64,000 bases of DNA from Candidatus Pelagisphaera phototrophica. GTDB lineage: Bacteria; Verrucomicrobiota; Verrucomicrobiia; Opitutales; Opitutaceae. The stretch spans positions 1,674,001 through 1,738,000 of the forward strand of contig NZ_CP076039.1 of the NCBI RefSeq assembly GCF_014529625.1. Reading direction: 5' to 3'. Below the pieces are notes generated by a model. The model did not search any database and was not told where the DNA came from. It was given only the letters and a program-made list of their open reading frames with translations. Below are positions 1 through 64,000 of this stretch, in pieces (the first letter of the stretch is position 1; the number at the start of each line of letters is the position of its first letter). A program made the translations under genes and the position numbers.

Positions 1-2
1 GC

Positions 3-1382
3 TACAAAGGCGAAGTCCACACCCCGCACATGGACGCTCTTGCGGCGCGGGGCATCAACTTCACTAATGCACACTGCCCGTCGCCCGTGTGCAATCCGAG
101 CCGAACGTCGGTCATGACCGGGCTTATGCCGTCGACCACAGGGATCTATGACAACGGCCAGTGGTTGCGTGCCAACTACCCCGACAAGATGACCTTGCCG
201 AAGTACTTCAAGCAACAGGGGTACCATGTCGTGGGAGCAGGCAAAAGCTTTCACCACACGGCTGGCAACAATCCACCTGATCAATGGCATGACTACTTCC
301 GTTTCCCTTGGGCAGACTTCCCCTGGGTGCGAAGCAACAAACTAGCCTACCCCTGGACCGAATGGCAGCCACCCCCGCCAGGCTATCCGTTCAGCAAAGT
401 CGAGTATTTGCGCGGCAGACAAGAAAGGGATTGGGGGATTTTGCCGCGGAAGGAATCGGAATATGATGACGTCCTTGTAGTCGACTACGCCATCGATTTC
501 CTGGAGAGCCATTCAGGCGAAGCCTTCTTCCTGTCGGTAGGGACCTTTCACCCTCACTTGCCTTGGTATATCCCCAAGCGCTACCGCGATCTCTACGAAG
601 ACTCGGAAATCCACTTACCTGAAGCCCCGAAAAATGACCTCGTTGATATACCCCCAATTCCGCAGCGATGGGCAGAACGGCGACGCGACGAAATGGAGGC
701 AGTCAAGGATGCTGGCGAATGGGAAGAGGCTGTGCGTTGCTACTTGGCGAGTATTTCCTTTGCAGACGCACAGGTGGGGCGCGTGTTAGAGGCTCTCGCC
801 AAATCGCCCTACGCCGACAACACGATCATCATTCTCTGGTCCGACCATGGCTGGCACCTAGGTGAAAAGGACCATTGGCATAAGTCCACCCTCTGGGAAG
901 AGGCCACCCGCGTTCCTCTCATCATCGCTACTCCCGAAATGGAAACCGCAGGCGGAACTTCGAGTGCGCCCGTAAATCTTGTATCCATTTTCCCCACTCT
1001 CGTTGGTCTAATGGAAATGGAAAATGACATCGATTTCGACGGACCTGATCTGGCTCCTCTTCTGACCAACCCAAACGCTTCATGGCCACACGCCAGCTTG
1101 ATTGATTTCGGCTATGGCAATACGGCGGTTCGGGACAAGCGATGGCGCTACATTCGATATAGCGACGGATCAGAGGAGTTATACGATCACAAGAGTGACC
1201 CTAATGAATGGAAAAATTTGGCTACCGATCCAGTGTATCAATCAGTTAAGGACGAACTAGCGAAACACTTGCCATCTCATTATGCAAAGGACGTCCCCAG
1301 CAAGGATGGTTTTGTCTTTGATCCCGACAAGTGGACATTCACCGACAAGGATACTGGGCGGGTTGTCCATGGAGGACAGTGA
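3..1382 (+). CDS. Sulfatase, iduronate-2-sulfatase-like (5' end outside window)
   Basis: The reading frame is open to the left edge and shows a sulfatase core, so the true start and signal peptide lie upstream; the Met at position 30 is internal, because the preceding codons already encode the usual GEVHTPH lead-in to the active site. The formylglycine motif C-N-P-S-R is at residues 21-25 counted from that Met. Further on come the FHPHLPW segment and an [15 protein letters not shown] block with metal and substrate ligands, both typical of the iduronate-2-sulfatase-like branch of the alkaline-phosphatase fold. The enzyme should hydrolyse sulfate esters on a polysaccharide outside the cytoplasm after Cys-to-formylglycine conversion. 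The C-terminus is complete. Substrate is inferred only from family resemblance. Confidence 0.93.
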   Translation, partial: YKGEVHTPHMDALAARGINFTNAHCPSPVCNPSRTSVMTGLMPSTTGIYDNGQWLRANYPDKMTLPKYFKQQGYHVVGAGKSFHHTAGNNPPDQWHDYFRFPWADFPWVRSNKLAYPWTEWQPPPPGYPFSKVEYLRGRQERDWGILPRKESEYDDVLVVDYAIDFLESHSGEAFFLSVGTFHPHLPWYIPKRYRDLYEDSEIHLPEAPKNDLVDIPPIPQRWAERRRDEMEAVKDAGEWEEAVRCYLASISFADAQVGRVLEALAKSPYADNTIIILWSDHGWHLGEKDHWHKSTLWEEATRVPLIIATPEMETAGGTSSAPVNLVSIFPTLVGLMEMENDIDFDGPDLAPLLTNPNASWPHASLIDFGYGNTAVRDKRWRYIRYSDGSEELYDHKSDPNEWKNLATDPVYQSVKDELAKHLPSHYAKDVPSKDGFVFDPDKWTFTDKDTGRVVHGGQ

Positions 1383-1503
1383 CTAAAATTATACTGATTC
1401 ACCTTCTCGCTCCTTATAGGATTTCCAAGTCGCTGGATCTGTACCTGTCGTATCCGCAATCACGATTTTTAACCGGAAACGAAAACAACCCATCCAAAAC
1501 ACT

Positions 1504-1872
1504 ATGATCAAGTACTCACCATTGCTTCTAGTCGCCATGATATTGATATCAGGCTGCGCGACCCTATACGAAAAACCTGACCCGTTTGTGGGGCAGTGGG
1601 AGATTGAATTCTCGCGCTCTCCGGGAGGCAATAAGAATGCCACCTTTAAAATAAACAAAAAAGAAGGTGTCTATTCGGGTACCCTCACCAATCCAACAGG
1701 TGAATATGCATTGAACGATTTATTGATAGATCCGAATGGCGCTTTACGTGCCGCTCTCAATTACCAAGGCTATTCTGTAGAAGTGAGTGCCAGTATGGAT
1801 GGAACCTTAATTACTGGAAAAAACGAAGTCCAAGGCAGGACCTTTGAATTCACCGGTGGGAAAGTAGAGTAG
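1504..1872 (+). CDS. Small lipoprotein, paralogue of the one at 47227
   Basis: A 122-residue protein with a short charged N-terminus, a hydrophobic stretch and a lipobox (ISGC, Cys18), so probably a lipid-anchored envelope protein. The mature part begins with a DPFVGQWE segment and is predicted mostly beta, like small lipocalin- or META-like lipoproteins, but I do not recognise a named family. The 122-residue lipoprotein at 47227 has the same layout (LGC lipobox, then DPLVGVWD, a similar spacing of strands, and an EGN/VQG-type turn near the end), so the two look like diverged paralogues. It lies between a sulfatase and a convergent DUF1592 gene, with no obvious operon partner. Confidence 0.75.
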   Translation: MIKYSPLLLVAMILISGCATLYEKPDPFVGQWEIEFSRSPGGNKNATFKINKKEGVYSGTLTNPTGEYALNDLLIDPNGALRAALNYQGYSVEVSASMDGTLITGKNEVQGRTFEFTGGKVE

Positions 1873-1964
1873 CTAATTATAAATTAAATAATGAGCTGCT
1901 TTGGGCTAAATCGGAGATTTGCTCGACGCACAGAATAAAGCATCAAGCACAAAGTTGCTAGTAT

Positions 1965-4448
1965 CTAGTTATTCTGAAACGAATCACTCAGGACGATGGC
2001 TTGAATCATATCGCGAAGTCCTCCTCGTTCGGTTTCCAGGTTTTCGTAAATCCCGTCAATGACGGCCCGGTCTCGGAGGTCTAGTTCTCGCCCAATCGCA
2101 TAAGCTAGGAGTTTTTCTATCAGGCAACGGGTGAATTCCGCTTCCCGCTGAATCATTAGGGATCGGAATTCGGAAGGATCGCTAAAGCGCTCCCCCGCTG
2201 GCAATTCTCCAGAAGCGTCAATCATCGACTTGTTCTCGTAATGGGTGCGCCACCTTCCAGTTGGATCGAAATTCTCCAAGGCAAACCCCAGCGGATCAAT
2301 TTTGCGATGACAGTCGGCGCAGGTTTCGACTTCGCGATGCTTGGCAAGTTGCTCACGAATTGTTTCTGCCCCTCGAATGTCTGACTCAATGGCTGGCACA
2401 TCAGGCGGTGGAGGGGGCGGCGAATAACCTAGGAGATTCTCCAAAACGTAAATGCCACGATTAACCGGCGAAGTGTCCACACCGTTTGCGGAGGCGGTCA
2501 GCAAGAGCGATTGCCCGAGCAAACCGCCTCGTGACATCCCATTCATAGCAACCTTTCGCAAGTGATTGCCTTCGATTCCTGCGATACCGTAGTGCAAGGC
2601 CAACTCCCGGTTGATAAAACTGTAGTCGGCTGACAGCAGTTCTCCCGGCCGTAGATTCTCTTCCATAACATGACGGAAAAAGGCTTCCGTCTCTCCTTGC
2701 ATCGCAGTTTCGATACTATCCCGATGATAGCTTCTGAAATCTTCCGAGACGGGCATCTCTCCGATGTTGTCCATTTCAAACCAACGACTAATAAAATTGG
2801 ATACAAAACGATCCGACTTCGGATCTACCAGCATTCTGGCTACCTGATTCCTCAGGATTTGAGAGTCGCTCAAACTTCCCTTGCTTGCAATATTGATCAA
2901 TTCCTTATCCGGCATGGATGACCAAAGAAAATAGGATAAACGAGACGCCAGCGCAAATGAGTCTAGCGGTCCGTCTCCCTCCGCTAGATAGATAAAACCG
3001 GGAGAACACAGAATCGTTTGAAAACCGAGCTGAAGCGCTTCTATCGGTTCCAAGCCTTCCTCGATCTTGTTCAGGACAAGTGATTCGATGGGTTCCAGTT
3101 CGTCGGCTTGCAGGGGACGCCGAAAAACGTTTTCCGCAAAGATGCGTAGCCGTTCGATTGCGTTCTTGCCGTTCAGCTGATCGGGTTTGAAATCTCCATA
3201 AAGTAGCTGGTGCCCCTTCGGAGGCCATTGTTCCTCCAACGGTCCCTCAACTTGAATTTCCCATACTCGAAGTTTGGGACCTTTGTATCCTCTTAAGATA
3301 CCATGGAATTTTTCTAGCCCATTTTTCATGTCCACAAAGGGTTTGATTTCCTCATGGTGGCCGGCCTTCTGGTGGAGAAGACGAGTCAAGCGTTTGGTGG
3401 CAAGCGTGCCATTCCTAAAGCGAATTTCCGGCTCAAATCCTTCGTCAAAATACACCTCCCATTCGAACCACTCTGGTTCTTCACTGGTCAATTCAACTTT
3501 GGCGAGTGAGCGTTCCATGGATACATTGCCCGTACTCTCAACACTACCTTTCCGATCGACGGCCATAAGCTCCAGCACAAGCGGGTCACCGTTACGAAAA
3601 TCGTCAATCACATTCCCGTACGGATGCCAGCGATCCACCGCGGCGGCTTTTACGCGCACGCGATACATACCGCTATAGGGAACACCTCCTCGGGCTAGGG
3701 GTTCGAAGCCTATATGACCTCCGCGGTAGTGACGACCATACATATCCGTGTAAGGCGTATCGGGCGTAAATCGAAAACGATCCACTTGAAATAATTTTGG
3801 TAAATCCTGATTTACTTTTCCCTCAAAGTAAAAGGGTGTCCGTTGCACGTAATAGTCTCTTTTCGGGGCTTCGCGAAATTGGGTTGCTCGTAGCACTGCC
3901 TCTTCGGCGGCTGCGAAATAATGCTCTAGGAGCATACCTGAGGTAACCAGTTCAGCGCCCACATTGTCGAATCCGTTTTTGACGACTTCCTTGGGGAAGT
4001 CAGCGGCTGGATTCCATGCAGAAACGTTCAGTCCTAAGAGATCCCCAATAGTATGCTGATAATCCCAGGAATTGATTCGGCGCAAGACACTATGACCTCC
4101 TGAATCGGACAGCTTTTCTAGTTCGGTCGAAATCAGCTTGGTTGTCGATTCGATCATGGCCGCCCGTTCTGCGACCGTAGGTTGTTTTTCGTCCTCGGGC
4201 GGCATATCGCCGAGGTTGAGCATGTCCAAAATCTCCTGCCACGCTTCAAGATCCGAGATTTCCAAATCGCTTTTTTCCAATCCATCGAAGCGGCGGTCGC
4301 CTTTCTGCTTTTCCTGTCCGTGGCAATCGATGCAGTATTGCTGGAGAAACTCATTTTGCGGCATAGCGCAAATGGAAATCTTTAGGACTCCGAAAACAAA
4401 TATACTAAAAGATATCGCACCTAATTTTAGAGTACTGTTCATCACCAT
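1965..4448 (-). CDS. DUF1587/DUF1592/DUF1588/DUF1585 haem-binding protein
   Basis: An 827-residue secreted protein of the planctomycete cytochrome c type. An N-terminal hydrophobic signal segment is followed by a c-type haem motif C-I-D-C-H (Cys39, Cys42, His43) and the family hallmark GQEKQKGDRRFD. The middle matches the DUF1587/DUF1592 order (RRINSWDYQHTIGDLLG, then ASRLSYFLWSSMPD), and the C-terminal part has the DUF1588/DUF1585 signature CADCHRKIDPLGFALENFD. The biochemical role of the family is unknown; a redox function at the cell surface is inferred from the haem site. It lies 39 bp downstream of a DUF1552 gene on the same strand, a pairing repeated at 56.7-60.7 kb. A start at 4442 (second Met-Asn) is equally possible. 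Confidence 0.93.
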   Translation of the reverse strand: MVMNSTLKLGAISFSIFVFGVLKISICAMPQNEFLQQYCIDCHGQEKQKGDRRFDGLEKSDLEISDLEAWQEILDMLNLGDMPPEDEKQPTVAERAAMIESTTKLISTELEKLSDSGGHSVLRRINSWDYQHTIGDLLGLNVSAWNPAADFPKEVVKNGFDNVGAELVTSGMLLEHYFAAAEEAVLRATQFREAPKRDYYVQRTPFYFEGKVNQDLPKLFQVDRFRFTPDTPYTDMYGRHYRGGHIGFEPLARGGVPYSGMYRVRVKAAAVDRWHPYGNVIDDFRNGDPLVLELMAVDRKGSVESTGNVSMERSLAKVELTSEEPEWFEWEVYFDEGFEPEIRFRNGTLATKRLTRLLHQKAGHHEEIKPFVDMKNGLEKFHGILRGYKGPKLRVWEIQVEGPLEEQWPPKGHQLLYGDFKPDQLNGKNAIERLRIFAENVFRRPLQADELEPIESLVLNKIEEGLEPIEALQLGFQTILCSPGFIYLAEGDGPLDSFALASRLSYFLWSSMPDKELINIASKGSLSDSQILRNQVARMLVDPKSDRFVSNFISRWFEMDNIGEMPVSEDFRSYHRDSIETAMQGETEAFFRHVMEENLRPGELLSADYSFINRELALHYGIAGIEGNHLRKVAMNGMSRGGLLGQSLLLTASANGVDTSPVNRGIYVLENLLGYSPPPPPPDVPAIESDIRGAETIREQLAKHREVETCADCHRKIDPLGFALENFDPTGRWRTHYENKSMIDASGELPAGERFSDPSEFRSLMIQREAEFTRCLIEKLLAYAIGRELDLRDRAVIDGIYENLETERGGLRDMIQAIVLSDSFQNN

Positions 4449-4487
4449 CTTTTGACCGCAATTTCCTACTCGCCGTCCTCTTTATAC

Positions 4488-5747
4488 TTACGCTAAGTTC
4501 ATCGGTGAGAATGTTCCCGTGCTGCGCCCAAAACGTTCAGTATCCATACCGAACCATTGCAACGAAGAAAGCCAGAGGTTGCTAAGGGGAATTCGTTTAC
4601 CTTTGTCCTCGGGGCATATCAAGTGCCCCTTGTGATTTAGTCCGCCGCCGGCTATCAGTACCGGCAAGTCCTTATTGCTATGTGTATGGGCATTTCCCAT
4701 ACCACTGCCCATGGCGACCAAAGTATCGTCGAACAAATCGGCTTCTTTCAGTCGATCCATAAAATGGCCGAACTGTCTCATAAGATAGGCTTCGACGATT
4801 TGCAGTTGATCCAATCGACTTGCTTCTTTTCCATGGTGAGAAAGTCCGTGGTAGGAACTGACTTCCAATTCGGCAGTTTGAAATCCCATTGGTATTTCAA
4901 AAGACGCTACGCGGGTTGAATCGGTCTGTAAGGCCAGAACCAGTAAATCGTAGAGTAGGGGCATTTCCTCAATATGCAACCGGTTTTGGTCGACAACTCG
5001 ATTGATCGGTGATTTTGGCTTCGGGCGGTCCAGCCATTCGTTTGACATTTGCAAGCGCTGTTCCACTTCACGAACCGAGGTTAGGTATTGATCCAGCTTA
5101 TCCCGGTCGGCGATGTTGAGTTTACCGCCTAGGGTCTTAGCTGACTCACGTAGTGCATCCAAAACACTACTTCGGTGCAAAAGGCGTTTACGCTCCTCTT
5201 CCAGACTGGCTTTATCAGAATTGACAAACAAGGCTTCAAATAGACGAGCGGGATTGCTGACAGGCGGAATATTGACCCCCGAACGTGTCCAACACATGTC
5301 TGTACCTCCCTTGAGACCGGCTGTGATTGACCGGTAGCGGGTCCGGCTTCCGGAAAACTCTGCCGCGGCTTGATCTACCGACATGTTTTTCTCCGGAAAT
5401 CCGGCCGATTCCTCTTTTTTTATTCCACTCAAGAACGAGTGCACGCACTTGTGTCCTCCGCCTAACCCGTGATCCAGATGGGAAAACACAGTGAAATCGC
5501 TACGATGACGGTCAATCTGCTTCAAAGTCATACTCGCCTCGAAATCTTTGCCCGCGTTCTTGGGGAAAAATCCTCCTGGCCAAAATCCTAAATGACTGCC
5601 CACGTAGACCAGTCGTCGGGGACGAGTCATTGTTTTTGAAGCCACAAGACTGGGGCCCAGGCTTTCAAACGCTGGCAACGCAAGAACAACGCCCAAACCT
5701 TTCAAAAAGTGGCGACGGTCGATCGGTCTTTCGTATGGCGACTTCAT
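4488..5747 (-). CDS. DUF1552 protein, Tat-exported
   Basis: A 419-residue protein beginning with a twin-arginine signal (RRHFLKGLG), typical of DUF1552 proteins. Recognisable family blocks are the FFPKNAGKDFE region, SHLDHGLGGGHKCVHSFLSGIK, the SVDQAAAEFSG block, the MSNEWLDRPKPK block and a terminal MGSGMGNAHTHSNKDLPVLIAGGG. The fold is thought to relate to the alkaline-phosphatase/DUF1501 group, but no reaction is established. It is the first gene of a two-gene operon with the DUF1592-type haem protein 39 bp downstream; the constant pairing across planctomycetes and verrucomicrobia suggests the two proteins work together in the periplasm. Tat export suggests it folds, possibly with metal, before secretion. 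Confidence 0.93.
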   Translation of the reverse strand: MKSPYERPIDRRHFLKGLGVVLALPAFESLGPSLVASKTMTRPRRLVYVGSHLGFWPGGFFPKNAGKDFEASMTLKQIDRHRSDFTVFSHLDHGLGGGHKCVHSFLSGIKKEESAGFPEKNMSVDQAAAEFSGSRTRYRSITAGLKGGTDMCWTRSGVNIPPVSNPARLFEALFVNSDKASLEEERKRLLHRSSVLDALRESAKTLGGKLNIADRDKLDQYLTSVREVEQRLQMSNEWLDRPKPKSPINRVVDQNRLHIEEMPLLYDLLVLALQTDSTRVASFEIPMGFQTAELEVSSYHGLSHHGKEASRLDQLQIVEAYLMRQFGHFMDRLKEADLFDDTLVAMGSGMGNAHTHSNKDLPVLIAGGGLNHKGHLICPEDKGKRIPLSNLWLSSLQWFGMDTERFGRSTGTFSPMNLA

Positions 5748-6037
5748 AAAAGATTAAAAAGTAAGAGATTGTACCCGATTAGCGAATTTGGAAAGCAAGA
5801 TTTGCGAAAGCGGAAACTCTCCTAGAAACTGCGAGGTTATCGAATAGATTTGATTTAGGTAAGAGTTGCATCACATTCGTCAATTGTATTTTCCCTATAA
5901 CCATTTTCAATTTTCAAAGTTTTTCTTCTGAACCCTTTCTGCAACTTTGCTAGGTTCGAACCGACTTTCAGTCCACAGTTTGGGTTGTCATTTCCTCAGT
6001 AAATGGGGAGGCTGGTGTCAGTAGCTGTCTAACGCCA

Positions 6038-7486
6038 ATGAAGTTTATAGTTCTCCCCCTAATGTTGTTAGTCGGTTCCCTGGAGGGCAACCAATCGAAA
6101 GCATATCCTATCGATATGGACGAAATGCTCGATGAAAGCACCCTCGATGTAGAGGTCATAGACGACTGGCATCGAGTGGAAGGGGCCGTGCTCACACGGC
6201 AAAAGTACATGACCATCAACGTGGGCGAACTTTGGCCAGGTCAACAATACCGCGTACCTGTGAGACTAGTGGTCCCCCTCAATCGAAAAGCGAAAGGGTT
6301 TCATTTAACTGGTGGGAATAATCTGAAGAGAATTCAGCAGGACACAGAGATTCGGGGGGTGTCTATCGATTTGATTCGAGGCGGAGTGGGTCTCGTCCAG
6401 ACTATAGTCCAGGAGCCCAAAACATGGGGTCAGGGACCTTTAGGCGATGAAATGCGCAAACGCTTTATTGAAACACTGAATACCCGTTACTCTATTCAGT
6501 TTTGGGGTTGGCCAGCAGGACTCTGCCGGGCGGCAACCGCAGCCTACGCGGAAACCGATCATTTTGAATCGGGAAAAATCGCCTTAACCGGCGGTTCGAA
6601 AAACGGAGCCTCTCCATCTGTGGCCTTGATTCACGATACTCGTATGACCGCACAACATGCGAACGTATCGCCGTTATGGGATTCGCCACTTCGCATGGCG
6701 GATAAGCAAGCCTGGGAAGCATTGAACATCGAGGACCAAGAGTATGCCCACCGCAAAGGACTCGATACCGAACTGGCAACGAAGATTACCAGGCATGTCT
6801 TTCGGGGGGGATTTTTCGGACCGGATTATATCCCAGATGCCTTAAAGGCGGGTCATAGCTGGGAAGAGCTGGAGCAACTGGCTCAACAAATGGCTGATCA
6901 TGTTTTCATCTCCCGGAATCTGGATACATTGAGAGAGAGAGGAGTGGATTTATACTATCATCCCGGAACTCACGACTTTGTTTGTTTCGATATCGTGTGG
7001 GGAGGCAGACATTATCCAGACATCCCAGTCTATTTTGCTGCGAACACGGGGCATGGCAAAAAAAGGCCGCACTCTAAGGTCGAAAAAGACCAAACCAATC
7101 AAGCGGCCTTTCTGCTCAGTCATTTCTTTGAGGATGTGGACGAACTCTTGGAGTCTCCTAGGATTCAAACCCATGTGGAAGATAATGCACTATCCATTAC
7201 TGTTAAGTTTCCAGAAGGATTCGTTGCCGAATCCGGCGAAGTTTGGTGGATGTATGATCGCGGATCCGACGGGAGTGGTGCCTACCTGGCAGAACTTATT
7301 CCAGATGAAAACTGGAGCCGGATGGAAGGGATGGAGCATGGATCTACATGGAAAACCAACCTTCCTCTTTCGGTAAGTGCCACGCATATCGATGTGTTTA
7401 CCAATCATCGTAAAACGATCCGCTACGACGGACGTGAGTATCCCACTTATATTTCAAGCCCTTACGTTCGGGTGGACTTGAACTAG
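6038..7486 (+). CDS. Secreted alpha/beta-hydrolase-fold protein (PhoPQ-related-like)
   Basis: A 482-residue protein with a weak N-terminal signal sequence. The best landmark is a nucleophile-elbow-like motif G-G-S-K-N-G (Ser187) following a strand IALTG, as in the PhoPQ-activated pathogenicity-related and similar hydrolases, where the motif is GGSK-x-G. Candidate catalytic histidines lie in the YYHPGTHDF segment (His308, His312). The C-terminal ~100 residues look like a beta-rich accessory domain. The gene stands alone, divergent from the DUF1552 operon. Assignment to the hydrolase fold is moderately sure; the substrate is unknown. A weak inverted repeat (ACCTATC/GATAGGT, 7488-7526) follows the stop codon. 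Confidence 0.7.
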   Translation: MKFIVLPLMLLVGSLEGNQSKAYPIDMDEMLDESTLDVEVIDDWHRVEGAVLTRQKYMTINVGELWPGQQYRVPVRLVVPLNRKAKGFHLTGGNNLKRIQQDTEIRGVSIDLIRGGVGLVQTIVQEPKTWGQGPLGDEMRKRFIETLNTRYSIQFWGWPAGLCRAATAAYAETDHFESGKIALTGGSKNGASPSVALIHDTRMTAQHANVSPLWDSPLRMADKQAWEALNIEDQEYAHRKGLDTELATKITRHVFRGGFFGPDYIPDALKAGHSWEELEQLAQQMADHVFISRNLDTLRERGVDLYYHPGTHDFVCFDIVWGGRHYPDIPVYFAANTGHGKKRPHSKVEKDQTNQAAFLLSHFFEDVDELLESPRIQTHVEDNALSITVKFPEGFVAESGEVWWMYDRGSDGSGAYLAELIPDENWSRMEGMEHGSTWKTNLPLSVSATHIDVFTNHRKTIRYDGREYPTYISSPYVRVDLN

Positions 7487-8009
7487 AACCTATCTTGTAT
7501 CCGCTGAGAGTGGTTTTGGGATAGGTCTAAATAAGATTGCCAGTCAGGCTTGTTCGCATTTTTTAGCTTTAGAGCTAGCGATAGGATCGCTTATCGCTTG
7601 AAGTAGTAAAACGTGTCGGTTTCAAAATTCGAGTTTTTTTAAAATAGTACATAGAGATGAACTGAAAGCGTCTACAGGATAAAAATCATCTTAGACGATT
7701 CGATCGGCCAATTGATAAAGGCATAAGGAATCAAACCCTACGAATGACTCTTAAGATTCGGGCCAGGGATCATCCGCATGGCAATTGGCAGATGCGGATT
7801 GTAGTTGTAATAAAATTACTGATTGAACAAGTGATCAGCTGTACAACGGTTCAGAATGAGTGGTTGGATTACGAAGTCTACTGGCTAGATGCAGATCAAA
7901 CGCGAGACGCTTGCACTTGATGGGAAGACCCACATGTATCATGAGCGGATAGCCTTGCCGGAAGGGCTGCGGCAGTAAGGGTATGTTGCTGGATTCTTCG
8001 ATTACCGGC
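7487..8009. other. Gene-free stretch with a short coding-like tail
   Basis: No intact gene is seen. Around 7889-7978 on the + strand a short frame ends in DGKTHMYHERIALPEGLRQ and a TAA stop. It reads like the C-terminus of a lost protein, but it has no usable start or recognisable domain, so I treat it as a possible remnant only. Confidence 0.35.
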
Positions 8010-9302
8010 TTAGCCCTTCACGTCGTAGCAGAAGATCAGGTCCTGATCACGCAGGTAGAGTTTCCCATTGAACACGACGGGGTGGGACCAAACCTTGCCA
8101 TTGTTGTCATCGCGCAAAGTGGTTTCCTTGGGGAGCTGGAATTTTCCAGTTTCCTTGAATCCGGACGGGCTCGCTTCCACTAAATAGACCCATCCCTCGG
8201 TCTCGTTGAGGCAGTAGAGCATTCCATCGGCGGCATGAACGGCACCCTTGTGCAGTTCGCGTTCCACGCGCTCCATCCAGGCGACTTTGCCCGTCATGAA
8301 TTCAATGCACATCAAGTTTCCTTTTCGCTGATCCGAAAATCCGTATACATGGTCGCCGACGAGCACCACTCCGCCGTGATGGTTGATCATTTCTTGGTTT
8401 TCCCAGACGACCTCAGCTTTTTTGCCGTTTAGTTTTACGAGCCGGGCACCCGCGCGGTATCCTGAAGTCATAAATACGTGACCGTCTCGGTAGATCGGCG
8501 TAGGAATCACCGCTGTTCTTCCCTGGGGCCAATCGGATTTCCAAATCAAGTTTCCGTTCGCAGCATCCACACCGGCGAGCGTATTCATGAATAGCTGTAT
8601 GTACTGGCGTTGGCCATCCACGTTGGCGACCACGACTGCGGAATACTCGGCCGCGTCCTTCAGTTTTTTCGACTGCCACAGTTTTGTGCCGGTCTTCTTG
8701 TTGAGGGCTACGATTGCCCCTTTGCTCCCTCCTGGCGTTATTAGTAGCTTGTCGCCGTCCACTGTGGGCGACTCTGAATAACCCCACTTGGACACCGCGC
8801 CACCGAAATCCTTGACCAAGTTCTTGCGCCAGATCCGCTTTCCGCTTTCTGCGGTCAAGCAGGCGATATCGCCAGCCACTCCGAGCACGTAGACATGTCC
8901 ATCGCTTACGGTAGGCGTGGAGCGTGGCCCGGCCCCCCATTGGGTGCGATAGCCTTCCTCCGGATCCGTTTCAAACTCCGAAGTCCAAAGTTCCTCGCCA
9001 GTATTCGCGTCCAAGCAGATGACCCGTTCTTGGCTATCGCTAGCGCCGAGCGTGTATAACTTCCCGTCGACGATGGCCGCACTGGAGTAGCCACTTCCTG
9101 CGTCTTCGTAGGTCCAAAGGAGTTTTGGGCCGCCTTTAGGCCACGACTTAAGAAGACCGGTGTCTGGGGAGATATTGGTTTGGTCCGGTCCGCGCCATCC
9201 TGTCCAATCGGACTGGTTAGAGGTTTCCGAGGCGTAGGCTTGCAAGGTCAACGATTTCGCGACCATCAGGCCGCCAATTAACAGAGAGGATTGAATTTTC
9301 AT
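8010..9302 (-). CDS. Secreted PQQ-like beta-propeller protein
   Basis: A 430-residue protein with an N-terminal signal sequence, then the entry motif W-T-G-W-R-G-P that opens many planctomycete/verrucomicrobial PQQ-like propellers, and successive blades with the repeat core YTLGAxD-x-CLDANTGEELW, VYVLGVAGDIACLTAESGKRIW and so on. Such proteins resemble the BamB and quinoprotein dehydrogenase propellers, but the usual quinoprotein catalytic elements are not evident, so cofactor binding is uncertain. It is one of four in this window (also 37978, 39628 and 44135). It is divergent from the lipoprotein at 9489, with a 186-bp gap holding both promoters. Confidence 0.88.
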   Translation of the reverse strand: MKIQSSLLIGGLMVAKSLTLQAYASETSNQSDWTGWRGPDQTNISPDTGLLKSWPKGGPKLLWTYEDAGSGYSSAAIVDGKLYTLGASDSQERVICLDANTGEELWTSEFETDPEEGYRTQWGAGPRSTPTVSDGHVYVLGVAGDIACLTAESGKRIWRKNLVKDFGGAVSKWGYSESPTVDGDKLLITPGGSKGAIVALNKKTGTKLWQSKKLKDAAEYSAVVVANVDGQRQYIQLFMNTLAGVDAANGNLIWKSDWPQGRTAVIPTPIYRDGHVFMTSGYRAGARLVKLNGKKAEVVWENQEMINHHGGVVLVGDHVYGFSDQRKGNLMCIEFMTGKVAWMERVERELHKGAVHAADGMLYCLNETEGWVYLVEASPSGFKETGKFQLPKETTLRDDNNGKVWSHPVVFNGKLYLRDQDLIFCYDVKG

Positions 9303-9488
9303 GAGTCTTGGTTACTGGATGAGATTGGGTAAGTACATTCTTATAGTGCTCCAAAGATTGGCGGCGTCTTATTCAAATACAGCCAACCGCCGTATCATAG
9401 TCTACAATTATCGAGGATTTCTTCGAGGAAAAAGAATCCAATTTAGCTTGAGAGCTTGCGAATGGATCGCATATAGCTTGAGGCTGTG

Positions 9489-10121
9489 ATGCTCACCGGC
9501 TTCAGATTTCTAGTCATTCTAGTAGTGTTGTTTGGCTTGTCAGGATGCGGCACAACCAAGCAGCAGACTCAGAACGTGCTGATCCTAACTCCAGAGCATT
9601 TCAAAAACACGGCGACTGTAGAAGATGACGATCTTGAAGTCACGGCGATCATATCGACTGAGAAAGGATCGAAACGGAGACAAGGTCTGCTCCACTTTGT
9701 TTACGAAGATAACTTTCTAAGGGCGTTTATCGATAAAGCGACAGATGAAGTAAACTACCAAGTGTATCAATCGATTTACTACGAAGGAAGCGACTGGCGT
9801 TTTTACTGTAAGGCTAACTATGAAGCCCCGGATGGCCTGAAAACCGCCGATGCCAAGCTGCTCAAGGCTCCAATTGCACACGGCTTTGATTGTCCGGGCC
9901 ATAAGTCTTCAGTCTGCACTTACAATGAGCAGGTCGGTTTCTCTGTTAATCGAGAAATCTTGGACTCAATCGCAAGTACGTATGAGCCGAACAAGGGTAC
10001 TAAGTGGAATTTCAAATTTATTCCCCGATTTGGCGAAGACTTTTATGACGGGCTTCTGGTCGCAGAGGTCGTTGGGTTCTTGCAGGCCGTTGATTCGTAC
10101 AAGGAAACTAAGGGAATATGA
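9489..10121 (+). CDS. Lipoprotein of unknown function
   Basis: A 210-residue protein with a clear lipoprotein signal (hydrophobic core then LSGC lipobox, Cys near residue 20). The mature part mixes strands and helices, with a YQVYQSIYYEGSDWRFYCKANYE segment and two later cysteines (in FDCPG and SVCTY) that could form a disulfide. I do not recognise a family. I chose the ATG at 9489 over the adjacent GTG at 9486 because they are consecutive codons and ATG is the stronger start. It probably faces the periplasm from a membrane anchor. No operon partner is evident. Confidence 0.75.
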   Translation: MLTGFRFLVILVVLFGLSGCGTTKQQTQNVLILTPEHFKNTATVEDDDLEVTAIISTEKGSKRRQGLLHFVYEDNFLRAFIDKATDEVNYQVYQSIYYEGSDWRFYCKANYEAPDGLKTADAKLLKAPIAHGFDCPGHKSSVCTYNEQVGFSVNREILDSIASTYEPNKGTKWNFKFIPRFGEDFYDGLLVAEVVGFLQAVDSYKETKGI

Positions 10122-10392
10122 TTTTAAGCCCCTAGCGAATCATCTGAATTACTAGTGTATCTGAGCGATCCATTAATACCATCTCCCCAAAAGAATGATA
10201 AATTGGTGCGAGTCCGAAGCCACCTGAGAGGTCAAGAGCTAATACCCGCAGAATAACCCCCTCCCGTCTTATTGGTTTATTCCATTTTTCCTCGTCCTCG
10301 ATTACGAGCGGGAGGAAAGTTCCGCTCGATTTACCTCGTGGGGCGGCAATTTTTTACTGGCTTCTCGTGTTAGATCCGACCATAAGAAGTCT

Positions 10393-11163
10393 ATGAAATT
10401 TACCTCTTCTTTCTTATTCGTCCTAACTTCGATTTTGTTCGTTTCCTCGCTCAGCGTTAACGCTCATGACACTCGGGCTTACGAGATGCGCACTTACTAC
10501 GCCCAAGAGGGTAAGTTGGACGACCTGATTGCCCGATTCAGAGACCACACCTGCGCGTTGTTCGAGCGCCATGGCATTGAGAATGTGGGTTACTGGGTGC
10601 CTCAGGACAATACCGAGAATAAGCTGGTTTACATTATTGCATTTCCAAGTCGGCTGGACCGAGAAAGCATGTGGAAGGACTTTCAGGAAGACCCAGATTG
10701 GAAGGCTGCTGCCCGGGCATCTTCCAAGAATGGGCGGTTGATCACGAAGATCGAATCGGTGTGGCTGGAAACGACTGACTACTCCATGCCGGTCAAAAAG
10801 ATTCAGGCATCCCCGGATCGCCTGTTCGAGCTGCGGACCTATGTCGCCAATGATGGGAGGCTGAACCATCTCGACGCGCGTTTCCGCGATCATACCATTG
10901 GACTCTTCGAAAAGCACGGCATTGAGAACATCGTATACTTTCACCCGATGGCGGACCAGACAGGTGCCACAAATACTCTGATTTACTTGGTCGCCCACGA
11001 GAGCGTAGAAGGCCGCAAGGCCGCCTTTGGCAAATTCGGTAAGGACGAAGACTGGAAGTCTGCCAAGGCCTTCTCAGAAGAACGGGCGGGGGGCAGCCTT
11101 ACAATAAAAGGCGGAGTCAAAGGAGAACTCTTGGTCCCGACCGATTTTTCTTCGATTAAGTAG
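10393..11163 (+). CDS. Secreted NIPSNAP-family protein with two domains
   Basis: A 256-residue protein with a signal peptide ending at about SVNA (residue 24), followed by two tandem NIPSNAP-type ferredoxin-like (dimeric alpha/beta-barrel) domains. The first starts at YEMRTYYAQEGKLDDLIARFRDHT and the second at FELRTYVANDGRLNHLDARFRDHT, so an internal duplication is directly visible; both continue with a (G/S)LFE(R/K)HGIEN core. The function of secreted bacterial NIPSNAP proteins is not known. The gene is monocistronic and ends 142 bp before a convergent sulfatase, with a strong hairpin between them. Confidence 0.9.
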   Translation: MKFTSSFLFVLTSILFVSSLSVNAHDTRAYEMRTYYAQEGKLDDLIARFRDHTCALFERHGIENVGYWVPQDNTENKLVYIIAFPSRLDRESMWKDFQEDPDWKAAARASSKNGRLITKIESVWLETTDYSMPVKKIQASPDRLFELRTYVANDGRLNHLDARFRDHTIGLFEKHGIENIVYFHPMADQTGATNTLIYLVAHESVEGRKAAFGKFGKDEDWKSAKAFSEERAGGSLTIKGGVKGELLVPTDFSSIK

Positions 11164-11261
11164 TTCGGGTTGCTTAGAGGCCGATTGTAAAGTCAGTAAG
11201 CATAACAAGATTGGCGGAGTTTGCACCTGTAGCAGCCATTTATCAAAAAATGGATTAATTC

Positions 11262-11293
11262 CTCGGGGACACCGCGGTCTCTGTGTCCTCGAG
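11262..11293. terminator. Hairpin between convergent genes
   Basis: An 11-bp stem (CTCGGGGACAC paired with GTGTCCTCGAG, one G-U wobble) with a 10-base loop lies between the stops of the NIPSNAP gene and the convergent sulfatase. There is no strong T-run, so it may be a bidirectional terminator or a dispersed palindromic repeat. Confidence 0.5.
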
Positions 11294-11305
11294 CATAGCG
11301 GGCGG

Positions 11306-12841
11306 TTATTTTTCCATTGTCGATTTCCAGGCGGCGAGCTTTCGTTTCATCGCTTCCAAACGCTCTTGGTGGAAGGCGGCAAGATCATTGGTTTCGGAAG
11401 CGTCGCTCTCGATATTGAATAGGTAGCTATTAGCGTGGTGGTTCACAAGTTTCCACGGGTGTTCAAGCATTGTGCTACTTTTCCCGAAGGCATTGAATAA
11501 GGTCCTTTGCGGATTGCCGGTTTTCGTACCGTTCCAATATTGGGCTACGCTGATTCCATCCATCGATTCGGGTACTGGTTCTCCGGCCAAGCGGAGGAAG
11601 CTCGGCGACAGGTCGATGAGGTGGCTAATCATCTCCTGGTCCACCGTGCCGCGGCGACTGGCTTCGACCCCAGCAGGCCAATGCAGAATGAAGGGAGAGC
11701 GAATACCTCCTTCGTAGCTGGTCAGTTTGAAGTAGCGGTAAGGAGTGTTGGATACGTTGGCCCAATCGGGGCCGTAGCTTTGAAAGGTTGCTTCATCGCC
11801 GGGATTTTCATGCCCGGAAATGCTGATAGGGCGCCCATCTAGAGTGATTGCCTCGCCGCCTAGACACCCGACCGCATTGTTGTGTGCGATCGATTCCGTG
11901 GAGTCCGCGCCATTGTCGGTCATGAAACAAATGAGAGTATTTTCCAATTGGCCGGTATCTTCTAAGGCCTTGATAACCTGCCCAATCCCACGGTCCATAC
12001 AATCGACCATTGCTGCATAAACTGCCATGCGACGCGTATTCAAACTTTGGTTTAAATCTGACCAAGCTCGGTGGCTCGGTTCGGAAAACGAGGTCCCTTG
12101 CGGTAGCACGCCAATAGAGTTCATTTTCTCGAAACGAGAGCGGCGAATCTCATCGAAACTCTTTCCTTTATAGTAGGCTTCGTACTTCGCAATGTCGACC
12201 GGCAGGGCATGCAGCGGCCAGTGAGGGGCAGTATAGGCCAAGTAGAGAAAGAAGGGAGACTCTGAGTGCTCGCGAACGTGGTTGCGGATATTCTCCTGAG
12301 CGTCATCGCTGATCGCATCGGTCAAGTAGAATTCTTCTCCAATCTCATCAGAGGCGGACGCCTTGCCGCGCATCAGGCTATAGGGATTGAAATAGCTGAC
12401 CGCTCCATGTAGATTTCCAAAATATGTGTCGAATCCAAACTCCAGTGGATTTCGAGAAGGGTCGTCATGTCGATTTTGATCCAAGTGCCACTTCCCGCTC
12501 AGGTAGGTCCGGTAATCTGCATGTTTCAACCGGTCTGCGATGGTAGTGGTTTCCGGTTTCAATCCGTTCCCAACGGTCACCTTCTGCCAGTACTCGCCGG
12601 TTAGAAGGGAAGCGCGGGTCGTCCAGCATTTGGACGTATTGTAGAAATTTGTGTAGCGCAGCCCGTTCTTGGCTAGCCTATCAAGGTTTGGGGTTTCAAT
12701 TTCACCGCCGAAGCAGCCTATGTCCGAATATCCGAGGTCGTCTGCCAGGATGACGATTATGTTCGGTTTGTCATTTCCGAATGAATGCAGTACGAATCCT
12801 AGAGTGAACCAGAGATAAAGAGTTTTGGCTGGAATAGGCAT
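11306..12841 (-). CDS. Arylsulfatase with atypical C-W-T-T-R active site
   Basis: A 511-residue secreted sulfatase. A signal sequence precedes the metal-binding start ADDLGYSD (Asp34, Asp35). The formylglycine motif is C-W-T-T-R (Cys72 to Arg76), with Thr where most sulfatases have Pro at the third position; the following ASLLTG is normal. Other family blocks (SGKWHLD, YLAYTAPHWPLHALP, FMTDNGAD, SYEGGIRSPFILHWP) are intact, so the enzyme is probably active if the formylglycine-generating enzyme accepts the motif. It resembles arylsulfatases that act on small or polymeric sulfate esters. Transcribed away from the sulfatase at 13137, with about 295 bp for divergent promoters. Confidence 0.93.
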   Translation of the reverse strand: MPIPAKTLYLWFTLGFVLHSFGNDKPNIIVILADDLGYSDIGCFGGEIETPNLDRLAKNGLRYTNFYNTSKCWTTRASLLTGEYWQKVTVGNGLKPETTTIADRLKHADYRTYLSGKWHLDQNRHDDPSRNPLEFGFDTYFGNLHGAVSYFNPYSLMRGKASASDEIGEEFYLTDAISDDAQENIRNHVREHSESPFFLYLAYTAPHWPLHALPVDIAKYEAYYKGKSFDEIRRSRFEKMNSIGVLPQGTSFSEPSHRAWSDLNQSLNTRRMAVYAAMVDCMDRGIGQVIKALEDTGQLENTLICFMTDNGADSTESIAHNNAVGCLGGEAITLDGRPISISGHENPGDEATFQSYGPDWANVSNTPYRYFKLTSYEGGIRSPFILHWPAGVEASRRGTVDQEMISHLIDLSPSFLRLAGEPVPESMDGISVAQYWNGTKTGNPQRTLFNAFGKSSTMLEHPWKLVNHHANSYLFNIESDASETNDLAAFHQERLEAMKRKLAAWKSTMEK

Positions 12842-13136
12842 TCGAGATATTCTTTATTCAGCTAAATAGCATTAGTCGATCGAGTACTGCAAGACTCTAG
12901 GCGGAAATAGAGGTGAACAAAATGCAGCAAACATAAATAAGGCCGAAGAAAGGAAAATCCTTTCAATGGAATCCGCTATTTCTGTTTCCTCGAACCCGCA
13001 TTAACGGGCTGGCGTTTATGAGGTCCGACTAAACCTTTGACAGAAATATTTTGAGTGGATTAAACAGATCCTTAGTTATCTATCATTACCCCTAGTATAG
13101 CAATCATATGCTAAAGTATTGAACCCATATTATTCA

Positions 13137-14717
13137 ATGAAATTGACTCGAATACTCCCCGCAGTCGCCTTTGTATTCCTTGGCGTGGCACCGCTAGCGG
13201 CAGAAAACCGCCCCAACATCGTCTTCTTTCTTGTCGACGATCTAGGTTGGTCCGACGTGGGTAGCTTTGGCTCCCCATTTTACGATACGCCGCATATTGA
13301 TCAACTCGCTGCGGAAGGGGTCCGCTTTACGGATGCCTATGCAGCCTGCCATGTCTGCTCACCTACACGGGCCAGCATTCTTACGGGGAAATACCCCGCG
13401 ACCTTGAACCTGACTGATTGGCTCAATGGTCGCTCGGACCGGCCTTATCAGGTCTTGCAGAATCCTGACAAGGCAATGGTTCTCGACCCTGATGAGACTA
13501 CTCTAGCTGAAGTTTTGAAGGGGGAAGGCTATTCCACCGCGCTGTTTGGCAAGTGGCATTTAGGAAGAGGCACTACTCCGACCGCTCATGGCTTTGACCT
13601 GCATGTTCCGTATTCCGTGAACTCCAACCTTGGACGGCTTGGGTTTTACAACCCGAAAGACATTCCAGGTCTCGATGGCGGAGAGTACGTGACCGACCGC
13701 TTGGCGGAATTGGCCGCTAATTATATTGATGTGAACAAGGACAATCCGTTCCTATTGTATATGTCTCACTTCTCAGTGCATGACCCTATTCACGGTCGGC
13801 CGGATCTGGTTGAGAAGTACAAGAAGAAACTGGCCGCTATGCCGCCTCAGCCGGGACCAGACTTTATACTTGAAGGAAACCCCGACAGCCCCACGAATCC
13901 AACCCGAGCGGAGCTCGATGAATTGATCAAGCAGCCGGAGTATCGGGATACCTACACGTCTTATGCAAATGACCTCGTAAAGGTGAAGCAGAGGCAGGAC
14001 AATGTTGAGTTCGCCGGGATGGTTGAAAGCGTTGATCAAAGCTTGGGCACGCTCATAGAGAAACTGAAGGAGCATGGCCTCGAGGATAACACCATCGTTA
14101 TTTTCATGTCGGACAATGGTGGAATGTCGGTGATGAACGGCACTCCTCATTTCGAAACCACAAAAGACAAAATTGACACACGAGCTTCCACGTCGAATCT
14201 ACCGCTGCGTGGTGCCAAGGGGTGGCTCTACGAAGGCGGTATTCGCGTTCCTATGATCGTTAAATGGCCTCATCAAGGCAAGGCTGGGATTGTCAGCGAC
14301 GAGCCGGTCATCAGTACCGACTTTTTCCCTACAATTCTTGAGATGCTCGGGGTTGAGTACGATGCCAACGGCCTCGATGGGAAGAGTTTCACTCGTCTGG
14401 TAAAGGGGCAGAAAATGAACAGAGGCCCCATCTATTGGCATTTCCCACACTACAGCAACCATGGGATGCAAAGTCCGGGTGGTGGTATTCGCGACGGCGA
14501 TTACAAGCTGCTTGAATATTTTGAGAACGGAACCGTTCAGCTTTTCAATCTAGCAAAGGACATCGGGGAGCAGAACGATCTTTCGAAAACGAATGTTCGG
14601 AAAGCAAAAGAGCTCACAGCGAAACTACACCAATGGCGCAAAGACGTCCGTGCACAGATGATGACACCCAATCCGAATTACGACCCGGCAACCGATCTAT
14701 GGTCAGGAAGACGATAA
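13137..14717 (+). CDS. Arylsulfatase A-like sulfatase
   Basis: A 526-residue secreted sulfatase. The ATG at 13137 gives a standard signal peptide (MKLTRILPAV then a hydrophobic core); a TTG six codons upstream is less likely. Metal ligands start at VDDLGWSD (Asp34, Asp35) and the formylglycine motif is C-S-P-T-R (Cys74 to Arg78). Further blocks GKWHLG, MSDNGGMSV and YEGGIRVPMIVKWP are complete. Length and spacing fit arylsulfatase A-type enzymes of marine polysaccharide degraders. It forms a divergent pair with the sulfatase at 11306. Confidence 0.94.
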   Translation: MKLTRILPAVAFVFLGVAPLAAENRPNIVFFLVDDLGWSDVGSFGSPFYDTPHIDQLAAEGVRFTDAYAACHVCSPTRASILTGKYPATLNLTDWLNGRSDRPYQVLQNPDKAMVLDPDETTLAEVLKGEGYSTALFGKWHLGRGTTPTAHGFDLHVPYSVNSNLGRLGFYNPKDIPGLDGGEYVTDRLAELAANYIDVNKDNPFLLYMSHFSVHDPIHGRPDLVEKYKKKLAAMPPQPGPDFILEGNPDSPTNPTRAELDELIKQPEYRDTYTSYANDLVKVKQRQDNVEFAGMVESVDQSLGTLIEKLKEHGLEDNTIVIFMSDNGGMSVMNGTPHFETTKDKIDTRASTSNLPLRGAKGWLYEGGIRVPMIVKWPHQGKAGIVSDEPVISTDFFPTILEMLGVEYDANGLDGKSFTRLVKGQKMNRGPIYWHFPHYSNHGMQSPGGGIRDGDYKLLEYFENGTVQLFNLAKDIGEQNDLSKTNVRKAKELTAKLHQWRKDVRAQMMTPNPNYDPATDLWSGRR

Positions 14718-15019
14718 CGGTCGGGGTATCCCTTTACTTTGGGTTCGGTTCAATGCACCGAAGCTTTTGACTCGGCGTAGTTCTGAATACGGCTGCGTCC
14801 TGCATAGTTCGCAGAACGACGCACGGAAGACGGTTGCTTTGGCTTTGGCTGGTAGGGCGAGAGCGTCCAGCTCCGCTGCGGTAGTATTTAAATCACTAAC
14901 TGACGCGGCATTGCGCGAGCACTAGCCCTGCGGAAACGGTCGCAGTGTCCTATCGAGCTAGCCGTGTTCTGTAGGGGCGTCGCTTGCCGCGATCCGCGTA
15001 TATTAGAAGGGTGTATTTT
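14718..15019. repeat. Intergenic region with palindromic, REP-like segments
   Basis: No gene is seen. A segment at about 14912-14955 (ACGCGGCA, then GCGCGAGCACT, then CCT) recurs in the gap near 54870-54910 with several differences. A second GC-rich stretch at 14973-15000 (GTAGGGGCGTCGCTTGCCGC) abuts the truncated IclR pseudogene. Both look like dispersed intergenic repeats rather than coding sequence. Confidence 0.4.
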
Positions 15020-15375
15020 CGAATGCGGATCACCGCTCTTCCGTCTTCGGAACAAAGGGAATTACTAGAGGGTGCCGATAGAGTCGCTCGGGTGCCGATA
15101 GAGTCGCTCATTCGAAATATTCTGTCATCGACATCGATGAGCTTATGAAGATCCTAGAAACCGCAGATCGGCGAGGAAACGCGATCATAAATGAGGAGCT
15201 GGAGATTGGTCTGCGCTTGCTGGCGACGCCGGCGCAAGACCAGAACGGATCGGTCGTCGCCGCTATGAATATTGGCCTTCAAACTCCGTTGATCGGCGAA
15301 ACGGAGATGCTGAAAACGACGCTACCTGCGTTGAGTGCTGCCGCAAGCGAACTTAGCTCGCGTACAATTCTTTGA
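15020..15375 (+). pseudogene. IclR-family regulator remnant, frame split by a 20-bp duplication
   Basis: This is the C-terminal effector-binding part of an IclR/PcaR-like regulator, shown by the block NEELEIGLRLLATPAQDQNG followed by VVAAMNIGLQ. The 5' half, including the helix-turn-helix, is absent; the homology starts just after an intergenic repeat. Upstream of 15090 the matching frame reads ALPSSEQRELLEGADRVA, while downstream of 15110 it reads HSKYSVIDIDELMKILETAD in a different frame. Exactly between them a 20-bp unit is duplicated in tandem. Removing one copy joins the two frames perfectly, so the duplication is the inactivating frameshift. IclR proteins of this type control aromatic or sugar-acid catabolism; no target operon is visible here. 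Confidence 0.8.
15070..15109. repeat. Perfect 20-bp tandem duplication
   Basis: The unit GGGTGCCGATAGAGTCGCTC occurs at 15070-15089 and again, identically, at 15090-15109. It lies inside the IclR-like pseudogene and shifts its frame. Perfect identity indicates a recent event or an assembly artefact. Confidence 0.95.
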
Positions 15376-15661
15376 TGGGTAGAGCCGTTTTCCCTCGAGA
15401 GGGTAAATTGTATCCAGAAGTGACAAACGGGCTCCGACGCGATTTCCATCCAAGTTGGAGAGGGTGCACTAATTTGTCCCTACTTGAAAAGTGAGTCGTC
15501 CAAATGCGTTCCCTATTCAATTACGATGACCAAGGCGATATTGACATTCGATCATAGGAGAATCCTATAATTGTTATCTCCTTTTTGAATCAGCCTGACG
15601 CGGAGTGCCCAATTTGAAAATTCCTTTGCATCTCTAATCCTATTCTGAACTATCGGCATCT

Positions 15662-17188
15662 ATGATTCGTAATGTTTTCTACCTACTCCTCGTTTTTGCC
15701 TCATTGGTCTCGTTTGCCCGTGCTGATCGACCGAACATTCTCTTTATCTCCGTCGACGACATGAACTGCGACTCTGTTGGTGTCTACGGGAGCCCATTGA
15801 AGGACATCACGCCGCATATGGATCGGCTAGCTTCGGAAGGCGTGCGTTTTGAATATGCCCACGTCATGGTAGGCAACTGCTACCCGGGGCGCAATGTCAT
15901 GTTTACGGGTCGCACCTCTCATAGCAATTTAGTCGAAGGGTTTTACGCGATCAAGGAGCCGCACTATCCACACATCGTCGATCTAATGAAGGAGGGAGGC
16001 TACTTTACGGGCATTTTTGGAAAGGAGTCTCACACTACGCCTTATTACCCGTACGTATGGGACATGGAAATGGCGGAAGGCGTCCGGGAGGAAAATCACA
16101 TCAAGGACGCGGGGGCCTATTATCGGATGACCGCCAAAGGGATTGCGGCCTCTGAAGACGCGGAAAAGCCGTTCTGCTTGCTAATCAACATTTCCGATCC
16201 GCATTTGCCATTCTACCGCTGGAGTCGTCGTCAAGAGATGGAGGATCCCTATCTTCCGAGTCAACTCTACACGCCGGAGGAAATTCCAGTTCCGGGCTAT
16301 CTTCCCGACACGCCTAATGTACGAAGGGAACTGGCCCATTATTACATGTCCGTCAGCAGGGCAGACGATTGCCTCGGAGAGACGCTTCGGGCTTTGTCTG
16401 AATCAGGGCAGGCGGACGACACCGTTGTCGTATTTCTTTCCGATCACGGAATGCCGTTTCCGTTGGCCAAGACGTGTCTGTATCACCATAGCACCCGTAC
16501 GCCTTGGATGGTTCGCTGGCCGGGGCAGGTCAAAGCGGGATCGCATGATAGCGACCACATGATCTCTGCTCTCGACCTCTTGCCGACTTTGCTAGATATC
16601 GCGGAGATCGATCACCCCAATGGACTCGAAGGCCGATCGTTTTATGAAGTTCTCAAGGGAAACAAGCAGCCTGAACTGGATCACGTAATTAAGGAGTATA
16701 ACGAAAGTTCGGGACGCCGTCGTCATCCGATGCGAGCAGTACAAACCAAGCGTTTCAACTACATTTTTAACCCCTGGGCGGCCGGTGGGCGAAAGTTCCA
16801 AGCGGCCGGTCAAGGGACGCTTAGCTACAGAGAGATGGTTGCTCTGGCTGAGACGGATCCAGCTACAGCCAAGCTCTTACAGCAATACGACTATCGTGTC
16901 GTGGAAGAGTTTTTCGATATAGAGAAGGATCCAGACAATTTGAATAACCTGATCGACAATCCCGAGTATAAAGACGAGATTGCCGCTCACCGAGCGATGT
17001 TAGGCGATTTTATGGAAAAGACCAATGACCCAGTTTTTGCCGCCTTTCGGAAGCGGGAGGACACGAGTTATCTCGACGGGTTCGTAGAGGCCCAGCAGGC
17101 GGAGGCATTCCGGCGCAGGCGTGTGACACAGGAAAGAAATCCTAACTCCAATCGAACCAACTCGCGAGAATGGAATCAGAATAGGTAG
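15662..17188 (+). CDS. Sulfatase, SGSH-like, active site C-Y-P-G-R
   Basis: A 508-residue secreted sulfatase with a signal peptide ending near ARA-D (residues 20-22), metal ligands in SVDDMNCDSVG (Asp32, Asp33) and the formylglycine motif C-Y-P-G-R (Cys73 to Arg77), where Gly replaces the usual Ser/Thr at the fourth position. Blocks such as PGYLPDTPNVRRELAHYYMS, VFLSDHGMPFPLAKT and LDLLPTLLDIAEI match the heparan N-sulfatase (SGSH) branch. It likely removes sulfate from an amino sugar or uronate in a sulfated glycan. The C-terminal 30 residues are polar and Arg/Asn-rich. It stands alone; a weak 8-bp hairpin (17242-17267) follows. Confidence 0.92.
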   Translation: MIRNVFYLLLVFASLVSFARADRPNILFISVDDMNCDSVGVYGSPLKDITPHMDRLASEGVRFEYAHVMVGNCYPGRNVMFTGRTSHSNLVEGFYAIKEPHYPHIVDLMKEGGYFTGIFGKESHTTPYYPYVWDMEMAEGVREENHIKDAGAYYRMTAKGIAASEDAEKPFCLLINISDPHLPFYRWSRRQEMEDPYLPSQLYTPEEIPVPGYLPDTPNVRRELAHYYMSVSRADDCLGETLRALSESGQADDTVVVFLSDHGMPFPLAKTCLYHHSTRTPWMVRWPGQVKAGSHDSDHMISALDLLPTLLDIAEIDHPNGLEGRSFYEVLKGNKQPELDHVIKEYNESSGRRRHPMRAVQTKRFNYIFNPWAAGGRKFQAAGQGTLSYREMVALAETDPATAKLLQQYDYRVVEEFFDIEKDPDNLNNLIDNPEYKDEIAAHRAMLGDFMEKTNDPVFAAFRKREDTSYLDGFVEAQQAEAFRRRRVTQERNPNSNRTNSREWNQNR

Positions 17189-17545
17189 TGTCTTGATTTG
17201 TTTTAAACCGCAGAGTTCGCGGAATGCGTTGGTTTTTAAGGATAGCTTTTTTCCTAGCGAAAGCTATAATAGCATATTGAATGAAGTCGTTGATACAAGC
17301 GTTGATTTATCTCACGTAATCAGCCCCATTGTCGTTTAAATTGTTGATCGTGCAACGTGAGTTCAGCGGGTATTCACCGTTAGGCTCGAGCCCTCTAAAT
17401 TTTCTGGGACATAACTCTCCCAATGAAATTTAAAATCGAGAGCGATTAGCACGGTTACACTTCTCGACGTAAAGAGGTCTAGGCTTTTTTTTAGTATCAA
17501 TCGTAGGGGTATATCCAGGGTTTAGGGCCAGTAGGTGGAATCCGG
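17189..17545. other. Gene-free stretch between convergent genes
   Basis: No open frame with coding character is seen. An imperfect hairpin (ATAGCTTT at 17242-17249 with AAAGCTAT at 17260-17267, 10-base loop) may help end transcription of the upstream sulfatase. The rest is unremarkable. Confidence 0.4.
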
Positions 17546-18508
17546 TCAATCTAAATTTAGGTAGGAGGCTGTATCGTAGTCCAATACCAGTGCGTCGATT
17601 CCTAACGGTGTTTCTTGAAATCTTATCTTAACCAGCATGGTGTGCCGTGGCCTGACTTCTTGGTCGGACGCATGTGTATGAAAAACATAATACATATCGT
17701 CTCCATCAATGAAAATGTCTCCGTGCCCCGTTCCGTTTATGCCCAAACGCTCTCTGCGAAGGAGAGGATTGCCACCGTATCGTGTCCAGGGGCCGGTTGG
17801 AGATGAGGAAGTAGCATAGCCCACAGCGTATTCAACGCTCATGAAGTGATTAGCTGAATATAGAAGATAGTACAGGCCTTTGTGCTTTATGAGAGTGGGG
17901 CCTTCTGCGATTTCCTCGCTCGAATAGTCGGGCGTATTTTCCCAGGTTCCGTTTTGTACTGAAAGGCAGTGCTTCAAGGTCCCTTCTTTGATACTACTGA
18001 GGTCAGTCTCCATTTCAGCTACGTAGATATGATTCCCGTCATGCTTGCGGACATGGTAAAGGTAGAGCGTGCCATCGTCATCCTGAAACAGAAAGGGATC
18101 GATTTCTTGATGATCCTCGTTGATAGGCCGAATTTCTGTTTGGACAAAAGGACCGGTTGGGTGATCAGCAAAGGCGACTGCAATCTGACGATTCGCCGTA
18201 TACATCAAGGTTACTTTTTCCTGATAGCCTAAAACCTGAGGCGCCCAGAATCCCTCCGTTCCAAACGCCTTCTCTCCTACCTTAAGCACGTATCCACCAT
18301 CGTAAGCGGTATCGGGCACATGCCAATTTTGGAGGTCGCTTGAGGCGTAGATCCGAAACCCTCGTTGCGGCGGCGGCTCGGTTCCGAAGAGGTAGTATAT
18401 GCCGTTATGCTTGTATAGTGCGGGATCGGCTAGGCAGACCTCTTCTTTATCTGCGGAAGAGAATCGCATCGATAGGATGAGTAAGACGCAGGCTGTTATC
18501 GTTTTCAT
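17546..18508 (-). CDS. Glycoside hydrolase family 43 (five-bladed propeller)
   Basis: A 320-residue secreted protein with a signal peptide (cleavage near SSADK). It carries the three GH43 carboxylates in their usual order: the base Asp28 in CLADPALY, the pKa-modulating Asp137 in EIDPFLFQDDDG, and the acid Glu202 in EIAEGPTLIKHKG. FWAPQVL and WENTPDYSS complete the family pattern. GH43 enzymes cleave alpha-L-arabinofuranosides or beta-D-xylosides, sometimes galactosides. It is the only glycoside hydrolase in the window and may trim side chains of the same sulfated glycan attacked by the sulfatases; that link is inference. Confidence 0.92.
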   Translation of the reverse strand: MKTITACVLLILSMRFSSADKEEVCLADPALYKHNGIYYLFGTEPPPQRGFRIYASSDLQNWHVPDTAYDGGYVLKVGEKAFGTEGFWAPQVLGYQEKVTLMYTANRQIAVAFADHPTGPFVQTEIRPINEDHQEIDPFLFQDDDGTLYLYHVRKHDGNHIYVAEMETDLSSIKEGTLKHCLSVQNGTWENTPDYSSEEIAEGPTLIKHKGLYYLLYSANHFMSVEYAVGYATSSSPTGPWTRYGGNPLLRRERLGINGTGHGDIFIDGDDMYYVFHTHASDQEVRPRHTMLVKIRFQETPLGIDALVLDYDTASYLNLD

Positions 18509-18622
18509 TCAGGCGATGCTGGTTTTCAGGTGTAGAACGTCAACCCCATGAGAACAATCGCTAGAATGCTTGGGCAAAGGGTGTTTCAAACGAAGACCCG
18601 AAGGGGAGGGTTCTACGTGGTG

Positions 18623-19537
18623 TTACTGCGACAGGGCTTCTTTTGCTGCTTTCAATAGCGCATCCTGGCTGGCTCTAACTGTGTAGTTGTCGTTTGAGTA
18701 CGCGAAACGTATGGCGCCACTCGTATCGAGGATAAAGGCGGAAGGCGTCACCAGAAATCCGCCATTGCGTTTCTCTAAGTCAAATGAGCGACCATCTGGA
18801 ATTTCTTTAACGTGCTGGATGTATTGTTTGACTACCTTGTACTTGATTCCCAAGTTGGTCGCCAAATTGAGGTCGGGATCCGCTAGTAACTTGTAGTTGA
18901 GTTCGGAGTCGCCATAGGCTTCCAGCGCTTCGACGGTGTCGGTGCTTACTGCGAGCAATTGGTATCCCATTACTTCTAGCGCAGGGATACTCTTCTGCAG
19001 CTCGTTCAAGTGCACATTGCAAAACGGGCACCAACCACCTCGGTAGTAAATCAAGACCGTGGGTTTTTCCATTACCGCTTTGTTTAGATCTAGTACGGTG
19101 CCTTCCTTTGTCCAGGCTACCGAACCTTTCGGGAGTTTATTGCCGACCTTCAATGGATCCATTTTGGAATCTTCTTTCCAGGGTACGTAGGTGACAGTGT
19201 CTTTGGTGTAAGGTAATGGTGACGCGCCTTGGCGCAGAGTTACACCGATGCCATCCGGAGCCTCTGTATACATGGGCGTACCTGCTTCACGAGATCCGTC
19301 GGTCGCACGTGGTGGTGGCGATCTCCTGGGGCCGCGAGGTCTCCCAATTCGTGGGGGACCGTTACCTCGTTCTCCCCGTGGAGGTCGCTCGATTCGCTCA
19401 CCTGATTGGGCTCTAACCTCGGGGCTAGTCTCCTGAGCTTGTAACAGTGGTGCTGACACTGCCAATACTGCCGCAATAAACACGGTACAGATAAAAACTC
19501 CAATGAGGCTAATTGGGTACGTTCTGGTCATAGTCAT
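18623..19537 (-). CDS. Secreted peroxiredoxin-like (AhpC/TSA) protein with a Pro/Arg-rich linker
   Basis: A 304-residue protein: an N-terminal hydrophobic signal or anchor (residues 8-33), a low-complexity Pro/Arg/Gly-rich linker (about 45-85), then a thioredoxin-fold domain (about 125-300). The active site is R-G-G-W-C-P-F-C (Cys170, Cys173), followed by AFILD-x-SGAIRFAYSN. This matches the peroxiredoxin-like AhpC/TSA family that has a CxxC rather than the usual Prx T-x-x-C site. It could reduce peroxides or act as a thiol oxidoreductase in the periplasm. The strongly basic linker is unusual and may bind an anionic surface or polymer. The gene stands alone, downstream of Gfo/Idh on the same strand with a 262-bp gap. 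Confidence 0.85.
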   Translation of the reverse strand: MTMTRTYPISLIGVFICTVFIAAVLAVSAPLLQAQETSPEVRAQSGERIERPPRGERGNGPPRIGRPRGPRRSPPPRATDGSREAGTPMYTEAPDGIGVTLRQGASPLPYTKDTVTYVPWKEDSKMDPLKVGNKLPKGSVAWTKEGTVLDLNKAVMEKPTVLIYYRGGWCPFCNVHLNELQKSIPALEVMGYQLLAVSTDTVEALEAYGDSELNYKLLADPDLNLATNLGIKYKVVKQYIQHVKEIPDGRSFDLEKRNGGFLVTPSAFILDTSGAIRFAYSNDNYTVRASQDALLKAAKEALSQ

Positions 19538-19799
19538 TCTGATACTCCAATTACTGGAAGACCTTTGAGGATTATCTCATTATCGGGGCAACAATATCAG
19601 TCGAAATTCGACTAGTGTATTTAAACAAACAAACGGTGCCGTTTGTGTCAACCTATCTGACAGTGGGATTGCTGCGTCGCTAGTTGGGCGTTTTTCATTA
19701 TAGGCAATTGCCTGTTGGAAAGCACGCATTCCCACACTCTACGTTTCTTCTCGGGCTATAATGGTTTAACCCTTAAAGGATTTCTAACGGCCCGCGGTT

Positions 19800-21230
19800 C
19801 TATAGCTTGTAGAACTCTTCCCAGCCTTTGCGCGGATTGGGGTCGAGAAGGGCGTTGGCGGTTTTATTATTGGTGATGTGGCGGTTTTTTGGGTTGAACT
19901 TAATCGTGCCTCCAAGTCGCTGTGCGATCACTCCGAGATTGAAGACTTGTGTGAGTTCTCCACTTACGCGGAAAGGAGAGCGCGACTTTTCTTCACCTTT
20001 GCACGCCAAGAGAAAATTGGCGTAATGATTCGAGTTCTTGCCACTGATGCGAGGTAGGGTTTCCCGAACTTCCATGAACTTCTTTTGCGGCACCACCCGA
20101 AGGGCATCCGAGTGGCTGCCCCCAGCGAATGTGAGGTCTTTGCCGTATATGACTTTTCCTGGTTTGCTGATATTAAGTGGTTTGAACCCCTTTTTACCCG
20201 TAACGGGATTCTTGGTGTATTCTCCCAGTTCTTTCTCAACTTGAGGCAGATTCTCGACACCGTCGTACCAAGTGACCTTACAGGGAGGCATTTCCTTTCG
20301 TTTGGCAAACTGGAATTCAATGGTGGAGGCTTGAGGGAAGACAAAGTCATTGGCTCCATCTCGTTTTATCGCAGATATTTTGTGAGGAAGTCCCAGTTTC
20401 AGAAAGCGATGTGCGGTATCCAAGATATGAGGACCCCAGTCTCCAAATGCTCCGCTACCGTAATCGTACCAGCTGCGCCATTCCTGTGGGTGAAGCTTGT
20501 CGCTGAAAGGATGTTCGGGCCCACTGCAAAACCAAGTGTCCCAATCCATAGCCTCGGGGAGTGGTTGACTAGGGTACTGGGTCACTGATTCGCCCCAGCC
20601 ATGCCAGCGTCGATCCTTGTTCATAAATGCGCTGATGTGCTCAACGTCTTTGATGATTCCCGCCTCGGTCCAAGATTTGAATTGAAAGTAGTTGGCTCCG
20701 GAATGGCCCTGATTACCCATTTGAGTGACCACGCCGCTACGGTCGGCTAGGTCGATTAGGCGCTCGCATTGCCCGAATGTGTGGGCCAACGGCTTTTCCA
20801 CGTAAACGTGTTTGCCGAGCGACATCGCGAGCATGGCAATGCAGAAGTGAGAATGGTCTGGAGTGGCGATCAGCACTGCGTCAATCTCGTCGCCCATCTC
20901 GTCGAACATCTTTCGGAAATCGGTGAAACGCCGCGCCTTGGAATGATTCGTTTGAGACTCTTGCGTATGTGCCCCTTTCAAATCGACATCGCAAAGCGCT
21001 ATCACGTTACAGTGGCCAGAAGCGAAGAGGTTTCTTAAATCGCCTCTTCCCTGATTGCCTATTCCAATAGCCGCAAGGTTAACGCGCTCGCTAGGTGGAA
21101 GCTGGTCGTCACTCGACTTTTGACCTAAAACGAAGTGGCTCGGCAAGATAGAGAAAGAGGCGAAAAGCGTCGATCGCTTTAAGAATTTTCTACGGTTGAG
21201 GGTATTGGTGGGCTTCGTCATGGGGCTCAT
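19800..21230 (-). CDS. Gfo/Idh/MocA-family oxidoreductase, Tat-exported
   Basis: A 476-residue protein with a twin-arginine-type signal (NRRKFLKRSTLF), then a Rossmann NAD(P)-binding domain (AAIGIGNQGRGDLRNL at about 53-68; ALCDVD; DAVLIATPDHSH) and the family motif VYVEKPLAHT, whose Lys is normally catalytic. The C-terminal half is the beta-sheet substrate domain (FGDWGPHILDTAHRF). Secreted Gfo/Idh proteins with Tat signals are common in this phylum group and act on sugars or polyols with a tightly bound cofactor. It could oxidise sugars released from the glycan substrates of the neighbouring enzymes (inference). Complete; no operon partner. Confidence 0.93.
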   Translation of the reverse strand: MSPMTKPTNTLNRRKFLKRSTLFASFSILPSHFVLGQKSSDDQLPPSERVNLAAIGIGNQGRGDLRNLFASGHCNVIALCDVDLKGAHTQESQTNHSKARRFTDFRKMFDEMGDEIDAVLIATPDHSHFCIAMLAMSLGKHVYVEKPLAHTFGQCERLIDLADRSGVVTQMGNQGHSGANYFQFKSWTEAGIIKDVEHISAFMNKDRRWHGWGESVTQYPSQPLPEAMDWDTWFCSGPEHPFSDKLHPQEWRSWYDYGSGAFGDWGPHILDTAHRFLKLGLPHKISAIKRDGANDFVFPQASTIEFQFAKRKEMPPCKVTWYDGVENLPQVEKELGEYTKNPVTGKKGFKPLNISKPGKVIYGKDLTFAGGSHSDALRVVPQKKFMEVRETLPRISGKNSNHYANFLLACKGEEKSRSPFRVSGELTQVFNLGVIAQRLGGTIKFNPKNRHITNNKTANALLDPNPRKGWEEFYKL

Positions 21231-21855
21231 CTTATTGATGGGAATTAGTTGGTTAGCGTCTATATTCGATCGGTAGGGTTAAAGCAGATTTTCGTGATAT
21301 CAAGGTAGAAGTATGCGGGTCTAACCTGAGGGGCAGGGAAAATGCCAGCTGATTGGGATCTACCGGGGAGTAGGCAGAGATATTTTGACGTAGAAAGTTA
21401 TCTGGAGAAGAATTTGGCTATTTGTCATAGGTCGGCTGATCATCGACCCACTTATATGGAATATGAGATGGCGCTCGGGGATCCGATTCCTGAAGGCGAT
21501 CGAACAATCGCTTTGAATGTTCATGAGGTCTTTTTTTTGGCAAACTTTGAAAAGGAAACTCGACGCGCTAGGGGTGGAGGCTCATCTGAACTACTCAGGT
21601 AGTGATACAATGTATCCGTCAGATGCACCTTCTTCATAGGCAAATTGGTCAATTAGGTTTTTCTACTGAGAGTAGGAAAGTCGCTGGGCCTAATTTATTG
21701 ATAATTTGGATACTAATAGCAAAAATAATTGTACTATATGGTTCAGATTTGGGATTTCTAAGGGTTAAGCATCAACTTTTGGTTCCCGCTAAGTTTTTGC
21801 GAACGATTCGACAGTTTAATCGGCAACTAAAGTGTAATCTAACTCGAGTTAACAC
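21231..21855. other. Stretch upstream of a decayed esterase
   Basis: No recognisable gene. An 86-residue frame at 21342-21602 (+) and an 88-residue frame at 21602-21868 (+) are open but show no signal peptide, domain or family resemblance. Given that a truncated esterase starts at about 21856, this may be degraded coding sequence or filler. Confidence 0.35.
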
Positions 21856-22386
21856 GGGCATCTCGTAACCATGCTGGGAACGAGCGGAGACGTCAAAGCC
21901 ATGGACGGTTCTCTAGGATTCAACAATGAGTATTCAAGTCGCGTGACCTGTGTGGCAGACTTCTATGGTCCGACCAACTTTCTGACGATGAACGCAACCG
22001 CCATTGAGAGCGCCACATTGGACCACGACGCGGCGGAATCTCCGGAGTCGCTGCTCATTGGAGGTGCCATCTAGGAAAATCCAGACAAAGTGGCCACTGC
22101 CAATCCGATAACCTACATCAGTACCGACGACCCCGCCTTTCTTATCGTGCACGGTACCAAGGATCCTTTGGTCTCATTCAATCAGTCTGAACTCCTTTAT
22201 GCCGCATTGGAAAAGAACGGAGTCGATAAAACCCTGATCACCGTTGAGGGCGGCGGGCATGGCCGGGAATTTGGATCTAAGCCAACAGAGTTTGTCGCAG
22301 CCTTCTTTGATCATCACTTGCGAGGCAACAAAACAAGATGGTCCGATCAAGCGATTCAAGCGGTCCCCATAGAACAACGACGCTGA
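21856..22386 (+). pseudogene. Alpha/beta-hydrolase (BD-FAE esterase-type) remnant with in-frame TAG
   Basis: The frame matches the second half of a BD-FAE/lipase-type alpha/beta hydrolase: HLVTMLGTSGDVKAMDGSLG, VADFYGPTNFL, DPAFLIVHGTKDPLVSFNQS (acid Asp) and EGGGHGREF (catalytic His). Homology begins exactly at the end of the GxSxGGH nucleophile elbow, with a stop codon just upstream, so the N-terminal half and catalytic Ser are missing. A TAG at 22072-22074 interrupts the frame between LIGGAI and ENPDKVATANPITY; in relatives this position is usually Gln, so CAG-to-TAG is the likely change. The remainder reads cleanly to TGA at 22386. Clearly non-functional. Confidence 0.85.
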
Positions 22387-22526
22387 TCGTTACTCATTCT
22401 TGTCATCGGAGATATTACCTCTCTGTGTAATCTGCGGTTGTTCTTCCTCATTCGAAAAATACAAGCGCACACCCGCGGTGCGAATAAACTTCGCATTATC
22501 TAAATAATTCCACATAAACTAGAATC

Positions 22527-24077
22527 ATGCTCCAAAAATGCCTTCTGATTTTTCCTGTTCTTCTTCTTATGGCTCAGGCTCTGCAGGCGGTAGACTCTAA
22601 GCGTCCCAACATCGTGTTCATCATGAGTGATGACCACGCAAACAAGGCGATTAGTGCCTATGGTAGCGACCTGCTCCAAACGCCTCAGCTCGATCGCCTC
22701 GCTTCCGAGGGGATGCTGTTCAACAACGCCTTCTGCACCAACTCTATCTGCGGGCCGAGCCGCGCCGTAATTCTCACAGGGAAGTACAGTCACCTGAATG
22801 GCTTTCTGGTCAACGAAACCACCCGTTTCGACGGCTCTCAGACCACCTTTCCTAAACTCTTTCAAGAAGCCGGCTACGATACGGCTGTCATCGGCAAGTG
22901 GCACCTCGGTACGGAGCCCACCGGCTTCGACTACTGGGATGTCCTTCCCGGCCAAGGGGAATACTACGACCCCGAATTTATTAGCATGGGGGAAACCTTA
23001 GTTCACGAGGGCTACGCCACGGAGATCATCGCTGAGAAGAGCGTCGAGTGGCTGCGCAATCGCGATTCGGACAAGCCCTTCGTGCTTCTCTCCCAGCACA
23101 AGGCTCCACACTCTAGTTTCAATCCCAGTTCGAAGTACCGTCACCACTTCGACGGTCACACCTTCCCTGAGCCCGCAAACCTGTTTGACGACTACGCGGG
23201 ACGCAGTGAAGGCGCTTCCGTAAGCGATATGCGCATCGATCCGCATCTCATTCTCCAATACCAGTGGGATGAGAAGCTGGAGATCCCCGAAGGACTCGTT
23301 GGTAAAGAGCGCACCCGCTGGCTCTACCAGTGGTATATGCGCCGCTACCTGGCCTGTGTGCTTTCGGTGGACGATGCCGTCGGCGCCGTGCTCGATACCC
23401 TCGATGAACTCGGCCTCGCCGACAATACCATTGTCGTTTACACGTCCGACCAGGGCTTTTTTCTCGGTGAACATGGCTGGTACGACAAGCGCTATATGTA
23501 TGAGGAATCCCTGCGCATGCCGTTCATCGTACGCTACCCGCCCTCCATTGAGCCCGGCTCCGTCGAAGACCGCATCGTGCTCAATCTAGACTTTGCCCAA
23601 ACCTTTCTCGACTATGCGGGTATTCAGGCCCCTGAGGACATGCAAGGTAGGTCCCTGCGACCGCTTCTCGAAAGTCAACCGGTCGCCCTTTGGCGCCAGT
23701 CGATGTATTACCACTTTTATGAGTACCCAGGATGGCACTACGTGAAGCGTCATTACGGCGTGCGTACCGACCGCTTCAAACTCATCCGCTACTACCACGA
23801 CATCGAAGCTTGGGAAATGTACGACCTTGAGACGGATCCCAACGAGATGGCCAACTTAGCCGACGATCCCGCCTATGCAGCTGTTCGTGCCGGACTCGAA
23901 GCCGAACTCGCTCGGCTCCAATCTCAATACGGCGACTCCCCTGAACTCGCTCAAGAAATGGTAGAGCGTTATCCCCATGGTAGTCGCCCCGTGTGGGGCC
24001 GCTACTCGGACCTAGAGCCCCACGGCGACCTAGACGGTTGGCGTGCCGCCGAGGAAGGAAGCGCTCCAGAGGAATAG
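22527..24077 (+). CDS. Sulfatase, N-acetylglucosamine-6-sulfatase-like
   Basis: A 516-residue secreted sulfatase. The signal peptide ends near LQAVDS; metal ligands begin at IMSDDHANK (Asp35, Asp36); the formylglycine motif is C-G-P-S-R (Cys75 to Arg79). The segments TEPTGFDYWDVLPGQGEYYD, SQHKAPH and YTSDQGFFLGEHGWYDKR are typical of the GlcNAc-6-sulfatase/mucin-desulfating branch. The C-terminus ends with the usual MYDLETDPNEMANLA block and a polar tail. The codon choice is more C/G-ending than in its neighbours, which could reflect a different history. Likely a periplasmic exo- or endo-acting sugar sulfatase. Confidence 0.93.
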   Translation: MLQKCLLIFPVLLLMAQALQAVDSKRPNIVFIMSDDHANKAISAYGSDLLQTPQLDRLASEGMLFNNAFCTNSICGPSRAVILTGKYSHLNGFLVNETTRFDGSQTTFPKLFQEAGYDTAVIGKWHLGTEPTGFDYWDVLPGQGEYYDPEFISMGETLVHEGYATEIIAEKSVEWLRNRDSDKPFVLLSQHKAPHSSFNPSSKYRHHFDGHTFPEPANLFDDYAGRSEGASVSDMRIDPHLILQYQWDEKLEIPEGLVGKERTRWLYQWYMRRYLACVLSVDDAVGAVLDTLDELGLADNTIVVYTSDQGFFLGEHGWYDKRYMYEESLRMPFIVRYPPSIEPGSVEDRIVLNLDFAQTFLDYAGIQAPEDMQGRSLRPLLESQPVALWRQSMYYHFYEYPGWHYVKRHYGVRTDRFKLIRYYHDIEAWEMYDLETDPNEMANLADDPAYAAVRAGLEAELARLQSQYGDSPELAQEMVERYPHGSRPVWGRYSDLEPHGDLDGWRAAEEGSAPEE

Positions 24078-24098
24078 CTAAAAGTGGACTGAGATTAA

Positions 24099-24395
24099 TC
24101 CAGTGATCAGGGTCTTGTTTTCGTTGGACCGACGAAACTCTTTGGGTTCTCGAAATCCCTTAAGAGCAAAGTTCCCGAAACTGAAGAGCTGGCCTACGTG
24201 GAAGGCTCCTGGCAGAAGAAGCACCCCTTGCCTGAGTGGATGTCGAAGCCGATGAAGCAAAGCTATTTCAGCGACTTCGGTGTCTCGACCACGGCGACCC
24301 TAGTGATCGCCGACCGTCAAGGGGTCGTACGCCTCTACCACAAGGGCCTAATGACACTCGAAGAACTCGAAGCTGCTGTCGTACCTTTGCTGTGA
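24099..24395 (+). pseudogene. Thioredoxin-like (TlpA/redoxin) C-terminal remnant
   Basis: An open frame without a plausible start reads DQGLVFVGPTKLFGFSKSLK and later FSDFGVSTTATLVIADRQGV followed by VRLYHKGLMTLEELEAAV. This is the C-terminal half of a TlpA-like thioredoxin-fold protein: the (S)TTxTLV segment holds the cis-Pro-region equivalent, here Ala-Thr rather than Thr-Pro, followed by the usual VRLYHxGxM. The N-terminal half with the CxxC active site is gone. It sits 21 bp after the stop of a sulfatase and was probably cut by a deletion that joined the two. Confidence 0.7.
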
Positions 24396-24597
24396 CGTTT
24401 GACCTCCAAGCACCTACTGCCTAGAACACTCAGGGATTGACTAGAGAACCATTATCCAGGTGTAGCCGAACTATCACTACAATGGGCGAAATTTAGATAG
24501 ATTGGAACGCTCAAAATGGACTAGATTGGCATTTGGAAAAGGCTTAGCGAAGAAAGTACTTTGCCAGATTCAAAAAAGCTGTTCAATCTGCCTGAAC

Positions 24598-26145
24598 ATG
24601 AGTGAAACCAAGAAGAAGTCGGGTGGGATCCTTAGCGCTTTCCTGGATATCGTAGAGAAATTGGGGAACCGATTGCCCGATCCTTTGGTGCTCTATTTTG
24701 GCTTGGCGTTGCTGATTCCCATACTGAGCTGGCTTATTTCGTTTGCAGGCTGGAGTCGGGTGCATCCTGTTTCGGGAGAAACGATCCAATTGATCAGTTT
24801 GCTTTCGGCTGAGCAGATTCAACGGATGTTTGTCGACGCGGTAGACAATTTTACCGGTTTCCCGCCATTGGGGGCGGTTCTGGTGACCATGCTCGGAATC
24901 GGGGTTGCAGAACGAAGTGGACTCATCTCTACGAGTCTGAAGCTCCTCGTTAAATCGACACCCAAATCGCTCATATCGGTAGTCGTTGTATTTGCAGGGG
25001 TTATGAGCTCTATGGCTGCGGATGCCGGTTACGTCGTTCTGACGCCATTGGGAGCAGTACTCTTTGCGGGCATGGGACGTCACCCCTTGGCGGGGCTTTG
25101 CGCCGCCTTTGCCGGAACGGGCGGTGGGTTCTCGGCTAACCTGCTCCTTACGAGCCTGGACCCGTTGTTGTCTGGCTTCACTCAATCAGCGGCGCAATTG
25201 TATGACGCGGACCGTGTCGTGACGGCAGATGCGAATTACTTTTTTATGATCGCATCGGTACTAGTGGTTACCTCTGCGGGTTGGTTTGTGACTGAGAAGA
25301 TTGTAGAACCGCGCCTTGGTAAATGGGATGCGGATACAGAGGACATTGGGTCAGATAGTGACAAGGAAAGAGACGCCCAGATTCAAACAATTTCACCCGT
25401 CGAGCAAAAGGGTTTATGGGGGGCCTTAATGGCCGTTGTCCTGACGGGAGCCGCCTTGCTTTTCCTGACTATTCCGGAAGGAGCGATCCTGCGGGATGCC
25501 GAGGGCAGCCTGACTCCCATGGTTCATGGTTTGGTCATTATTATAATGTTGCTCTTCATTTTTCCCGGTCTGGTTTACGGGTTGATTGTGGGCTCCTGTC
25601 GCAGTTCAAAGCAATTGGCGGGAATGATGGGCGACACCATGGCTACGATGGGTGGCTATATCGTACTGGCATTTGCGGCGGCCCAGTTTGTCGCCTATTT
25701 TCATTGGAGCAATATGGGGCTTCTGACGGCGCTTACGGGGGCGGAAATTCTGGCTTACTTGGGAGTGGGCGACTTGCCGCTTATTTTGACTTTTGTATTC
25801 CTGGCTGCGGGAATTAATCTGGTTATTGGTTCTGCATCGGCTAAGTGGGGAATTATGGCACCGGTCTTTGTTCCCATGTTTATGGCTCTTGGTCTTTCCC
25901 CGGAAATGACACAGGCCGCCTATCGGGTGGGGGATTCGATTACGAATATGATAACCCCGTTGAACCCGTATTTTCCCATCGTGCTTAGCTTTGCCATGCG
26001 TTACGATCGTAAGCTAGGGATCGGTACCTTGATAAGCTCCATGGTGCCATACTCGATCGCCTTTGCCATAGGATGGACATTGTTACTGGTAGTTTGGTAC
26101 TTTTTGGGACTGCCTTTAGGACCGGGTGCTGGGATACAGATGTGA
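24598..26145 (+). CDS. AbgT-family transporter
   Basis: A 515-residue integral membrane protein with about 12 hydrophobic segments. The start at 24598 (MSETKKKSGG) leaves the cytoplasmic lead typical of AbgT proteins; the 32 codons upstream are not family-like. Diagnostic blocks are LGNRLPDPLVLYFGLALLIP, GVMSSMAADAGYVVLTPLGA, GRHPLAGLCAAFAGTGGGFS with ANLLLTSLDPLL, the FVTEKIVEPRLGKW loop and GDSITNMITPLNPYFPIVLS. Characterised AbgT proteins import p-aminobenzoyl-glutamate or export sulfonamide antimetabolites using proton or sodium gradients. The local context gives no hint which applies. A DUF6152 gene and a sulfatase fragment follow on the same strand. Confidence 0.92.
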   Translation: MSETKKKSGGILSAFLDIVEKLGNRLPDPLVLYFGLALLIPILSWLISFAGWSRVHPVSGETIQLISLLSAEQIQRMFVDAVDNFTGFPPLGAVLVTMLGIGVAERSGLISTSLKLLVKSTPKSLISVVVVFAGVMSSMAADAGYVVLTPLGAVLFAGMGRHPLAGLCAAFAGTGGGFSANLLLTSLDPLLSGFTQSAAQLYDADRVVTADANYFFMIASVLVVTSAGWFVTEKIVEPRLGKWDADTEDIGSDSDKERDAQIQTISPVEQKGLWGALMAVVLTGAALLFLTIPEGAILRDAEGSLTPMVHGLVIIIMLLFIFPGLVYGLIVGSCRSSKQLAGMMGDTMATMGGYIVLAFAAAQFVAYFHWSNMGLLTALTGAEILAYLGVGDLPLILTFVFLAAGINLVIGSASAKWGIMAPVFVPMFMALGLSPEMTQAAYRVGDSITNMITPLNPYFPIVLSFAMRYDRKLGIGTLISSMVPYSIAFAIGWTLLLVVWYFLGLPLGPGAGIQM

Positions 26146-26503
26146 GACGGGAAAACTTGTAGAGATCTTCGTTTTGTCTTCTATCTGCCTACCTTGTGAT
26201 TATTGGAATTAGGGTTTAGAAAGCTAACCCCAGTTGAATTTTTGTCTTTCTGAGAAGGAAATGGCTAAGTGCCAGCTGCTGTACCCAGTTGATGTAGGAG
26301 AGTAATTTGGTCGAGAAGTTCCCACTCTTCCAGGATCAAGCCTTTTTGAAGGTGACATCTCATTTCTCGAAGGGATTTGGCCAACCCCTCGTTTTCCCTC
26401 TTGGAAGGCTACGAGGAATCTAGTTGCTGGAGGGAAATCTGTTTTCTAGGACTAGAAAGGTGGATTTATTGGCCGCTTCCTAGGGCCTGCTTTGCTCGTT
26501 TCT
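26146..26503. other. Gene-free stretch with a possible reverse-strand remnant
   Basis: No intact gene. On the minus strand about 26265-26410 reads an uninterrupted, helix-like tail (EGLAKSLREM, then LEEWELLDQITLLHQLG) ending in TAG. It could be the C-terminus of a lost protein, but there is no start and no family match that I recognise. Confidence 0.3.
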
Positions 26504-26830
26504 ATGAAATATCTTCGCTTCAGTTTATTAGTTTTTGCTTCGACCGTTGGTATTGTGGCAGGTGCGTTTGCACAGGCCGCCAAACCGAACCGACTGCTCT
26601 TTCTGTCCGATGACCTGACTTATCACGATATCGGTTGCTATTCAAACAAAGAGATACGCACCCCGAATATCGATCAATTAGCCGAGGAAGGGTTGCGTTT
26701 CGAATACTGTTTCAACTCCGCGCCGATCTGCGCTCCCACCAGAATGAGTCTTTATACGGGAATACACCCGGTCCGCAATGGAGCGCACCCGAATCACAGC
26801 CGGGTGCGCGACCGTATTTTTAATTACTAG
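26504..26830 (+). pseudogene. Truncated sulfatase (N-terminal 108 residues)
   Basis: The frame has a good signal peptide (MKYLRFSLLV to AFAQA), then the sulfatase entry LFLSDDLTYHDIGCYS, the TPNIDQLAEEGLRF helix and a complete formylglycine motif C-A-P-T-R (Cys76 to Arg80) followed by MSLYTGIHPVRNGA. It stops at TAG (26828-26830) after 108 residues, where family members run to about 450-500. The missing ~400 residues include most metal ligands. The next gene starts only 4 bp later, so a deletion probably fused the broken sulfatase to the DUF6152 gene's upstream region. It may still be secreted but cannot be an active enzyme. Confidence 0.85.
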
Positions 26831-26834
26831 TGAT

Positions 26835-28004
26835 ATGTTATTAAAGCAATCGATTATGTCCGCCACGCTGACCTGCTTATGCAGCTTTGTTCTGTTACTC
26901 TCTCCCACCGAGGCTCACCACGGCGTTACGGGGCAATTCGATTTGGAGCAAGTCTTGACCGTGTCAGGCGCCGTGAATCGCGTTCGCTTTGTTAACCCGC
27001 ACGCCTATGTGTACTTCAAGGTTGAGAATGAGGATGGTGATGAAGAGCAATGGCGTTGCGAACTGCGATCGGGTAGCTTGCTAAAACGCAAAGGTTGGAC
27101 GGTCGATATGTTCGAGCCGGGGACTCGCATTACCGTGTTTGGCTCGCCAGACCGCCGAGACCCGAAAACGTGCTATACGGAAACGATTACCTTCGAAGAT
27201 GGTAGGGTCATCGCGCGTTACGATACGCTGGACACTTCTGGCAACAAGGTATTTGGAGAGCGGGATTTGGTGCGGGAAGATGGAGCTCCCAACATAGCGG
27301 GGAACTGGTCGGAGCCGATCAAGAACGCTCCGAACCCTTGGGGTCCCAGCCCCAGATCGGAGGGGCCACCTGCGGGAATTATTTTCGGCAGAGACGGCCT
27401 GCCGCAGAAAATTGCCGCTCCCAAACCTGTGGGCTGGGGACAACAAGCGGGAAGCGCAAGCCGGCCGCCACCCTATGCGCTAACTGATCTTGCCCGCGAA
27501 GAAGCGGACGATTTTACCCCCGATCAAAATCCTCGTTTTCAGTGCGAGCCGACCAACATCATCTTTGATTATGCCTTTGACCAGATGATGAATAAGATCG
27601 AGCAAACGGGTTCCGCCATCGTCCTCACTTACGGGTTCATGGACATGGTTCGCGTGATACACCTGGTCGGAGGCTTTCCTGATGAAATTGAACCGAGCGT
27701 TACGGGCTGTTCCGTCGGCGAGTGGGAGGGCGATACGCTGGTGGTTCATACTAAAGGCTTCAAGCCAGGTTTTCTGCTAGCTATTGGCGGACGTGCCACA
27801 GAATCCGTCCGGCACAGCGACCAGATGGAGATCACGGAACGCTTCACAATGAGCAAAGAGGGCGATGTATTGACCCGTGAATACACGATTGTGGATCCTC
27901 TTTACTTAGCCGAACCCTACTCGCACTCGAATACGTCTTTGTTTTCGACAGAAAGGTTCATTCCTTACGAGTGCGAAGAGCTTAAGGACGATGGACCGCA
28001 GTAA
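26835..28004 (+). CDS. Secreted DUF6152-family protein
   Basis: A 389-residue protein with signal peptide (MLLKQSIMSA to LSPTEA) and the family hallmark AHHGVTGQFDLEQVLTVSG followed by VRFVNPHAYVYF. The rest has an ARYDTLDTSGNKVFGERDLV block and a long C-terminal part (QCEPTNIIFDYAF, EGDTLVVHTKGFKPG). DUF6152 proteins have no assigned reaction; in related bacteria they occur next to redox or copper-type membrane proteins. I chose the ATG at 26835 because it starts just after the truncated sulfatase and gives a basic n-region; the ATG at 26856 is also possible. Confidence 0.8.
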   Translation: MLLKQSIMSATLTCLCSFVLLLSPTEAHHGVTGQFDLEQVLTVSGAVNRVRFVNPHAYVYFKVENEDGDEEQWRCELRSGSLLKRKGWTVDMFEPGTRITVFGSPDRRDPKTCYTETITFEDGRVIARYDTLDTSGNKVFGERDLVREDGAPNIAGNWSEPIKNAPNPWGPSPRSEGPPAGIIFGRDGLPQKIAAPKPVGWGQQAGSASRPPPYALTDLAREEADDFTPDQNPRFQCEPTNIIFDYAFDQMMNKIEQTGSAIVLTYGFMDMVRVIHLVGGFPDEIEPSVTGCSVGEWEGDTLVVHTKGFKPGFLLAIGGRATESVRHSDQMEITERFTMSKEGDVLTREYTIVDPLYLAEPYSHSNTSLFSTERFIPYECEELKDDGPQ

Positions 28005-28036
28005 CTGAAGAGTCCAAAGGCGGCGATAGCCAATCT

Positions 28037-28795
28037 CTACGAATTGGACTTGATCGACCACACTTTAAAATTGCGGTAGCGAAATTGAGTCCACTGCATT
28101 TGCCTGAGGGCTATTCTGCCAACACCTAAAGGGGGACCATTGACATCGCCATTGTCGATCCAGTCGATGATAGGGCGTTCGTCGACGAATAGCTTTATAT
28201 GCGCCTCATTCTTGATCAGCGTTACTTTATGCACTCGATCGCTCTCTGAATGGATGCCCGGAGGTCCTTCGTAAACGATGTTTTTGCCTGGGTTTCTTCG
28301 CAAGCGAGCCACAGGTCTTGCAGGCAATTTGGGATTATGCGCGTAGTATGAAATATGATAATTCTTTAGGTCGCCGTTGTTGTATTGGCTGAATGTCCCA
28401 TCACGTTTCGGCAGCGAAGAATCCATTACGTCCTCGCCGCCCAATCCTGTCGCGGCGAAAAAGACGATGCATAAACCGGCTTCTAAATGAAGGTTCTGCA
28501 TTTCCCATTGAGCTATGAAGTTGGAAGGTAGCTTCTCGGGACACCAGTAAACGTGATGCATCTCTTCGTTTGGCGAGTGCATCTCTAGCCAACCATCTGC
28601 GAATTTCACTTGGCCGGGGCCTTCCATAACCCAGTCTTTAACACTGGTATCTGTATCCATTGCCGATTGGTAGACAAGCTTGTCTGTCCTGACCTCGAAG
28701 TCTGATGGGCTTTGTGCCAGGCAGAGTGAACAAGCGAATACGATTAACACTAAAGGAAGCTTACAAGCGTGATTGTAAAGTGGGGCAGAAACCAT
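28037..28795 (-). CDS. Secreted DUF1961-family protein
   Basis: A 252-residue protein with a signal peptide (MVSAPLYNHACKLPLVLIVF to AQSPS). The ATG at 28795 is preferred because the longer frame up to 28933 begins inside a dispersed inverted repeat and adds no family sequence. Conserved blocks are MEGPGQVKFADGWLEMHSP, FIAQWEMQNLHLEAGLCIVF, the HNPKLPARPVARLRRNPG segment and a final VGRIALRQMQWTQFRYRNFK. The predicted fold is a concanavalin-like beta sandwich, found next to polysaccharide-degradation genes. It may bind or cleave a glycan; the reaction is unknown. Confidence 0.8.
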   Translation of the reverse strand: MVSAPLYNHACKLPLVLIVFACSLCLAQSPSDFEVRTDKLVYQSAMDTDTSVKDWVMEGPGQVKFADGWLEMHSPNEEMHHVYWCPEKLPSNFIAQWEMQNLHLEAGLCIVFFAATGLGGEDVMDSSLPKRDGTFSQYNNGDLKNYHISYYAHNPKLPARPVARLRRNPGKNIVYEGPPGIHSESDRVHKVTLIKNEAHIKLFVDERPIIDWIDNGDVNGPPLGVGRIALRQMQWTQFRYRNFKVWSIKSNS

Positions 28796-28910
28796 GGCTA
28801 AGGAATAGTTATAAATGTTGAATAGGCAATGCAATTGGGGCCAGCTAAAAATAGCCTCTTGCCAAACACGATGGGTTTGTCGTACCCGAAAATACAGGGG
28901 TGGGAAGGTG

Positions 28911-28976
28911 TCGGGCGATCTCTGAGCGCCCATTATCGAACCTATTGGTTAGGCACATCGGAGATCACCCGATACC
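28911..28976. repeat. Inverted-repeat element, family A, copy 1
   Basis: Left arm TCGGGCGATCTCTGAGCGCC (28911-28930) and right arm around 28950-28972 (AGGCACATCGGAGATCACCC) are imperfect inverted copies separated by about 20 bases. The arms match those of copies at 54936, 59311 and 61018. Confidence 0.7.
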
Positions 28977-29009
28977 CTGAAACGCCTTGTGGCGTACCCC
29001 GGCGATGCT

Positions 29010-29984
29010 CTATACTGGTGATATGACCGTCACCTTGTCTTTTCCGATAACGAAGCGGGTCAAGTAGGCCCCAATCGCCACAGGGCCACTGTAAGTGGTC
29101 TTTAGGCGGGCCGAAATATCATTCAAAGTCGGTGGTTTGATTTGCCCGTTCGTTAGCGTGACGAAGTGGTGGAGGGCAGCAATTTTTTGCTGAGCCTGCT
29201 CAAAGATACGACCGACATCTTCCGGTACGGTATGGTGGTTAAGGATGGTTCTCCAGGCTAATCTCGATTCCAGCAGTTCAGGCTTGGCGGCACCAACGGC
29301 ATGGATAAGTAGGTCCGTGCCTTTGGCCGCCTCTGCTAAGGGCGGATGGTATTTGGTATCCCCGGATATTACAACGGATCGGCCATCGTAATCCAATCGG
29401 TAGCCAAAAGCGGGCTTAATGAGTTCGCCGCGGTTGACTTCAATGGCAGTGACTTGGACGCCCTCTTGATCGTTGATGAGACCGGGTTGGATTTCTGCCG
29501 TATTGGGGGTCACGTTTTCTTCGGAGAACCCCTGGTCTTTGACTCGGATGTCAACGTCCCCTTGGTAGGCGAACCGTATATGATGCATCATGGACTTAGT
29601 GCCTTTGGGGCCCCAGACGTTGAAGTTTCCTTTCTAGCCGCCAAAAGGAGAGCATAGCCAACCGGTCAATAAAAGGTCCGGAATGCCGACGACGTGGTCT
29701 GAATGCAAATGCGTTACAAAAAGGCCGGTAACACGCCCCAAGGGAATCTTCAATTGCCACAAGCGCTGGGTAACGCCGCGGCCGGCATCGACCAGAAGAT
29801 ACTTTTCACCGGCTTTGATGAGCGTTGCGGGACCGAAACGATGAATGGATGGTGGTGATCCCACACCCAGCATTATGACTTCAAAATCCGCTTCATCACT
29901 GGCCTGCCCGTTAAGGCAGGGTACCATGAGAGATACGAGTAGAGCAGCGCTTGCTAAGAGCCTCTTTGTGGTTTTTGTTGGCAT
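29010..29984 (-). pseudogene. MBL-fold metallohydrolase interrupted by in-frame TAG
   Basis: The two halves are in the same frame. The first has a signal peptide (MPTKTTKRLLASAALLVSLM, LNGQA), the metallo-beta-lactamase core GVGSPPS, LLVDAGRG and the zinc motif H-L-H-S-D-H (His92 to His97), ending LTGWLCSPFGG then TAG (29634-29636). The second resumes at once with KGNFNVWGPKGTKSMM, then YDGRSVVISGDTKYHP (metal-binding Asp) and NHHTVPEDVG (metal-binding His). All zinc-ligand motifs survive, so this is a single nonsense change in an otherwise full-length 324-residue gene. It resembles the secreted MBL hydrolases related to RNase Z/arylsulfatase-type enzymes. Read-through or sequencing error could still give active protein. 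Confidence 0.85.
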
Positions 29985-30091
29985 AAGATTCGGCTATGTT
30001 TTTAAGTATAATTTATTGTCTCCCATCTAATCTCTCGGGTTCTTCCCCAACAAACTCAGAACAATTGAAATTTCCATCAACAACAAAGGCC

Positions 30092-30955
30092 ATGGCGACT
30101 CTCTTAGAGCTCATGTTAGTAGCCTGTTTCTTGTCCGCTCGTTCGGAAGCAACGGAAGAGGAGGAGTTGCTCGCCCGAGGCGACTACCTCGTGAATAGTA
30201 TCGTGGCCTGCGGAAACTGCCATACGCCGCGGGGTGACGATCATAAACCCATTGCCGAAATGCATTTGGCGGGCGCGTTTCAGGTCGATAGGGCAGAGTT
30301 CACTGCTTACTCGCCGAATATCACACCGGACCACGAAACAGGTATCGGTGCTTGGAGTGACGAAGAGATTATACGGGCCATTCGTGAGGGCGTGCGTCCT
30401 GATGGTACGGTAATCGGCCCTCCTATGCCAATACGTGTCTATCGCGAGATGTCTGACACCGATGTTAGAGCGATCGTAGCCTATCTGCGAACGATCGCTC
30501 CCGTGCGAAATAGCGTGCCCCGTTCCGAGTACAATATTCCCCTACCTGAGTCCTATGGACCACCTGTGGATGCCGTGCCAGATGTCCCTCGAGAGGACAC
30601 GGTTGCCTACGGAGCTTATGTGTCTAACGCTTTGGGGCATTGCATGGAGTGTCACACGCCGCTGGTCAAAGGCGCTCCGGACCTAAGCCGAACCGGCTTG
30701 GGCGGAAATGTGTTTGTGAAGCCACATGGTATAGAACTCGTCGCCGTTTCGGCTAACATTTCGCCCCATCCCGAGCAGGGAATCGGAGCATGGACGGATG
30801 ACGAAATAAAAAGGGCGATCACTCAGGCGACGAGCCGCGATGGGCGGCCATTGCAGCCGGCAATGCCCTTCTACTTCTATGAGAAAGTCTCTGACGAGGA
30901 CTTGGAAGCGATCATCGCCTACCTGCGGTCGATACCACCCCAGGCAATCGAATAA
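30092..30955 (+). CDS. Dihaem cytochrome c
   Basis: A 287-residue periplasmic protein with two c-type haem sites, C-G-N-C-H (Cys40-His44) and C-M-E-C-H (Cys184-His188), each in a class I cytochrome c domain and each followed by a SPNITPD/SANISPH block, a GIGAW(S/T)D(E/D)EI helix and a P-M-P sixth-ligand region (about residues 111-113 and 262-264). This matches cytochrome subunits of membrane-bound alcohol/aldehyde dehydrogenases and other electron-transfer dihaem proteins. The ATG at 30092 gives a hydrophobic signal (LLELMLVACFLSARSEA); the longer frame from 29996 overlaps the upstream gene's promoter region. It is divergent from the MBL gene; no dehydrogenase is adjacent, so its donor is unknown. 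Confidence 0.9.
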   Translation: MATLLELMLVACFLSARSEATEEEELLARGDYLVNSIVACGNCHTPRGDDHKPIAEMHLAGAFQVDRAEFTAYSPNITPDHETGIGAWSDEEIIRAIREGVRPDGTVIGPPMPIRVYREMSDTDVRAIVAYLRTIAPVRNSVPRSEYNIPLPESYGPPVDAVPDVPREDTVAYGAYVSNALGHCMECHTPLVKGAPDLSRTGLGGNVFVKPHGIELVAVSANISPHPEQGIGAWTDDEIKRAITQATSRDGRPLQPAMPFYFYEKVSDEDLEAIIAYLRSIPPQAIE

Positions 30956-31112
30956 ATCAGTGCCGGTTGCTTTTGGCTCCAGCTAGTTAGTGGTTGTTTG
31001 GAACCCCAGAATCGATTGTATGCTGGCTTCTTCTAATGAGTTCCCATTGGGCTCATGGAAATCAGAACCACAATCCCTAAATTCATACGCCACATTTGCC
31101 CGCACAATACCC

Positions 31113-32597
31113 ATGAAATTAATAATTCCGTTACTGCTTTCCATTTTCTGCTTTCAACTGGTAGCTACTAGTAAACCTAACTTTCTTTTCATCGTATCCG
31201 ATGATCTGAACACTCGTATCGGGCCTTATGCCGACGCTTCGCTCAAGATCCATACCCCCGCCCTTGACCGTTTAGCCACTGAGGGAGTTAGTTTTAAACG
31301 TGCGTATTGCCAGTATCCAGTTTGTGGACCTTCTCGAGCTGCTTTTATGAGTGGGATGTATCCAGAAACAAATGGGGTTACAAACAATTCCTTCGAAACG
31401 GGCAATCATAAAATCGCCTCCCCAGACCTGGCCGATCACCCGACATTCGCGGGCTTCCTTCGGGAAAACAACTACTATACCGCACGTGTGTCCAAGATTT
31501 TCCATATGGGGGTTCCTGGTGGCATTGAACGCGGAGAAGCGGGATCGGACGACCCTGATTCGTGGGACTTTGCCGCTAATATAATGGCTCCGGAGACACT
31601 GACACCTGGCGAGCTGGAAAACCTTTCGCGGGGATTGCACTATGGCTCCCGCTTTGCCCGTATGATCTTACCCGACGATATGGATTTTACCCAGGCAGAT
31701 GTTTTGGCCACCAATCAAGCCATAGCCATCCTCGAAAACCGTGCTAACCCAAAGCCAGAGGGCGCTACCAATCGTACCAAGTTCAAGGAGGAGGATCCCT
31801 TCTTCCTCGCGGTGGGTCTGGTCCGTCCGCATGTGCCCCTTATCGCTCCGGAACGACATTTCGCCCACTATCCGGATGATGAGGTCGTGCTGTCTAGCGA
31901 TACGCTGGCAGACCTGGAAGACGTTCCCGAGCGGGCTGCTTCAACCAGCAATCAACGGCGTTACCAGATGAACCGGGAGGAGCAAAAAAAGTCCATCTCT
32001 GCCTATCACGCCAGTATCAGCTTTATGGATGAACAGGTGGGCCGACTCCTGGATACTCTTGACCGACTGGAACTCCGCCATGATACGGTCGTGGTGTTTA
32101 TTTCCGATCATGGGTTCAATCTGGGTGAGCACACCGCATGGCAAAAGAGTAGCCTTTGGGAGGAAAGCGTTCGGGTGCCCTTTATCGTCTCGGTTCCCGG
32201 CATGCAAACGGCGGGTCAACGCAGCGAGGCCATTGTTGAGCTAAACGACCTTTATCCTACAATACTAGAACTGGCTGGATTCGCGAACGAAGCCCCTGAC
32301 ATTCTACAGGGAGAAAGTCTGGTGCCATTGCTGAAGGATCCACAAACGTTCGATGCCAGCGATTATGCCTACACGATCGTCGGTCAAGATGGCGCTTCTA
32401 TCCGCACGGACCGATGGCGCTACAGTCGCTGGGGCGAGGAGGTCGAAGGCAGCAACGAAGAACTCTACGATCATCAACGGGATCCACGAGAAAACGATAA
32501 CTTGGCTCGGAATCCAGCCCACGCTGAAGAACTGAAACAGCTCCGCAGCCAATTTGAATCCGCTCGTGTCCTGGCCAGACAAAAGCCAAAGGGCTGA
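31113..32597 (+). CDS. Sulfatase, iduronate-2-sulfatase-like
   Basis: A 494-residue secreted sulfatase. The ATG at 31113 (MKLIIPLLLSIFCFQLVATS) gives a clean signal peptide; the longer frame from 30990 adds 41 unrelated residues. Metal ligands lie in FIVSDDLNTRIG, the formylglycine motif is C-G-P-S-R (Cys71 to Arg75), and the IDS-type blocks FFLAVGLVRPHVPLIAP and VFISDHGFNLGEHTAWQKSS are intact, as is the terminal ELYDHQRDPRENDNLA. Human-type iduronate-2-sulfatase removes 2-O-sulfates from uronic acids; the bacterial relatives act on varied marine glycans. A tiny reverse-strand sulfatase remnant follows directly downstream. Confidence 0.94.
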   Translation: MKLIIPLLLSIFCFQLVATSKPNFLFIVSDDLNTRIGPYADASLKIHTPALDRLATEGVSFKRAYCQYPVCGPSRAAFMSGMYPETNGVTNNSFETGNHKIASPDLADHPTFAGFLRENNYYTARVSKIFHMGVPGGIERGEAGSDDPDSWDFAANIMAPETLTPGELENLSRGLHYGSRFARMILPDDMDFTQADVLATNQAIAILENRANPKPEGATNRTKFKEEDPFFLAVGLVRPHVPLIAPERHFAHYPDDEVVLSSDTLADLEDVPERAASTSNQRRYQMNREEQKKSISAYHASISFMDEQVGRLLDTLDRLELRHDTVVVFISDHGFNLGEHTAWQKSSLWEESVRVPFIVSVPGMQTAGQRSEAIVELNDLYPTILELAGFANEAPDILQGESLVPLLKDPQTFDASDYAYTIVGQDGASIRTDRWRYSRWGEEVEGSNEELYDHQRDPRENDNLARNPAHAEELKQLRSQFESARVLARQKPKG

Positions 32598-32605
32598 TTA
32601 AGGAG

Positions 32606-32671
32606 ATTCCTGAATACACGTGAGCTAGAGGCGAGGCGATCGATGTGCGGCGTATTCATCCATGTAACGCC
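32606..32671 (-). pseudogene. Tiny sulfatase N-terminal remnant
   Basis: On the minus strand a 22-codon stretch reads GVTWMNTPHIDRLASSSRVF, the helix that precedes the active site in almost all family S1 sulfatases (TPHIDRLA-x-x-x-x-x-F). Nothing recognisable flanks it on either side. It is too short to be certain, but the motif is highly characteristic and suggests an almost erased sulfatase gene, adjacent to an intact one. Confidence 0.5.
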
Positions 32672-32869
32672 CTAGTAATTGATCCAGGGCCGAAAATCAT
32701 CTACCGCGATGAAAGGCACGCTGCGTCTTGATTGTGGATCACCTCGAGCGAAAACGAGCGACAATCGGCAGGTGAAGAAGGTGAGGGTGGTTTTCAACTT
32801 TTAAGTCTAGGAAAATTGAAGACTTAGTGTAGGCGGAATGATAAATCTCGCGTCAAAGATTTGTCTTCC

Positions 32870-34321
32870 CTAAAGACAGCCGTCTGTATTCGTTTTTTTT
32901 GCCGATGGCGGAGTGGCTTTGGCGTCTGTCTCAACGGGTGCTTGCCCAATATTCAAATACGCCCAAAGTACCGCAAAAAGGGGTGTTAGCAGATTGAAGA
33001 AAGCGTAAGGTAAGTAAGCAAACGGATTGACCAGCAGCACACTCATCATAGTAGCGCCACACGTATTCCATGGCACAAGAGGCGAGCTGAGCGTCCCCGC
33101 GTCTTCAACGGTTCGAGACAAGTTTTTTGGGTGGAGTTTCCGTCGCTGATAGGCCTCGCTGTACATGCGTCCTGGCACAATGATTGAAAGGTACTGATCG
33201 GGTGCCACGATATTGGTGGCAAAGCAGGTTCCTACGGTAGCGGTAACCAGAGCTCCGGTGCTGTGAACGCCCTTCAAAATAGCCGCAGCGACACTCTCGA
33301 GCATGCGGCTTCCTTCCATGATGCCTCCCAGGCTCAAAGCACAGAGTATTAGGGAAACGGTCCACATCATCTTGTCGAGTCCACCGCCTGACAGCAATTC
33401 GTCGATCGACGTCTCACCAGTTGAAGACTCGTATCCGTAATGCATGACATTGACTAGGTCAGCAATGTCAGCCTTTTGCAGAGCTATTGCAATTATTGCT
33501 CCAGCTCCCACAGCCGCGGCGAGGGCGGGAAGTGCACTGAGACGCATTATACTCATGACAATGACCACTACTGGTGGAAGAAGTAAGAGGGGGCTTAAGT
33601 GAAATTGAGAAGAAAGCACGGTTTGCATTTCCTGAACTTCCATTGTCGAAACGTCAGACTGACTCGCTGAGTAACCGATAATAGAATACAATATGAGTGA
33701 TAATAAAAAGGCGGGGGCAGTGGTGTAAGCCATGTGCCGAATGTGGTCGAATAGTTCCACACCGGTTACGGCTGGAGCCAGATTCGTGGAATCACTAAGA
33801 GGGGACATCTTGTCGCCGAAGTACGCTCCTGATACGATGGCTCCCGCCACCATGGCGGGGGGCATGGCCAACCCATTTCCTACGCCCATTAAAGCCACTC
33901 CCACAGTGCTTGCAGTTGTCCAGGAACTGCCCGTTGAGAGGGAAATCACGGTGCAAATCACGCAGGTAGCGGGCAAAAAGACTTTCGGGTTGAGAAGCTC
34001 TAGCCCAAGCGAGATCAAATACGGCACCACTCCTGCGATCATCCAGACCGCAATGAGCATGCCGATCACCATCAAGATGATGATCGCTTTAGTTCCGACT
34101 GCGATACCATGTAGCATTCCTTTTTCGAGAGCTGACCAGGGAGCTCCGTTTAAGCGGGCAACCAGTGCCGTAACGATTGCTGTCAAAGCTAGCGGAATAT
34201 GCGGGTCTTTCCCGAAAACGAGAATGGTAATTCCCATGGAAGCGAGCAGGAAGGCGATCGGAATCAGAGGAATCCAAAGCGGTGGTACTGGGATAAGTGG
34301 GTCGTTACGAGGGGTGCTCAT
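32870..34321 (-). CDS. NhaC-family Na+/H+ antiporter
   Basis: A 483-residue membrane protein with about 11-12 hydrophobic segments. Family landmarks are the STGSSWTTASTVGVALMGVG segment, GAIVSGAYFGDKMSPLSDST followed by NLA, which lines the ion path, and the late VAPDQYLSIIVPGRMYSEAY segment. It matches NhaC-type sodium/proton (or malate-type) antiporters, consistent with a marine habitat. The start codon lies 2 bp after the stop of the P1 peptidase gene upstream, so the two are almost certainly one transcript and perhaps translationally coupled. The pairing suggests that it could instead exchange an amino-acid or peptide product of the peptidase; that is inference. Confidence 0.92.
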   Translation of the reverse strand: MSTPRNDPLIPVPPLWIPLIPIAFLLASMGITILVFGKDPHIPLALTAIVTALVARLNGAPWSALEKGMLHGIAVGTKAIIILMVIGMLIAVWMIAGVVPYLISLGLELLNPKVFLPATCVICTVISLSTGSSWTTASTVGVALMGVGNGLAMPPAMVAGAIVSGAYFGDKMSPLSDSTNLAPAVTGVELFDHIRHMAYTTAPAFLLSLILYSIIGYSASQSDVSTMEVQEMQTVLSSQFHLSPLLLLPPVVVIVMSIMRLSALPALAAAVGAGAIIAIALQKADIADLVNVMHYGYESSTGETSIDELLSGGGLDKMMWTVSLILCALSLGGIMEGSRMLESVAAAILKGVHSTGALVTATVGTCFATNIVAPDQYLSIIVPGRMYSEAYQRRKLHPKNLSRTVEDAGTLSSPLVPWNTCGATMMSVLLVNPFAYLPYAFFNLLTPLFAVLWAYLNIGQAPVETDAKATPPSAKKTNTDGCL

Positions 34322-34323
34322 GG

Positions 34324-35469
34324 CTAGTTGACTCCCAGCGCTTCCGCGACCCGCTGCATGGGCAAGGCGTGGATGACGGTACCATTAATCCCCTCCATAG
34401 TTTCCGCAGCGGTGAGCGCGTTCAAAATAGCCTCTTCGGTTGCTTGGATCGTCGCCTGGAATAATTGGTCGATCGAAGCATTGTCCAGCATGGTAACCCG
34501 GTGTAGTTCCTCGTTTTCGGTTTCTTCGATTACCGCGGTGCTAAATGCGAGGAAGAAGTCGCCAGAAGAGTTTGCTCCATAACCCCCAGTGCGCCCGATG
34601 CCAAGAGGAACGCGCCGGCACAAGCGCTTTAGCTGATGTGGTAGTAATGGCGCGTCAGTCGCTATCACGACCAGAATGGAGTTACCTTCGCCGGACTGTG
34701 GTGATGAATGGATTTCTGGCATTAAATCGTTGAATCGCAGCCCTACTCGAACCCCTGCGATGGTCAGATCTTCGCGCCGACCATAGTTGGCTTGGACAAT
34801 CGCCCCGATTGTGTATCCACTTTTTGTAATACGTGAAGCGGTACCGATACCGCTCTTAAACTGATGGCATACCATCCCGGTTCCACCGCCAACATTGCCT
34901 TCCGCGATCGGCCCACCTTGGGCGGCATCCAGAGCCTCTAAGACATGCTTTCGCTTGACGTGGTGGCCATGAATGTCGTTGAGGCGACCGTCCCACGTTT
35001 CCCCAACGACGGGCAAAGAGGCCCATCCTGTTTCGGTGTCCGAATTATGAAAGCTCCTGGCTCGTCGCCAGTGAATGGATGCTTCGTAGACAGCGCCCAC
35101 ACTGTGTGTATTGGTGAAGAGAATCGGCTCTTCCAGAAATCCGGACTCGTCGATCCAGGCAGTTCCAGTCATCTCTCCATTGCCGTTGAGACTCGAGTAG
35201 GAAGCGAAGACGGGCCGATAGTCATGGCCCGTTGGCAGGATTGCGGTCACCCCAGTTCGAACGGGGCCTTTGCCGATTCTTAGGCTTCCAGAACCTTTCA
35301 CGATCGTGGCGTGTCCGACCGCGACTCCCGATACGTCGGTGATTGCATTGAACTTGCCTGGAACGCCCTCAAAAGGAATGCCCCAATCACGGGCCCGTTT
35401 AGCGTTTGCGAAGCCTAGTTGGGCCACGAGAAAGATTGTGAGTACACTGGTTATCAATGATCTTATCAT
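34324..35469 (-). CDS. P1-family (DmpA/BapA) aminopeptidase, secreted
   Basis: A 381-residue Ntn-fold peptidase with a signal peptide (MIRSLITSVLTIFLVAQLGF to ANA). The start at 35469 is preferred to the longer frame at 35514 because it begins the signal. P1-family blocks are ITDVSGVAVGHATIVKG, GNGEMTGTAWIDESG, TNTHSVGAVYEASIHW and EGNVGGGTGMVCHQFKSG. The autocleavage site is in the segment GGYGANSSGDFFLAFST: cleavage at Asn|Ser would free the Ser nucleophile, as in beta-aminopeptidase BapA (DmpA has Gly|Ser). Members release N-terminal D-, L- or beta-amino acids. It is the first gene of an operon with NhaC 2 bp downstream. Confidence 0.92.
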   Translation of the reverse strand: MIRSLITSVLTIFLVAQLGFANAKRARDWGIPFEGVPGKFNAITDVSGVAVGHATIVKGSGSLRIGKGPVRTGVTAILPTGHDYRPVFASYSSLNGNGEMTGTAWIDESGFLEEPILFTNTHSVGAVYEASIHWRRARSFHNSDTETGWASLPVVGETWDGRLNDIHGHHVKRKHVLEALDAAQGGPIAEGNVGGGTGMVCHQFKSGIGTASRITKSGYTIGAIVQANYGRREDLTIAGVRVGLRFNDLMPEIHSSPQSGEGNSILVVIATDAPLLPHQLKRLCRRVPLGIGRTGGYGANSSGDFFLAFSTAVIEETENEELHRVTMLDNASIDQLFQATIQATEEAILNALTAAETMEGINGTVIHALPMQRVAEALGVN

Positions 35470-36031
35470 ACCGATAGGATCCACGTTACAAATCCAACTC
35501 CCTGTGCCCAGCAAAATGTGTCCTTCGATAGTCTGAGTGAATCGAACTGTGTTCTCTTCGGATTCCAGGTTGGTGGACCCGCCTTCGCAATGGCTTTAGC
35601 GTTCACTAGGATTTCCTTCTTCAAAGCGATTCTCGAATAGGAGATGCGAATTAACTACCAGATTGAATCTGGATCACGGTTAAGTCGGAAGATGTAATTG
35701 TATAGGAAATACGAAGAATGGGAAGTGAATGATTTTGAGACAAGCCAAGGTAAGCAGGACGGTTTCAACCGCCTCTGCTTAAGGTGATAGGTTAATAGGC
35801 ACTCAGTACTGTACTTTAAGGAATAAACGTTTATGCTCTAAAGTGCAGGTTTACGTGAGATTTACTGATTGGAGAGTCGGGCTTAGAGTCATAAGTATAT
35901 GAGGATCGAGCCAGCCCTCCCTATCTTATTCTCCGACTCGCCTTGGCAGTCGGCAGGCTGTATTTCTTGAATCAATCACTTTTATCCTTTGGAGCACATG
36001 TCTCAGAGGCGACAAATAGTATTTTTTTGTG
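35470..36031. other. Gene-free stretch with a strong hairpin
   Basis: No coding frame is supported. A 31-base hairpin at 35751-35781 has a 7-bp outer stem (TAAGCAG/CTGCTTA), an internal loop and an inner stem (CGGT/ACCG). It may terminate the minus-strand sulfatase transcript or process the leader of the P1 peptidase-NhaC operon. The rest holds the promoter region of that operon, with no motif I can assign. Confidence 0.45.
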
Positions 36032-37453
36032 CTACTTGTTTTTAAATCGCTTTTCGATTTTTGCTTTGAGTTGAGCGACTATTTCCAGTTGATGGTCCGC
36101 GACGTTGCGGGTTTCACCTTCTAGAGTACGGTGATCGTAGAGCTCGATGTAGCCATCTGTATGAGCGATCATTCGATGTGTTTTAGTGCGTATGGTATGA
36201 CCATAGCCTCTGCTAAAATAACCGAAGGCGTCGTGTCCCGGGGTTTCGGGTTCCTCAAGTATGGGTTTCAGGGATACGCCGTCGACGTACTTCGCTTTCG
36301 GAATACCAGAGAGTTCGACGAGTGTCGGGAAAACGTCCACGGTTTCGACCATGGAATGACTTAGCTTGCCAGGACTGGGCATGCCTGGGTAGCTGATAAT
36401 AAGTGGTGAGCGGAGGGATTCCTCGAAGAGGGAGTGTTTGCCCCATATCGAATGTTCTCCCAAGTGCCATCCGTGATCACCCCAAAGGACAATAATAGTG
36501 TTATCGCGGATACCGAGAGAGTCGAGGCGATCGAGTAGGCGACCTACTTGTGCATCGGCATAGCTGACACAGGCCGCATAGTGTTTGCGGACTTGCAAAG
36601 AGTAGTCGGCATTGGTGTTGGGGTCCATGCCGTCACGCTTGTACTTATAAAATTCTCCCGACTTGTGCCAGGTTGTACGGCCCTTCGGTTTCCGAGGGTG
36701 AGGTACTTCCGGGAGTTCAGCGTCTGCGTAGAGATCCAGATATTTCTTGGGAGCACCGAAAGGCAAATGTGGTCGGAGGATGCCGAATGCCAGAAAGAAA
36801 GGCTTGTCGTTTTCCTTTGTTGCAAGGGATTCAAGCTGCTCGATTGCCTGGTCGGAGCTGATGCCATCCGGGTAGATATGGTCCGGACCCTCATAAGCTT
36901 GAAGTAGGTCCATCTGACTGGCGTCACCTCGAATTTCTCCATGGGCTTGTCCGTGCATCCAGCCTCTGGGGTGTTGCCAGGCACCGGCCCTAAGTAAGTG
37001 TCGATCCCAGGAAAGGGGCATTTCCGGAATGGTTTGATCGTCCCAATCGGGGCCTCCGCGACCGCCAGGGTGATGGGACACTTTTCCTACCGAGATTGTG
37101 CGATAGCCATTTTGACGAAACCAAGCGGGCATGCTAGGAGGAGAGGCATTTGCATTTCTGGCGAGGTCCTCCGCCCGATCAAACAGAGCCGTGTTGCTGG
37201 GACCGCCGTATGTTCCGGTTAGTAGTGTGTAGCGCGACGCACCGCAGGTGGGGGCTTGGACGTAATGCTTGTAGAAGGCGCGACCTTCCGCGGCGAGCCT
37301 ATCGATATTTGGAGAGTGGATGTAGTCGACCCCGTAGCAGTTTAATTCCGGTCTTAAGTCGTCTACGCAAATAAGGAGTACATTCGGCTTCTTTTCCGCA
37401 GCGAACAGACTGAGCGACGCGATTGCGACTAGTAGGGGTGGAAGGCATTTCAT
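36032..37453 (-). CDS. Sulfatase, iduronate-2-sulfatase-like, motif C-G-A-S-R
   Basis: A 473-residue secreted sulfatase. The ATG at 37453 ([20 protein letters not shown]) gives a normal signal peptide; the longer frame from 37591 reads out of frame through the esterase remnant upstream. Metal ligands are in [13 protein letters not shown], and the active-site motif is C-G-A-S-R (Cys70 to Arg74), with Ala in place of Pro, a variant known in iduronate-2-sulfatase-like bacterial enzymes. IDS-type blocks [20 protein letters not shown] and [20 protein letters not shown] are complete. Predicted to remove sulfate from a uronic-acid or similar sugar in a polysaccharide. Confidence 0.93.
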
Positions 37454-37544
37454 TGAATGGGAGCATTTGGAAGCAGAATCACATTTCAAGCCTGTATGCC
37501 GGCCGTACTCGTTTTGGGTGAATCGTGATGAACAGAACACTACT

Positions 37545-37799
37545 CTATAAATATCGATTTTGCTGGATTCGCTTCCCGCGACCGGCTTCACCGACTTTGG
37601 TTCGCTTGGATACTCCGGCTACGGAGAATTTGACGGAGGCTCCCGGCTCGCCCCAGCCCCAAACTGGGACCGGCATCTCGCGTTGCAAAACCATGTGCTC
37701 GGAAAACAGGGAGGCCAGCTCTAGCTGTGACGTTTCAGCTTGAACCTGAAGAGCCAATAACAGAGTGGTTAGGGCCCTGCAAAAATTCTTAAGCAGCAT
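37545..37799 (-). pseudogene. Sialate O-acetylesterase N-terminal remnant
   Basis: An 84-residue frame with a signal peptide (LLKNFCRALTTLLLALQVQA) followed by LASLFSEHMVLQREMPVPVW and [15 protein letters not shown], the typical first beta domain of secreted sialate O-acetylesterase (SGNH-type) proteins. Family resemblance ends after about 70 residues and the frame stops at 37545, whereas intact members have 450-650 residues. The catalytic Ser, Asp and His regions are missing. The truncated gene lies just upstream of a sulfatase on the same strand. Confidence 0.75.
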
Positions 37800-37977
37800 T
37801 TCGATACTCTTTAGTAATGAAGAGAAATTGCAAGTGACTCCCCGTTCCGACTGCCGCTCTGCCAGGAACTAGTTTGTGACATTAGAATTGGTTCTGACCG
37901 CGATTGTAAAGGATTGGAGGATACGATGAGCTTGCCCATTGACCCCAGTGAATGTTGTGCCATAGAGTTCCGTCCTA

Positions 37978-39309
37978 GTGAAGAAATTGACCATTCCACT
38001 AATAGTCCTCGTCGCAAATTTGGCTTTTGCTGAGCCGACGGATTTTGATCGGCGGTTGTTTCACGCTCCGCCCAAGCCCCTTTCGCCTGATGCGGTGACT
38101 GAAGACTGGCCGCGGTTTTTGGGTCCGCGGCATGATCTGCACTCCAGGGAAACCGAGTTGCTTAAGTCCTGGCCGGCGGACGGGCCTAATCGCGTCTGGG
38201 AAGTAGAGCGAGGAAACGGGCATGCGCCCGCGGTCGTCTCGGGCAACTACTTGGTCATGATCCATGAGTTGAATGGGAGTGAGACGATTGAATGCTTAGA
38301 GCCCGAAACCGGGAAGCAGCATTGGATACACGACTATCCAGTTGAATTGGGTTCCAGTTATGGAATTGCGGACGCGCCGCGTTCTGGACCGGTTATCCAT
38401 GGAGAGCTTGTTTTCACGGTTGGAGTGAGGGGTGACCTGATCTGTTTTGACTTGGAAAAAGGCAATGTGGTTTGGAGCAGGAATCTAGACGAAGTGTATG
38501 GACCGGCTCCGCTCTTTTTTGGTCGAGGAAGCTGTCCAGTGGTCCATGGGGAACAGCTGATCGTCAATATTGGGGGTCAGATGTGTGTCGCCAGTTTTCA
38601 CATAAGAACCGGAAAGTTGATCTGGAAAATGGAGCATGAATGGCATGCGAGTTATGCGTCGCCTGTTCCAGCGATGCTTCACGGTGAGGATCGGGTTCTC
38701 GTATTTGCGGGGGGGATGGTTCGTCCTCCTACAGGGGGACTGTTGAGTATCGATCCCGATACGGGGGCCCTAGACTCCGATTTTCCTTGGAGAGCTCGAA
38801 TGTATGCCTCGGTCAATGCCGCCTCACCCGTGGTCGTGGGTAACTCGGTCTTCATTACGGAGGGATACTCCGAAGGCGGGGCGCTAATCGATTTTGCACC
38901 GGATGGTTCTTCAACCCTTCGCTGGAAGGCGGATCGCTTTAGGGGTCAATTCACAACACCGATTGCCCATGAAGGTTATCTTTATGGTGTCGACGGTACT
39001 GCTGGCACGGAAGTGGTATGCTATGAGATAGCGTCAGGTCGCGAGATGTGGCGTGACGGGATTTATCTCAAGGACGCGCGGCTGGGAAGGGCCAGCCTGC
39101 TTCGGGTTGATGGCGCGTTCCTTTGTATTGGCGGACAGGGTACGTTGCTTTGGCTTGATCTAAATTCTACAGGGGCCAAAATCTTGGCGGAAACGCAGTT
39201 GTTTCAGGCCCCGGAGACATGGGGGGTGCCGACCGTGAATCGCGGCTTGCTCTTTGTGAACCAGAACGCCACGGGGTCGCGTCTGATTTGCTACGACTTG
39301 CGAAAGTAA
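37978..39309 (+). CDS. Secreted PQQ-like beta-propeller protein
   Basis: A 443-residue protein starting with GTG (MKKLTIPLIVLVANLAFAEP gives a good signal peptide). The entry W-P-R-F-L-G-P is followed by propeller blades such as ECLEPETGKQHWIHDYPVEL, GDLICFDLEKGNVVW, and ASFHIRTGKLIWKMEHEWHA. It is a paralogue of the proteins at 8010, 39628 and 44135, each with its own diverged first blade. No quinoprotein catalytic residues are evident. Followed at 319 bp by another propeller on the same strand, so the two may be co-regulated. Confidence 0.88.
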   Translation: MKKLTIPLIVLVANLAFAEPTDFDRRLFHAPPKPLSPDAVTEDWPRFLGPRHDLHSRETELLKSWPADGPNRVWEVERGNGHAPAVVSGNYLVMIHELNGSETIECLEPETGKQHWIHDYPVELGSSYGIADAPRSGPVIHGELVFTVGVRGDLICFDLEKGNVVWSRNLDEVYGPAPLFFGRGSCPVVHGEQLIVNIGGQMCVASFHIRTGKLIWKMEHEWHASYASPVPAMLHGEDRVLVFAGGMVRPPTGGLLSIDPDTGALDSDFPWRARMYASVNAASPVVVGNSVFITEGYSEGGALIDFAPDGSSTLRWKADRFRGQFTTPIAHEGYLYGVDGTAGTEVVCYEIASGREMWRDGIYLKDARLGRASLLRVDGAFLCIGGQGTLLWLDLNSTGAKILAETQLFQAPETWGVPTVNRGLLFVNQNATGSRLICYDLRK

Positions 39310-39627
39310 AAAGGCATCACTAGCCACAAGGGCAATATTTCTCGTTGGCGCCTAAATAGTAATCCTGAATTTCTTAAAACTTATTTGAATTGCCCACGCC
39401 CAACACTTTCCGGCCCCCAAGCACGGTAAAGGCAACGCCGCAGTTTTCAGTTCCGTGGAATTGGTCGGGTGGATGCTGAGTCACTGAGCCAGGTATAGGA
39501 TTCGGCTTCCTCTTATACGTTTCAGAGTGAATCGATACGACTGGTTTCGTCAAGTTTGGCTCTAGCTGGTGGGTTTTTCGTGACAAGTCTGGGAATCGCT
39601 TTAATTCTCTTTGCAGTCACATCTCCG

Positions 39628-40893
39628 ATGAAAAATTGCCCATTTCGATTAATCCTAAACGCGAGTGCACTGGTCCTTTGTTCCTTCAGTTTTGCCGATC
39701 CTGGGAGTGACGGTAATTGGCTATCTTGGCGAGGTCCCAGTGGTGATGGAGTTGCTGCGATGGGACAGAATATTCCGACTAAGTGGTCGGAAACGCAGCA
39801 TCTTAAGTGGAAGGCTCCGGTGCCGGGGCGGGGGCATTCCACGCCTATTGTTGTCGGCGATCGCATTTTCCTGACCACGGCCCGCGAAGAGGAGGAATCC
39901 CAATCCGTTCTCTGCTATTCATTTTCGACGGGAGACTTGATCTGGGAAAAAGTTCTTTTGGAGGGGCTTTTACCGGAAAAGATTCATCGAAAGAATACCC
40001 ATGCCTCGCCCAGCGTGGCGAGCGATGGAGACAAAATATTTGCTGTGTTCTTTTTGGCGGGAGATCGGCTTCGGCTTTTCTCACTGGATTTGAATGGGAA
40101 TGAATTGTGGCAGCTCGACGTAGGACGTTTCTACCCCGAGCAGTCATTTGGTTATGGAACGACTCCCCTTCTAGCCGCAGGGAATGTTATTGTTGCTGCC
40201 GAAAGCCAAGGAGAGGGATACATAGCCGCGTTTGACGCAAGCTCAGGCAAAGAAGTGTGGCGAACCATGCGTAAGGCGATACGATCGTCCCATGGATCGC
40301 CTGTTTTAGCCAACTTTGGAGGTGAAGATCAAATTGTCCTCAATGGAGCCGACCGGGTTGCCAGTTATGATCCGCAAACTGGACGCGAATTTTGGTCCGT
40401 GGAAGGCGGGGACCCCTTGATTGCCAATTCGGTGGTTTGGAAAGACGGGGTGGTCTTTGCGTCGGGAGGTTATCCGGGAAGAGAAACATGGGCCATTGAT
40501 GTAGCCAGCGGGAAAAGTATTTGGAGTTCGCAAGTAAAATGTTACGAGCAATCGATGCTCGTGGTGGGCGATTATTTGTATGGAGTTGCGGAAGGGGGAC
40601 TGGTTCATTGCTGGGATCCCAATTCAGGGGAGATCCTTTGGCGTGAACGGTTGCCCAAAGGTTCTGAGTGCGCATCTCCTGTATTGGCAAACGGATACAT
40701 CCTTCACGCTAACGAGGAGGGCAAGGTATTCGTGATCAAACCGAATTCGGAGAGGCTTGAGCTAGTTGCAGAAAACCAATTGGGGGAAGAGATATTCGCG
40801 TCTCCCGTTGTCTGCCGTGACCGGATTTTAATTCGTTCCGCCAGTTACAATGGCGAAGCCCGCAGTGAGACTCTGTATTCAATCGGTTTTTGA
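39628..40893 (+). CDS. Secreted PQQ-like beta-propeller protein
   Basis: A 421-residue protein. The ATG at 39628 (MKNCPFRLILNASALVLCSF) gives a clean signal peptide; the TTG at 39556 adds 24 residues with a second hydrophobic run and is less likely. After the entry W-L-S-W-R-G-P-S-G-D-G come blades with the cores LCYSFSTGDLIWEK, FSLDLNGNELWQLD, AFDASSGKEVWRTM, AIDVASGKSIWSS and HCWDPNSGEILWRE. That regularity indicates a complete propeller. The function is unknown. It ends shortly before a convergent sulfatase. Confidence 0.88.
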   Translation: MKNCPFRLILNASALVLCSFSFADPGSDGNWLSWRGPSGDGVAAMGQNIPTKWSETQHLKWKAPVPGRGHSTPIVVGDRIFLTTAREEEESQSVLCYSFSTGDLIWEKVLLEGLLPEKIHRKNTHASPSVASDGDKIFAVFFLAGDRLRLFSLDLNGNELWQLDVGRFYPEQSFGYGTTPLLAAGNVIVAAESQGEGYIAAFDASSGKEVWRTMRKAIRSSHGSPVLANFGGEDQIVLNGADRVASYDPQTGREFWSVEGGDPLIANSVVWKDGVVFASGGYPGRETWAIDVASGKSIWSSQVKCYEQSMLVVGDYLYGVAEGGLVHCWDPNSGEILWRERLPKGSECASPVLANGYILHANEEGKVFVIKPNSERLELVAENQLGEEIFASPVVCRDRILIRSASYNGEARSETLYSIGF

Positions 40894-40972
40894 ATACGGT
40901 ATTACAGTTTGGTCGCTGAAAAGAATTTGGAGTTGAATTACCCGCTGCCTAAGTCAACCTGGGTTTATTGTT

Positions 40973-42421
40973 TCACCCTGCCTGATCTAGCAGGTAGCTG
41001 GGTTCGATGTAGGGGTAGTCCGAGTCAAACTCAGTCAAGGGATGGGGGTTTTCCTCAATTGCATGAGGCCGCCTTTCGCTTCCAAGCTTGTTGCGCAACC
41101 CGTCACCGATCCGGTCACCCATGTCCTCCATGCGTTTTTTGAGGTCCTTCACGATGTCGGGATGTTGGGCGGCGACATTGTTCTGCTCCGAAAGGTCTTT
41201 TGACAAATTGAATAGTTCTGGCTTGGACGTATCGACATCTCGTCGTCCAGCGCTGGCGAATCGTAATTTCCAATCCCCTACACGAACTGCTTGAAGCTGA
41301 TCGACGAGATAGTAGAAAAAAGCATCGCAGGGGCTCTGGGCTCCGGGTTCCCCTCTCCAAATTGGGCTGACATCATGTCCGTCGCGGATGGGATCGTCGC
41401 TGAGGGGTTTTCCCAAGATAGCGGCGATAGTGGGGTAGAAGTCCATCGCAGTGACGAGCTCTTTGGAAACCGATCCCGCCTCGATTTGCCCGGGCCATTT
41501 CATGATACAAGGAACGCGCATGCCGCCCTCCCACGTTTGGCCTTTGGTGCCACGCAAGGCACCGTTGCTACCTCCGTGTTGGTCTACTCGGCTACCGTTG
41601 TCAGAAGTGAAAATAACGATAGTGTTATCCTCGAGGCCGAGGCGTTTCAATTCGGCAACTATGACCCCCGTGCTCCAGTCCACCGCGGCTACCGCGGCAC
41701 CGTAAATGCCATTGCGGGAAGCCTGGAGAAACGGGTCCATCACGTAGTGCGGCAGATGGACATGCATGTGAGCAAAATAAAGAAAGAAAGGATTCTCTTT
41801 GTTCTCACGAATAAAAGTCACGGCCTCCTCGGTATAGCTTTGAATTAAGGGGGCCTGTTTGGGCTGCTCGGCGATGACCTCCTCATTGCGCAAAAGGGGC
41901 AGAGGCGGGCTTTTCGGACGGCGAGGCATGATCGCCATATCATTACTGTAGGGGATCCCGTAATACGAATCGAATCCGTGCCGAGTGGGCAGGTGTTCCA
42001 ATTGGTCTCCCAAATGCCATTTCCCCACATGACTGGTCGCGTATCCCTGCCACTTCAAGTACTCTGGTAGCAAGAGCTCATTTGGATGGAGACCTTCGGC
42101 GAAGCCCGGAAACAGTACCCAGCTCGTGCGACTTTCCTTGAAGGCGTCAAATCCGACCCGACCAGGATACCCACCCGTCAGCAGGGCGGCCCGCGATGGT
42201 GTACAGACGGGACTGGCAGAATAATAGTCGGTAAAGCGCATGCCGTCCACGGCTAACTGATCCACGTGAGGCGTGTCGTTTTCATCCGAACCGTAGCACC
42301 CGAGGTCCCCGTATCCTAGATCGTCTACGTAGATTAATACAATGTTGGGCTTGCGCTCGCCTGCAGAACAAAGGGACGAAGGAACAAACAAAGCGAGGAG
42401 AATCAAGATGGCGTATGGCAT
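40973..42421 (-). CDS. Arylsulfatase A/GALNS-like sulfatase
   Basis: A 482-residue secreted sulfatase with a signal peptide (MPYAILILLALFVPSSLCSA), metal ligands in YVDDLGYGDLGCYG (Asp33, Asp34) and the formylglycine motif C-T-P-S-R (Cys73 to Arg77). The blocks GKWHLGDQ, PFFLYFAHMHVHLPHY, VIFTSDNGSRVDQHGGSNG and TWEGGMRVPCIMKWPG are typical of the arylsulfatase A and N-acetylgalactosamine-6-sulfatase group. It converges with the PQQ propeller at 39628 (79-bp gap). Complete and likely active. Confidence 0.94.
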   Translation of the reverse strand: MPYAILILLALFVPSSLCSAGERKPNIVLIYVDDLGYGDLGCYGSDENDTPHVDQLAVDGMRFTDYYSASPVCTPSRAALLTGGYPGRVGFDAFKESRTSWVLFPGFAEGLHPNELLLPEYLKWQGYATSHVGKWHLGDQLEHLPTRHGFDSYYGIPYSNDMAIMPRRPKSPPLPLLRNEEVIAEQPKQAPLIQSYTEEAVTFIRENKENPFFLYFAHMHVHLPHYVMDPFLQASRNGIYGAAVAAVDWSTGVIVAELKRLGLEDNTIVIFTSDNGSRVDQHGGSNGALRGTKGQTWEGGMRVPCIMKWPGQIEAGSVSKELVTAMDFYPTIAAILGKPLSDDPIRDGHDVSPIWRGEPGAQSPCDAFFYYLVDQLQAVRVGDWKLRFASAGRRDVDTSKPELFNLSKDLSEQNNVAAQHPDIVKDLKKRMEDMGDRIGDGLRNKLGSERRPHAIEENPHPLTEFDSDYPYIEPSYLLDQAG

Positions 42422-43042
42422 GGGCGTAGACTCACGCTTTTTCCGAGAATCGGCAAGTGTGCTTTTCAGTTAGCCTCGATAAACAAATATGGACGACTTG
42501 GGGCATTCAAGTCGGCCCTAGCTGGACAAATTGCCAGATGCCCTCAAACTCTACTTAGTTTAAAAATCGGAAAAAAAGTACCTTACTCGCTTCAGCTTGA
42601 GCCACCTAGGAATCATTGTATAAGAATAGGGTGCGACTAGTAAGTAGGGTTTAATGGTTGTTAGGGCTACTTGCCGTTCTGCTGAGATTGCGGTCCAAGC
42701 CTTAAGGATCCACAGCTGTTCGTTGATCCGCAACTGACCAAGGATAGTCAGCCTTACCTCAGAGACCACTCTGTGGTGTTTCTTTCAGTGCACACCATTC
42801 AAACTTTCTTCAGCTTTCATTCGATCGTGGTGTTGTTTGGGAATATGAAATTGGGAATGGTGAGGATTGAAAAGGGGGGGTTCTCGTTGACAGGTTAGCA
42901 AGTGTAGGTGCAGTGTGTTTTTTTGTCTGGCAAGGGAATTTGGACGTATGGGAAGATTATTGATGAGATAGTCTTCCAAAACCGCGATCGAAGAGTACTG
43001 ACCACAAGAAGGTTAAGACTGTGCTTGGGCAACGATCTACTC
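42422..43042. other. Gene-free stretch
   Basis: No coding frame is supported on either strand. A short hairpin (ACCACTCTGTGGT, near 42765-42778) is visible. The region holds the promoters for the divergent sulfatase and DoxX-like gene; I see no other structure. Confidence 0.35.
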
Positions 43043-43393
43043 ATGGCGAACGCTTTACTCTATTCCTGCAGCATACTCTCGGCTGTGTCCTTTTTGTGGT
43101 ACGCGATCGATTGCCTGACTACCGTACGAATGAAACTCGAATTTGAGCGGTATGGCCTTGATCGATACAGAATACTGACCGGCATCCTTCAAATTTGTGG
43201 AGTAATCGGCCTTTGGATCGGATACGTGGTTCCTGTAATCGGTGTTTTAGCTGCCTCAGGTCTCGCTATCCAGATGGTTCTAGCACTGTGCGTACGGATA
43301 AGGATTAAGGATGGGCTTCTGAGCTCGCTACCGGCGGTGTTCTATCTAATTCTTAACACAGGATTGGTCTACTTATATCTGCAGGGTGTTTGA
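43043..43393 (+). CDS. DoxX-like membrane protein
   Basis: A 116-residue protein with four hydrophobic segments (ALLYSCSILSAVSFLWYAI; ICGVIGLWIGYVVPVIGVLA; AIQMVLALCV; PAVFYLILNTGLVYLYL) and a loop FERYGLDRYRILTGILQICG, the pattern of the DoxX-like family. The ATG at 43043 is preferred to the longer frame at 42908, which adds 45 basic residues without family resemblance. DoxX-like proteins are four-helix inner-membrane proteins with poorly known roles. Its 3' end overlaps by 21 bp that of a convergent DoxX-like gene. Confidence 0.8.
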   Translation: MANALLYSCSILSAVSFLWYAIDCLTTVRMKLEFERYGLDRYRILTGILQICGVIGLWIGYVVPVIGVLAASGLAIQMVLALCVRIRIKDGLLSSLPAVFYLILNTGLVYLYLQGV

Positions 43394-43753
43394 ATAGAAG
43401 GCTAGGAACGCAGTAAGCAGCAAGATGGTGGCGGCAGGCATGGACTTCGCGGGCGGATCTTTAATTTTCATGTGCCAAGCAACCGCTCCGAGCATCAGGA
43501 AGGCTAGTACGAGCGAGGACGGAAGTACGGCTTGGGGAATGAATAGGCCAACGAGAAGGCCGATCGCGGCACTCACCTTTATAACACCCACCAAGGCAAC
43601 CGACCACGCTGGCAGTCCGTATGCGGCAAATTCTTCCGTCATGTTTATTGCTTGGCCGCCTCGGTAGGGAGAAGGTTTTTTAAACCTTAGCACCCAAACA
43701 TTGAGGATCCCTAGTCCCACTATTATCTGACACGCAATTGCTAAATATTCCAT
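43373..43753 (-). CDS. DoxX-family membrane protein
   Basis: A 126-residue protein with four hydrophobic segments and the DoxX-type layout: EYLAIACQIIVGLGILNVWV, then a EEFAAYGLPAWSVALVGVIK loop, IGLLVGLFIPQAVLPSSLVL and a final ILLLTAFLAFYS. It is on the opposite strand to the smaller DoxX-like gene, and the last 21 bp of both genes are shared (43373-43393). The loop (E/F)xxYGLxxxxxxxxGxIxxxxxxGLxxG is found in both proteins, suggesting that they are related and perhaps form one membrane complex. Confidence 0.82.
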   Translation of the reverse strand: MEYLAIACQIIVGLGILNVWVLRFKKPSPYRGGQAINMTEEFAAYGLPAWSVALVGVIKVSAAIGLLVGLFIPQAVLPSSLVLAFLMLGAVAWHMKIKDPPAKSMPAATILLLTAFLAFYSNTLQI

Positions 43754-44134
43754 GGCGATTAGTTTCTTTCAAAAGGTATTCGATGAGGTGAGTCGGGTTT
43801 TCCCGTCACAGAGTAGTTCTCCATTCAGAAAGAATACTGGAGGGTGCTCGCGAATAAGTCAAAGCTTTCAAAGCCCTCATAAAGATAGATTTTCAACGCT
43901 CGGGAATGAACAAAGGGCGACCCATCAGCCAATGGTGCGTCAATAAAATGCCTGCTTGATGGGCTAGCCGTTCTTTTGGAGCGTTCCGGTTGGCAGTTTG
44001 GTTAAAATACCGAACCCTTCTCTTTCGGCGGCTTCTAGGCTTGTACAGGGGCCATTGGGTCCTAGGGTTCCCATCCGATGAGAATACACTCCGTTTGGCG
44101 AGTCGTTTGCTTCTCGAGTTTGATCTGAATTTCG
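43754..44134. other. Gene-free stretch
   Basis: No supported gene. It holds the promoter regions of the DoxX-family gene (minus) and the PQQ propeller (plus). I see no repeat or strong hairpin. Confidence 0.35.
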
Positions 44135-45388
44135 ATGCAAAGAGTTGTTATCCCCTTTTTGGTCCTGCTGACCGTTTGGACGAATAGTCTGGCTTCAAAG
44201 ACGGAGGAGGTATTTTGGCCGGGCTGGTTGGGGCCGAATCGGGATGGCCAGGTAGATTATTTTGAGGCGCCTACTCAATGGCCGCAAGATTTGCAGAGGG
44301 TCTGGAGCAAGGAAGTTGGCGAGGGATCGAGTATGCCGATTGTGGTGGACGGTCGGGTCTATCAGCACGCTCGACAAAGTGGTGAAGAGGTGGTTTGGTG
44401 TTTAAGTTTGGATAGCGGCGAGGTGCTTTGGCGAAAAAGTGATCGTGTTCCGTATCAGATTTCCCATTTCGGCGAGCGTCATGGAGACGGTCCGCTTTCT
44501 AATCCAACTTATGCCAATGGACGCCTCTTCACGCTAAGCGTTACGGGGGTACTCTCTGCTTGGGCGGCGGACTCGGGCGAGCGACTTTGGCGGAGGGACT
44601 ATGCGGATCGTTATCTACATGCACACCCGAAATGGGGGCATTCTACTTCGCCGCTTGTGGACGGCGAGCAGGTTGTGGTGCATTTTGGGGGCGACGATGA
44701 CGGGGTACTGGTGGCACTTGACGTCGCAACGGGCGAGGAAGTTTGGACGGAAGGAGAGGACGGAGCCAGTCATGCTTCGCCCATCCTAGTCGAAATCGAC
44801 GGAGTGCACCAAATTGTGGAATGGAACGGCGATTCGGTGGTCGGGCTGGAGAGCCAGACGGGGCGTCGTTTGTGGTCTTACTTCTTGCCGCATCGCGGTT
44901 CTAACCAAAATTCCCCGACGCCGGTTCATTATCAGGGCTGCTTCATTGTCGGGGGCGAGAACCGAGGAATTCGCAGTCTGGAGCCGATTTTGGAAAACGG
45001 AAATTGGCGGGTAGAGGAAAAATGGCATCAGCGAAATGTCTCCCTCAACATGGCCAGCGCCATCCTGAGCGAAGGGAGCTTGTACGGATTGTCGCATTTC
45101 CGGCAGGGACAGTTTTTCCGGATGGATCCGATGACAGGGGAAGTTATCTGGACTGGTCTGTCGCGAATGGGTGAATACGCGACATTTTTGGCGATCACTG
45201 GGCATGTTGTTGTTCTTAGAGACGATGCTACTTTGGATGTTCTTGTAGCCGGTGAAAACGAGTATCGGCCGGCCGCATCTTTCGAGGTAGGGGAAAGCCC
45301 GACTTGGACCGCACCGGTGTTGTTGCAGAATGGGATCCTAGTTAAGGATCGGAGGAACCTTTATCGGTGGAAGTTCGCTAAGGATTAA
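44135..45388 (+). CDS. Secreted PQQ-like beta-propeller protein
   Basis: A 417-residue protein with a signal peptide (MQRVVIPFLVLLTVWTNSLA), entry motif W-P-G-W-L-G-P-N-R-D-G and propeller blades with cores CLSLDSGEVLWRKSD, AWAADSGERLWRRDY, ALDVATGEEVWTEG, GLESQTGRRLWSY and RMDPMTGEVIWTGL. The repeated A/G-x-x-x-x-T/S-G-E/R-x-x-W tryptophan-docking core is seen in nearly every blade. It is the fourth propeller in the window. A strong palindromic element follows its stop codon. Confidence 0.88.
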   Translation: MQRVVIPFLVLLTVWTNSLASKTEEVFWPGWLGPNRDGQVDYFEAPTQWPQDLQRVWSKEVGEGSSMPIVVDGRVYQHARQSGEEVVWCLSLDSGEVLWRKSDRVPYQISHFGERHGDGPLSNPTYANGRLFTLSVTGVLSAWAADSGERLWRRDYADRYLHAHPKWGHSTSPLVDGEQVVVHFGGDDDGVLVALDVATGEEVWTEGEDGASHASPILVEIDGVHQIVEWNGDSVVGLESQTGRRLWSYFLPHRGSNQNSPTPVHYQGCFIVGGENRGIRSLEPILENGNWRVEEKWHQRNVSLNMASAILSEGSLYGLSHFRQGQFFRMDPMTGEVIWTGLSRMGEYATFLAITGHVVVLRDDATLDVLVAGENEYRPAASFEVGESPTWTAPVLLQNGILVKDRRNLYRWKFAKD

Positions 45389-45848
45389 GACGAAAGGTTG
45401 AAGGTGTAGTACTGGATATTGAATCGGGGGTTCCTCTGCCACCTTGAGGCTCGCTTTACAGGAAGGGTTTGAAAAGCCAGCCTGCTGTAAATGAAGGCAG
45501 CTTTGTAAGAGCGTTGGGAAGTGGTAAGGCGGCGTTTCTAGATCTGACGCTACCGGTGGAAGACAATCGATAAAGGTTGTGCCACAGCATTTCCGCGGAC
45601 TTGTGGGGAGTTCCGAGCTAGGAGGTGGTTATCGACAATTTATGGGGCCGGCTTGTGGAAGTTTACGTCAGTGGATGAAAAACAGAGCCGATGGTCTAAA
45701 AACCGGTCGAACGGCGTTTTAACGACCGATTAGTGGACTGTGCAACTAGGGTAACCGGATTGAGGTTTTTTGGGATTTTGATACCCCAAAGGTTGGTCCT
45801 AACTACCTAATAAACTGACTAACGAATTTGGCAAAAATCCTGAGGTGT
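45389..45848. other. Gene-free stretch with structured element
   Basis: No coding frame is supported. It holds the palindrome at 45436-45500 and several short GC-rich inverted repeats. The sequence between 45500 and 45848 has no open frame and may contain an uncharacterised RNA or decayed gene. Confidence 0.35.
45436..45500. repeat. 65-bp palindromic element after a PQQ gene
   Basis: Outer arms CTGCC (45436-45440) and GGCAG (45496-45500) and inner arms TTTACAG (45455-45461) and CTGTAAA (45485-45491) are perfectly complementary and correctly nested. It starts 48 bp after the stop of the propeller gene and may act as a terminator or be a dispersed palindrome. Confidence 0.5.
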
Positions 45849-46055
45849 TTAGTCGCCGTCAGGTCTGGTCGCTCTTTCAAGCTCTTCTAGCTCGGCCTCT
45901 TCCGCGGCAATTCGGGCTTCCTCGGCGGCCTTCTCCTCGGCTTCCCTCGCCGCTCGGAGTTTTTCGGCTTTGGCTTCTTCGCGGGCCATGCGCTTTTCGC
46001 GTTTCTTCTGTTCACGCTCGAGGCGCTTGTAGTCTTTGCTAGGTGTCGATGCCAT
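45849..46055 (-). CDS. Small coiled-coil, highly charged protein
   Basis: A 68-residue protein composed almost entirely of Glu, Lys, Arg and Ala (KRLEREQKKREKRMAREEAK and on), predicted as one long amphipathic or single alpha helix; the last residues (RATRPDGD) are disordered. There is no signal peptide, so it should be cytoplasmic. I do not recognise a named family. The start is preceded by a plausible A/T-rich promoter stretch. Low-complexity composition makes shadow translation possible, but no better frame exists there. Confidence 0.6.
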   Translation of the reverse strand: MASTPSKDYKRLEREQKKREKRMAREEAKAEKLRAAREAEEKAAEEARIAAEEAELEELERATRPDGD

Positions 46056-46278
46056 TGTAACTAGGGTTGATAATATTCGTTTGGTGGATTCGCCAGTTGG
46101 GTAAAATCAGGCCCAAAATCTAAGCGAATCATAGCTGTAAACTTCAAACCCATAGAGGAGGCGGGGTGGGATCAAGTAAGAAAATGTTTCTTGAGTGCTT
46201 TCCGCTCTCGAATTTGCCCCCGCAAAAAGGGGATCTGTTAAAAGAGAAGGCTTTTTAACGGTTGCGGCAAATGGCTGC

Positions 46279-47070
46279 CTACCGATCCGGCCGCTTTTGG
46301 CGAAAGAGCCATGTCAGGAAATCTGTTTCTGGATCGCAATGGTCGCTGCTGAATTGAGTCGTTCCATTGTCGCCGCCTGGAATAATCTTTCCGGGAATGT
46401 TGTGTCTGTCGCCTTTGAATGTAGTGAACTTCATGTTTCCACCTAGTTGTTTCATTTCATTAAACAAATTGAGGTTTCGATCGTAGGGACAGGTGGGGTC
46501 TAGGTCTCCGTGAAAGGCCCAGATTGGGACGTTCTTAATCAGGGTGGCATCGATAAACGGTGCTGTATTCGTTAGGCCGGTACCAGCGGAAGGGGCTATG
46601 GCAGCAAAATAGTCGGGGTCAAGCTGAACAAGGATATTCGTGCCATGGCCACCCATGGAATGGCCCATCATGTAGATGCGAGCGGTGTCCACAGAGGGCA
46701 GTCCTGAGATGATCTGCTGTATCTTTTCAAGGTCTGACTTCTGATAAAGTTCGGTAACCTGTGGGGCGAGCACGTAGCAAGGATAGTTTCTGCGAACATC
46801 CTCATCTGCCAAATGCTGATTCCAAATCTTGAGCTGCCTCCGGTTGTCGGTACCTCTGCCTCCTCCGCCGTGCAGAGAAACGATAACCGGATATATGTGA
46901 CCGGGTTCGTAATCCAGTGGTTTCATTAAGCTATGAATCATGATGGCGTCATCTTGTGGCTCATACAAGTCGATCCAGTCGGTTTGAGTGGGTGTGTTGC
47001 TTTCCTGTGCGATGAGAGAGGTAGTGATAACTGCCGTAAACAGGTAAGAAGCGATTCTAAGTAAGTTCAT
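46279..47070 (-). CDS. Secreted alpha/beta-hydrolase (esterase, LpqC/PHB-depolymerase-like)
   Basis: A 263-residue protein with a signal peptide (MNLLRIASYLFTAVITTSLI-AQ). It has the oxyanion-hole motif H-G-G-G-G-R-G (67-73), the nucleophile elbow G-H-S-M-G (Ser138), an acid in FHGDLDPTCP (Asp191) and His223 in GDRHNIPGK. This complete triad fits the esterase/PHB-depolymerase-like group that includes feruloyl and acetylxylan esterases. It may remove ester groups from polysaccharides, consistent with the surrounding degradative genes. It stands alone, divergent from the lipoprotein at 47227. Confidence 0.88.
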   Translation of the reverse strand: MNLLRIASYLFTAVITTSLIAQESNTPTQTDWIDLYEPQDDAIMIHSLMKPLDYEPGHIYPVIVSLHGGGGRGTDNRRQLKIWNQHLADEDVRRNYPCYVLAPQVTELYQKSDLEKIQQIISGLPSVDTARIYMMGHSMGGHGTNILVQLDPDYFAAIAPSAGTGLTNTAPFIDATLIKNVPIWAFHGDLDPTCPYDRNLNLFNEMKQLGGNMKFTTFKGDRHNIPGKIIPGGDNGTTQFSSDHCDPETDFLTWLFRQKRPDR

Positions 47071-47226
47071 CTAATTTTGGGGATGGAGTGGCTACAAATC
47101 GGAAAAGAAGGAATGGGCGTAGCCCATTCTGCAAGGCAATATTTGTTTTTCTGGTGCTGCTTTTAGTTGCTCTTGATTTTAGAATTGTCTAACTACGGCC
47201 AATTGAGGAATTGTTTATTTGGAGAT

Positions 47227-47595
47227 ATGCTCAGCAAACTACTTCTTGCTCTAGGTCTTTCGGTACTGATCCTCGGTTGTTCCACACTAGATGAACGAGT
47301 AGACCCCTTAGTGGGTGTTTGGGATTATGAGATCTTCAATCTGCCAAGAGGCGAGCCGTTAGGATACTTTACATTGTCGAAAATCGACGACCAGTACAAC
47401 CTAGTGCTATCAAATGCTAAGGGGCTATTGGAGGTGGAGGATGTATCCATTGAGAAGGAGTGCATAGTGGGCGGGCAATTCGTTTCCGAAGGATATACGA
47501 TCGACTTGAGGGGCGTCTTTGACGGAAATACATTCGAAGGTAATATCGATGCCGAAGGGAACGTGTTTCGAATGGAAGCGCTAAAACGAGAGTAG
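47227..47595 (+). CDS. Small lipoprotein, paralogue of the one at 1504
   Basis: A 122-residue lipoprotein with signal (MLSKLLLALGLSVLILGC, lipobox LGC, Cys18). The ATG at 47227 has a GGAGA element close by and gives the shortest n-region; the upstream ATG at 47167 adds 20 unrelated residues. The mature part starts STLDERVDPLVGVWDYEIF and is beta-rich. It has the same length and layout as the lipoprotein at 1504 (DP(F/L)VG-x-W, a G-turn near the C-terminus), so they look like diverged copies. Function unknown. Confidence 0.75.
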   Translation: MLSKLLLALGLSVLILGCSTLDERVDPLVGVWDYEIFNLPRGEPLGYFTLSKIDDQYNLVLSNAKGLLEVEDVSIEKECIVGGQFVSEGYTIDLRGVFDGNTFEGNIDAEGNVFRMEALKRE

Positions 47596-47646
47596 TTAGG
47601 TAGCTGGGTGGTTCTGAGGCCTAGGATGTCTAAATCTTAACTGGGC

Positions 47647-47659
47647 GGAGATCGCCTTT
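47647..47659. repeat. Partial arm similar to inverted-repeat family A
   Basis: The segment GCGGAGATCGCC resembles the right arm of the family A elements (TCGGAGATCGCC), but no opposing arm is visible nearby. It could be a solo relic or coincidence. Confidence 0.3.
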
Positions 47660-47747
47660 TTAGTTAAGCGAAGATCCGTCGAAATCGTATCGGTCGGACA
47701 ACCTAGGTTGACGTAAGGCCACACACCTTACTGTTTTGAAGTGAGAA

Positions 47748-48526
47748 GTGTTTCCTCGCTCTCCCTGCAGTTCTTTCGTTTGTTGTGCTTGCCCATGGGC
47801 AGTCATTCGTTGCGATGCCACCGGACCAGAGCGCTTTGGTAACGGGTGTCCCGATTCTGACTTGGATCCGATCCTGAAATTCGATGCGGATTGGAATGTG
47901 GTGGAGAGCTTTGGCGGTGGGATGTTTATCTGGCCGCATGGTCTGTTTGTGAACGAAGACAGAAATGTTTGGATGACGGATGCCGTAAGGCCGGATATAA
48001 CCCCTGCGGGAATGCAGGTCTAAAAAGTAGTTAAGTTTAGCCCGTCTGGCGAGGTTTTGATGACCCTAGGCGTACAGAGCAAAGCGGATTATCAGTTTAA
48101 CGTGCCGGCAAACGTTGTCATCGAGAAAAATAGGTATATACTTATCGCGGATGGACTTAGCGCGGACGGCTATTTTTAGCAGATCGATTCAACAATCGGC
48201 TGCAAATCCTAGAGTAGGACGGGACGTATGTTGCCCAATGGACCCAGTTTGTAAGGCCCAGCGGGGTGTTCTTTGTTGAACGCGATAAAATCTACGTTTC
48301 CGATTCCGAGTCGGACTATGTGCAAAATCGGGGTTGAGAAATGGTTATCCGTATTGGTGATGCCAAGACCGATTGGGTGGACTATTTCATCTTGCTGCCA
48401 ACAGGAGACCCACGATTCACCAAGGGCAATGGGGCGGAGTTTGTTACCGCGGATGCGGCCGGAAATCTCTATGGAGGCAAGCCCAGCACCCGGAAATTTC
48501 AGAAGTACGTCCGGGTGAGGCCGTGA
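47748..48526 (+). pseudogene. NHL-repeat propeller pseudogene
   Basis: Two frames of one broken NHL-type beta-propeller gene. The first (to about 48170) reads WAVIRCDATGPERFGNG, PILKFDADWNVVESFGGG, WPHGLFVNEDRNVWMTDA, a TAA at 48021, then KVVKFSPSGEVLMTLG and IADGLSADGYF. The second, in another frame from about 48173, reads FLADRFNNRLQILE, a TAG at 48215, DGTYVAQWTQFVRPSGVFFV, DKIYVSDSESDYVQNRG, a TGA at 48335, then a clean tail to 48526. The jump from ADGLSADGY to FLADRFNNR suggests deletion of about one blade between two similar repeats. At least three stops and one frameshift make it non-functional. Relatives are secreted 6-bladed propellers resembling peptidyl-hydroxyglycine lyase. Confidence 0.85.
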
Positions 48527-48534
48527 GATTCGGG

Positions 48535-50277
48535 TTACGGTGAATATTCTAAGTATTGAGGATCTGTGAGGCTTTTCAGAAAGGCCACAAGAGCACGTTC
48601 ATCTGCTTCAGAAAGCCGAATGCCTTCTGGTGGGTGCTTCGCCAGATTCGGATCCAATGTTTCACTATTGTGGATCCCGCTATTGTAGTGGGTAACCACA
48701 TCCTCAAGTGTTGCCAGGCTTCCATCGTGCATGTAGGGTGCGGTTAGTTCAATGTTGCGTAGCGAAGGGGTGGCGAACTTGAATCGGTCTGAAATTTTGG
48801 CGGTGTATTCATATTTCCCCAAGTCTTTGGAGGGGAAAAGACCGTTATTATGAAATTGGTTATCGGTAAAAAGGGCTCCTCCATGGCAGTGAAAGCAATC
48901 CGCCCCAAAACGGTTGGATCGAGGCTCGTACTCCGTCATGAAGAGTTCAAATCCACGTTTTTCCTCTTTGGTCAATTTGGTCTTTCCGGAAATGGCTTCA
49001 TCAAATCTGGAGTGGTAGGAGACAAGTGTTAGAAGATAGTTCTCTAGGGCTAGTTCAATGTGCTCCTGGGTGATTGTTCCAGGGTTGAACGCCTTTGCAA
49101 AAAGTTCCTTGTAGCGAGTTTCCGCTTGTAGTTTTTTGATCACCTGGTCGACACTCGACCCCATCTCGTTCAGAGCGAGGATAGGATGAAAGACCTGTTC
49201 GCGAAGGGAAGTTGCCCGACCATCCCAGAAGAACGCTTCCTTCCATGCCAGATTGAAGAGAGGCATAGAATGGCGCCGTGTCATCGTGCTGTTCGTGCCC
49301 GTACTTTGGATGCGGGTATCGGAAAACGCGTTCTTCGGATTATGGCAGGTGACGCAGGAAATGGTATTGTGCGTTGATAAGATGGGATCGAAGAACAGCT
49401 CTTTCCCCAGTTCCACTCTTTCGGTGACAAGCGGGTTGTCAGTGGGGAGATCGGGCATTGGGAAATGCCGGCTCATTTTAAATTCATAAGGTGTATGGAG
49501 ATCGGGTAGGTCGATCGGCCTCGGAGGAGTGGATTTCTTTTTTGGGCTGAATTCTTGTATGCGATTGATCTGGAAGGAGCCAAGCAGGTTCTGTACTAGC
49601 TTGAGAGCAATGTCATCTGCTTTGTGGGAATGTGTGGAGTAACCGTCATTTTGAAATGATAGTGACTGCGGGCTTCCAAGAACCTTATTTAGATCAAAAC
49701 CTATTTCAATCAGGGTATGTTCAATATGAAAGAGATTGAGCGGCAACTGGATCGGAACAAGATTTACGTCATTGGCCAAATGATACACGAAGCCACCGAT
49801 TTTGCCCTCGGGAAATCTAACACGTCCCTCTAGGGCCATGAATATGTAGCCGGTAGCCCAGGTCCAGTGAAGGTTGTTATAATCCGGATGGAGGGCGTGC
49901 CGAATGGGGTATTGGCTAGGGTCGGAGTGATTCAGATCTTCTGGTAATCCAATGTTGAATCGGATCGAGCGATAGGTATTGGGAGGTAGCAGAAAATCAA
50001 TGCTTGTTAGGCGCTTGGCCGCATCGATGTATCCAATTGTGTCAACTTCAACCCAATTGCCACTACTGGTTTCAAGGGCAATTTCGCTTATGAGGTAGCT
50101 GACTCGAGAAAGAGAATAAGTTTCGTCGCTTGTGGATTTGTACCGTAGTGAGTCCAGGAAAAGTAGTGCCCCGTCGGATTCGTGTGTGAATACCAGTCGC
50201 AAAGTGGGATCGTCCTCTGCCTTTAAAAAGTGAAAAAGAGGACATAGGAGCGATACTAACAGGATCCTAATTTTCAC
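48535..50277 (-). CDS. MbnP-MbnH fusion: copper-binding-type domain plus dihaem MauG-like domain
   Basis: A 580-residue secreted protein (signal about 1-20) translated from a GTG that overlaps the stop of the YHYH-sulfatase gene (GTGA). Residues about 25-235 match the MbnP family: LRLVFTHE opening, RFNIGLPEDLNHSDP (107-120), then LHWTWATGYIFMALEGR with Trp138 and Trp140. Residues about 258-575 are a MauG/cytochrome c peroxidase-type domain with two haem sites, C-V-T-C-H (308-312) and C-F-H-C-H (461-465), the FFWDGRA block (Trp351) and APYMHDGSLATLEDVV. In Methylosinus, MbnH oxidises a Trp of MbnP to kynurenine to form its copper site; here enzyme and substrate would be one chain. The copper role is inference. 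Confidence 0.9.
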   Translation of the reverse strand: MKIRILLVSLLCPLFHFLKAEDDPTLRLVFTHESDGALLFLDSLRYKSTSDETYSLSRVSYLISEIALETSSGNWVEVDTIGYIDAAKRLTSIDFLLPPNTYRSIRFNIGLPEDLNHSDPSQYPIRHALHPDYNNLHWTWATGYIFMALEGRVRFPEGKIGGFVYHLANDVNLVPIQLPLNLFHIEHTLIEIGFDLNKVLGSPQSLSFQNDGYSTHSHKADDIALKLVQNLLGSFQINRIQEFSPKKKSTPPRPIDLPDLHTPYEFKMSRHFPMPDLPTDNPLVTERVELGKELFFDPILSTHNTISCVTCHNPKNAFSDTRIQSTGTNSTMTRRHSMPLFNLAWKEAFFWDGRATSLREQVFHPILALNEMGSSVDQVIKKLQAETRYKELFAKAFNPGTITQEHIELALENYLLTLVSYHSRFDEAISGKTKLTKEEKRGFELFMTEYEPRSNRFGADCFHCHGGALFTDNQFHNNGLFPSKDLGKYEYTAKISDRFKFATPSLRNIELTAPYMHDGSLATLEDVVTHYNSGIHNSETLDPNLAKHPPEGIRLSEADERALVAFLKSLTDPQYLEYSP

Positions 50278-53200
50278 TGAGGCAAATCGCTGTATCCGCC
50301 CCCTAGTTCGCTGTCTTTGGCAAGACAGGCATTGTAGGCTGCCAAAGCGGTTCCCTCAAGCGTCTGAATACTTAGGGGACTTTGTTCATTGAGATCAAAT
50401 GCCGGGGATCCTATGTTGTAGAATTCGAAACTTGGAGTGTCGGTGTTCGACGTAGGGTCGCCAAAGATGATTAGTTTGTAATCCGGATAGTCCCCAGCGA
50501 TGATCGCCCTTCCGTTCGTTGTTCCGGTACGCTCGGCGACAACAAATCGATCTTTGATATCAGTTCCTCTCAGGATGGGAACGATGCTTTGTGAGTGGAC
50601 ACTTTGTGATGACAGGCTGGGAACTGCCGTTTCATCAATTCTAGCCAGCTCTAGGATCGTGGAAAACAAGTCGATACAATGTACTAGTTTTTCCGTTGAA
50701 CTGCCCGCTTCCACATCCACCCAGGGTCCTTTAGCGATCATGGGGACATGGATACCACCATTGTAGAGATCCCCTTTAGAGTTGCCTTCTCCAAAGGGCG
50801 CTTGGACAACTTGGTTAGGCGTCCCGTTGTCGCCCAGTAGAATGACCTGAGTGCGGGCAGGGTTGACCGCTTCCAGTAGGCGCCCGATCTCGGTGTCGAG
50901 TGCTTCCAGAGCTTTGCGATATCGGAACTGATTATTTGATTCTCCTGATTCTTGGATCGAGTACCCGCTGTCCGGAGCCAACTCAGGGGGCGGATCGTGA
51001 AATGGTGTGTGTGGCGCGTTAAAGGCTACCCAAGCAAACCAGGGCGTTCCGTTGGCCTCGTTTTCTTCAATGAAAGTCGTCGCGTGGTTCACCTGATCGG
51101 TTGTCGAGTAGACTGTGGTATCAGCGGTTGTTCCGTTACTGTTCTTGGTCCAATTGAAGTAGTCTTGCACACCACCGCGATCTATTCCGTAAAACTCCGG
51201 CCAGCCTCCACGCGAATTATAGCCGTTATTCTGCCCGCCGAGGTGCCACTTGCCTACTGATAGAAGGCTGTGTGGGGCGTTCATAGAAGTGAATATTTCA
51301 GGTAAGGTGATTTCGTCCTGACCATTTGAAAATAGGCCGCTGTCCTGGGGGGTACCGACATTATGTTGGAAAGGCTGTCTGCCAGTAAGTATCGTTGCCC
51401 GTGTGGGTGAGCAAAGGGGTTGCGAGTAGGCACGCGTAAATCGCAGACCCTCCTCCGACAGTTGGCCCAGATTGGGCATAGACGCCAACAAGACGTCGGG
51501 AAGATCGTTATCTAGGGGACTCGCGTCCACTCCCCAGTCGTCCACAATCATTAGGAGAATGTTGGTGTGGACTGTGTAGGTCCCGCTCTGCGAAGTCTCG
51601 CCTGTATAATTGGCAGCCAGGTTAAATTCGCCGATTCCCAGACTGTCTAGTGGAAAATCGAAAGTGATCTCGTTTTGTGTCGGTCGGGATACATTGGCAT
51701 TCGAAATATTGATTGCGTGCCCCGCAAAGGTGATTGTCGAGGGAAGTGTGCTCAGATTGGTGGGACCTCCTGACATCGAGATGGTAATTGCCGAGAGTTC
51801 GCCGCTAAAGTCCGGTGGATCCATTGGCTCGTAATCGAAGCCACTATCGTCAAAAGGAGCGACATTCAGAGTTTCGACGCGATAGAACTGTCGCTGACTG
51901 CGTTCGGCTTCGGACGAATAGTTGAAGTTGACCTCGCTTCCACTCGCAACCACCTGCAGTCCAATTTCCTTCCAGTCATCACTTTCCCCTAAATCGGAAG
52001 ATGTCTGTAGTTTGTAGGTTGCTCCTTCGACGCCTGACCAAACTAGGGAAATCTCTTCTTTGGTAGGGTCGGTGAACTCGATGTGTTTAACTACTGGAGG
52101 AATTTCGGGTCCTCCCTCAAAATATGTCTTCACGACTGCATTAGACTCATCATTCCCAGGAACGTCGTTTACGTTATCTCCGATGGGGTCACCAAAAAAC
52201 GAACGACCAATGTTGTATGGAAACACAGGTGTGCCTAACTCATCAATACAAACAAAATATGCCCATGTGCCTTCAGGAAATTCGGGTGTAACGCAAAAAC
52301 GTGTATTGTGCTCATTGAGATCGAAATCGATTCCCAAGGTCTGTCCCAAATCTCCGAGATAGTCATTGTCTTCCATGTAACGACCGAGGGGATACCGATT
52401 ACTGACATTGGGACCAGAGGCAAAGGTTCTTAATCCGGAGTAGACCCGAGTAGCCCAAGTAGGCCAAGCTGTTCGAGGCGAACCGTTGCTGGAGATATCA
52501 GTTCGGATTTGAAATCCCGAACGCATTCGACTAATTTCGCTAGAGTCGTCTAGTGGATCAGAGAAGGCATAAGGTCCATATACGGGAAGTCCATCGCGTG
52601 CCCAGGCGAGGATGGGCGAATGCTTCCCATTGAAGTTCTCAGTGTAGGTGTTTGTTTCAGGGTTGTAGTCGACACTGTCTCCGAGCTGGTGTCGCAAGGC
52701 GGGTGGGTTGGCGTGGTAGTGGTAGCGTCCCATTGCCTGGTGCGCGTTGCCCGAGTCGAAAGTGACGCTTTCATTGACAAATGCATCACGATTCCAAGTT
52801 CCGTCTCCTAGTGGTCCGTTTACTTCGCTGCCGGTAGACGACCGATACGAAAAGGCATCCCGCGAATCGAACATAGAGACGCCATTGACGAAATATCCAA
52901 TCGGTCCTCCACCTGTCAGCGTCTTTTGAGCGACGGACTCGGGATCGACCGGGTTGCGAGGTAGACGATACAAAACCGATTGGTTGCTGGGGTAGTTGGG
53001 AAACAGGTTGGTCTTCGCTTGGTTGAGGTACCAGGGACCCATTATGTGGCTAGCGAGATTTGTAGTGCGAATGTATATCCATGCATCGGTGTAGCTTATT
53101 TCGTGGATCCCGGCGTAGGTAGGGATCGATTGTACGCCGGCACCACGACTCCAGGTGGTGACCGTACTCAAATTCCCCTCGTCACTCAGGGTCTCATAGA

Positions 53201-53312
53201 TCCGCGCATAGTTTCCAGAATAGTCAGTGAACCACGAGGATAAGCGAGGCTCGCTGTAGAGCCATTCCGTACAGAAAAAAAGAATCAAAAAGCCTAAGTT
53301 GCTAATTCTCAT
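50274..53312 (-). CDS. YHYH-domain sulfatase fusion
   Basis: A 1012-residue secreted protein (signal about 1-20) with three parts. Residues about 25-400 are a YHYH domain: GRYHYHANP (195-203), GPIGYFVNGVSMFDSRDAFS and HSPILAWARDGLPVYGPYAF. Residues about 400-580 are linkers including a fibronectin-like segment (YKLQTSSDL-x-W). Residues about 583-1000 form a sulfatase: LLMIVDDWGVD (Asp591, Asp592), the formylglycine motif C-S-P-T-R (634-638), SVGKWHLGG, WVAFNAPHTPFHD, LLGDNGTPNQV and YNGGIHVPMIAKGP. YHYH domains are of unknown activity and His-rich, so metal binding is plausible. First gene of a GTGA-coupled operon with the MbnP-MbnH fusion. Twice the length of a normal sulfatase. Confidence 0.9.
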   Translation of the reverse strand: MRISNLGFLILFFCTEWLYSEPRLSSWFTDYSGNYARIYETLSDEGNLSTVTTWSRGAGVQSIPTYAGIHEISYTDAWIYIRTTNLASHIMGPWYLNQAKTNLFPNYPSNQSVLYRLPRNPVDPESVAQKTLTGGGPIGYFVNGVSMFDSRDAFSYRSSTGSEVNGPLGDGTWNRDAFVNESVTFDSGNAHQAMGRYHYHANPPALRHQLGDSVDYNPETNTYTENFNGKHSPILAWARDGLPVYGPYAFSDPLDDSSEISRMRSGFQIRTDISSNGSPRTAWPTWATRVYSGLRTFASGPNVSNRYPLGRYMEDNDYLGDLGQTLGIDFDLNEHNTRFCVTPEFPEGTWAYFVCIDELGTPVFPYNIGRSFFGDPIGDNVNDVPGNDESNAVVKTYFEGGPEIPPVVKHIEFTDPTKEEISLVWSGVEGATYKLQTSSDLGESDDWKEIGLQVVASGSEVNFNYSSEAERSQRQFYRVETLNVAPFDDSGFDYEPMDPPDFSGELSAITISMSGGPTNLSTLPSTITFAGHAINISNANVSRPTQNEITFDFPLDSLGIGEFNLAANYTGETSQSGTYTVHTNILLMIVDDWGVDASPLDNDLPDVLLASMPNLGQLSEEGLRFTRAYSQPLCSPTRATILTGRQPFQHNVGTPQDSGLFSNGQDEITLPEIFTSMNAPHSLLSVGKWHLGGQNNGYNSRGGWPEFYGIDRGGVQDYFNWTKNSNGTTADTTVYSTTDQVNHATTFIEENEANGTPWFAWVAFNAPHTPFHDPPPELAPDSGYSIQESGESNNQFRYRKALEALDTEIGRLLEAVNPARTQVILLGDNGTPNQVVQAPFGEGNSKGDLYNGGIHVPMIAKGPWVDVEAGSSTEKLVHCIDLFSTILELARIDETAVPSLSSQSVHSQSIVPILRGTDIKDRFVVAERTGTTNGRAIIAGDYPDYKLIIFGDPTSNTDTPSFEFYNIGSPAFDLNEQSPLSIQTLEGTALAAYNACLAKDSELGGGYSDLPQ

Positions 53313-53596
53313 AAGAAGTCACCGCATCTGGCTATGCTGTATTCAAAGCCGACGTTTGATCGATCGGTTATTAGTCCTACAAACTTGAAATCTCGCACAG
53401 TGGTTACGGAATAAACCGAATTAGCTCTCGGCCTCTCGACGGTTCGAGAATTTGCGGATAGACCTCGGATTACATCTTGATGCTGATGCTAGGATGTGTG
53501 TGTTGCTCTTCCAACAACATTGCTACCGGCAAGACAGGATGAGAGAAAAGCCTCGAGATATGTTCTTGAAAGAAACGGTTTGCACAGTGGATCCAA

Positions 53597-54727
53597 TCAA
53601 GCCTTCAAGCCTAGCCCGATGGATTTACAGTAACGGATACTCTCCTCAATTTCAAGCTTCTGGTGCTCTTGGGTGGCGAGGTCCTTGTTGTGGTCCGCCC
53701 GGTCGGCGTTGGGTCCCACTGGCGCCTTCCACGGGTCCCGAGGGGCGCCCTGGCGGGCCCACTTCAGGTAACGAGATAGAGTAGAGGCTTTCATGTCGGG
53801 AAACAGTTCCATAAAGCCTTCTTCCAAGAAGGGAATCTCCCGATTGAATCCGGAAATGGTTTCGATGTGTACGGGAACGTTCGGACAAAGCTCCTTGAAC
53901 CGGTCGAAGTACTTTTCCCAATCGACGTTGCCTTTACCCATGGCGGTCCACTGAACGGTGGTTCCTTTCTCCGATGTCCAGATAGCGGAATCCCGTAGAC
54001 TTGTGGTGACGGCGTAGGGCCCCATGATCTCCAAGTTCTCTAAAGGGTCTTCCAAAGTCCAGGAGGCGTTGCCGGCATCGAGGTTGGCGCCCATGTAGGA
54101 GGAGCCTCCCGCTTCTTCGATCAGAGTAACGACTTCATGGGCTTGCATGTCACCGGCATGGTTTTCGACAGCAATCTTAATGCCTGCATCCATCGCTTGG
54201 GTACGGCAGGCACGACAGACTTTTGCGGTGTCTTTGATGCGTGCTATGATGCCGCCTTCTGTTCCACGGTCGTCACGGTTCCCAAGGATGACTCTAACGA
54301 CGGGGGATCCAGTCGCTTCGGCGACTCGAATGGACAGGCTCAAGTGCTCTTCCGCCGTTCCCCACTTGTCCTTGAAGGTGGTCGAGGTCGGGCAAATGCT
54401 CCAGGTGCCGATGTGAATATCGATTCCCATGTCATCCGCTTTTTTGCGAACATCGCGAAGGTAGGGTATCTTGAGGCTCTTGAAATGGTCGAGGTCCGAC
54501 ATGAATAGAGAGTCGATTCCCAGCTTCTCTGAATATTTCAAGTGGTCTTCCACCATCCAGTTCATGGCTCGAACCGCGAAATTGTCATATCCAAGCTTGA
54601 CGCCAGTCTTTTTATGATGGGCCGCGAGAACTGAAAGTGGGCTAGCGGCGGCCGCCATTCCACCAGCGGCTAGGGTTTTGAGAAAGTCCCGACGTGAGTT
54701 AGGATGGGTTGGTTGCAATGTTGGCAT
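53597..54727 (-). CDS. Sugar phosphate isomerase/epimerase-like TIM barrel, Tat-exported
   Basis: A 376-residue protein with a twin-arginine signal (SRRDFLKTLAAGGMAAAASP) and an AP-endonuclease-2-type TIM barrel (xylose isomerase-like). Barrel landmarks are KLGYDNFAVRAMNWM, SDLDHFKSLKIPYL, HIGTWSICPTSTTF, ATGSPVVRVILGNRDDRGTEG, KIAVENHAGDMQAHEVVTLI with metal-binding Glu, ANLDAGNASW and HIETISGFNREIPF. Secreted members of this family probably isomerise or epimerise free sugars released by polysaccharide degradation. It is complete and monocistronic, located downstream of a gap containing a family A repeat. Confidence 0.9.
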   Translation of the reverse strand: MPTLQPTHPNSRRDFLKTLAAGGMAAAASPLSVLAAHHKKTGVKLGYDNFAVRAMNWMVEDHLKYSEKLGIDSLFMSDLDHFKSLKIPYLRDVRKKADDMGIDIHIGTWSICPTSTTFKDKWGTAEEHLSLSIRVAEATGSPVVRVILGNRDDRGTEGGIIARIKDTAKVCRACRTQAMDAGIKIAVENHAGDMQAHEVVTLIEEAGGSSYMGANLDAGNASWTLEDPLENLEIMGPYAVTTSLRDSAIWTSEKGTTVQWTAMGKGNVDWEKYFDRFKELCPNVPVHIETISGFNREIPFLEEGFMELFPDMKASTLSRYLKWARQGAPRDPWKAPVGPNADRADHNKDLATQEHQKLEIEESIRYCKSIGLGLKA

Positions 54728-54864
54728 AACGTAATTCAGTTAGTAAGTGATCTCAATTTGTTGTTCGGTAGCGCGAGCTATCGCAACCTTTTACTGAAAA
54801 AGCATTGCTAAATTCAGTTGTAAGGGAGTCGCCTGTGCTATGCCGCGATTGAGGATAAGGCAAC

Positions 54865-54910
54865 GCGGCACAGCGCGAGCACTGGACCTAGCAGAAAATG
54901 CGGTGCAGCC
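54865..54910. repeat. Second copy of the GCGCGAGCACT repeat
   Basis: The stretch ACGCGGCACAGCGCGAGCAC (54871-54890) and what follows resembles 14912-14955 (ACGCGGCA then GCGCGAGCACT, CCT and GAAA in the same order) with several substitutions. Two intergenic occurrences suggest a short dispersed repeat. Confidence 0.4.
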
Positions 54911-54935
54911 TCTGTGGTTTTTCCTAGTAATTCTC

Positions 54936-54998
54936 TGGGCGATCTCCTAGTGCCCACAGAACTAGAATTTAAATGGACGCTTGGGGATCGCCGCCACC
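54936..54998. repeat. Inverted-repeat element, family A, copy 2
   Basis: Left arm TGGGCGATCTCCTAGTGCCC (54936-54955) and right arm GGACGCTTGGGGATCGCCGC (around 54975-54994) are imperfect inverted copies separated by about 17 bases. The arms match those at 28911, 59311 and 61018. It lies between the sulfatase at 55019 and the isomerase gene. Confidence 0.7.
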
Positions 54999-55018
54999 TT
55001 GAAGTTCGGTTAGTATCT

Positions 55019-56473
55019 TCACTCCCGTTCCCATTTTACTGTCCAAGGATCACGGGTTTCTTCCTGAAATTCCCGAAGCCTGGCCATGAGTTGATCGCGG
55101 GTTTTTCTGTATTTTAGATCGTCGGACAGATTGACCGTTTCGTGTGGATCAGATTCGAGATCGTAAAGTTCAAAGCGGGGACGATAGAGGAGGGCTTTGG
55201 GAGTGCGTCTTCCGTAGAACTCGAGTCCTTGCTTTTGCATGGATACCCAGGTGGGCGACTGGAGCAAGTCTTTGGCCAGGGGGAATTCGAGTCCATGGGC
55301 GATGTTGAAGATCAGTTTGTACTGACGATTCTTTACCACTCTCATTGGGTAGTACATGGTGACCTCATGGGCGGTGTGGGAAGCGAAGACTTCGTTCCTC
55401 CCTCTTAGGTTTCCACTTACCCCTTTGCGAAAGGATCGGCCGTGGGTCTTCATACTCGTTGGGTCGATTTCCGCGTAATCGAGTATAGTGGGGGCAAGGT
55501 CGACCCAAGAGACAAGAGCGTCCTGAGTGCGACTCTTCATTGTCTGACTCGGCTCTTTGACGATGCAGGGCAATCTCATTCCCGGTTCGTAGAGCGTGGT
55601 TTTGGCCCCTGCAAAAGCGACGCCATTGTCGGAGATGTAGATGACCAGGGTGTTGTCGTATTTCTCCGAACGTTTGAGAATATCGAGGAGATGGGCAATC
55701 CCCTGATCGAGTCGAGAAACGGACTGGTAGTACTCTGCCAGCTCCGCCCGACAAGCAGGTGTGTCGGGTAAAAAAGGTGGCACGACCACTTTTTCTGGAT
55801 CATATGTTACCGGGTTGATTCCCGGATAGCCTTGATCACGGTTTCCGAAACGATTGGGCTTAGGATAGGTGTCAAAGGTGGGTAGGCCGTCGGGTGTAAA
55901 TGCGTTGGATCGATGCGGGTCGTCGGTCGCGTAGAAAAGAAAGAAAGGCTCGGAATCATCACTTTCGATAATCGTGCGGGACTGTTCCGCCATTTCCCAG
56001 GGGCTTCGGCCGACGGTCGTAGGATCGTTGGCGGCGCCTGCGGATAAAACGAAATCGAATTGGTAGACCGATTCAGGGGCGACATGAAACTTTCCGATTC
56101 GGGCGGTGCGGTAGCCATTTTCTGATAAAGCGACCGGTAAGCTCTTGATGTCGTCGAAACTCTGATAGTGATGGAACGTGTGCTGCAAGCCGTATTGCCC
56201 GTTACGATGGTTGTGCAGGCCGCTGAGAATGACCGATCGACTGGGGCTGCAGCTTGCCGTGGTGCAATTCGCGTCGGTGAAGATTGTTCCGTCGGCTGCG
56301 AGGGAGTCCAAGGCCGGTGTCTGAATAATGGGATTTCCGTAGCATCCCAGGGCGTCGGTTCCATGGTCGTCAGAGACGATCAGAACAATATTGGGGTGCG
56401 CGGCAAGATTGCCCGTAGCTAGGGTTGTGGTGATCAGAAGAATAGAGAAAAGCCAATAGCTTTTTAGTTTCAT
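55019..56473 (-). CDS. Sulfatase, SGSH-like (heparan N-sulfatase type)
   Basis: A 484-residue secreted sulfatase with a signal peptide (MKLKSYWLFSILLITTTLAT), metal ligands in VSDDHGTDALGCYG (Asp35, Asp36) and active site C-S-P-S-R (Cys75 to Arg79). It follows human N-sulfoglucosamine sulfohydrolase unusually closely: SGLHNHRNGQYGLQHTFHHY, SFDDIKSLPVALSENGYRTA, IGKFHVAPESVYQFDF, FFLFYATDDPHR and VVPPFLPDTPACRAELAEYY all have counterparts. It is thus a good candidate for an N- or O-desulfating enzyme acting on amino sugars. No operon partner is evident. Confidence 0.94.
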   Translation of the reverse strand: MKLKSYWLFSILLITTTLATGNLAAHPNIVLIVSDDHGTDALGCYGNPIIQTPALDSLAADGTIFTDANCTTASCSPSRSVILSGLHNHRNGQYGLQHTFHHYQSFDDIKSLPVALSENGYRTARIGKFHVAPESVYQFDFVLSAGAANDPTTVGRSPWEMAEQSRTIIESDDSEPFFLFYATDDPHRSNAFTPDGLPTFDTYPKPNRFGNRDQGYPGINPVTYDPEKVVVPPFLPDTPACRAELAEYYQSVSRLDQGIAHLLDILKRSEKYDNTLVIYISDNGVAFAGAKTTLYEPGMRLPCIVKEPSQTMKSRTQDALVSWVDLAPTILDYAEIDPTSMKTHGRSFRKGVSGNLRGRNEVFASHTAHEVTMYYPMRVVKNRQYKLIFNIAHGLEFPLAKDLLQSPTWVSMQKQGLEFYGRRTPKALLYRPRFELYDLESDPHETVNLSDDLKYRKTRDQLMARLREFQEETRDPWTVKWERE

Positions 56474-56580
56474 AGGAAAGCGAGGCTAGAGGGTGAAGCG
56501 AGCGATGCGAGCCGTTTTTGACAATGAAAACGAGAAACGAGTACGTTGGCTTAAATAGGGGTCGCTGGAGTGTGCAGGCG

Positions 56581-56595
56581 TTCCGCTTTGCGGAA
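56581..56595. repeat. Short perfect hairpin
   Basis: TTCCGC and GCGGAA pair around a three-base loop (TTT); an AGCCT-TAG-AGGCT stem follows at about 56607-56618. Both lie between the sulfatase start and the convergently placed 3' end of the DUF1592 gene and may be repeat or terminator debris. Confidence 0.35.
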
Positions 56596-56705
56596 GCATG
56601 AGATTAGCCTTAGAGGCTTCGGCTGAATAGGGATAGTCAGCCCTACCTCTACTGTTTGGGGTGTGAGAACTGTGAGGGATTGAAGTTTCCAGGTCGTTGC
56701 AATCC

Positions 56706-59399
56706 CTATTTGGTCAAAAATGCTTCGCTTTGCGTGATCTGGATAACGAGATCGCGTAGTCCCGATCCGGAGTCGCTTAGTTGTTCCACGAGATTATTCA
56801 CCTCGGGCCGATCGGTGAATTCTATGGTTCGTCCCATTGAGTAAGCCAATAGCTTCTCGGTCAAGCAGTGCGCGAATTGCTCTTGCCGATTCGCGAGCAC
56901 CGACTTAAACGCCTTGATGTCTGAGAATTGGTCTCCGTTCGGAAGTTGCCCTGAAGCATCGATCAGTGGTCCTTTTGAATTGCCGCGGGGGTAGTGGTCA
57001 CGCCAGCCACCAATCGGGTCGAAATTCTCAAGCGCGAAGCCGAGGGGGTCGATTTTTCGGTGGCACTCGTAACACGTTTCCAACTCCCGATGTTTGTCTA
57101 GTTGATCACGAATGGTAGTGCTACCACGGATATCTGGCTCAAGGGGTTCCACATCAGGTGGAGGGGGTGCCGGTGGAGCTCCTAGGATATTATCCAAAAT
57201 CCAGATACCACGAATGATAGGGGAGGTGTCGATACCATTGGCGCTGGCGGTGAGGATGCTTGCTTGTCCCAGCAATCCGCCTCGTTGGGGAAAAGAGGCG
57301 AGGGAAACCTTTTGCATCGCGGGACCTGTGACTCCATTGATCCCGTAGAGCCGGGCGAGTCCTCCATCGACAAAAGTGAAATCGGAATCGAGAAAGGAGC
57401 TAATGGGGAGATTATTTTCCAGTATGTATCGGAAGAAAGTCTGCGTTTCCCGCTTCATGGAACCTTCCAGGCCATCCACGTAATAGGACATGAACTCCTT
57501 GTCGCTCGGTGGCATGGTGCCGATCTTATAAAGCTCTAGCCAGCGTGAGGTGAATTGCTCAGTGAAGGCCTGTGATCGTTTGTCATCGAGCATGCGAAGC
57601 ACTTGCGCTTTCAGCACGTCGGGTCGGGACAACGCTCCCGCTTTGGCGAGTTCTCTTAATGTCTGATCTGGTTGAGTTGACCAAAGAAAATAGCTAAGTC
57701 GCGAGGCGAGGGCGTAGTCATCAAGCCGACCTTCCGGCTCTTGCAGGTAGATAAAGTCGGGCGAACACAGGATCGCGCGAAAGCCGATCTTTAACGATTC
57801 GAACGCGGATTTTCCAGACTGGTGGGAAGACAGAACGAGTTCGTGCAACACGTCGATTTTCGCGTCATCTGCGGGTCGACGAAATGCGACATCGGCAAAT
57901 CGCTCCAGGATAGGCCGTGCATTTTCTATCGTCGGCTCTTTGTCGCCAAAAAGGGCGCGGTAGCTGGGGGTGGGCCAGTCCTCAAAATAGGGGCCTTCCA
58001 GTTCTATCTCGAAAACCCGGATTCGAGGACCTTCGTATCCACGATAGAAGGCGGCCCAGCCATCGCGTCGGTTAAACTTGTTCGAAGTTCCCTGGGTATC
58101 CAGAACGCGGCCGACGACGGTTGCGATTTTTTGGGCTTCCGCTTCGATGCGTCGCACTTCGGCTTCCTCGATCGGGTAGGGGTAGAGCCCGTCGCCTGGT
58201 ATGGTCCAGTTGTGGATGAATTCCTGGAAGTGATCTGGGTAGTTGCGGACCAGGGTCTTGCGAATCGGCTTAACTCGATTGGGCCCATTGGGAAAGGTCA
58301 GTCGTGGTTGAAATCCCTTATCGAGCCAGATGCGGGATTCGTACCATTCGGAAGATTCGTCGGCTATGATGAAATCGGCAACTTTGCGGTCTGAGGATGT
58401 TCTGGATTCCAGTTCACCGTACTCTCGTGAACCCGCTATCACATCAACGCGGAGGGGCTCGCTCTTGCGCGTTCCGACAATTCTTTCCGGATAAGGGTAC
58501 TCGCGATTGATGGCCTGAGCCTTGAATCTGAGCTTGTAGTATCCACTTTCTGGAACTCCTTGTTCTAGTTTTTCCAGCCAGAGAAAACCGTCTTGGTCGG
58601 TTGTGTTTTTCCGGATATGCTGAAATTCTCCTGCGACATCTTTTCCATCCCAGCGGTTGCCAGCGGTGTAAAAAGGGGCGGGGAATTGGTAGGATTGGAC
58701 TTCGGGCTCAGGGCCCTGACGCGTGGCCTGTTCGATGTACGACTCGGCCGCATCCAAATAGCCTTGCAGCAGAAAGTCGGAGGTGATGAGAGCGGATCCG
58801 ATGTTATTGAAATTCTCTTCCGTTTCATCTGGAGGAAAAGACTCCGTAGGGTCGATCAGTAGAGGCTGGAGATGGAGAAGGTCACGGACGGTACGGTTGT
58901 ATTCGTATCGATTGAGGCGGCGTAGAACGGTCTTACGATCCGAGCTCTTGTGGTGCTCATAGGCGATCGTTAATTCGTCTGTAATCCAGTTGATAACAGC
59001 CTGACGGTCGTCAGGGCTTGGCTGAGTCTCCTCCTCCGGAGGCATGTCTCCTAAATTCAGAAGGTCTGCGATATCCTGCCACAGTATTAGTGCGTCTTTA
59101 TCGAGAAAGTCGCTCTTGAGATTATCATAGCGCCGATCGCCTTTCTGCTTCTCCGGACCGTGACATTGGATGCAGTACTCTTCGAGGAAGGGCGCGACCG
59201 TGTCGTGGTAGGTATCCGCGTACGTTCTCAGAGTATTGAGAAACAACAAACTCAGAACGACCAGAATCGAGCAATTTGTTTTGAGCCGACTAGTATGTAA
59301 TTTGACAAAGGGTACCGGACGATCTCCGAGGGCCCACAAACTAAGGGATAAACTGGGCACTCGGAGATCGTTCGCTACCTTCGACTTTTCGTGGCTCAT
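56706..59399 (-). CDS. DUF1587/DUF1592/DUF1588/DUF1585 haem-binding protein with repeat-derived N-terminus
   Basis: An 897-residue member of the same family as 1965-4448. The haem motif C-I-Q-C-H (Cys76 to His80), GPEKQKGDRRYD, RRLNRYEYNRTVRDLLHLQP, ASRLSYFLWSTQPD and CYECHRKIDPLGFALENFD are all present. The ATG at 59399 overlaps the DUF1552 stop (ATGA). Residues about 8-30 are encoded by an inverted-repeat element (59311-59378) that is in frame, and the hydrophobic signal (about 43-61) comes only after it. No other ATG exists before the signal, so the true start may be a non-ATG codon after the repeat or the extension may really be made. Compared with the copy at 1965, the rest is normal. 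Confidence 0.92.
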   Translation of the reverse strand: MSHEKSKVANDLRVPSLSLSLWALGDRPVPFVKLHTSRLKTNCSILVVLSLLFLNTLRTYADTYHDTVAPFLEEYCIQCHGPEKQKGDRRYDNLKSDFLDKDALILWQDIADLLNLGDMPPEEETQPSPDDRQAVINWITDELTIAYEHHKSSDRKTVLRRLNRYEYNRTVRDLLHLQPLLIDPTESFPPDETEENFNNIGSALITSDFLLQGYLDAAESYIEQATRQGPEPEVQSYQFPAPFYTAGNRWDGKDVAGEFQHIRKNTTDQDGFLWLEKLEQGVPESGYYKLRFKAQAINREYPYPERIVGTRKSEPLRVDVIAGSREYGELESRTSSDRKVADFIIADESSEWYESRIWLDKGFQPRLTFPNGPNRVKPIRKTLVRNYPDHFQEFIHNWTIPGDGLYPYPIEEAEVRRIEAEAQKIATVVGRVLDTQGTSNKFNRRDGWAAFYRGYEGPRIRVFEIELEGPYFEDWPTPSYRALFGDKEPTIENARPILERFADVAFRRPADDAKIDVLHELVLSSHQSGKSAFESLKIGFRAILCSPDFIYLQEPEGRLDDYALASRLSYFLWSTQPDQTLRELAKAGALSRPDVLKAQVLRMLDDKRSQAFTEQFTSRWLELYKIGTMPPSDKEFMSYYVDGLEGSMKRETQTFFRYILENNLPISSFLDSDFTFVDGGLARLYGINGVTGPAMQKVSLASFPQRGGLLGQASILTASANGIDTSPIIRGIWILDNILGAPPAPPPPDVEPLEPDIRGSTTIRDQLDKHRELETCYECHRKIDPLGFALENFDPIGGWRDHYPRGNSKGPLIDASGQLPNGDQFSDIKAFKSVLANRQEQFAHCLTEKLLAYSMGRTIEFTDRPEVNNLVEQLSDSGSGLRDLVIQITQSEAFLTK
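59311..59378. repeat. Inverted-repeat element, family A, copy 3, inside a coding start
   Basis: Arms GGTACCGGACGATCTCCGAG (from 59311, extending to 59336) and its near-perfect inverse (59353-59378, ending AGATCGTTCGCTACC) differ at only 3 of 26 positions and are separated by 16 bases. It lies between the ATGA start of the DUF1592 gene and its signal peptide and keeps the frame open. Confidence 0.85.
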
Positions 59400-60697
59400 G
59401 CCGTTTCCAGGCCGGTCAAAGTGCCAGAACCCTTATTGAATTGGTCGATTTCCAGTCCGAAACGTTGCAGTATGGATCCATACAAGTTGCAGAGTGGAAC
59501 CCGTTTGTGGTTTTCAGTTGGATACACTTTGTGTTCCCCATGTTTGAATCCGCCACCTGCGAGAAGGAGGGGCAGGTTTTTGTTCGAGTGTGAGCTGCCG
59601 TTGCCCATGCCGCTTCCTATCAGCACCATGGTGCGATCGAGGAGTGACTGCCCGTCGGGCTCTTTGATTGTCTTAAGCTTGTCCAGAAATCGCCCCATTT
59701 GCTCTACTTGGAATTTCTCGATGACAAAGAGTCCTTGCCGCAGCTTTTCGGCTTTTCCGTGATGAGAGAATCCATGGTAGCTGCCAACGAGACCGAGGTC
59801 GGCGGTATTCACATTTCCGGGAACGCCGAGGGTCGCTACTCGCGTCGAATCCGTTTCCAGGGCGAGAGCCAGCAGATCGTAGAAGGCGGGAACGGTATAG
59901 GTGAGATCGCCCTCTCCCGGCTCTCCGATGTCGACTTTGGGTTTTGGCTTGTGCAGCCATTCGCGTGACATGCCCAGTTTGCGTTCCAACTCGCGAACGG
60001 AGTTCAGGTATTCGTCGAGTTTCTCCTGGTCTGCTTTGCCCAGTTGCCGACTTAACATCTTGGCTTGGCTATTTACGACATCGAGGATGCTTTCGTTAAT
60101 ATCGTAGGCTGACTTGTGCTTAGCGAGGAGTCGGGGATCATCCTGCACAAAGAGTGCTTTGAAGAGGTCGCGCGCCCTTGTGACCGGGGGCACGTTGACG
60201 CCATTTCGAGTCCAGGAAAGTTTGCATTTCAAGTCGCCGTCACCGTCACCGGTGGACATCACGAGCGAAGAATAGCGTGTGCGGGTCCCAACGAATTCGG
60301 CTGCCCGTTGATCCACGGATATGTTTCCCTCTGGCCAGTCAGATGCGTCCTGGTCCTTAATGCCGCTGAGAAATGCGTGCACGGCGCTGTGTCCGCCGGA
60401 AATATCGTGATCGAGGTTTGAGAATATCGTGAAGTCCTTGCGATGGCGCCCGATTGGGCGCAGGAGGTCGGAAAGTTCGTAATTAGCCCCTTCGCCTTTC
60501 GGAAAAAAGCTGTCCGGCATGAGCCCGAGAGGATTTCCTATGCAAACCATTCGCATCGGAGATCCAGTACCGCTAGTTTTGGCAGCCGCTCCAACCGCTT
60601 TGGCGGGGAGGGGCCCCATGTTCTCAAAGAAGGGGAGGGCCATGGCGACACCGGTGCCTTTCAAAAAAGTGCGACGATCCATTTTTCGTATTTTCAT
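59396..60697 (-). CDS. DUF1552 protein, Tat-exported
   Basis: A 433-residue protein with a twin-arginine signal (RRTFLKGTGVAMALPFFENM). Family blocks are FFPKGEGANYELSDLL, SNLDHDISGGHSAVHAFLSG, WTRNGVNVPPVTRARDLFKA, MSREWLHKPKPKVD and IGSGMGNGSSHSNKNLPLLL. It is a paralogue of the protein at 4488, with the same placement upstream of a DUF1592-type gene, here with a 4-base ATGA overlap that implies translational coupling. The function is unknown; co-occurrence with a haem protein suggests a periplasmic complex. Confidence 0.93.
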   Translation of the reverse strand: MKIRKMDRRTFLKGTGVAMALPFFENMGPLPAKAVGAAAKTSGTGSPMRMVCIGNPLGLMPDSFFPKGEGANYELSDLLRPIGRHRKDFTIFSNLDHDISGGHSAVHAFLSGIKDQDASDWPEGNISVDQRAAEFVGTRTRYSSLVMSTGDGDGDLKCKLSWTRNGVNVPPVTRARDLFKALFVQDDPRLLAKHKSAYDINESILDVVNSQAKMLSRQLGKADQEKLDEYLNSVRELERKLGMSREWLHKPKPKVDIGEPGEGDLTYTVPAFYDLLALALETDSTRVATLGVPGNVNTADLGLVGSYHGFSHHGKAEKLRQGLFVIEKFQVEQMGRFLDKLKTIKEPDGQSLLDRTMVLIGSGMGNGSSHSNKNLPLLLAGGGFKHGEHKVYPTENHKRVPLCNLYGSILQRFGLEIDQFNKGSGTLTGLETA

Positions 60698-61245
60698 GGG
60701 GGAAGTCTAGGAATTGATAGGGAAGCGAGATGAGTATGAATTAAGTAAGTATGCAAAAACCTCGGTTCAAATCCAGATTAATGTTTTTGGTCAGGTTGAT
60801 GCTGAAGTGTATAGTTGGTGTGAAAAAGACAGGCTAGAAATCTGTTTTTATACTTCAAGAGATTCTGTTTTAAAATCGGCCTTGCGGCCCAGTGTATCCG
60901 CTTTCGTCTTTTCATAGTTACGCCCTGCTGTTTATTCTGCGTGGCCAATGAATCTCAGCAAAGTGGAAAATTGGCTTACTTCGAAGGTTGTTGGTCGCTC
61001 CGTTACTGACTTTTTTAGCGGGCGGTCACCGAGCGCCCATTTAACCCAGAAAATTCATCCTGCCTTTAACTGTTAATTTAAACAGGCTGTCCAATCGACT
61101 CCGTTCAGGATTGATGAGAGGCGTGTGCGATTGTTTTATTGTGGGCGTTCGGAGATCGCCTGCCGTCATAATATACCTTGGATTTAGATCAATTAGTGGA
61201 AAAAGAGTTCGCCCGAAGGCCTGATCAGGCCTTGTATCTGAATTC
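60698..61245. other. Gene-free stretch with an inverted-repeat element
   Basis: No supported gene. The main feature is a family A inverted-repeat element at 61018-61166. The remainder holds the promoter regions of the divergent DUF1552 operon and the RidA gene. Confidence 0.4.
61018..61166. repeat. Inverted-repeat element, family A, copy 4 (long spacer)
   Basis: Left arm GCGGGCGGTCACCGAGCGCC (61019-61038) and right arm GGGCGTTCGGAGATCGCCTG (61143-61162) are imperfect inverted copies, separated by about 105 bases rather than 16-20. It lies just upstream of the RidA gene and could affect its leader. Confidence 0.7.
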
Positions 61246-61713
61246 ATGAGTGCTGAGTCGAATTTTGCTAAACTAAATTTAGAGCTCCCGCCTGCCCCTA
61301 AGCCACTGGGGGTTTACAAGCCGATCGTCATTCACGAGGGGCTCGCTTACTTATCCGGGCACGGTCCCCTGAAACCGGATGGGTCGGTTTACATGGGGAG
61401 AGTGGGCTCGGAGTTGGATCAGGATGCGGGTTACGAAGCGGCTCGCCAGACGGGTCTGGCGATGTTGGCTACTTTGCGAGCAAATCTGGGGTCCTTGGAC
61501 AACGTAATGCGCGTGGTGAAGGTATTGGGGATGGTTAATAGTACCGCTGAGTTCGGGAGCCACCCGGCAGTGATCAACGGGTGTAGTGAGCTTTTTGCGC
61601 AGGTATTCGGTGAAGAAACAGGAATCGGTGCCCGCAGTGCTGTAGGGATGGGTTCGCTTCCGGGAAATATCAGCGTCGAAATCGAAGGAATTTTTGAGGT
61701 GGAAACCAGCTAA
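61246..61713 (+). CDS. RidA-family (YjgF/YER057c/UK114) protein
   Basis: A 155-residue cytoplasmic protein of the RidA superfamily: PPAPKPLGVYKPIVIHEGLA opening, GHGPLKPDGSVYMGRVG, LDNVMRVVKVLGMVNSTAEF and the terminal GARSAVGMGSLPGNISVEIE. The Arg in GARSAVG corresponds to the conserved Arg that binds the imine/carboxylate. RidA proteins hydrolyse reactive enamine/imine products of PLP enzymes such as threonine or serine dehydratase. It converges with a D-threonine-aldolase-like PLP gene whose chemistry it could protect, a sensible partnership. The ATG at 61246 follows a family A repeat. Confidence 0.92.
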   Translation: MSAESNFAKLNLELPPAPKPLGVYKPIVIHEGLAYLSGHGPLKPDGSVYMGRVGSELDQDAGYEAARQTGLAMLATLRANLGSLDNVMRVVKVLGMVNSTAEFGSHPAVINGCSELFAQVFGEETGIGARSAVGMGSLPGNISVEIEGIFEVETS

Positions 61714-61829
61714 TCAGAAAGTTTATTGGCCGCCATAAGGGGCAAAATTTGCAAAATGGATAGGTGTTTATGCAGCAGTCCAGTTGTTGAGGTTGTAGTT
61801 GTCTGAAGCGGGGATTTGTGGTTACAGGA

Positions 61830-62948
61830 TTAGTCGAGTATTCGATCTCTGGCGACGACTTCCCAATAAATATTGGATTTCCCTTCGGTCGCTACAACGA
61901 CCTTATTGTGCAGAGCGACAGTTGGGCAGATATGTCGAGGTATGCCGTAGATGACGTCGCCGACTGAAAGGATGGCTGCTTTGTCGGTTTCTATGACGAG
62001 GTGTTCCTCGCTTTGGGAAACGAAGGCAGCATCTTCCAGTCCCAGTAGGCGGACACGAGGGTGGGGCATTTCGGCGGCGACCGATTTGTGGCCAATGTCG
62101 AGGCACACAAGGTTTTCTGATGGCTTGCTCAAAACTCGAGTTAGTAGAAAGGCGGCGTGCTGAAAGGGGAGATCTGGGAAGGCGTCGCCGTATCCAAAAT
62201 CCCATAGAAGGGTTGTACCTGGACTAAGGTCAACGCCCTCTCGCCTAGCATGAACCGGAAACGTGGGACTTCCTCCAGCGATGATATTGGGAATTGGAAA
62301 GGCGGATTCTTCTAGTGAATCGATGAAGGCGTCAACGGCCCCCCAGTCGCACCGGCAATGTTCCGCGCGGTCGCCAATGTTCGAATCGCGAATGTGGCCA
62401 TCATAGACATGCAGGCCACCCAGAATGACCGACTTGCTTTGATGTATGCGTTGGTAGAGTTTTTTGGACGCTTCACCGGGAACGATTCCAGTGCGATTCA
62501 TACCACAGTTTATATCCAGGTAGATCCCGAGGTTTGCTCCCGATTGGTCGCAAAGGGTCTCGATCGTTTTGAGGGTTTCAGAATTGTCGACGAGAGTGGA
62601 GAAGCGTGTATCCGGATACTCCTTCGACAGCTGGACAAGACTCTCTGTAATCGGGCCAACCGGCTGCATGGCCAGCAAAATGTCATTGGCCCGGCAGGTG
62701 AGAAGCATTCGCATTTCTGCTAGTGTGGCGCACTTGAACTTCCGCACTCCTTGTTCCTGCTGCAACGCGACGACTTCGGCCATTTTGTGGGTCTTGACAT
62801 GCGGTCTGAGTCGCTCGGGTCCAGCCGCAATTTTGATCATGAGCTTGATATTAGCCCGGATTTTTTCGGGAAATATTACGAGTGACGGTGAGGGGACGCC
62901 TTCAATTTGGGAGAGCTCGGGAAACTCGTAGTCAGAAGATAGTGCCAT
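61830..62948 (-). CDS. D-threonine aldolase-like PLP enzyme (alanine racemase fold)
   Basis: A 372-residue cytoplasmic protein of the DSD1/D-threonine aldolase group. The PLP Lys is in RPHVKTHKM, followed by FKCATLAEMRMLL, LYLDINCGMNRTGI-like segment (YLDINCGMNRTG), GGLHVYDGHIRD, IIAGGSPTFPVHA, GTTLLWDFGYGDAFPD and the terminal metal/His segment (VCLDIGHKSVAAE, YGIPRHICPTVALHNKV). Family members cleave D-threonine or dehydrate D-serine with PLP and a divalent metal. It lies opposite RidA, consistent with handling reactive PLP products. Divergent from the third DUF1592-type gene at 63211. Confidence 0.92.
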   Translation of the reverse strand: MALSSDYEFPELSQIEGVPSPSLVIFPEKIRANIKLMIKIAAGPERLRPHVKTHKMAEVVALQQEQGVRKFKCATLAEMRMLLTCRANDILLAMQPVGPITESLVQLSKEYPDTRFSTLVDNSETLKTIETLCDQSGANLGIYLDINCGMNRTGIVPGEASKKLYQRIHQSKSVILGGLHVYDGHIRDSNIGDRAEHCRCDWGAVDAFIDSLEESAFPIPNIIAGGSPTFPVHARREGVDLSPGTTLLWDFGYGDAFPDLPFQHAAFLLTRVLSKPSENLVCLDIGHKSVAAEMPHPRVRLLGLEDAAFVSQSEEHLVIETDKAAILSVGDVIYGIPRHICPTVALHNKVVVATEGKSNIYWEVVARDRILD

Positions 62949-63210
62949 TCTTGGTGAAAAAGAAAATTGGTTCGAAGTGGGTGTGAAGACCTGTCAAAAA
63001 GCGATTTTCCGGAATATTTTGCGAGGAGATCAGTACCGTCTAAAAAGGTATTTGGAAATGGGTATAGCTCCAGCCGTATTTAATCCGTCCATAAAAAGTC
63101 GTTCAAACATAATGTCGAGATGTCCATTTGCTCCGCAAGTAGAAGAAACTTCTTTAAAACGGGAGTATGTCGTCTATCAGGTAGTTGAGCGATTTACCTC
63201 GATTGTGCCC

Positions 63211-64000
63211 ATGTTATTATCGAACCGCAGTTTTCTAAAAGTCAGTATCACCGCTGTTTTATCGGGCCTGTCTGGCTCTGCTATATTTGGAAACTCGATT
63301 TCATACGATAAGGAGGTTGCCCCAATTTTGGAGAAATATTGCGTGACCTGCCATGGTCCGGATGAGCGGGAAAACGATCTGCGCGTGGACACTCTCAATC
63401 GGGACTTTGTCAATGGGCGTGATGGGGAAACGTGGCACGATATGCATGATGTCCTCATTTTGGGTGACATGCCGCCGGAGGATGAGCCGCAACCCACGGC
63501 GGCTGAGCGGCAGACCGTTATCGATTGGATAACGGCTAGTCTCGAGCACGCGTCCGAGGTCAAGCGAGCGACCGGAGGGCGAGGGGTAATCAGGCGACTT
63601 ACTCGATACGAATACAATAACACGCTTTCAGATTTGCTAGGAGTTGAGTTGGACTACGCCAAGAACTTGCCTCCGGAAACCGCAGGGCCGGGAGGGTTTC
63701 AAAATGATGGCTCGATCATGGGAATGTCGGGCATGCAGTTGGAGTATTACTTGGACGCAGCGCGAATGGGACTAGATGTGGCTTTGGTCGAAGGACCGCA
63801 GCCGGAACGGTTCTACCACTTTGGCACCTGCAATGTAGATCGACGCTGGAATGCGAAAATCGAGAAAGTTCACACTAACAAGATCCAGCCCGGCAATGCG
63901 TTCATGACGCGGATGATGGAGTATCCGACAAAGGGACCCGTCACGGTGCGGGTGAAAGCCCATGCGAGAATACCGGAAGGCAAGGGCCCGCCTCGCATGC
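63211..64000 (+). CDS. DUF1592-type haem protein, third copy (3' end outside window)
   Basis: A frame open from 63211 to the window edge with a signal sequence (LSNRSFLKVSITAVLSGLSG), the haem motif C-V-T-C-H (Cys44 to His48) in a YDKEVAPILEKYCVTCHGPD context, LGDMPPEDEPQPTAAERQTV, and the DUF1587-like VIRRLTRYEYNNTLSDLLGV. Unlike the copies at 1965 and 56706, the segment after the haem reads ERENDLRVDTL rather than EKQKGDRR(F/Y)D, so it belongs to a different subgroup. The C-terminal half and any DUF1552 partner lie beyond the window. The start at 63211 is chosen because it begins the signal peptide. Confidence 0.9.
   Translation, partial: MLLSNRSFLKVSITAVLSGLSGSAIFGNSISYDKEVAPILEKYCVTCHGPDERENDLRVDTLNRDFVNGRDGETWHDMHDVLILGDMPPEDEPQPTAAERQTVIDWITASLEHASEVKRATGGRGVIRRLTRYEYNNTLSDLLGVELDYAKNLPPETAGPGGFQNDGSIMGMSGMQLEYYLDAARMGLDVALVEGPQPERFYHFGTCNVDRRWNAKIEKVHTNKIQPGNAFMTRMMEYPTKGPVTVRVKAHARIPEGKGPPRM

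What the first reader, a model, noticed from the sequence alone, without database searches (positions are those of the whole stretch)
59311..59399. Inverted repeat captured in frame at the start of a DUF1592 gene
The element lies between the ATGA-overlapping start (59399) and the signal peptide and adds about 23 codons (around residues 8-30) without a stop. Either a mobile element has donated a new N-terminal extension to an exported protein, or translation starts at a non-ATG codon past it. The other DUF1592 copies lack this extension.
Basis: seen in the sequence. Interest (0 to 1): 0.65.

Follow-up and report, generated by a model that had tools for sequence, protein, structure and literature searches.

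The report
Palindromic repeat inside a signal peptide
A small mobile DNA repeat (a pair of REP hairpins) has landed in frame just after the start codon of a gene for an exported protein, so 23 repeat-derived codons are read as part of the disposable export signal; this is a known kind of event, made unusually clear by relatives with and without the repeat.

Summary
A 69-bp inverted repeat (59311-59379, 26-nt arms) lies in frame between codons 7 and 30 of a DUF1592-type gene (56706-59399, minus strand) whose ATG overlaps the upstream DUF1552 stop (ATGA).

It is one of about 30 genomic copies of a GTAG-tagged REP pair (REP dimer/REPIN). Each arm is GTAGC plus a short hairpin, supported by compensatory changes. 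Most copies are intergenic.

Orthologues at 93-94% identity carry it in the same place and frame, one with a second palindrome nested inside. Orthologues at 66-77% lack it; three of these keep the ATGA start and run straight into a signal peptide. A 78% orthologue, sister to an element-free one, carries another subtype at almost the same site in another frame, so insertion probably happened twice.

In this genome no usual start codon lies between element and hydrophobic core. The element evolves at the synonymous rate without codon-position bias, so it looks tolerated, not selected, probably because it only lengthens a signal-peptide n-region that is cut off at export.

In-frame REP dimers in Opitutus proteins were reported before (PMC3733652). 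This is a well-documented new member of a known kind. Protein-level proof is missing.

The parts
59311..59379 (-). REP dimer (two inverted GTAG-tagged units), 69 bp, in frame as codons 7-30 of the DUF1592 gene
59354..59379 (-). First REP unit as transcribed: GGTAGCGAACGATCTCCGAGTGCCCA, GTAG tag intact
59311..59336 (+). Second REP unit, inverted: GGTACCGGACGATCTCCGAGGGCCCA, tag decayed to GTAC
59337..59353 (.). 17-nt spacer between the units; holds the conserved in-frame TTG (59339-59337), the best alternative start
59397..59399 (-). ATG start of the DUF1592 gene, overlapping the DUF1552 stop as ATGA (59399-59396)
   Evidence: same ATGA in G006, G003, G010, G001, CALJGU and CALGUT
59238..59270 (-). 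Hydrophobic core of the signal peptide, SILVVLSLLFL, residues 44-54
   Evidence: Kyte-Doolittle mean 3.01
59217..59219 (-). A61, likely last residue of the signal peptide (RTYA|DTYH)
   Evidence: inference from sequence; no predictor was run
56706..59399 (-). DUF1592/1588/1585/1587/1595 gene with N-terminal Planctomycete cytochrome C domain, 897 aa
59396..60697 (-). Upstream overlapping DUF1552 gene, 433 aa

Best explanation
The repeat is a GTAG-tagged REP dimer (REPIN), a non-autonomous mobile palindrome. It inserted into the first codons of the DUF1592 gene in the common ancestor of this genome and at least two close relatives (shown by comparison). The 69-bp length keeps the frame and two of the element's three frames are mostly stop-free, so the ribosome starts at the original coupled ATG (inferred) and reads through it. 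The 23 extra residues lengthen the n-region of a Sec-type signal peptide from about 20 to 43 residues. They stay on the cytoplasmic side during export and leave with the cleaved signal peptide (inferred), so the mature protein is unchanged and the insertion is tolerated. It would have been moved by a REP-associated tyrosine transposase (TnpA-REP/RAYT) that this genome does not carry now (inferred).
For: Multi-copy family: 19 BLAST hits and about 30 covariance-model copies in the own genome, present in all six genus genomes searched. REP anatomy: GTAG at both outer ends; each arm is a 5-bp hairpin with compensatory change at pair 9/23 (85 G-C, 46 C-G of 167 arms), and the two subtypes fold identically. 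Orthologues: G006 (94%) same place, same 69 bp; G003 (93%) perfect palindrome plus a nested 39-bp insert, still in frame. G001, CALJGU and CALGUT (73-77%) begin at the same ATGA and go straight into a signal peptide; the three 66% orthologues also lack the element. No ATG, GTG or TTG between element and hydrophobic core in G000 and G003. Drift: variable sites 5/6/5 by codon position in the element against 50/28/222 in the mature part (Fisher p = 0.0006); element rate 24% against 27% at third positions and 5% at positions 1+2. The same family lies in frame in other supported genes: a PhoD-like phosphatase, a sulfatase, and an AcrB-type pump whose orthologues lack it.
Against: No peptide or ribosome-profiling data. 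The conserved TTG inside the element could start translation. The paper describing such repeats warns that many N-terminal REPs may be untranslated (PMC3733652). No RAYT gene in this genome or G006, and none of 20 RAYT stretches of relatives has this family directly beside it. Frame survival is weak evidence for translation: 16 random substitutions leave the frame open 64% of the time. Signal peptide cleavage was not computed with a predictor.
Confidence: 0.82

Rival explanations
1. Translation starts at the TTG inside the element's spacer (59339-59337). The first REP unit is then 5' untranslated sequence, and only about 10 repeat-derived residues (WALGDRPVP) are added.
For: TTG is in frame and conserved in G000, G006 and G003. 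It would give a signal peptide of ordinary length. PMC3733652 notes that many N-terminal REPs may be untranslated.
Against: The ATGA start is conserved in element-free relatives, no purine-rich ribosome site is seen before the TTG, and the TTG sits at the edge of a strong hairpin.
Confidence: 0.13
2. The extension has been put to use: the long n-region or its RNA hairpin now tunes translation or export of the protein.
For: Kept in frame in three species, probably gained twice in this gene. A hairpin 20 nt after the start could affect initiation. In the PhoD case the element evolves more slowly than synonymous sites.
Against: In DUF1592 the element drifts at the synonymous rate without codon-position bias, and the hairpin has weakened from -60 (G003 without its insert) to -40 and -28 kcal/mol in G000 and G006.
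Confidence: 0.1
3. One old insertion was shared by G010 and the G000 group and lost in G001 and in CALJGU/CALGUT, rather than two insertions.
For: The sites differ by one nucleotide (20 against 21 nt from the ATG).
Against: G010 groups with element-free G001 (100/99). Its element is of the other subtype, the common one in its own genome, and is read in a different frame. At least two clean losses would be needed.
Confidence: 0.2
4. It is a MITE of a DDE insertion sequence rather than a REP dimer.
For: Palindromic with fixed ends; 2-bp repeats at the junctions are in excess (19 of 67 against 8.3 expected).
Against: Each arm is a GTAG-tagged hairpin with compensatory change. No duplication of 3 bp or more.
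Confidence: 0.1

Closest known systems
GTAG-family REPs in head-to-head dimers, including intragenic ones in Opitutus terrae (PMC3733652, BMC Genomics 2013)
   Same: GTAG tag at the outer ends, short hairpin per unit, inverted pair, multi-copy, mostly intergenic, some in frame and encoding 20-30 residues, found in the same lineage (Opitutus)
   Different: Spacer about 17 nt against the 1-2 bp given there for the O. terrae GTAG-17 dimers; unit sequence not compared with their family list (figure not held); here the host is a signal peptide, with element-free orthologues as controls
REPINs (PMC3116915)
   Same: Two inverted REPs with a spacer that spread as one unit (from the title and my own knowledge; found, not opened)
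   Different: No cognate RAYT in this genome, about 30 copies, many decayed
Rickettsia palindromic elements (RPE)
   Same: Works like them: palindromes captured in frame in real proteins, some at the N-terminus and expressed (as cited in PMC3733652)
   Different: RPE-4 and RPE-6 belong to the CGTC-tagged kind, here GTAG; different phylum; sequence relation not tested
Bacterial MITEs
   Same: Short, palindromic, non-autonomous, multi-copy
   Different: No target duplication beyond a 2-bp excess; GTAG hairpins point to REP; no parent IS was sought

Membership tests
GTAG REP | Unpaired GTAG next to one end of a short palindrome | tested here: met
   G, T, A, G conserved in 154-158 of 167 arms at each position; the window copy has GTAG on one arm and GTAC on the other
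GTAG REP | Short stem (5-13 bp) with a 2-20 nt loop in each unit | tested here: met
   5-bp stem 7-11/21-25, 83-93% paired per pair, compensatory G-C/C-G at 9/23; both subtypes fold alike
GTAG REP | Multi-copy and mainly intergenic | tested here: met
   About 30 copies in G000; 73 of 89 copies in six genomes lie outside any ORF of 200 aa or more
REP dimer / REPIN | Two inverted units with GTAG outside, able to form one large hairpin | tested here: met
REP dimer / REPIN | Association with a REP-associated tyrosine transposase (Y1_Tnp, PF01797) | tested here: inconclusive
   None in G000 or G006; present in 8 of 10 genus relatives, but none of 20 RAYT stretches read has this family directly beside it. 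[quoted passage not shown]
Rickettsia palindromic element | In-frame insertion in expressed protein genes | tested here: inconclusive
   In frame in four gene families; expression not testable here
Rickettsia palindromic element | CGTC tag (RPE-4, RPE-6) | tested here: not met
   GTAG tag; RPE tag as given in PMC3733652
MITE of a DDE insertion sequence | Constant target-site duplication | tested here: not met
   No excess at 3 bp or more; 2-bp matches 19 of 67 against 8.3 expected, of mixed sequence

The most novel reading that the evidence does not exclude
In this Opitutales genus the signal-peptide n-region just past a start codon that overlaps or lies close to the upstream gene is a recurrent landing site for REP dimers: DUF1592 probably twice, a PhoD-like phosphatase and a sulfatase. 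Such extensions persist across species, and in the PhoD case the element is more conserved than synonymous sites, so some may have been put to use.
Probability: 0.25. Interest if true: 0.55.

Novelty: new member of a known kind. Interest (0 to 1): 0.38.

Why it matters
It is a clean natural experiment on how mobile palindromes enter proteins: the same gene and start, with and without the element, and probably two separate captures at one site. It suggests a simple rule: where genes of an operon overlap and leave no spacer, the disposable n-region of a signal peptide is one of the few places where an in-frame insert does no harm. It also warns that gene callers and orthologue alignments will take repeat-derived codons for conserved protein.

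Tried and rejected
Chance palindrome: rejected. RAYT in the own genome: none. RAYT loci of relatives as the source of this family: 20 stretches read, only one copy about 2 kb from a broken RAYT in G001 and one weak unit in G004; not decisive. Rfam families around the element: none. MITE with target duplication: only a 2-bp excess. Selection on the element peptide in this gene: no sign. Long open frames across other copies (L092, L095, L096, L097, L138, L160, L194, L197) were not counted as captures, because a better start lies after the element or the ORF has no support.

Full report
What is there. On the minus strand the DUF1592-type gene (56706-59399, 897 aa) begins with an ATG that overlaps the stop of the DUF1552 gene (59396-60697) as ATGA. 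After twenty nucleotides of the gene comes a 69-bp inverted repeat, 59379 down to 59311, with 26-nt arms that are 88% complementary and a 17-nt spacer. It is read in frame as the end of codon 7 to codon 30: MSHEKS-KVANDLRVPSLSLSLWALGDRPVP-FVKLHTSRLKTNC-SILVVLSLLFL-NTLRTYA|DTYHDTV. Its fold is far beyond shuffles (z = -8.65).

What it is. BLAST against the own 4.09-Mb genome gives 19 hits and a covariance model about 30 distinct copies, with consensus GGTAGCGGGCGATCTCCGAGCGCCCA-N(about 17)-TGGGCGCTCGGAGATCGCCCGCTACC. All six further genomes of the genus that were searched carry it. Each arm is itself a small hairpin behind a GTAG tag (GTAGC-GGGCG-ATCTCCGAG-CGCCC). A second subtype (GTAGC-GGCCG-ATCTCCGAG-CGGCC) keeps the hairpin by a compensatory change: pair 9/23 is G-C in 85 and C-G in 46 of 167 arms. 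That is the anatomy of GTAG REPs in head-to-head dimers (PMC3733652), also called REPINs. Of 89 copies surveyed in six genomes, 73 lie outside any ORF of 200 aa or more, 9 overlap one partly and 7 lie inside one.

Mobility. The tyrosine transposase family PF01797 is absent from this genome and from G006 but present in 8 of 10 relatives. Some of those genes have other GTAG hairpins beside them, but none is directly flanked by this family. The family may be an orphan here; its mover is inferred, not shown. The junctions show a modest excess of 2-bp repeats (19 of 67, expected 8.3, no shuffle of 1000 as many), which I would not expect from single-strand REP transposition and leave open.

Relatives. 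Orthologues: G006 (UBA5694, 94%) has the element in the same place, 69 bp, decayed. G003 (93%) has a perfect palindrome interrupted by a 39-bp second palindrome, itself repeated in that genome (4 matches with up to 3 mismatches), still in frame. G005 (92%) is cut off by its contig end. G001 (77%), CALJGU (75%) and CALGUT (73%) have no element: the same ATGA start is followed at once by a signal peptide (MRIRSKLIFALF..., MKHIRNRFVTTLVLL..., MKLFYAAILVCL...). G002, G004 and G007 (66%) lack it too. G010 (78%) carries an element of the other subtype: its DUF1552 contig ends and its DUF1592 contig begins inside the element, with a 22-nt exact overlap. Read across, they give MRSTKSQ-GSGRSPSGQNLFNKYGRSEIGRY-LIVILGLVF, in frame, but in a different frame of the element. 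Trees of protein and DNA place G010 with element-free G001 (100/99) and the G000 group apart. Two insertions at nearly the same codon are the simpler reading; joining the two G010 contigs is my inference.

Does translation pass through it? Between the element and the hydrophobic core there is no ATG, GTG or TTG in G000 or G003; G006 has only a TTG at the core's edge. The coupled ATG is the evident start in the element-free relatives that keep it. A TTG inside the spacer (59339-59337), conserved in all three, remains the best alternative; it too would give an element-derived N-terminus. In element-free orthologues the n-region is 6-11 residues long; here it is 43, in G003 56 and in G010 30, with a clear hydrophobic core in all.

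Is it kept for a reason? Among G000, G006 and G003, variable sites in the element fall 5/6/5 over the codon positions, against 50/28/222 in the mature protein (Fisher p = 0.0006), at about the rate of third positions (24% and 27%). The sequence is drifting; only openness and frame survive, which 16 random changes would allow 64% of the time anyway. About a quarter (126 of 534) of copy-strand-frame combinations are both stop-free and a multiple of three long, so an in-frame landing is not rare. The simplest reading is that the extension is neutral because it ends up in the cleaved signal peptide (inference).

Other captures. The same family is in frame in a PhoD-like phosphatase of G002 and G007, 26 nt after the ATG's first base, the start overlapping the upstream gene in G002. 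It is in frame in a sulfatase of this genome directly after its ATG; the G003 orthologue lacks it. And it is in frame in the loop between the halves of an AcrB-type pump in G001, where the G010 and G003 orthologues have only 2 codons and 1 codon between the aligned halves, against 42 residues in G001. The pump shows that in-frame capture by this family does not hang on start-codon calls.

Known or new. Intragenic GTAG REP dimers encoding 20-30 residues, with the highest number in Opitutus terrae, were described in 2013, with the caution that many N-terminal ones may be untranslated (PMC3733652). The present case belongs to that kind. Its added value is the set of orthologues with and without the element, the probable double hit, the nested insert and the signal-peptide setting.

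Noticed in passing
window 28907-28976 and 54938-54992: Two further copies of the same REP dimer in the window. The first overlaps only the predicted start of a 298-aa ORF; the second lies just past the 3' end of the sulfatase gene 55019-56473.
   Followed up: partly
L193 1506-3200 (G002) and L210 (G007): PhoD-like phosphatase with the same element in its signal peptide in both genomes; the element differs at 9 of 66 sites while third positions of the mature part differ at 121 of 254, so it changes more slowly than synonymous sites.
   Followed up: partly
L184 50-3100 (G001): AcrB-type RND pump with the element in frame in the loop between its two halves; orthologues in G010 and G003 lack it.
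   Followed up: yes
L100 863-1684 (own genome 3279048-3279114): Sulfatase whose ATG directly abuts the element; its open frame is much shorter (276 codons) than in relatives (507-548), so the gene may be broken.
   Followed up: partly
L016 / L035 (G003): A second, unrelated 39-bp palindrome nested in frame inside the element; it is itself repeated in that genome.
   Followed up: partly
L106 (own genome 3011889-3011960) and L169 (G003): Element just upstream of a gluconolactonase-like gene that has no ATG near its signal peptide; the likely start is a TTG soon after the element.
   Followed up: no
Junctions of 67 copies in six genomes: Excess of 2-bp direct repeats exactly at the element ends (19 against 8.3 expected), mostly TT or AA; not explained.
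   Followed up: partly
L135, L137, L139 (own genome): Copies whose spacer holds another palindromic stretch (ACAGGC...GCCTGT type), i.e. repeats nested in repeats.
   Followed up: no
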